A stretch of 29,354 nt of DNA from Jimgerdemannia flammicorona. Taxonomy: Eukaryota; Mucoromycota; Endogonomycetes; Endogonales; Endogonaceae. Under the pieces are notes generated by a model, which had not been told where the DNA came from, ran no database searches, and worked only from the letters and a program-made list of their open reading frames with translations. Position numbers and translations under genes: made by a program. The first letter of the stretch is position 1; every line of letters begins with the position of its first letter. The stretch covers positions 1 through 29,354 of the forward strand of contig RBNI01000560.1 in the NCBI GenBank assembly GCA_003990745.1, given 5' to 3'. Below are positions 1-29,354 of the stretch, piece by piece.

Positions 1-1580
1 TTTTTTCCTCAAGTCTATTGGTTCGGATTTCCTCACTCAAACTTCTGAGGAAAGCCATTTGGTTTGAAATTGTGGCGTTTGGACATGTAGTGTCGTGAGC
101 GATGTGAGAAATCAATGATCATACTCTATGTTTCAATATAAGCTAATTCAATATCGCGCCCGAGCATAAGGAAGACGATAATTCGAGGCTATTAAAGGGA
201 ACTAGATAAAACCGTAGTGGGCTACTTGTATGTCTATGAAATGACTTTGATTGAGGGTGGTTCAGGAAACGCGATACATCGTCCTAGTGATTTTTTTGCT
301 TGGGCGTTTTCGCGTCAGGTAGAAAAGCTGAAAGAAAAACAGACGATCGTATATATATAAACGAGCCTGGGAAGTACACCAAATAAGATACAAAAAAGAC
401 GGCACGAGAGCACTCACAATGGCGACGGAGAGAACAGAGGAGAGATGAGTCTTACGAATTGGCATGACGCCACGGTTGCGACACCAAAGACCCTTGAGCG
501 ACGAAAGGAAGCCAGGACCACTCGAGCCAGGCCAAGGGCGTGACGTTGACCCACTGGCGATGGAAATGATTTTATTTATCTTTGGGGTGATGACCACATG
601 GCATTTCTTTACGTGATTACCCGATGGTGACGATGTCATGATGATTAGGCTGGTAACGGGAGGAGAATCGTAGGCACGTCGAAGGAGAGGCCTTTAGTAC
701 CTCAAACATTTAAGCCCGCCATTTTCTGGTGCCCTCTGGTACCTGGCTGGCGACCAGACTGGTGAAATGGGCTGAGGGCCTGGGGTATTTCGGAAACCTG
801 ATACGCAGAGGGGGGGAGGGTTGTCCAGTTTCCGGTTCCGGTCCCTGAGATAGTGTTCTGGTAGCGTGTGAAAGGATGAAATGAGGAACTGGGCGATCGT
901 TTATTGAGTTTGGGTAATTCCCGTGTAATATGTAACATTAAAGAGGCCTGAATGTTGGAAAGGGTGTCGTACGGAATAACAATTGCCGTCTTTGGCGCAG
1001 TTCTACGTACCATTTTTAACGATATGCGCAGAGGTCGAGTGGGGGTTTAGAATGTTACGAGGAGGGAGGGAGAGGGGGAAGGGTAGTGACAGTGCGAGGT
1101 TGGATATTAATATTTTTCTTTTTCGTGGTGTGTCGGGATTCTGGATTCAAAGTGTCTGAGAGAATGTATGAGTCGGAACGGGTCTTCTTTTTACCAAACG
1201 TAATAAAAATATATCTGGATTGAATAAACAAGACTTTTTAGCCTGCCTGACAAACCCACATAGCCGTGGCTCCGTAGTTTTGCTTCGGTCAAGCACCCTC
1301 ACCACCGCCATTCTCTTCCTTGTATGCGCGGCAATAACGCATCCCTAATACTTAGCCTCAGGCAATACATTTCCTGCGTGACGTATATACGCACTCGTTG
1401 ACCACGTCCTGGGCGCAGGTGGTCCTCATCGTTAGACGTGCCAGGCTCGCCATCGTGCAGGCGAGAGAGAAGGAAAGATTCACATATGTGCAGGTGGAAG
1501 AAGGGTGTGGGCGAGTCCGAGTCGGCCTCAAAGAGCAGGGAGAATCAACAGAGCTTCCGAGGTGCTGACGACGAGCATTA
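1..1580. other. Flanking DNA, no supported gene
   Basis: I see no gene that can be defended here. CpG is normal in this stretch, unlike the repeats downstream, so it is probably original chromosomal DNA. Minus-strand open frames of about 100-125 codons (262-639, 702-1013) have no recognisable motif. The first holds plausible splice signals on the minus strand (a GTAAGA donor and a pyrimidine-rich TTTCTTTCAG acceptor), so part of a small intron-containing gene cannot be excluded. Confidence 0.5.
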
Positions 1581-1740
1581 TGGGAGAGGAGTAGGGGAGG
1601 GAGGAGGGGAGAGAGTAGAGGAGAGAGTAGAGAACAGAGGAGAAGAAGAGTAAAAAAAGGAGTAAAAAAGAGAGTAGAAAAGGGAGCAGGAGGGAGAGTA
1701 GAAGAGGGAGAATGAGTATGGGAGGTGGAAGGCAAAAAAG
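1581..1740 (+). repeat. Purine-only GGAGA/GTAGA-type tract
   Basis: About 160 bases on the plus strand are almost entirely A and G with scattered T, built from irregular GGAG, GAGAGTAGAG and AAAAAGAG units. It looks like a degenerate simple repeat. The Ser/Leu/Phe-rich open frames read from its minus strand are by-products of the composition. Such homopurine tracts can form triplex DNA, which is general knowledge and not shown here. Confidence 0.8.
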
Positions 1741-3851
1741 CAATAAGCGCTACCAGAAAGGCACTGCACAGTGTTTGACAATGAAAGCGAAAAAAATATG
1801 ACAGCCCGTACCAGTCCAGATTTATTAAGCGCCTGACCTACCACCAAGTCATCCGTGCCCACCCTCAGCCTTAACACAAAATCTACATGGAAGACGGGGC
1901 GGTTATGGGATGCAGAAAATTTGGGCGTGGTCTCCAAAATGAGCGATCCCATTCGCCAAAGATAGACCCCTTCCTGCCCTTGACCATCTCCAACGTCGCA
2001 TACCCTACCCTCGCAACAAGGTCGACCAGCTCCTTGGCCACGGGCGCGGCGCGAGCGACCGGAACGACACATCCGGCGCCAGGGAGGAGTCCGAACGTCG
2101 CGACGGCCAACTGAAGGCGCCCGTCCCCAAGGATCGCAAGAATCACAGGCCTACTCCTCTATTTCCATACTTTTTTTCGTTCTTTGTTCATCTCTTGGCC
2201 TTTTCCGCCCTCCACTATGCCAACTGACGAATCCCCTGAGCAAGGACGAAACCTACCGGAAACAAACCGTAACGGAATTGGCAGTGGTGGGTCTTGTCTC
2301 GGCTCATTTTTATTCCCTTTCCGCTCTATTCTAATGTGCCACGTTGAGATGATGGTGGCTCCCTCCCATCATTTTCTTCAAATTTTTATAAGGCGTGCTG
2401 GCAGTTTTTCCATTGTTGTATTGATGTTGCCTTTTTACACCCCAAGAATTATATCTGATAAATTCCCCTTATTTAGAGTAGCCAAGAACAGTATTAAAAA
2501 AAAAAAAAAAAAAAAAAAAAACCCCTTCCAACTCGGGAGGGGAGGATCAACATCGTCGTCACGGGCTCAACGGCCGACATTGTCAGGTTGGCACAGCGTA
2601 CAGATCCCTTCGGATACCAAAGGCTTCCCACAGATGCGGTATTTGCTGAAATTGCATTGCATTTTTTTTTGCCTTTTCTTTTTTGGTTAAAGACAAACAG
2701 ACGCGTGCCCGAAAATTGGTATTTGGAGAGTATTTTGGGTTTGATGCGAGGATGTAAGACATTACTTGGAATGCTTTTTTTTGAAATGTCTGCTGGGTGG
2801 AGGTAGCATCTTTATACTCATCAAGCTGCGGTGTTTGGCGAGCGGGAAGAGACTCGCATATGACCCAGAAAACCTCTCCTCCTCCTCCCCGCCCGAAATG
2901 TCAAAGTAAACCAGTTTTCAATGTACTGGCCTCAATCTTGACGCCTGCGACGTGTTGGGAGTAAGTGGTGACCAGGGGGGGTAGAGTCCATTCAATAGAG
3001 TTCGACGGTGTGATCCATTCCAACCTCTCCCATCCAGGCCTCCTCTAACGTATTCATCCAAAAAATCCACCCGCACATTCAATGTCTCCACTCTATTGCC
3101 AGCTCATCTCTTCCCCATCAAGGTTGGGGAAACTTAACGGCTTGACGGAGGGTGAGCGTCGGAGCGTGTGACCAGGATGGATATTTTGGCTAGGCGCGAG
3201 GTTCTGGGGAATTAGTACAAGGAGTTTGCGAATGGGAGAGTGGGAGGGGGCGTCAGATTTCATACCTTGTACGGGGCCGAAGAGTGTGCGAAGATAGTGT
3301 GTGTGTAGGGCCGGTCTATTCTCGTGTGGTAGTCTTGGCAAGTTAATAGCGATGTAAACAAAACGAAGTATGTATTATAATAGAGTAGTATGAGATGTCG
3401 AACTTGACAACAGCTAAACCTTCAAGGACCTCGACACCCACCGAAGGAAATTCTGCGAAAATTCCGAGAACCTCTAAAATACACAACGTGGTCGCCACTC
3501 TACGACCTGGCTAAGGACAAGCTTCCAGGTTCTGGCAAAAAGATGTGCAATGGTTCCGGAAAAAGTAATTAATTAATTATTGCGATTTTTCAGAGGAATT
3601 CAGCCTACAACAATAGTTTTTGATTGGACAACAGCGACGTCAATCTGGTAAACAATAAACAAAAAACTTCTTTGTCCTTTATCAACACCGCATCCTTATA
3701 GTGTCGTGTTCTTCTCATAGTCTCGCGTCCTTCTCAAATGTGGTGTATGTGTTAGCTCCTCTGCTCCACTGGTTGTTTTTCCTTGTTAGTCGTCGTGACA
3801 TATCAAACCTATCATCTCCTACTTCGCCAGTTTGACCTAGACCTTTACGAC
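1741..3851. other. Gene-free flanking DNA with a poly(A) run
   Basis: No convincing coding sequence was found. A run of 26 A lies at 2496-2521. A minus-strand open frame at 1883-2146 has a protein-like composition, but it has no ATG (it opens at a GTG) and no pyrimidine tract at its upstream boundary. Near 3570 there is a short AATTAATTAATT repeat. It may be the upstream region of the gene remnant at 3852. Confidence 0.5.
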
Positions 3852-4824
3852 ATGTCGCAATTTTCAAACCTTGCCACTGAAATGTTGCTCACGATCGTGG
3901 TTGAGGGCGACTGGAACACACGGGTCTCAATGCACCGGAAACATGGTGCCTCCTTTGAGCTCATCACCTTGAAAGATGTTGGCACACCTTTTTCTTCTGC
4001 ACTCGCCAACACCACCGTCATCAAATATTTGATCTCCGGAAATTTTATGTCGCTGCAAAAATAGTCAATCAAGCATTGAATGATCTTGGCAGTAACCGGT
4101 TTGTGCACATGTGGCTCCGAACATGAGGCAAGCATTAATCTCCCGAAGACTCTTCAATCTATTCGCACGCTAAGCTGCAATCTTCGGCCAGCTCTGGAGA
4201 TCAATATATGCGAAAGATGCTCTCTCTTGTACAACATGCCGACGCCATATTTACTTTTGCATCGCTCACAAACCGTCCACTTGCAAAGTGTGCCTCACGA
4301 CAAAATGCAAGACTTGCGTCATCCCCTATACAACCGCACCCATGCTGACTACCTGTGATGGACGCGGGATGAGAATCTGTGGCGCACATGCAATTATATG
4401 CTCGCCATGCCAGCAGGTCAAACGGGCATGTTCAAGTGAGTGCGTGCAAAATATGAAGGTCCTGACAAGGTGTACAAGGTCTTCTTGTGCAGCTCTGACA
4501 TGTACTACCTGCATCAGAGACAGGAGACTTGTAGAGATTGTAGAACAGTTCGTATCAGCACGTCAGGCAGATGCGTGCGGTGTGACGAATGTTGGGCGAA
4601 GTGGTTGGAGGAATTGCGCTGACTGCGAAAAGGTGATGTGCGTGGCATGTGTGGAGAACGAGTGCGTTGAATGTGGGTTTGGGTCGAAAGCACGCATGGA
4701 TTGTGTAAGCACTCATGAATATACTGACAAGGAAACCCTGGTGGAGGTTTGTGATGGTAATCCTTTTATTTTTGAAAGTAATCGGTTCGAACGAAGCAGT
4801 TCTCGTATAATAGTCATTTTGTAA
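3852..4824 (+). pseudogene. F-box-like / Cys-rich gene remnant
   Basis: An ATG at 3852 opens a frame whose first residues (FSNLATEMLLTI) resemble the start of an F-box, the SKP1-binding motif of SCF ubiquitin-ligase adaptors. That frame stops at 4062-4064. A second frame, open from about 4174 to 4824, is extremely Cys-rich, with repeated CxxC pairs (CTTC, CKVC, CKTC, CSPC, CADC, CVAC, CVEC) typical of zinc-binding modules. The two halves are separated by stops and frame changes around 4065-4175, which could be a decayed region or an intron that I did not resolve. CpG content is normal, so it has not been through the mutation process that hit the neighbouring transposons. The F-box assignment is tentative, and I do not recognise the Cys-rich family. 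Confidence 0.4.
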
Positions 4825-4984
4825 CGAAGCAACAAATTGACCTGGATTTTATCAAAACATCAAGAAAAGATTCTTCTAGAATGATCAGGATGTCCTCCGT
4901 CATCGCTTAGGAGCGCCATGAACTGTATTATATGTTGCATCTGTGACATCATTTCCATCAACGCCTTGCTGGTCTCCGTGGTTG

Positions 4985-4985
<1 letters not shown>

Positions 4986-5066
<81 letters not shown>
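4986..5066 (+). repeat. 81-bp uninterrupted poly(T)
   Basis: 81 consecutive T residues lie exactly at the point where element 1 begins. To the left is CpG-containing unique DNA (4825-4985, no gene seen). To the right is CpG-free transposon coding sequence that starts in the middle of pol. It could be a replication-slippage tract, the complement of a poly(A) tail at a truncation point, or an assembly artefact at a repeat boundary. Confidence 0.95.
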
Positions 5067-5067
<1 letters not shown>

Positions 5068-5558
5068 TAAAGTACTTTCAGGGAAGTTTGAAGGTTAAGA
5101 AGTTTCACCCTGAAGCCAAGATCTCAGAATACAAGACTGAAGGAGCCATAGAAATGGACCTTGCCAGCATTCAAGATACTACCCTTGAACCACAGACCAC
5201 CACTCTACTTGGTACTAGAATTGAAGTCAAGTTACCAGAGAACCATACTGGAATTATCAAGACCAGGAGCAGTCTGGCCAAAAGTGAAATCTCAGTTAAA
5301 GGAGGAGTAATTGACCCTGATTATACTAGCAAGATCTTCTTCATAGTTAGGAATTACAATTCCACCACCCCATTTGAAGTCAAGAAGTATGATAAGATTG
5401 GCCAGATGCTGATCTATGAAGTCAAGAAGCTCAAGATCACTGAAGCCATTGAACTTATCAAGACTAAGAGAGGAGAACAAGGCTTTGGATCTACTAGAAG
5501 AGGAGCCTATACTGCTACTAAGATTACCAAACTTGAGCATCTGAAAGATAAGGACTAG
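5067..5558 (+). pseudogene. dUTPase domain of element 1 pol
   Basis: This is a trimeric-type dUTPase, which hydrolyses dUTP to dUMP and pyrophosphate and so limits uracil incorporation during reverse transcription. The conserved motifs appear in order: motif 1 as AIEMDLASI, motif 2 as IKTRSSLAKS, motif 3 as GVIDPDYTSK, motif 4 as YDKIGQMLI, and motif 5 as GEQGFGSTRRG. The frame is open from the poly(T) edge (no ATG; it is internal to pol) to a TAG at 5556-5558. Only about 75 codons separate it from the RT region, and no DSG/DTG protease lies between them. This differs from element 2, where the protease follows the dUTPase. Any protease of element 1 must have been upstream and lost with the truncation. 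Confidence 0.88.
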
Positions 5559-5639
5559 AATAAGCACACATATACCATTGGAGAAAACTTTCTCCTAGAG
5601 GAACAACTTCTCAAGATCCTGTATTAGAATAAATAAGTA

Positions 5640-6992
5640 CTTGCCACAAACTTCAGAGACATCCACAATCAAGAACCCAAGTATTATCATGAAGTTGATA
5701 CTAGCAATACCAAGCCCATCTATCAGAAAGCCAGACCTATACCACCTGCCTACAGAGAATGGCTGCAAGCAAAACTCAAGAAAATGGAAGAAGCTAGAAT
5801 CATCAAGCAAGCTATCAGCCCCTGGGCTTCACCTATTGTCCTTATTCTGAAGAAAGGAAGCAAGTCTGGAGAGTTTGCCCCAAGACTCTGCATTGATTAC
5901 AAGAAGCTCAATATAATCACCAAGAAGAATAGACAGCCCTTACCAAATATTCAAGAAATTCTTACCATTCTTAAAAGTAAAGCCAAATACTACACCACCT
6001 TAGATCTGTTCTCAGGCTTCCATCAGATTGGTCTCACTCAAGATGGCAGTGAGAAATCAGTCTTCATCATACCTGATGCCACCTATATCTACCTGTGAAT
6101 GCTATTTGGAATATATAATGCCCCAGCAAGTTTTCAGTAAATGATGAACAGAGTCTTCAGTAATGAGATTGGAAAATAGCTCTTTATCTATATCAATGAT
6201 ATGATCATCTTCAGCAATACTGTATGAGAACATATCAACTACATACAGCTGGCTCTCAAGAAGCTCAAGAAATATGGCCTCTACATCAAGCACAAGTAAT
6301 GTAAGTTTGCAGCTCAGAAAATCACCTACCTAGGACACCTCATTAACCAGACCAGAATTTACATAAACTCTATGAAGATTGAGACTGTTGCAGCCTACCC
6401 AAGACCCAGAACAATTATAGAAGTCTATGTCTTCCTTGGACTGGCCTCCTACTACAGAAGATTTATCAAAGGATACTCTAACATCACAGCACCTATCTAT
6501 GAGCTACTGAAGAAGGAGACCAAATTTGAATGGACCAAGGAATATCAAGAAACCTTCAATGAACTCAAGACCAGGTTGACCCAAGCACCCATTCTTAGAA
6601 GACCAGATTGGAACCAAGAGTTCATTCTGCAGATAGATACAAGTGCTATAGGACTTGGAGCAGTTCTAGCTTAGAAGAAAGATAGATATAAATATGTCAT
6701 CTCTTATGCAAGCCAAGGTATCCATAGAGCAGAACAGAATTACGAGTCATACAAGCTTGAATACTTAGCAGTAGTTTGGACAGTAGATAAGTTTTACTAC
6801 TACTTAGCTGGGAAACACTTCACAATTCAAACAGACCATTCTGCTCTCACCTGGCTATTCTACACTCTGAACTCCAAAAGAATATATGTCAGATAGATCT
6901 ACAGACTATAAGAGTATGACTGTATTGTCAAGCACAGCTCAGGAAGAACTAATGTCAATACTGATATACTCTCAAGGACACTCCAAAATACC
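5640..6992 (+). pseudogene. RT and RNase H of element 1, broken
   Basis: This continues the dUTPase frame. RT is recognisable from SPWASPIVLILKK, LCIDYKKLN and TTLDLFSGFHQI, through FGIYNAPASFQ to the polymerase box at about 6193-6204. There the expected YIDD reads YIND, an Asp-to-Asn change explained by CG to CA, so the catalytic centre is dead. RNase H follows (LQIDTSAIGLGAVLA, TDHSALTWL, NVNTDILSR). In-frame stops include those at about 6096, 6138, 6177, 6225, 6297, 6672 and 6894. Most fit CAA/CAG/CGA changed to TAA/TAG/TGA. The element 2 insertion falls just after the RNase H end. Confidence 0.87.
6988..6992 (+). repeat. Target-site duplication ATACC, left
   Basis: ATACC directly precedes the TGTAAG start of the 5' LTR and is repeated at 17353-17357 after the 3' LTR. 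Five bases is the usual size for gypsy integrases. Confidence 0.95.
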
Positions 6993-7105
6993 TGTAAGCG
7001 CACAACCTCCAAGCCACAGAAACCATACATCATCCTCTGAACAAGCCACCGAAATCACACACGATCTTCGAACAAATCTGGAAATCACCTGCAAGATCAC
7101 GAAGC

Positions 7106-7143
7106 TGAGTCAAATAGAAGTCACAGCGCACAAAGCTGAGTCA
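7106..7143 (+). promoter_or_regulatory. Two TGAGTCA bZIP-type sites
   Basis: TGAGTCA occurs at 7106-7112 and 7137-7143, about 65-100 bp upstream of the TATA motif of the LTR gene. TGAGTCA/TGACTCA is the recognition sequence of AP-1/Gcn4-class bZIP factors, which in fungi include the amino-acid-starvation regulator. Both sites are conserved in the 3' LTR (15401-15407 and 15432-15438) despite the surrounding mutation. Function is inferred from the motif only. Confidence 0.5.
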
Positions 7144-7205
7144 ATACCAAGTCACGGAACACAAGATCCACACAAATGGAATCTTACCAATCCAGAACAA
7201 ATGCA

Positions 7206-7280
7206 TATATACCCTGCCCCGAGACGCATCGAAACAGAGAACCAAAACAAACAACATCCACAACTTCCAAACACACAAAC
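7206..7280 (+). promoter_or_regulatory. Putative core promoter and leader of LTR gene
   Basis: TATATA at 7206-7211 is followed by a CA-rich, G-poor stretch (about 7230-7280) leading straight into ATG at 7281. This is the usual look of a fungal core promoter and 5' leader. The same spacing (75 bp from TATA to ATG) is kept in the 3' LTR (15501 to 15576). It suggests that the LTR gene has its own transcript, separate from the genomic RNA. Confidence 0.5.
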
Positions 7281-8378
7281 ATGACTACCGAGATCTACAA
7301 CCGCATCCACGCTGATATTTGGAATGCCATTGTCAATCGAGCCACCCCCCCTCTGCCCCTCATGAATATCTATAGCCAAGCACCTCTCTACTTCGTGGAA
7401 GCCCAATGGAACGCCCTGAACATGCTTAACGAGGCCCACCGGATTGGACAAATCTCAAGCTACTACCAGATCGGCCGTCTCCTAGAAGACATGGTTGAAT
7501 ACCACCATGATACAGACATTACCCAGATGTCTCAACACCAGAAGCTCATTGCCCGCAAACACCGAGAACTCTTTTATGAGTACAGCACCTTTATTCCCCG
7601 CCTCCGAGTCACTACCAGCGAAATGGTTGCTACCCTGTCCTACGGCCAAATTGACAACATGATACAAGAACTCAACCACAAGTATCTTGAGTATGTTGAA
7701 ACCACAGACAGAACCTTCCCACACCCCGACGATCACATCCTGCAAATGCCCCAAGTTAGATACGCCATGAAGGACATCTACGATATAATCAACTTCGACA
7801 AAGATGAAGTAGAAGACAATGATCCTTCCAATGCTGACATGACCTCAAGCCAAGGATCTCTTCCAACTCTGATCACACCACCAACTCTGCCGATGAACTT
7901 AGAACAGTTCATAACCACATACAAGACTTATTGGAACAATGACTACTGGCATGAATACCAACCTGCATTTACCCCTGATTACTTCAACTACAATGAGGAG
8001 ACCGGAGAACACAATCTGTACCTTCAGACAACCCTTGAGATTGAACCAACCATGCCACCACCTGAGTATGAGCGACACGAACCACAACCGCCAGCATACT
8101 ACAACTCTGTGACTCATAGCACTGTAATCTACAGAAGGTACGCAGACAGCGAATCCGATGAAAATGAAGACGATGCACCACTTCTTCGCCCCCCAACATC
8201 TTATCCAGCATACGAGACAGATGATGCTATCCTGTGGGATGGAGATGAAGTTCCAATGTATTACTACCTCAGCAAACAAGGAGAAGTAATCCACGAACCA
8301 CTCTTCCTAGATGACTACTTCTTCAGAGATGATGCAATAGATGGTGATGTCATCAAAGACTACCCAGACAGCGTCTAA
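7281..8378 (+). CDS. LTR-encoded protein of unknown family, 365 aa
   Basis: This is an intact gene lying wholly inside U3 of the 5' LTR. I do not recognise its family. The start was chosen at ATG 7281 because it follows a TATA/CA-rich leader; the frame is also open from ATG 7176 (400 codons), but that ATG lies before the TATA motif. Residues 1 to about 170 look like a compact, largely helical domain rich in Tyr, His and Gln. The rest is Pro/Tyr/acid-rich and probably disordered. It has no signal peptide or membrane segment. Visible motifs are PPEY (260-263) and PPAY (270-273), both of the PPxY type bound by WW domains of NEDD4/Rsp5 ubiquitin ligases, and an acidic run ending EDDAPLL (296-302) that fits the [DE]xxxL[LI] sorting motif. 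Its position, but not its sequence, recalls the U3-encoded accessory gene of a mammalian betaretrovirus. A role in element release, trafficking or regulation is speculation. Confidence 0.72.
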   Translation: MTTEIYNRIHADIWNAIVNRATPPLPLMNIYSQAPLYFVEAQWNALNMLNEAHRIGQISSYYQIGRLLEDMVEYHHDTDITQMSQHQKLIARKHRELFYEYSTFIPRLRVTTSEMVATLSYGQIDNMIQELNHKYLEYVETTDRTFPHPDDHILQMPQVRYAMKDIYDIINFDKDEVEDNDPSNADMTSSQGSLPTLITPPTLPMNLEQFITTYKTYWNNDYWHEYQPAFTPDYFNYNEETGEHNLYLQTTLEIEPTMPPPEYERHEPQPPAYYNSVTHSTVIYRRYADSESDENEDDAPLLRPPTSYPAYETDDAILWDGDEVPMYYYLSKQGEVIHEPLFLDDYFFRDDAIDGDVIKDYPDSV

Positions 8379-8430
8379 ACCTATAAATAGATTAGCAGTC
8401 ATAGTATAGTTAGATTAGCCTTGTATGACA

Positions 8431-8464
8431 TGACTCAGCAGTCAGACGATCTCTTGACATGTCA
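8431..8464 (+). promoter_or_regulatory. TGACTCA site and TGACATGTCA palindrome
   Basis: TGACTCA (8431-8437) and the perfect 10-bp palindrome TGACATGTCA (8455-8464) lie between the LTR gene and the second TATA box. TGACTCA is the canonical AP-1/Gcn4-type bZIP site. In the 3' LTR the site is at 16737-16743, next to an 11-bp insertion. A further short palindrome, GCACTTAGTGC, lies at about 8504-8514. These are candidate regulators of genomic RNA transcription. Confidence 0.45.
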
Positions 8465-8556
8465 GATCACACTTGTACTATGTGACTACATTCCGACTCA
8501 GCAAAGCACTTAGTGCTACACCCATATTTAGCATAGTCCAGATAGCCCCTCACTAG

Positions 8557-8564
8557 TATAAATA
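8557..8564 (+). promoter_or_regulatory. TATA box for the genomic RNA
   Basis: TATAAATA is followed by a C-rich stretch, a typical U3/R junction. It is repeated at 16863-16870 in the 3' LTR. Transcripts started here would include R, U5 and gag-pol. Confidence 0.7.
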
Positions 8565-8681
8565 CCCCCTCCCCCAGACCTCAGAATCTCAGATCAGAAC
8601 AATCCGAACACAACTTCTGAGTACTTCCCCACAATACCCCTTCACACAACTACTCCTAGTATAGCAATATCATGAATAGCG

Positions 8682-8687
8682 AATAAA
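8682..8687 (+). terminator. AATAAA polyadenylation signal in LTR
   Basis: AATAAA lies about 120 bp after the TATA box in the 5' LTR. The copy that would act on genomic RNA is at 16988-16993 in the 3' LTR. Confidence 0.6.
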
Positions 8688-9049
8688 CCTATTTAATAAC
8701 CCACAAACCACTCTTAAGTAAATCTGTTCCCTGTTAGGTCCTACTCCTAACCCCATCACGAAATTTCCTAATTGGGTATTGTCTGCAGCGAAACACCAAT
8801 TCAACTAAGCTGGCCTTAGTTTCTTGAACTTCCTGAAATATGGAAAATCCTGAATATCTAGAACTAGTCCATTGAAAGGACTTTGGTTGAGACGTCAACC
8901 CGATCTTGAAATCAATAAGCGTAGAGGACGTACTCCATATGAAATTGATCTTGACCATAAGAAAACAGTCTTCCAGAATATCTAGAACTTCCAGAAAACC
9001 CTTCCAGAACTACGTAACGGTTACCCTAAAAAGTAATCCTCTTACAACT

Positions 9050-9061
9050 TGGTAGCAGTGG
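9050..9061 (+). other. Primer-binding site (minus-strand primer)
   Basis: TGGTAGCAGTGG starts three bases after the 5' LTR. It begins TGG, complementary to the CCA end of a tRNA, so it would pair with a tRNA 3' end of ...CTGCTACCA. I have not assigned the tRNA. Confidence 0.75.
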
Positions 9062-11070
9062 TTTACAATCCAATTCCGCTTCAAGACGCTTCCTCACCCC
9101 ACTACAAACCCTTCTACGAATTCCTACAAGTTGGTATAAAGCCCAACCTCTGAACTGGAATTTATTCTGAACTATCTGACAATCTGGAGAGAATTGAACC
9201 TGATGTACAAGGACAATTTGACCTCCACACCTGTAACAAGTGGGACAAACTTCACTCAAAGAAAGAAGTACTCTGATTAAACCAGCAAATAGGCGAAACC
9301 CTATTCACCGAACTCCTTGCACTACACCCAGCAAGTCAAGACAAAGAAGGTCTTATAGAAGCCTTCTTTACCCTTCTCAACAAGAGTTTTATCAGCTCCA
9401 CAAACCCGAGTGACCTAGGACAACCAGCAGCAGTCTTTCTAGCCTTAGTTCCTCACGAAGCCCAAGCCTCTGTAGCCAAGTGGCTCAACTCTACTGACTT
9501 TCACTGCACCAGAACCAAGACCGCATTATTCTACCAATTCCAGAACAGCAAGGCCCGCCATATTCTTAAAGAAGAAGCAAGAGAGACCCTTCATCAACTA
9601 CCTGATCCCGAACCCGAAGCAGGCCCTGCTACAGCCCTATCTGAATCTGAAACCAATACTGAACCAGAACTTGACTTTGAATTAAGTCCCTCTGAAATCA
9701 GATATACAACTGATTCTGTCTACTTTGACGCTGAACAAACCCAAGTATATGGAGACCAAACTGAAGAGGAGGAGGAGTATCTCAGTGAATTCGATCCCAG
9801 ATATACCATCGAAGGAAATGAACCTCCATCAGGACAGAACACACCTACACAGCAACAGACAGCTATCTATCAAGCCCTTACTCCAGACCCACAACTATTA
9901 CTCCAGCAACTTACACAGACCCAAAGAACCCCATCACACTCTGCACCAGTACCTCAAGTAGTACCAGTAACACCACTACCAGCAGTCCAACCTCCTCCAG
10001 TAAACAACATGGTGAACCAACAGATTATAGACCTCACAGCCCAGGTAGCCATAATGGCAGCAACCATTACTGCCTTAGCCGAACAGAACTGACCTACAAA
10101 AAATCTGAGTCTACCTACCTTCAATGGTACTATACAAGAAGTCCAAAGCTTCATTAGTGTAGTTGACACCAACTTCGAAGCCAATCAATGGACCAATGAG
10201 TGAGTTGCTGACCACGTTCTGACAAACAATCAAGACCACACTCTGGAACAACTCTTTGCTACCACTACAGCATATGTCCGCCGAGTTGTTACATTCTTCC
10301 GAGGACCTGCCGAAGAATGGTGGCGAATCCTTCCTGAAAAACCCCTCACATGGGACACCCGACCTGCAGTACTTGCTCAGAATGCAGCAAACAATACCCC
10401 AGGATATGGAGCCCATCCTGCAGCCCCTGGAATTAAACAACTCATGATTGCTCAATATTGCAGTGAAACCATGATTGCCGATTCTCGAGTAAAACTCCGC
10501 AACCTCAAATTTGATGTACATGGCAAGGAGGAATTCGAAACCTTCTGTACAAAACTCGAGTCACTCCTGAACACCATTGGCCTAGGATACATTGCCAACG
10601 ACGAAGCACGAAATGGTACAAGAGCAGACCATTTATTCGATGCCCTGCCTGAATGGCTTACTAGAAAAATCCGAGAACAAGGATGCCCAGTTGGTTGTGA
10701 CCATCAACAATGGTGCCTAGCAAGAATCAAGACTATGGTCAAGCGGATCCTAACAGCCAGACCCATTCTGCCCAGAAGACAATTCAACAACAAGGAAAAG
10801 ACTTGGACCAAGAAAGAAGAAACCAAGGATGAAGCATCCTGAGCTCCCTCAACATCCACTTCATGGACACCCAGAAATCATGAACCCACCCAGCCGAGTA
10901 CCTTCAAGAAACTCACTGAAGGCGAAAGGAATGAACTCAGAAGAAGCAGAGCATGCTTCTATTGCCGAAAGACAGGACACATGGCCAGCGCCTGCCCTAA
11001 TCGAAAACCCCAAACAGCAACATGAGCATCTGTTACCACTCTGCACCACCTCAACAACCTGACTACCAGA
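9062..11070 (+). pseudogene. gag of element 2, broken
   Basis: The frame continues directly into pol. The N-terminal 330 or so residues are Pro/Gln/Glu-rich with an acidic stretch (EEEEEYLSEFDP). A retrotransposon-gag capsid-like region follows (FFRGPAEEWWRILPEKPLTW, then DALPEWLTRKIRE). One zinc knuckle of CX2CX4HX4C form sits at 10954-10995 (CFYCRKTGHMASAC) and would bind genomic RNA. Stops interrupt it at 9151, 9274, 10090, 10201, 10840 and 11023; most are TGA, and several are readable as former CGA. No in-frame ATG exists before about 10009, so the original start codon has been lost (ATA at 9136 or 9289 are candidate former ATGs) or translation began in another way. ORFs seen at 9725 and 10829 are in other frames. 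Confidence 0.85.
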
Positions 11071-14000
11071 ACCCTAGACTTTGTCAAGTTAAGACAAACA
11101 GCCAAAGCCCCGACCAAAGGAAGTCAAAAAGCAGCTAGATATGACCTGTATGCAGCTGAAGAAGCTACAGTTTCCAACCGAGAAGTCAAGCAAGTCTACA
11201 CAGGAATCAGTATCCAAATTCCTAAAGGACATGTTGGAAGAATATGCTGTCGCAGCAGCCTAGCATTGAAAGGACTCTCAGTAGAAGGAGGAGTCATTGA
11301 GGAAGACTACACAGGTGAAATTATTGTCCTCATCCGAAACCACAGTTGGACACCCTTCAAGATTCCCATTGGATTCTGTATTGCCCAGATCCTATTCAAA
11401 AAAATCGAGTCAACCCTGACAGTTAAGGAAGTCCCTGAACTACTGCCCACTATCCAAGGATCCAAAGGATTCGGTTCATCAAACAAGGCCCCAGTCCAAC
11501 CTACCATGAACAAGGAAGAACAATTCTACAAGAAAATCGAAGATGGATATGTACCAAGTGGCCGATGCCCCCACAGCATTGGAATGTACTCTTCCCGCAT
11601 GATTGATGATTGCTTCTCTTGTGTCAACAAACTGGCTCAAAGAAGAACCAACAGAAGGAAAGCTCCTACAACCGAAATCACCACCATTGGATCAGACAAA
11701 CTGCTTACTCTTAAAGCCTTTGTCAATCGAGCACCTGTCAAGATTATGATAGACAGTGGTGCCTCAGGCAACTTCATCAATGAAGAAACAGCCAACAGAC
11801 TCAAGGTCTTCACCTCTCCAGTACAACAAACCCAAGCAGTTGCCACAGCTGATGGAACCTCACATGTCATTAGTAAGGAAGTCCGTAATCTACCCTTCCG
11901 AATTGGTGACTATCGAGTACATGTTACCCTCCAGATTGTACCACTTCTGAATAATGAAATCATTCTTGGAACTCCATGGTTAAAACAAGAGAACCCCATG
12001 ATCGATTGGGTAAACCATTCTATAACCATCAAGAAAGGATGCCACCACTTCAAACTGCAAGGTGAAAAGGATACTCTCAACTCTGGTGACCCTGGACCAA
12101 AGATCACCCACATCAATAAGCTACAACTCAAGAAATTGGCCAAGAAATGCCCTCTCTTTGCTATCTCCATCCATCCATCCAAAGGAGAACCTGAGAATTC
12201 TGAAGAAGACTTTTCCAAAGTTGACAGCCATGTCAGACCACTACTCCAGAAATTCCAAGACATATTTCCGAAGAAGCTTCTGAAAGGCCTACCTCCCAAA
12301 CGAGCAGTAGACCATGCCATCAAGACCATTCCAGACGCCAAGCCAGCCTTCAAGTCAATCTACTACATGTCTCTGAGAGAAATCGATGCACTCAAGAAAG
12401 AAATTGACGAACTCCTGGAACAAGGATTCATCAGACCCAGTGTATCACCTTATGGTGTGCCAGTCCTCTTTGTTGTCAAGAAAGGAGGAGACCTGCAAAT
12501 GTGCATTGATTACTGCGACCTCAACGAACAGACCATCAAGAACTGTTGCCCACTACCCAGAATCGATGAAATATTCGATAGACTTACCAACCCACAATTC
12601 GTGAGCTCTTTTGACCTGCAAAATGGTTACTGGCAAATTGCCATGAAAGAAGAAGACATCTATAAAACAGCCTTCCGAACCCACTATGGACATTTCGAAT
12701 TCCTGGTTATGCCCTTTGGCTTAACTAATGCTCCTGCAACCTTCCAGACACTAATGAATACTATCCTGCACCCATACCTGGACAAATTCGTTGTTGTCTA
12801 CATTGACGACATCCTAGTCTTCAGCAAAACCCTGGAGGAACATCTCGAACACCTTGAACTAGTACTACTGAAACTCCGAGAAAACAGACTCTTTGCAAAA
12901 CTCAGCAAGTGCAAATTCCTCCTGAAGGAAATCCAGTTCCTTGGACACATCGTCACTCCAAATGGAATCAAAGTGGACCCCAGCAAAATCTCCACAATCA
13001 AGGATTGGCCCAGACCTAAGAAGCTGAAAGACCTCCAATCATTCCTGGGATTAGCAAACTATTACAGACGATTTGTTACCAACTTCGCTAAAATTGCCAC
13101 TGCCCTTACTCAAATGACCAAGTATAACAAGAAAGAAGAACAACCCTGGACCATGAAACAAGAAAAAGACTTCAACAATCTTGCAAATTGGGGACCCGAA
13201 TAAGATACAGCCTTTCAAGCATTGAAAGATGCCTTGATAACCACTCCAGTACTTCAAGCAGCAAATCCTACCCTACCATATGAAGTTACCACTGATGCCT
13301 CTGACCTAGCTCTTGGAGCAGTACTCATGCAAGAAGGACACCCTGTGGCCTATCACTCCCACAAGTTCAATGATGCCGAAATCAACTATGCAACTCATGA
13401 AAAAGAAATGTTAGCCATCGTAGACACTCTGATCAAATGGTGACCATACCTAGAAGGAGCACACTTCACCGTATTGACTGACCACAAGTCATTAGTCAAC
13501 ATCAAGACCCAGACTACCCTTTCTCGAAAGCAAGCCAGATGGATGAAAGTCCTCACCAACTTTGACTACGAAATCCAGTACCGCCCTAGCAAGGAAAACA
13601 TTGTTGCCGATGCAATCTCCAGACCACCTATTGAAGAAGTCATCCAAACTCTCACCCTGGTTACAAACTCCATCATGGAACAAATTATTACAGCATGTGC
13701 TGATGATAAAGAAGCTCAAGCACTCCGAGAAATTCTGAACAGTGATGATGCTGACAAGTATACCTGGTACAATCAATACCAACTCAAAGACAATGCTATC
13801 TACTACAAGGACAGATTGTATGTTCCAAACAACCGAGACCTCCGAAGGACTATCTTATTCGAATGTCATGATGCCCCTATAGCTGGACACTTAGGATTTG
13901 ATAAATGCTATGAAGTTATCTCCCGAAACTTCTATTGGCCCCGAATGGCAGATCAACTCAAAACCTACATCACTTCCTGTGATGCCTGCCAACAAAACAA

Positions 14001-15141
14001 GTCCTCAACACTAGCAAAACCTGGTCTACTCCACCCTATCCCAGTACCATCTGCTAATTGGGAACAAGTCTCCATGGACTTCATTGTACAACTACCCCAA
14101 ACCAAGAACGGGAAAGATGCAATTGTTGTCTTTGTGGACTATCTCAGCAAATAAGCTCACTTTGTACCAACCACCACCACTGCAACAGCACCAGACATAG
14201 CTACACTCTTGTTTGACAATATCTTCCGCTATCATGGTCTCCCTAAGATCATTGTTAGTGACCGAGATCCAAAATTCACCAGCCATTTTTGGAAAGCCCT
14301 CCATATACACCTTGGAACGAAACTTGCACTATCTACAGCCTTTCACCCTGAAACCGATGGCCAAACTGAAAGAATGAACCGAACTCTGGAACAAATGCTA
14401 AGAAACTACATTTCCTACAGACAAGATGATTGGCATGAACACCTCACCGCAGTCGAGTTTGCCTATAACAATAGCAAGCAAGCCTCTCTTGGAATGACCC
14501 CATTCTTCGCCAACACTGGACAAAATCCAAACACTCCTCTGACACTCATCCAAACTACTGAGGAACCCTCTACAGTTGAAGCTGTTGAAGAATTCTTACT
14601 CCGAATGCATAATCTAAGCCAGATTGCAACTGAGAACTTATCACGAGCTCAAGAACAACAGTCATAGTATGTTAACCAACATCGCCAAGAAGAAACCTTC
14701 GATATTGGAGAAAAAGTTCTACTAGACATCTGAGGATACCGAGTTGATAACCTCAAGCACAGACCATCGACAAAGCTGAACAGCAAGTTCATTGGACCAT
14801 TTGAAGTCATTTCACAAGTCTCTCCAACCTCCTACAAATTGGTGCTACCAGACACCATTAAGATTCACCCAGTCTTCAATGTCCAATGTCTCAAGTGATA
14901 TAATGACAATGATGATGAACTATTCCTGAACCGAACTACAGAACCACCTGCACCTGTCATTATTAATGACCAGGAAGAATACGAAGTTGAACAAATCCTC
15001 AACAAACGTGGCCACAAGAACCACCCCGAGTATCTCATTAAATGGAAAGGTTATCTGATCTATGATGCAACATGGGAACCCAAGACCAATCTCCAGAATG
15101 CTACTGACTTAGTTCAGGAATATGATTTCTTGAACAACTAA
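11071..15141 (+). pseudogene. pol of element 2 (DUT-PR-RT-RH-INT-CHD)
   Basis: This is in the same frame as gag. Domains in order: dUTPase 11071-11490 ([39 protein letters not shown]); aspartic protease with DSGAS at 11752-11766; RT about 12300-13110 with an intact YIDD at 12799-12810; RNase H about 13250-13640 (TDASDLALGAVL, HEKEML, TDHKSL, VADAISR); integrase with an H2C2 zinc region (about 13860-14000) and an intact D-D-E core (SMDFI, SDRDPKF, TDGQTERMN); chromodomain 14974-15123 ([11 protein letters not shown]). The longest open piece is 11266-13203. Stops at 13201 (TAA), 13441 (TGA), 14152 (TAA), 14665 (TAG), 14731 (TGA) and 14896 (TGA) mostly restore to Gln or Arg by reversing C to T. 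The chromodomain would steer integration to methylated-histone chromatin, by analogy with other chromoviruses. Confidence 0.93.
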
Positions 15142-15287
15142 AATCCAAATACTCCAACACCTATCAGTACACAATATATACTACTCCCTCAAACACTATA
15201 ATTATCATGAATCTAATCAAGAACTCAGCAAGACAGAACAAATTAGAAGGTCCCGACGAGGATGTCGAAAGCTAAGAAGGGGAGAGT
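15142..15287 (+). other. 3' untranslated segment and polypurine tract
   Basis: About 145 bp separate the pol stop from the 3' LTR. The last part, AAGAAGGGGAGAG at 15274-15286, is the polypurine tract that would prime plus-strand synthesis, one base before the LTR start. Confidence 0.8.
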
Positions 15288-17352
15288 TGTAAGTGCACAA
15301 CCTCCAAGCCACAGAAACCATACATCATCCTCTGAACAAGCCACCGAAATCACACATGATCTTCGAACAAATCTGGAAATCACCTGCAAGATCACAAAAC
15401 TGAGTCAAACAGAAGTCACAGCGCACAAAGCTGAGTCAATACCAAGTCACGGAACATAAGATCCACACAAATGGAATCTTACCAATCCAGAACAAATGCA
15501 TATATACCCTGCCCCAAGATGTATCGAAACAGAGAACCAAAACAAACAACATCCATAACTTCCAAACACACAAATATGACTACCGAGATCTACAACCGCA
15601 TCCGCGCTGACATTTGGAATGCCATTGTCAACCGAGCCACCCCCCCTCTGCCCCTCATGAATATCTACAGCCAAGCACCTCTCTACTTCGTGGAAGCCCA
15701 ATGGAACGCCCTGAACATGCTTAACGAGGTCCACCAGATTGGACAAATCTCAAGCTACTACCAGATCGGCCGCCTCCTAGAAGACATGGTTGAACACCAC
15801 CATGATACAGACATTACTCAGATGTCTCAACACCAGAAGCTCATTGCCCGCAAACACCGAGAACTCTTTTATGAGTACAGCACCTTTATTCCCCGCCTCT
15901 GAGTCACTACCAGCGAAATGGTTGCTACCCTGTCCTACGGCCAAATTGACGACATGATACAAGAACTCAACCACAAGTATCTTGAGTACATTGAAACCAC
16001 AGACAGAACCTTCCCACACCCCGATGATCACATCCTGCAAATGCCCCAAGTTGGATACACCATGAAGGACATCTACGATATAATCAACTTCGACAAAGAT
16101 GAAGCAGAAGACAATGATCCTTCCGATGCCAACATGACCTCAAGCCAAGGATCTCTTCCAACTCTGATCACACTGCCAACTCTGCTGATGAACTTAGAAC
16201 AGTTCATAACTACATACGAGACTTATTGGGACAATGACCACTGGCACGAATACCAACCTGCATTCACCCCCGATTACTTCAACTACAATGAGGAGACCGG
16301 AGAACACAACCTGTACCTTCAGACAACCCTCAAGATTGAACCAACCACGCCACCACCTGAGTACGAGTGACACGAACCACAACTGCCAGCATACTACAAC
16401 CCCGTGACTCATAGCACTGTAACCTACAGAAGGTACGCAGACAGCGAATCTGATGAAAACGAAGACGATGCACCACTTCTTCGCCCCCCAACACCTTATC
16501 CAGCATACGAGACAGATGATGCTATCCTGTGGGATGGAGATGAAGTTCCAATGTATTACTACCTCAGCGAACAAGGAGAAGTAATCCGCAAACCACTCTT
16601 CTTAGATGACTACTTCTTCAGAGATGATACAATAGATGGTGATGTCATCGAAGACTACCCAGACAGCGCCTAAACCTATAAATAGATTAGCAGTCATAGT
16701 ATAGTTAGATTAGCCTTGTACGACATGACTGTGAACTGACTCAGCAGTCAGACAATCTCTTGACATGTCAGATCACACTTGTACTACATGACTGTATTCC
16801 GACTCAGCAAAGCACTTAGTGCTACACCCATATTTAGCATAGTCCAGATAGCCCCTCACTAGTATAAATACCCCCTCCCCCAGACCTCAGAATCTCAGAC
16901 CAGAACAATCTGAACACAACTCCTGAGTACTTCCCCACAATACCCCTTTACACAACTACTCTTAGTATAGCAATATCATGAATAGCGAATAAACCTATTT
17001 AATAACCCACAAACCACTCTTAAGTAAATCTGTTCCCTGTTAGGTCCTACTCCTAACCCCGTCATGAAATTTCCTAATTGGGTATTGTCTGCAGCGATAC
17101 GCCAATTCAACTAAGCTGGTCTTAGTTTCTTGAACTTCCTGAAATACGGAAAATCCTGAATATCCAGAACTAGTCCATTGAAAGGACTTTGGTTGAGACG
17201 TCAACCCGATCTTGAAATCAATAAGCGTAGAGGATGTACTCCATACGAAATTGATCTTGACCATAAGAAAACAGTCTTCCAGAATATCTAGAACTTCCAG
17301 AAAACCCTTTCAGAACTACGTAATGGTTACCCTAAAAAGTAATCCTCTTACA
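15288..17352 (+). repeat. 3' LTR of element 2 (2065 bp)
   Basis: It is collinear with 6993-9046 from TGTAAG to CTTACA. The 11-bp length difference is explained by one insertion (GTGAACTGACT-like, about 16730-16741) in U3. Regulatory motifs are conserved: TGAGTCA twice, TATATA 15501-15506, TGACTCA 16737-16743, TATAAATA 16863-16870, AATAAA 16988-16993. Confidence 0.95.
15576..16673 (+). pseudogene. Second copy of LTR-encoded gene, two stops
   Basis: This is the 3' LTR copy of the 365-codon U3 gene at 7281-8378. It has the same start context, same length and no indels. It is broken by TGA at 15900-15902 and TGA at 16368-16370; both positions read CGA (Arg) in the 5' copy, so each is a single CG-to-TG transition. 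Of the two PPxY motifs, PPEY is kept and the second is changed to LPAY. This is the copy that a genomic transcript would carry near its 3' end, whereas the intact 5' copy lies upstream of the genomic TATA box. Other differences between the copies are scattered transitions. Confidence 0.85.
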
Positions 17353-17357
17353 ATACC
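17353..17357 (+). repeat. Target-site duplication ATACC, right
   Basis: This directly follows the CTTACA end of the 3' LTR and matches 6988-6992. Removing the element and one copy rejoins the RNase H end and the integrase start of element 1. Confidence 0.95.
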
Positions 17358-18566
17358 CCCATTAAGACTATTCAACATAAATAAGAAGCTATACTATGAA
17401 TTAATCAACTACCTCAGGCAGCAGAAGATACCCAACTATCTCAAATCTTGGACTATCACTATCATCAACCAGACTTGGAAACAATTTGAACTAGATAACA
17501 CTATACTTAGAAAAGGAGGAAAGCTTATAATATCTGAATACATATAAGAAGTATCAAGTAATAAAGAAAGTATACAAACAAGGATACTTAGGAGGAACTA
17601 ATATATATGACAAAGTAAGAAGAATTATATAGTGGAGAAGATCTGTACTAATTTGTCAAAGGGTGTGACAAGTGCTAAAAACAGAAATAAGATCAGCAAG
17701 ACCAGGTACTCAAGTCATTAAGAATTGAGCCTATCTCTTTCCACCATATTGCAATGAATATTATTGGACCACTACCAGTGATACTATTAGGAAACTGCTA
17801 TATTATAGTTATTCTAGATCTCTTTACTAAATGGATAGAAGCAAGAGTATAACAAAAAGTTAATACTCTCTCTATAGCTGACTTCCTGCATCAAGAAATC
17901 ATCTGCCACTACAAGACATCTAAGCCAATCACTACAGACCACAGCACAGAATTTGTCAATGGATTCCATGAGATAATATATCAGAAACACAAGATTCAGC
18001 ATATCAAGACCACCACATACCACCCTCAAGGAAATAGACAGATAGAGAGAACCAACAAGACTCTTAAGAATATCCTGGTGAAGATCTCAGACATATATGA
18101 TAATTGAGATAACTATCTCTCAATTACTCTCTGTCCTATGAGATATATAGTCACAGAGTACACTTTATTCCAAAAGAACTGCTCTTTGGAGAAGAAGATT
18201 CTGATAGAACCTCAGCTACAAATTTAGACCTAACATAGAGATAGGTTGATTCAGAAATCTGAAGACTATACTAAATCAGAAAGAAGGCTGAAGATTACAT
18301 CATCAAGTCACAAGTGCTGATAAGGAAAAATGCAGAAAAGAATCACAAGACCCTAGAACCTATCCAAATTAGAGAAAAGGTCCTACTATATCAAAATACA
18401 TATGGTAGAAGCCTCATGATCATGAAAACTGAAGCCCAAATAAAAAGGACCCTTCTATGTGCAAGATATCAAGAGAACTATCTTCTGGCTTAGAAAACTC
18501 TCAGGGACCATACTGCCTACTATGGTACACAGGAACAGACTTAAGAAGTACTATGAACCTATATAA
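17358..18566 (+). pseudogene. Integrase of element 1 pol, broken
   Basis: This resumes element 1 after the nested insertion. A spacer region (LRLFNINKKLYYELINYL, open to about 17547) precedes the integrase core. The core reads MNIIGPL (about 17754), where the first catalytic Asp is Asn; then TTDHSTEF with Asp at 17937-17939; then YHPQGNRQIERTN with Glu at 18045-18047. The C-terminal part ends VHRNRLKKYYEPI before TAA at 18564-18566. No chromodomain is visible after it, unlike element 2. Many stops are present. CpG is essentially absent throughout. A shift of frame relative to the RNase H part indicates a small indel near the junction. Confidence 0.85.
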
Positions 18567-20340
18567 GAGAAGTAAAATATAATAACTACCCATAAGATTC
18601 TAGTCTGTAAATTGTAACAGTATGTCTCATGATCAGTAGGCAATCTGTCTAGACCATTTTCTAAAGGATATGGCACTAGTAACTATTCATCTGTGAGACT
18701 TTTGAAGCTAGAGAAGTTTGAACCATCAACTGATTAGTTAAGATCAGAATTAGGCCCTTACTCTATATGAAGAGAGTAACTCTTCACCATCACACCAAAA
18801 TACATAGAGAAGATGCCAGCCTATAAATACTACTTTTGACCCCCTGCCAGAGGTTATGAGATCAGCAAATTTTTCAGAACTGGACCAATGAATAAGGATA
18901 TTCAAGAAGATTCTTATTCAGGAGAAAGATACATATAACAGTGACCTCAGAATGATGATATCAGCACAGAAGACAGCCTTTCCTTATAAGTCATCAGATT
19001 AGAGTATAAGAAGATCATATGGCATGACTTATCTGAGTTATGAGATAAGTAATGATGACTAACCATGAGTCATTATGACCACAAGACAGACATCTTGAGG
19101 AATATAAAAGAAGGATCAAGAAACTGCAGTAGCAGTAATCTAAACAAAGTTCACAAGAATAATTCTAAAGACTTACCATAAATAAAATACCTACCACTCA
19201 TCAAATCTTAAGGTCCAGAAACTACCAAGGCCCCTCAGTCTAGAAAAGAATGTTCCAAGACATCAGAAGAGCCATGGAGACCCACACAAGAAGGACTCCT
19301 AGTGTCAACCTAGATACTGGTGATCCCTATCATTATATCCTCTATCACTGTGAAATGGAAACAAGGATTACCATTGCTACTGAATATCTTTGAATATAGT
19401 AAAAGTATGAAATAGAAAACCTCCTCTACTAGGAGTTCCCTCAGGCCAGTCTCCAGGAGATTCAAGATACTGTCTCTATGGATATACATGAAATAAGAAT
19501 AGTAAAGAAGATTCATCAGGTCTTCTGGCATACACCATAGTCAATTCCCAACTTAGAGTACATTAAGATCTCAGACTTTAAGGAACTGTCAACTCACCAC
19601 ATCAATGCACTGGAGGCCATAGTGGCCACAGAAGCCCAGTCAACTATCACCCTCAATAGTGATAAAGTAGAAGACTTCTGGTATCCTATTCTCCAGGACA
19701 ACCCAGATCAATTTATGCAAGAATTGATCTCAGTATTCTAAGGCCCTAGTATCCAGGTTAGATCTCTCCAAGACCCCATATTTATTCCTTATTTTATGGA
19801 AGAGAATGTCATAGATTAGAGAGCCCTGGACCTCCTTGTTCTCTCTACTGCTGAATGTGATGATGTTATTGGTGATGATGTCATCCCACATAATATACAT
19901 GAAATGTGCAATCTATATGATAAGACAGACAAAATGTTTGTAGACCTCATCTCCTGTCTCCAACCTCTGGTCTTGATAGTGATGAAGATGAAGCCCCCAT
20001 AGTTCTGAACTTTCTGCTTTAAGTTCTTAGTAACATCAGATTCTACCAGTATCCTTTTCCTATATAACTGTAATTCTTCTGGTATTCTGATCTTACATAA
20101 CTTAAAATTCTTCTGATATTCTTTTCCTATACTACTGAAATTCTACTGATATTCTACTGATATTCTAAACTTGTGCAACCACTTGTATAGACAACTATAG
20201 TTTTCTGTATTCTAGTATTTTATTTGATTATTAGAATTTATATTTAGCTTTATAACTTAACAACTATTGAATTATATTTTATATAAATACCCCTCTTATT
20301 TCCTTTGGAATAAAGTCAGTTCCAGTTCACTTATTCTCAA
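18567..20340 (+). mobile_element. Element 1 3' end, probable degenerate LTR
   Basis: After pol comes about 1.8 kb with no intact gene but with an LTR-like layout. A possible TGTAA start lies at about 18607, and TATAAATA at about 18821. A decayed coding-like stretch (about 19310-20035) has many acidic codons and ends with a DSDEDEAPI-type run and a TAA. A TATATAAATACCCC box lies near 20280 and AATAAA near 20309. The order (gene remnant, TATA, AATAAA) matches element 2's LTR. There is no second LTR copy in the window, because the left end of element 1 is truncated, so the boundaries are guesses and the right edge could lie up to about 20.7 kb. Confidence 0.45.
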
Positions 20341-21314
20341 TTCTATGTAAGAAATCTAAAAGATAACAAGACAGTTTAAAGATAAGAAGTTTGAGGACTA
20401 TAAGACCTTGGGAAGGTACTCTAATAAGAACTTGCTTATAACAAACTTGTTGTTAGTCTAAGAGATATATCTTGGAGAGAATCTGATATATTTGAAAAAC
20501 TTAACAACTCCTATATAACACTATATAGTTATTTAACTCTTGTAATTTATCTCTATTGAACTGGTATATTATATTTGAAAAAGATTTTCAAAATTTACAT
20601 AATATTTTAGCTTATAAGAACTCAATAGATAAACTGGATATATTTGATATAGTACTAATTTTTACTATTATAAAAGAAAAAAATTATTAGTAGTATTTAA
20701 ATAGAAAGAGAAATAATTATCTCCAGACTAGCTATCTACCATCAGAAGAATCTCAGAAGAAAGCCAGTATAGTATAAAATCTACTACTACTACTAATATA
20801 ATTACTAAGCTTATATCTGATAAAATATCTGAAGTACTAGCAGACTTATCACTAAGAAATCTGATACAGTCTGACTAACTAAACAATATAGATATATAAT
20901 TTCTCTAAAACTTTGATAAACTTATATAAGAACTTGAAGACTATATTGCCTGATTCTGATTTCTCTCAGAAGTTTCATCTATTTCACCTCTACCTAGACT
21001 ATTAACTATTTAAGTCTAGTATCTTCAAGAATATCAAGAATTGCACCTATATTTCAGAGACCAAGTGCATATTCTTCAGTCTCTTCCTCAACTTTTAACA
21101 GCTCATCTGAGTTTAGTTTAGCTACAGAAATAGACTCAGACTTAGAAACTAAAGAAGAACTAAAGAATAGTAATAATAAAATAATAATATCTAATACTTC
21201 CAATGAATTGAATTAAATCAAATTTGATCCAAATTCAATTTGATTTAATTGAATCAAAGGTCTAATTCAATTCAATTCAAATTAAATCAAAGACTAATTC
21301 AATTCAAAATTTGG

Positions 21315-21480
21315 TTCAAATTCTATTTTTCAAAATGTAATAACTTGACAAAAATATAACCAAATTTAACAATCTTTAGTTTATTAGATTCTCCTATATA
21401 AGAGAAATCCAACAAGCTAAAGATTGTTAAATTTGGATATATTTTATTAAGTTATTATATTTCAAAAAATAGAGTTTGAA
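21315..21480. repeat. Foldback inverted repeat, about 80-bp arms
   Basis: The left arm (21315-21393) and right arm (21401-21480) are near-perfect reverse complements with a loop of under 10 bases. A 20-bp core is exact: CCAAATTTAACAATCTTTAG at 21360-21379 against its complement at 21417-21436. Similarity continues weakly outward into the AATTCAATT-rich flanks. It could be a foldback/MITE-like element or a palindromic duplication. Confidence 0.85.
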
Positions 21481-22710
21481 TCAGATACTCAATTTGATTC
21501 ATTTGAGAGTACTAATAGTACTACTATCTATATATAATTATAGGATACTCAGGAGAAGACTAAGAAAATTTCTAAATACTTTTGAAAGAATTATAGTATT
21601 GAATAGTACTCTGAATGGACTAAATTTATTTAAATGAGATTCAAATTGGATTTATTAAGTAATAGATTCAAATTAACTTAAATTTATCTTATAATCTAAT
21701 TTAGATCAATTCAGTTTAATTTAAATCTTTGAAATATAAATCTTTGATAATATATATTATCTCTTTTTTATATATTTGAATACTATAATATAATGAGCAC
21801 ATAATCAGAGAAATGTAGCAGATTTCAATAACTCTTCTTAACTCCTTAGAGTTATAAGTAGTATCTATCTAATCTCATCAAATTACTAAAGTAAGACTTA
21901 AACTCTTTTGACTTGAGGTTTATTCAATCTAGATACTGGGAATATTTATACAGATTTATATACTAATTTTACTACTAAATATGAGGCTAAGTTATAACTA
22001 TGTTTTCTGTGAGTCACTTTTTATAAATATTAATTCTTAATATCTGTTAAATCTTTAATAATTATTAAGATTTAACATCTATAAAATTTCAATATTTGTA
22101 AAAGTAATAACGGTTTCACTAATAATATTTTAGATATAATATCTACAATAAAGGTAATTTCTACACTATAATAAATCAGAAAATTGGATTCAGATATTAT
22201 GATCAAATGTTTATTTTCTGTTTCTATTTTATACTATATATCACATCTTTTTTCTGAATAGATTATTTTTGATACAAAAATACCTATTCAAATTCCTATA
22301 TCTTAATATTTATATATTTGTTTCCTCTATATAGACATATTTGTAATATATCCAAGCAATTATCAGAATGTTTTTTGAGATCCTAAAAAAGTTTTCAAAT
22401 AATTAATTATTCAAAGTCAGATAGCAGCTCATCTTCAAAAGTCAGATAATAGCATCTTCTATTCTTTAGAGCAGTTTATTTGCATATTATTTAAAGTCAG
22501 ATGATGACATTCTTTAAATATTTTAACTTAGTAGTTCATATATGATATCTATAGTTCTGTAGTTAAAAGTAGAGCATTTTTGATAGCAAATAACTCATTG
22601 GATGGTAATTTGTATATAAACTAGTTCCTCCTATATAGACTTTTGACATATAATGACTTATGGGAAATTAGATAATAGGTTTGAGTTCAGGGTATAGAAA
22701 ATGGGTAAAC

Positions 22711-22900
22711 TATATATTGTGGGATGACTTCTAGGCTTATTAAGTATAGATAACAGACTTTGGAGTAAGACAGCAAATTATATATTACAGAATAGCTTTC
22801 AGACTTATCAAGTGTAGATAATGGACTTCAGGATAGAGTAGTAAATCTTATATTGTGAGACAGCTTCCAGGCTCATCAAGTACAGGTAATAGATAATACA
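22711..22900 (+). repeat. Three diverged 68-bp tandem repeats
   Basis: Units start at about 22711, 22779 and 22847. Each has the pattern TATATATTGTG, then CTTCTAGGCTTATTAAG-like, then TATAGATAA. They differ mainly by transitions. No coding role is seen. Confidence 0.7.
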
Positions 22901-23084
22901 TATAGTATAAGATACTTAGTTTCAATATTATATAATTCCAAATCTTATTAGTCTCAATTTTGGAGACAGTAGTTATATAGTAATTATTATAACTATCAAA
23001 TACCAACTAAACTACTAATATCAATAGTCAAAAACTGCCAACCATCAACTACCAACTATCAATCATTAACTGTCAATATCTTAT

Positions 23085-23470
23085 TCACCAAGATCTCCCT
23101 TGCAAAGCTCTTTATACAGATCCTCTTTCCAAGATCTTCTCCTTCACTAAGTATCTCTTCACTGAGTTTACCTTCACTAAATTCCCTTTTACAAAGTTCT
23201 CCTTCACTGAGTTCACTAAGATCTCACTGAGTTTCCCTTTTCTGAGTTCTTCTTTTTTGAGTTCCTCTTCACCAAGATCTCCTTTACTGAGATCTTCTTT
23301 ACTATCTTCACTGAGATCTTCTTTGCTAAATTCTCTTTATTATCTTTACTGAGATTTCTTTTACCAACTTCACTGAAATTCCTTTCACTAAGATCTCCTT
23401 TGCCATCTTAACCAAGATTCTCTTTGCCATCTTCACTAAGATTCTCTTTACTGAGACTCTTTATCAACCA
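23085..23470 (+). repeat. CT-rich minisatellite, TTCACTGAGATCTCCTTT-like
   Basis: This is an irregular array of about 15-20-bp units related to TTCACTGAGATCTCCTTT, with variants such as CACTAAGATCTCCTTT and TTTGCCATCTTCACTAAG. Many units carry the palindrome AGATCT or GAGATC. Unit length varies and units are diverged. It lies immediately before the LINE. Confidence 0.75.
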
Positions 23471-23824
23471 TCCTTTCTCTAGTAATATTCAGATTATACA
23501 ACCTTTTGGCAACACTTTAGACACAGTTTCTGAAGAAAAGCTACTAGCATCATGGCATCTATTGAGCATTCTGAGGTACATACTGAGCAGAGTGGCCTGG
23601 GTGTATTTAACTAGCAGTATGTGGGAAGGGGTCCTGGCTTGGGGGGAAGTGTGAGAGATCTGCTGGCAGGAGGATATAGTAGGGGAGGGGACAGTACTGG
23701 AGGTCAGGAGACAGGAAGAGTGAGCTTTGTGGATAAGGTGAAGGGAGATCAGTAGAGAGCTGGACTGGAGAGCTAGCTTAGGAGGAGCAAGGAGATGATG
23801 AAGGCTGCAGGGCAGCAGTCTTAA

Positions 23825-25570
23825 GGGGGAGTCTCTCTAAAGAGCTGGAGTAGTGGGGCTGATGGTGTAGGGGCTGAGGGGGTAACTTCTGATAAGAGTA
23901 TAATGGGTGATCAGAAAAAAAATCTAGATGGGACTGCTGATGATAGACCAAGCAGTGAGAAAGATATAAGACCTAGTAATCTGGCAGATAGTATAATGAG
24001 ACTAGCAGTAGTACAATTACTCAAGAAGTTAATCTCAGAGTTCACAGTTACCTTGTGCTTCCAGAGCTTGATAGTGATGGCAAAAATAGTCTTGGGACTG
24101 ATTGCTAAGCAGGTGGCTAGAGTAGCATCTATAAAGTTTTTGAAGAGACTGGAAGGAGTGAAGGTTGGTTTCAAAGGGGCTGGACTATTGGAGGAGTCTC
24201 TGAAGATAGAGTTGATAGTTGGAGAGGTGTGTGTTCTGATGACACATTGCTTGAGGTAGGACCCCAGGGTAGTGTAATTGCTGATGAAGGGGGTATCCAT
24301 AGTGACTGCTGAGAAGACAAGAAAGAGAGTTGAGGAAGTCATGACTGAGTATGGCAAGGTGGTCAATATTGGGTTCTGGGTCTGGAAGGGGACCTCATTC
24401 AGAACTGGGAATATTGATGTTTGAATTCAGTTGGTAGGGAAGGAAGCTACCAGGAAGGCTAGAGACTGGCCTTCAGTGATGGTCTGGGGGGCTTTCTTAT
24501 ATAAGGTGACAAGAGTGAAGGGGAGTGAGAAGGAGGAAGAGGATCTGCTGAAGGTACTGGAAGAGCTGAGCAGTATTGTGGAGCAGAGGGCTAAGGCTTG
24601 GAAGATGTATATTGAGTTGATACATTTGGAAGTAGTAGATGGAAAACAGATTAGAGTAGATAAGGGGTGGTGGAAAAGATTCCAAAGATGCAAGAGGCAG
24701 AGAGAGCTGTTGGAAAAACTGAAAAACAGGACAAAGAAGGATGCTGGTGGCATTGAAATTATGAGAGGAGCCAAGGAGAGTATCTGGGCTGGCAAGGATA
24801 AAGAGAATACAGAGAAGAGACCAGGAGGGGGAGAGGAGGTGAAGGGAAATAACTCTTATATAAATAGCACCTTTGAGGTCTAGGAGCCATCTCTGACCCC
24901 TACACTACTTATTAGATGAGGTCCAGCTTCAAGGAGCAGGGTGGCAGAGGATGTGCCCATGTGGGGAGCCTAGAGAGTACACTTTGGAGTTCTGGAGATG
25001 GCAAAGGGGGGGTAGGTAGTGGTGGTGGACAAGGATGAACTGGTGAATGTTCAAGAGGGGAAGTGAGATGAGGCTGCAAGCACTGGGGCTGATATCTTGA
25101 TGCTGGATAGAGGGTGGCCAGCAACTTCTGGAAGGAAGGAGGTGGGAAATCTGTTATGGATATACAAGATGATAAACAACTTTACAGTGGAGGAATTGGG
25201 GGAGGTGGACCTGCAAGTGATGAGTAATGAGTATTGGGCATATATCCTATATAGTAAGGGAGTAGTAGAGGCACTGAAGGCAGAGATTCTTGCAGTTTTC
25301 TTGGAGAAGGAAGGGTATGAGGTTGATAAGGAGAGGGAGACTGGGCTGGCAGTTGCTGCTGGTGAGAGGGCTGCTTTCTGTTGGGCAGAGCAGTATGGGT
25401 TGCAGCTCTGGCAGGAGGCCTGCCTAGAATATCATGAGGAATTTGAGGAGAAGGAGGATGGGGAGCTCTCTGAACTCCTGGTTGGATTGGAGACTAAGAG
25501 GATTGAAGAGGAGATAGAAGCTGTAGAACATGATCTGGACCTGGCTCAGAAGGAGATAAACATAGAGTAG
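23825..25570 (+). pseudogene. LINE ORF1, broken
   Basis: One frame can be followed from about 23825 (ATG at 23903) to TAG at 25568-25570, in three open pieces (23903-24259, 24431-24883, 25097-25570) joined in the same frame across stops near 24257, 24275, 24422, 24881, 24911, 24959, 25013 and 25064. The product would be a charged, helix-rich protein with likely coiled coil (EEEDLLKVLEELSSIVEQR; later EIEAVEHDLDLAQKE). It occupies the place of the RNA-binding ORF1 protein of LINEs. I see no CCHC zinc knuckle, which many fungal LINE ORF1 proteins have. ORF2 begins about 35 bases after it. Confidence 0.65.
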
Positions 25571-25604
25571 TAGAGGATATACTTACTATTACACATTATT
25601 TCTT

Positions 25605-28600
25605 ATGAACAGTAAAACCAACATTTTCTCTTTAAATGTGAATAGGCTCTGGTGTTCATTTCATCAATAGAATATTTTTGCTTGGCTGAAGGAATTGGAG
25701 ACTGATCTCTTTCTTTTGCAGGATATCAGGTGTAAGGATAATTTGGATAAACTGGAATGAATAAAGGAATAGAGAGGGGAGGTAGTTTGGAAGAGCAAGG
25801 TTGGGATTCTGGTCAGGAAGGGCAGAGAGGAGATACAGGATGTATAGAACTGTAGAGACAGGCTGGTCTGGGGTGAGTGGATTTGCACTGGTCAGGAACT
25901 GGTTACAGTTGGATTCTGCTACTGTTCTGTGGTGAGGGATGAGTGTGTAGAGTAGGTGAAGGGTCTTCAGGAGGAAGGGACTCTGGCAGAGGCTGGAGTG
26001 GACATGCTTGACAGAGACTTTAATATGGTTAGAGATGTACTGTTAGATAGAACTGATGGAGGGTGGGGGGTAGAGGGAAGGAGTGGAGGTTTGGAGGTAT
26101 GAGAGGAAGTAAAGAGGCTGAGTGCTTTGATAGATACTGGCAGGGAGCTATGGGGTGACTGAAGGATATATACACATTGAGTGAGTGGCCTGGAGATGAG
26201 AATTAACTAGATTTTGATAGCAGACTGCTGAGGTCTGGATACTTGAGAGTCTTTGGAGGCAGAATGGTATCCATGGTCTGATTATTAGAGACTGCTGGAA
26301 TAGAGACATTTTGGGGGGAGTGGGGATGGACTGAGACATTGGTGCCTCAACTCCTCCCTAGTAGACAATAAGATACTGTAGGATAAGTAGGCTGAGGATA
26401 TTCAGTAGAGGGTAGAGGGGTGAATAAGAAAAGGTGCCTCAGTTGGTGTTAGGTGGATGAGGCTGAAGGAGGCAGCTAGGGTCTATTGGAGGGAGATAGG
26501 TGCAGCAGCTGGAAAACAGAGGAGAAAGAAGAGGCTGTGGGCCTCTGCTAGATTGATAAGGCTGTTGGAAGATTGGGCAGGTATAGTGACCCTAGAGGGG
26601 GTGGAGGATTGGAGATTGTTATAGGTGAGAAAGGAGATTGTAGAGTTGCAACAGATATTGTAGAAGGAAGAGAAAGTACAAGTATAGAGTATGGCAGCAT
26701 GTCTCTATTAGCAGGGGCTGGAGGAAGGAGATAGGCCCTCTAAGTTTCTCATGAGGGCCCTTCAAGCAAGGAGGGTTCAGCAGAGATAGAAGAGGGTTTT
26801 CAATTCTGAGAGGACACTGGTGCATGGTATATAAGATATTCTCATATTACTGAAGGAGCAGTGGAGTGACTTATAGAGTGAGGAGGAGGGTGGGGCAGAA
26901 GATGCCTCTATTGGTATTGCCTTGGAGGATTGGCACCCACTATAGGTAGAAGGGCTGGACAATCTGGTGATACTAGTATAGGAGGAGGAGATTTACTAGA
27001 TTCTTGCTACAACTATATTGAATATAGCACCAAGTGAGGATGGCCTACTCTGGGCTTTCTGGAAGAAGATGGTAGATGTCTCTGGTGATGCTAGTATAGG
27101 AGGAGGAGATTCACTAGATTCTTGTTATAACTATATTGAATATAGCACCAAGTGAGGATGGCCTGCCCTGGGCTTTCTGGAAGAAGATGGTGGATGTCCC
27201 TGGTGTGCTGGGAGAGTTGAGGGCACTCTGTGACTTGGTACTACAGTCTGGGAGATAGGTAGGAGAGTAGGATCTGAGGTTGGTGGCACTGCTGTATAAG
27301 AACAAAAGTAGGAGGGAGGACTGGAGGAACTGGAGGCCAATCATGCTACTGAATATGGACAGGAAGTTGATTACTAAGATAGTAGTAGTGAGGCTACAGA
27401 AGGTGGCCCAGCAGGTCTTGAGGGTAGAGCAGTGGAGATTTATTGAAGGCTGACTCATTTGGAATGGCACAGCTTGGATATATAGTGTTATTGAAGGAAC
27501 ATGGGCCTGTGGATTGGATGGGTACCTGGTCTTCTTGGATCAGGAGAAGGCATATGACTGTGTTCAGAGAGTCTGGTTGGCAAAGATACTAGACAGAATT
27601 GGAGTCTCTCATCAGTTCTAAGCAGTAATGGTCAGTCTACTGGAAGGGAGCAGGACTGTACTCATATATAATGAGTATTGAGGGGTGGCTTTCTTTCTGA
27701 GTAGGGGTGTTCTCCAGAGGGACCCACTGTTCTCTATTTTGTATATACTCTCTTTGGAGCCCCTAATGGATAGGATTCAGCAGAAGATAGGAGGGCTCTC
27801 AGTTTATAGCATTGAATGGAAAGTTAGTACTTTTGCAGATAATATGGTAGTTGGTCTGAGTTCAATTGTCAATATTGAGAAACTCAAGGAGACTGTAGAG
27901 TGGTATGAGGTATACTCAGGGGCTAAACTCAATTAGTATAAGTATGAAACAATGGTGCTAGGTAATAGCCTGGTAGGGGGGGAGGTCATTGGAACAATTA
28001 TCCCTGCTGGAGAGACAGTGAGGTACTTGGGTATCTATCTGTCAGTGTATAGGTTCATTCTTCCAAAAATCTGGTGAGAGCAGTAGGTAGTTATCTGGGA
28101 GGAGGCCCTGCAAAGCTGGAGAGGCTACTACTTATCTCTGGCAGAGTGTATTTCTATCTTGAATACTTACTGGCTACTGAAGTTGTGGTATCTGGCATAT
28201 CATCTGGACTTCTTGGCCTGGGTGGTGAAGAGACTGCTGAAACTGACAAAGAGGTAGATCTGGACAGAGAGGAGGAGTCAGATTAGCTAGGAAATTTTGT
28301 CCCTATTAGTGAATAGAAGGGGACTTGGGCTGGTTGACTTTCTGAAGAGGTTATACTGTCTGAGAGCATGGTGGCTGAAGAGAGCTATTGAGCTGAGGGG
28401 AGGCAGCTGGGTTCCTCTATTGAAGAAGGTCTGAAAGATGAGGTTCTTACTGAGAGAATCTACAGGAGATCTTTTGTCCTTAGTTGGGCTTTATAATAAT
28501 GAGCACATGCAGTTTAAGGGCTTCTGGTAGAGAGTTACTGATGGGGTACACTGCATTGGCATTTATTGACAAGGAGATAAGGAAGAAGGGTCTTGAGGTC

Positions 28601-29354
28601 CAGCAATGTAGAGATGGAACTGAGTATTGCTGGAGGATATCCCCCTTGGTGACTTTGATATTAGTGATGGGGTTGAATGCTAGAGAGGGTTGGGGCAGAA
28701 TCTGGGTCCAGCAGATAGCAGTTGGTGGGTGTTGGCAAAGAGTGGGACTGGAACAGGATTTGGGACTGGAGTGCTGAGGTTCAGCAGTAGCTGCCACTGA
28801 AGTATTGAGTAGTCTGGTGATATATGTTGAGGAGGAATATCATGCTCAACTTTCACTCTGGCCACCTGGTGGAAGGGGGAACCTTTGACTATAAGGAGTG
28901 CTATAATATTAAACAGGAAGGGGGTTTTGTATAGATGCCTGAACATTGGCTAGGAGAGTGCAAGGTGCTCAGTAACTTCTAGATAGTAGTTGGGAAGAGG
29001 TTGGGTGTTATGCAGAGGAGAGATGGTGTGAGGGATCAGTGGGAGAATCTGCAGGATAGACTGGTGAGAGGGGTTGGGAGGAAATGACTTACTTTAGGGT
29101 AGATACTGGTTATATGGATTGAGTTGATAGGATATTAGCTATATGTATTTGAGGATGAGAGATGTCTGGGCTTAGAGATATGACTATTGCGATGGAAAGA
29201 ACTGATGGAGGATACTCTAATGGGTTGGTGGTATGGGTGGGGACTGCAGAGTAGATGGCAGTATTGTTTGGTAGAGAAGATATGTGGGCAGAGTGGGGGG
29301 AGGGTTGGGGTCATGGGAGACAGGATGATTTTCAAACATGAAGAGATGGGGGGG
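25605..29354 (+). pseudogene. LINE ORF2: endonuclease and reverse transcriptase
   Basis: The ATG at 25605 opens the endonuclease part (NIFSLNVNRL; FLLQDIRCK, where a QE-type metal-binding pair reads QD; DRDFNMVRDVLLDR, resembling GDFN). The linker leads to the LINE signature NIAPSEDGLLWAFWK. The RT part follows in the next frame: NWRPIMLLNMDRKLI (about 27336), FLDQEKAYDCV (about 27531-27563), GVLQRDPLFSILY (about 27703) and the catalytic box, which reads FADN instead of FADD (about 27832-27843). Then come VRYLGIYLS and a C-terminal NRRGLGLVDFLKRL region. The frame change between endonuclease and RT is explained by a 118-bp tandem duplication at 26963-27198. There are many stops. The end of the gene lies outside the window or is lost in decay. 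Confidence 0.85.
26963..27198 (+). repeat. 118-bp tandem duplication inside LINE ORF2
   Basis: Copies at 26963-27080 and 27081-27198 differ at about seven positions, all transitions. Because 118 is not a multiple of three, the coding frame shifts by one between copies. The endonuclease frame reads into copy 1 and the RT frame reads out of copy 2. Confidence 0.9.

Follow-up and report, generated by a model that had tools for sequence, protein, structure and literature searches.

Evidence for a selected 365-codon gene in the U3 region of a fungal chromovirus

Long terminal repeats (LTRs) commonly count as non-coding DNA with a regulatory role, and solo LTRs as inert remnants. The locus described here raises the question whether an LTR can carry a gene of its own and, if so, whether that gene was under selection, how it would be expressed and what its product might do. 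The window, i.e. the whole stretch of 29,354 nucleotides that was analyzed, comprises the complete contig C560 of a 134.8-Mb assembly with 7754 contigs, and this assembly was also the genome searched for further copies. Its host is fungal as judged by 22 Fungal_trans matches and the lack of any chlorophyll a/b-binding match; CFEM, run with no positive control, gave none.

The element and the reading frame within its LTRs

Pairwise alignment revealed a Ty3/gypsy element at 6993-17352, with paired LTRs, the short inverted ends TGTAAG...CTTACA and a 5-bp target site duplication (TSD), ATACC (Table 1). Zinc knuckle, dUTPase, PR, RT, RNase H, integrase zinc domain, a Tf2-1-type SH3 domain and a chromodomain were matched in its interior above the Pfam cut-offs, and the gag and rve core matches stayed below theirs. 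The order of the families is PF08284, PF00078 (4.9e-33), PF17919 (7.1e-27), PF17921 (1.2e-21), PF24626 (2.5e-16) and PF00385 (1e-15). PR, RT, RNase H and integrase thus follow each other as in chromoviruses, with the chromodomain at the C-terminal end, and judged from these domains the element is a dUTPase-bearing Ty3/gypsy chromovirus. Directly upstream of the 5' LTR (5088-6674) lies a second gypsy element with a dUTPase (PF00692, 1.3e-25), a marginal RT match and RNase H. The window element seems to be nested in it (5088-6674 and 17353-17547); the far side of this nesting is unproven, because the short frame after the 3' LTR (17353-17547) matched no Pfam family. Further upstream, a cysteine-rich frame of 178 codons (4288-4824, no Pfam match) is separated from this truncated gypsy element by a run of 81 T (4986-5066), and a 118-base repeat in two head-to-tail copies, 94% alike, is found at 26963-27198.

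Table 1. Positions of the element, the LTR gene and the predicted signals in the window
Feature	Position	Strand	Evidence or detail
5' LTR	6993..9046	+	2054 bp, TGTAAG...CTTACA; alignment, TSD ATACC at 6988-6992 and 17353-17357
TGAGTCA box 1	7106..7112	+	CTGAGTCAA in 67/71 covering copies
TGAGTCA box 2	7137..7143	+	TGAGTCAAT in 66/71 covering copies
TATATA, predicted TATA box of the LTR gene	7206..7211	+	ATATATAC or ATATATAT in 71/71 covering copies
LTR gene, 5' LTR copy	7281..8378	+	365 codons, open; frame, genome copies, variant pattern
TGACTCAGCA box ahead of the second (genomic) TATA box	8431..8440	-	61/68 covering copies
TATAAATA, predicted TATA box of the genomic RNA	8557..8564	+	57/57 covering copies
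AATAAA, predicted poly(A) signal common to LTR gene and genomic RNA	8682..8687	+	51/52 covering copies
Putative primer-binding site TGGTAGCAGTGG	9050..9061	+	position and sequence
gag-pol, one reading frame in pieces with stops between them in the window copy	9277..15141	+	Pfam matches
Putative PPT, purine-rich tract ahead of the 3' LTR	15274..15287	+	sequence
3' LTR	15288..17352	+	2065 bp; pairwise alignment, TSD ATACC
LTR gene, 3' LTR copy	15576..16673	+	full length, two TGA stops

An earlier note on this DNA, made from the letters alone, had described a frame that is fully open across 1098 bases of the 5' LTR, and this was confirmed. Its statement that the frame recurs without indels in the 3' LTR also stood, since the length is the same, whereas that copy is not open owing to its two in-frame TGA codons. 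Openness by chance had been called unlikely in the same note, and none of 3000 first-order Markov simulations of the 2054-base LTR, read on both strands, gave an ATG frame of at least 365 codons, the longest reaching 234 codons.

The copies in the genome provide stronger evidence than this simulation. Among 3878 first-look candidates of the protein search, the best 112 were scored, and all 112 span 363-365 residues (from residue 1 or 2 to 364 or 365) at 89-100% identity; 24 of them, the window copy included, are free of stops and the remainder carry one to four. In the DNA search, 40 of 3011 first-look candidates were scored, every one spanning at least 1083 of the 1098 bases. Both lists hold the best-scoring candidates only and hence lean towards intact copies. 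They yielded 72 distinct fetched copies, four of the initial 76 loci being repeat fetches of the same places. Exactly 1098 nucleotides were found in 69 of the 72, the other three being off by one base, and the start codon is ATG in 69 of 72. Among the 69 full-length copies, taken as they are from the best-match lists, 18 are stop-free and 51 contain one to four stops.

Selection on the LTR gene and the history of its copies

Variants were split by the number of copies carrying each of them. Those present in a single copy are read mostly as mutations after insertion, those shared by many copies as changes that arose during the mobile phase of the family. The counts of nonsynonymous (N) and synonymous (S) changes comprise 69 copies, the three with a one-base length change being excluded; variants without a matching codon background were skipped in the allele classes, and codons with more than one change in the tree counts. 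Singletons amounted to 115 N, 71 S and 14 stop changes (N/S 1.62), where the neutral expectation for transitions in this frame ranges from about 1.6 (C>T and G>A only) to 2.0 (all). Alleles present in six or more copies gave 54 N, 124 S and 5 stops (N/S 0.44), with 125 of 183 at third codon positions, and the contrast of N+stop against S between these two classes has a Fisher p of 3e-10. The intermediate classes, 0.90 for two copies and 1.24 for three to five, do not follow a monotonic course. The DNA-ranked list (31 of its 40 copies fetched, 30 of them full length) gave (N+stop)/S of 1.50 for singletons, 1.26 for two to three copies and 0.47 for four or more (p 2.6e-6). A FastTree tree gave N/S values of 0.62 for terminal and 0.27 for internal branches (p 1e-14, stops counted as N); the terminal value lies below neutrality, perhaps by recurrent changes landing on the tips of a shallow tree. 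For comparison, though as a weak benchmark, the integrase/chromodomain end of pol was scored in 19 copies, with (N+stop)/S at 0.92 (singletons), 1.20 (two to three copies) and 0.69 (four or more copies; 22 sites). The LTR gene in the same 19 copies gave 1.57, 0.75 and 0.35, a larger contrast than at the pol end.

The coding signal is confined to the frame. In bins of 120 bases, the six-plus variants favour third positions in all nine bins from 7281 to 8360, and no consistent preference of this kind was seen for such variants in the flanking LTR bins. The three-base periodicity of shared variants sets in with the start codon at 7281 and ceases with the stop codon at 8378. An in-frame ATG further upstream at 7176 was considered as the start and is unlikely; it is present in 31 of the 71 covering copies and no periodicity precedes 7281, hence the start is placed at 7281. 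Within the gene, a frame of 131 codons on the minus strand (7899-8294) is likely a mere shadow, because the third-position pattern follows the sense frame. Compared with the window 5' LTR, only two distinct indels occur in the 1098-base frame among 72 copies (1.8 per kb), while the flanking parts of 239, 212 and 456 bases contain 17, 12 and 33 (57 to 72 per kb), counted in 67, 56 and 43 copies, respectively. Per kilobase and copy, 0.04 indels were counted in the frame; the corresponding flank values range from 1.8 to 5.6, and two of them are inflated by two events of the window 5' LTR itself, which show up in 52 of 56 copies and in 30 of 43. Indel and stop counts alike lean towards intact frames, owing to the ranking of copies over the gene, mostly by protein score.

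Each full element has two copies of the gene that were identical at insertion and therefore show the fate of the gene without selection. Between the two window LTRs, its part differs by 28 N, 20 S and 2 stop changes, near the neutral expectation. The whole pair shows 83 differences in 2055 aligned bases and a single length difference of 11 bp. Transitions account for 82 of the differences, with 42 in CpG, 23 in CpA, 14 in CpC and 3 in CpT context, a methylation-like pattern in counts that are not normalised for composition. Such transition-rich decay of the copies suggests that the host methylates or mutates its repeats. Collectively, these data support purifying selection while the family moved and relaxation after insertion. 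The gene is not kept once inserted, as shown by the stops now present in 51 of the 69 full-length copies. The earlier note had named dN/dS near neutrality and family LTRs lacking the frame as findings that would speak against a gene; we found an N/S of 0.44 for shared alleles and full length in 69 of 72 copies, the latter in best-match lists from which LTRs lacking the frame could have been missed.

By context, 18 of the 72 copies have element interior upstream, 16 downstream and 10 on neither side, i.e. these are solo LTRs; for 28 the end of the contig or of the fetched stretch was too near for a class to be given. Perfect 5-bp TSDs flank nine of the ten solo LTRs. All ten contain the gene, nine with 1098 and one with 1099 nucleotides, and three of them are stop-free. 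One solo LTR (L034) is nested in the LTR of another copy. Most other copies cannot be aligned to the first approximately 50 bases of the window LTR (6993-7041) and seem to be shorter by about 30 bases there. An A+T-rich, strongly decayed relative of the LTR was found at L062:1446-2200, with 57% protein identity and nine stops in 174 codons. When this relative was used as query, 40 copies were scored, 39 besides itself at 80-84% identity, which suggests, from the sequences at hand, that an older wave of the family lies behind such copies.

Predicted expression and the nature of the product

Because the whole frame precedes the second, genomic TATA box, it is assigned to U3. It ends at 8378, and both TATAAATA candidates, the one at 8557 and a further one at 8382, are downstream of it; R probably starts near 8590. 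Taking placement and selection together, we regard the LTR gene as very probably a real, selected gene located in U3. The earlier note had proposed that such a gene needs its own promoter, and the sequence is in line with this: the TATATA at 7206, 75 bases ahead of the ATG, is present in all 71 covering copies and is preceded by the two conserved TGAGTCA boxes, which we take to be AP-1/Gcn4-like (bZIP) sites. Both predicted TATA boxes are preceded by the same type of box, and TGASTCA occurs three times in the noncoding LTR compared with 0.10 in mononucleotide shuffles. Some caution is appropriate, since TATATA is found 41 times in the window and TATA-like words are common in such A+T-rich DNA. 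Moreover, conservation alone is no proof of these signals, because many other noncoding LTR bins are also more than 95% alike, so that part of it is due to shared descent. With these points considered, a promoter of its own appears probable for the LTR gene. As the TATA box, the two TGAGTCA boxes and the AATAAA are nearly invariant, each LTR, including the solo ones, looks like a complete expression cassette.

The protein itself gives few hints. The earlier note could assign it to no family, and profile searches agreed: Pfam-A up to E 10 returned none for the LTR protein or its relative, PHROGs gave matches at chance level only (best E 1.4), and PDB gave one chance match by sequence (E 0.32) and none with a profile. 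Residues 173-365 contain 42 D/E and 9 K/R (pI 4.1), cysteine is absent, and the highest mean Kyte-Doolittle value over 19 residues is only 0.57, hence no membrane segment is expected. Accordingly, no stretch is hydrophobic over the length of a membrane span, so that a transmembrane segment as in envelope-like ORF3 products was not found. AlphaFold2 on a two-row alignment gave no usable fold (mean pLDDT 33.6), and the model, with very low confidence, has a mostly helical N-terminal part. For the C-terminal half, a WW-domain-like look with two tyrosine/TGE hairpins and two PPxY-like motifs was considered and dropped, as Pfam showed no WW domain and the PPxY motifs are not kept in the only relative. 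Since it matched no family, has an acidic C-terminal half and lacks cysteine and a membrane segment, the product is probably a soluble accessory protein.

A search of 5.8 billion proteins, with the single sequence and with a profile, found one relative, P0002, an open frame of 247 amino acids on a 998-base contig (source 'ena'). It matches residues 115-365 with 62% identity over 251 aligned positions and 4 gaps. Compared with the genome's 150 scored copies it reaches 65-70% and is therefore from another species or a diverged family. Scanning viral_contigs and genome_contigs once each with two short patterns gave no relative. The dUTPase-PR-RT piece has a 95% relative, P0003, in a JGI set, with the next nine at 41-52% identity. 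Elements with dUTPase are very abundant in the genome, all 150 scored matches among 5391 first-look candidates being over the cut-off. A second element with dUTPase and chromodomain, on C1016 (L077, L078), is flanked by a pair of direct repeats that are 94% alike over about 408 bp and that we take to be its LTRs. Neither the LTR gene nor the window LTR was matched in the two stretches fetched from it (8 kb), hence the gene is not general to such elements, as far as this one other example goes.

According to the mechanism that we propose, a short mRNA would start about 30 bases past the TATATA at 7206, would be translated from the ATG at 7281 and would end past the AATAAA at 8682, separate from the genomic RNA that would start at about 8590. 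Its product would raise LTR transcription or counteract silencing, also at copies elsewhere in the genome. Since promoter, gene and terminator are all within the repeat, each transposition makes two cassettes, and recombination between the LTRs would leave one behind. That the product is a regulatory protein at all we consider an even bet. A trans-acting regulator or anti-silencing factor for the LTRs is favoured because the gene adjoins two promoter-like sites with the same boxes, because selection acted during the mobile phase, and because copies decay by transitions, mainly in CpG and CpA context in the window pair, with L062 as an old, strongly decayed case; this is a guess and the weakest step. 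Searches of Pfam, PDB and PHROGs showed no homology to any transactivator or anti-silencing protein, and an acidic composition says little in favour of an activation domain. Taken in full, the proposal of a selected U3 gene with its own TATA promoter encoding an acidic soluble regulator that acts in trans on LTRs is held at slightly less than even confidence.

Other explanations of the frame have to be weighed against this. It could be a functionless passenger that is open by chance or because the copies share a recent ancestor. The copy lists do favour intact frames, and openness alone is weak evidence because the median distance between copies is only about 7%. However, the difference in N/S between singletons and shared variants, also among the DNA-ranked copies, the three-base signal confined to the frame, the scarce indels and the open frame of a relative at 62% identity make a mere passenger highly improbable. 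A captured host gene carried as cargo would agree with the uptake of foreign genes and domains by LTR elements that is described in two papers (PMC5408684, PMC2864245), and a single-copy host homologue, if diverged, would go unnoticed among the several thousand candidates from elements; nevertheless, such an origin appears improbable, as no known family was matched.

The place of the gene would also permit another route of expression, mainly from spliced or read-through genomic RNA as in ORF3- or nef-like positions, with the upstream TATA being incidental. The 3' LTR copy would be inside the genomic RNA, downstream of pol and ahead of the poly(A) signal, and the ORF3 genes of bdelloid LTR elements typically use spliced messages (PMC5408684). 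The TATATA kept in every covering copy together with its upstream boxes stands against it, as does the fact that the first ATG past this TATATA is the start where the coding signal begins, so that we hold this route possible, if unlikely. Regarding the product, a structural or assembly accessory, for example a second Gag-like or particle protein, would fit the N-terminal helices of the unreliable model, the acidic, proline- and tyrosine-rich tail and an acidic stretch seen by eye in the first Gag piece of the element. Yet no Gag family was matched, and the internal region already has a zinc knuckle and a weak gag match; such a role is rather unlikely. The preferred reading hence remains a regulator expressed from its own predicted promoter.

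Comparison with known systems and meaning for the family

The superantigen gene (sag) of MMTV sits in the U3 of a betaretrovirus, and its product Sag, a membrane protein, targets the T cells of vertebrates. The LTR gene resembles sag in being a whole accessory gene in U3 and thus present in both LTRs. It differs in that the element is a fungal chromovirus and the product has neither a Sag-type homology in Pfam-A up to E 10 nor a transmembrane segment, the hydropathy maximum being 0.57. In foamy viruses, the LTR transactivator Tas/Bel1 is made from a second, internal promoter upstream of the 3' LTR. If the product analyzed here is a regulator, it would be analogous as a transactivator from a second promoter that acts on the LTR. 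In contrast to Tas, however, gene and predicted promoter are both in U3, and no homology to the Bel/Tas family was found in Pfam at E up to 10. The VANDAL elements are DNA transposons, whereas an LTR element is concerned here. Their VANC proteins in Arabidopsis are anti-silencing proteins, as stated in two studies (PMC5735166, PMC10398659); the LTR product, for which Pfam gave no match, would be comparable if it counters silencing of its own family.

Among LTR elements, the bdelloid ORF3 genes are likewise extra genes, several of these elements also having a dUTPase; they are reported to show no significant departure from neutrality, and a location in the LTR is not stated in the text consulted on them (PMC5408684). 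Fungal Ty3/gypsy elements with dUTPase include PosPlaTy3, elements of Phanerochaete and Tmt1 of Tuber, which have these traits in common with the element of the window; the part of that survey consulted mentions no LTR-located gene for them, and a figure legend lists an additional ORF of unknown function without giving its position (PMC2864245). The earlier note knew of no established family of U3 genes in fungal Ty3/gypsy elements, and searches of open-licence literature likewise brought up no recognisable precedent. The LTR gene is thus a U3-encoded accessory gene in a group for which none was found in that literature.

The most far-reaching interpretation is a tentative one, which we regard as possible and not as probable. 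Every LTR, solo ones included, would be a self-contained gene with promoter, 365-codon orphan regulator and terminator that was selected during mobility, seeding up to thousands of trans-acting copies that outlive the element, and deletions by LTR recombination would leave behind a regulator helping the remaining elements. A selected gene located entirely in the U3 of a fungal chromovirus would in itself imply that solo LTRs can go on encoding a functional protein of the element, that such a factor has a higher gene dose than there are elements, and that genes are hidden when LTRs are masked as non-coding DNA.
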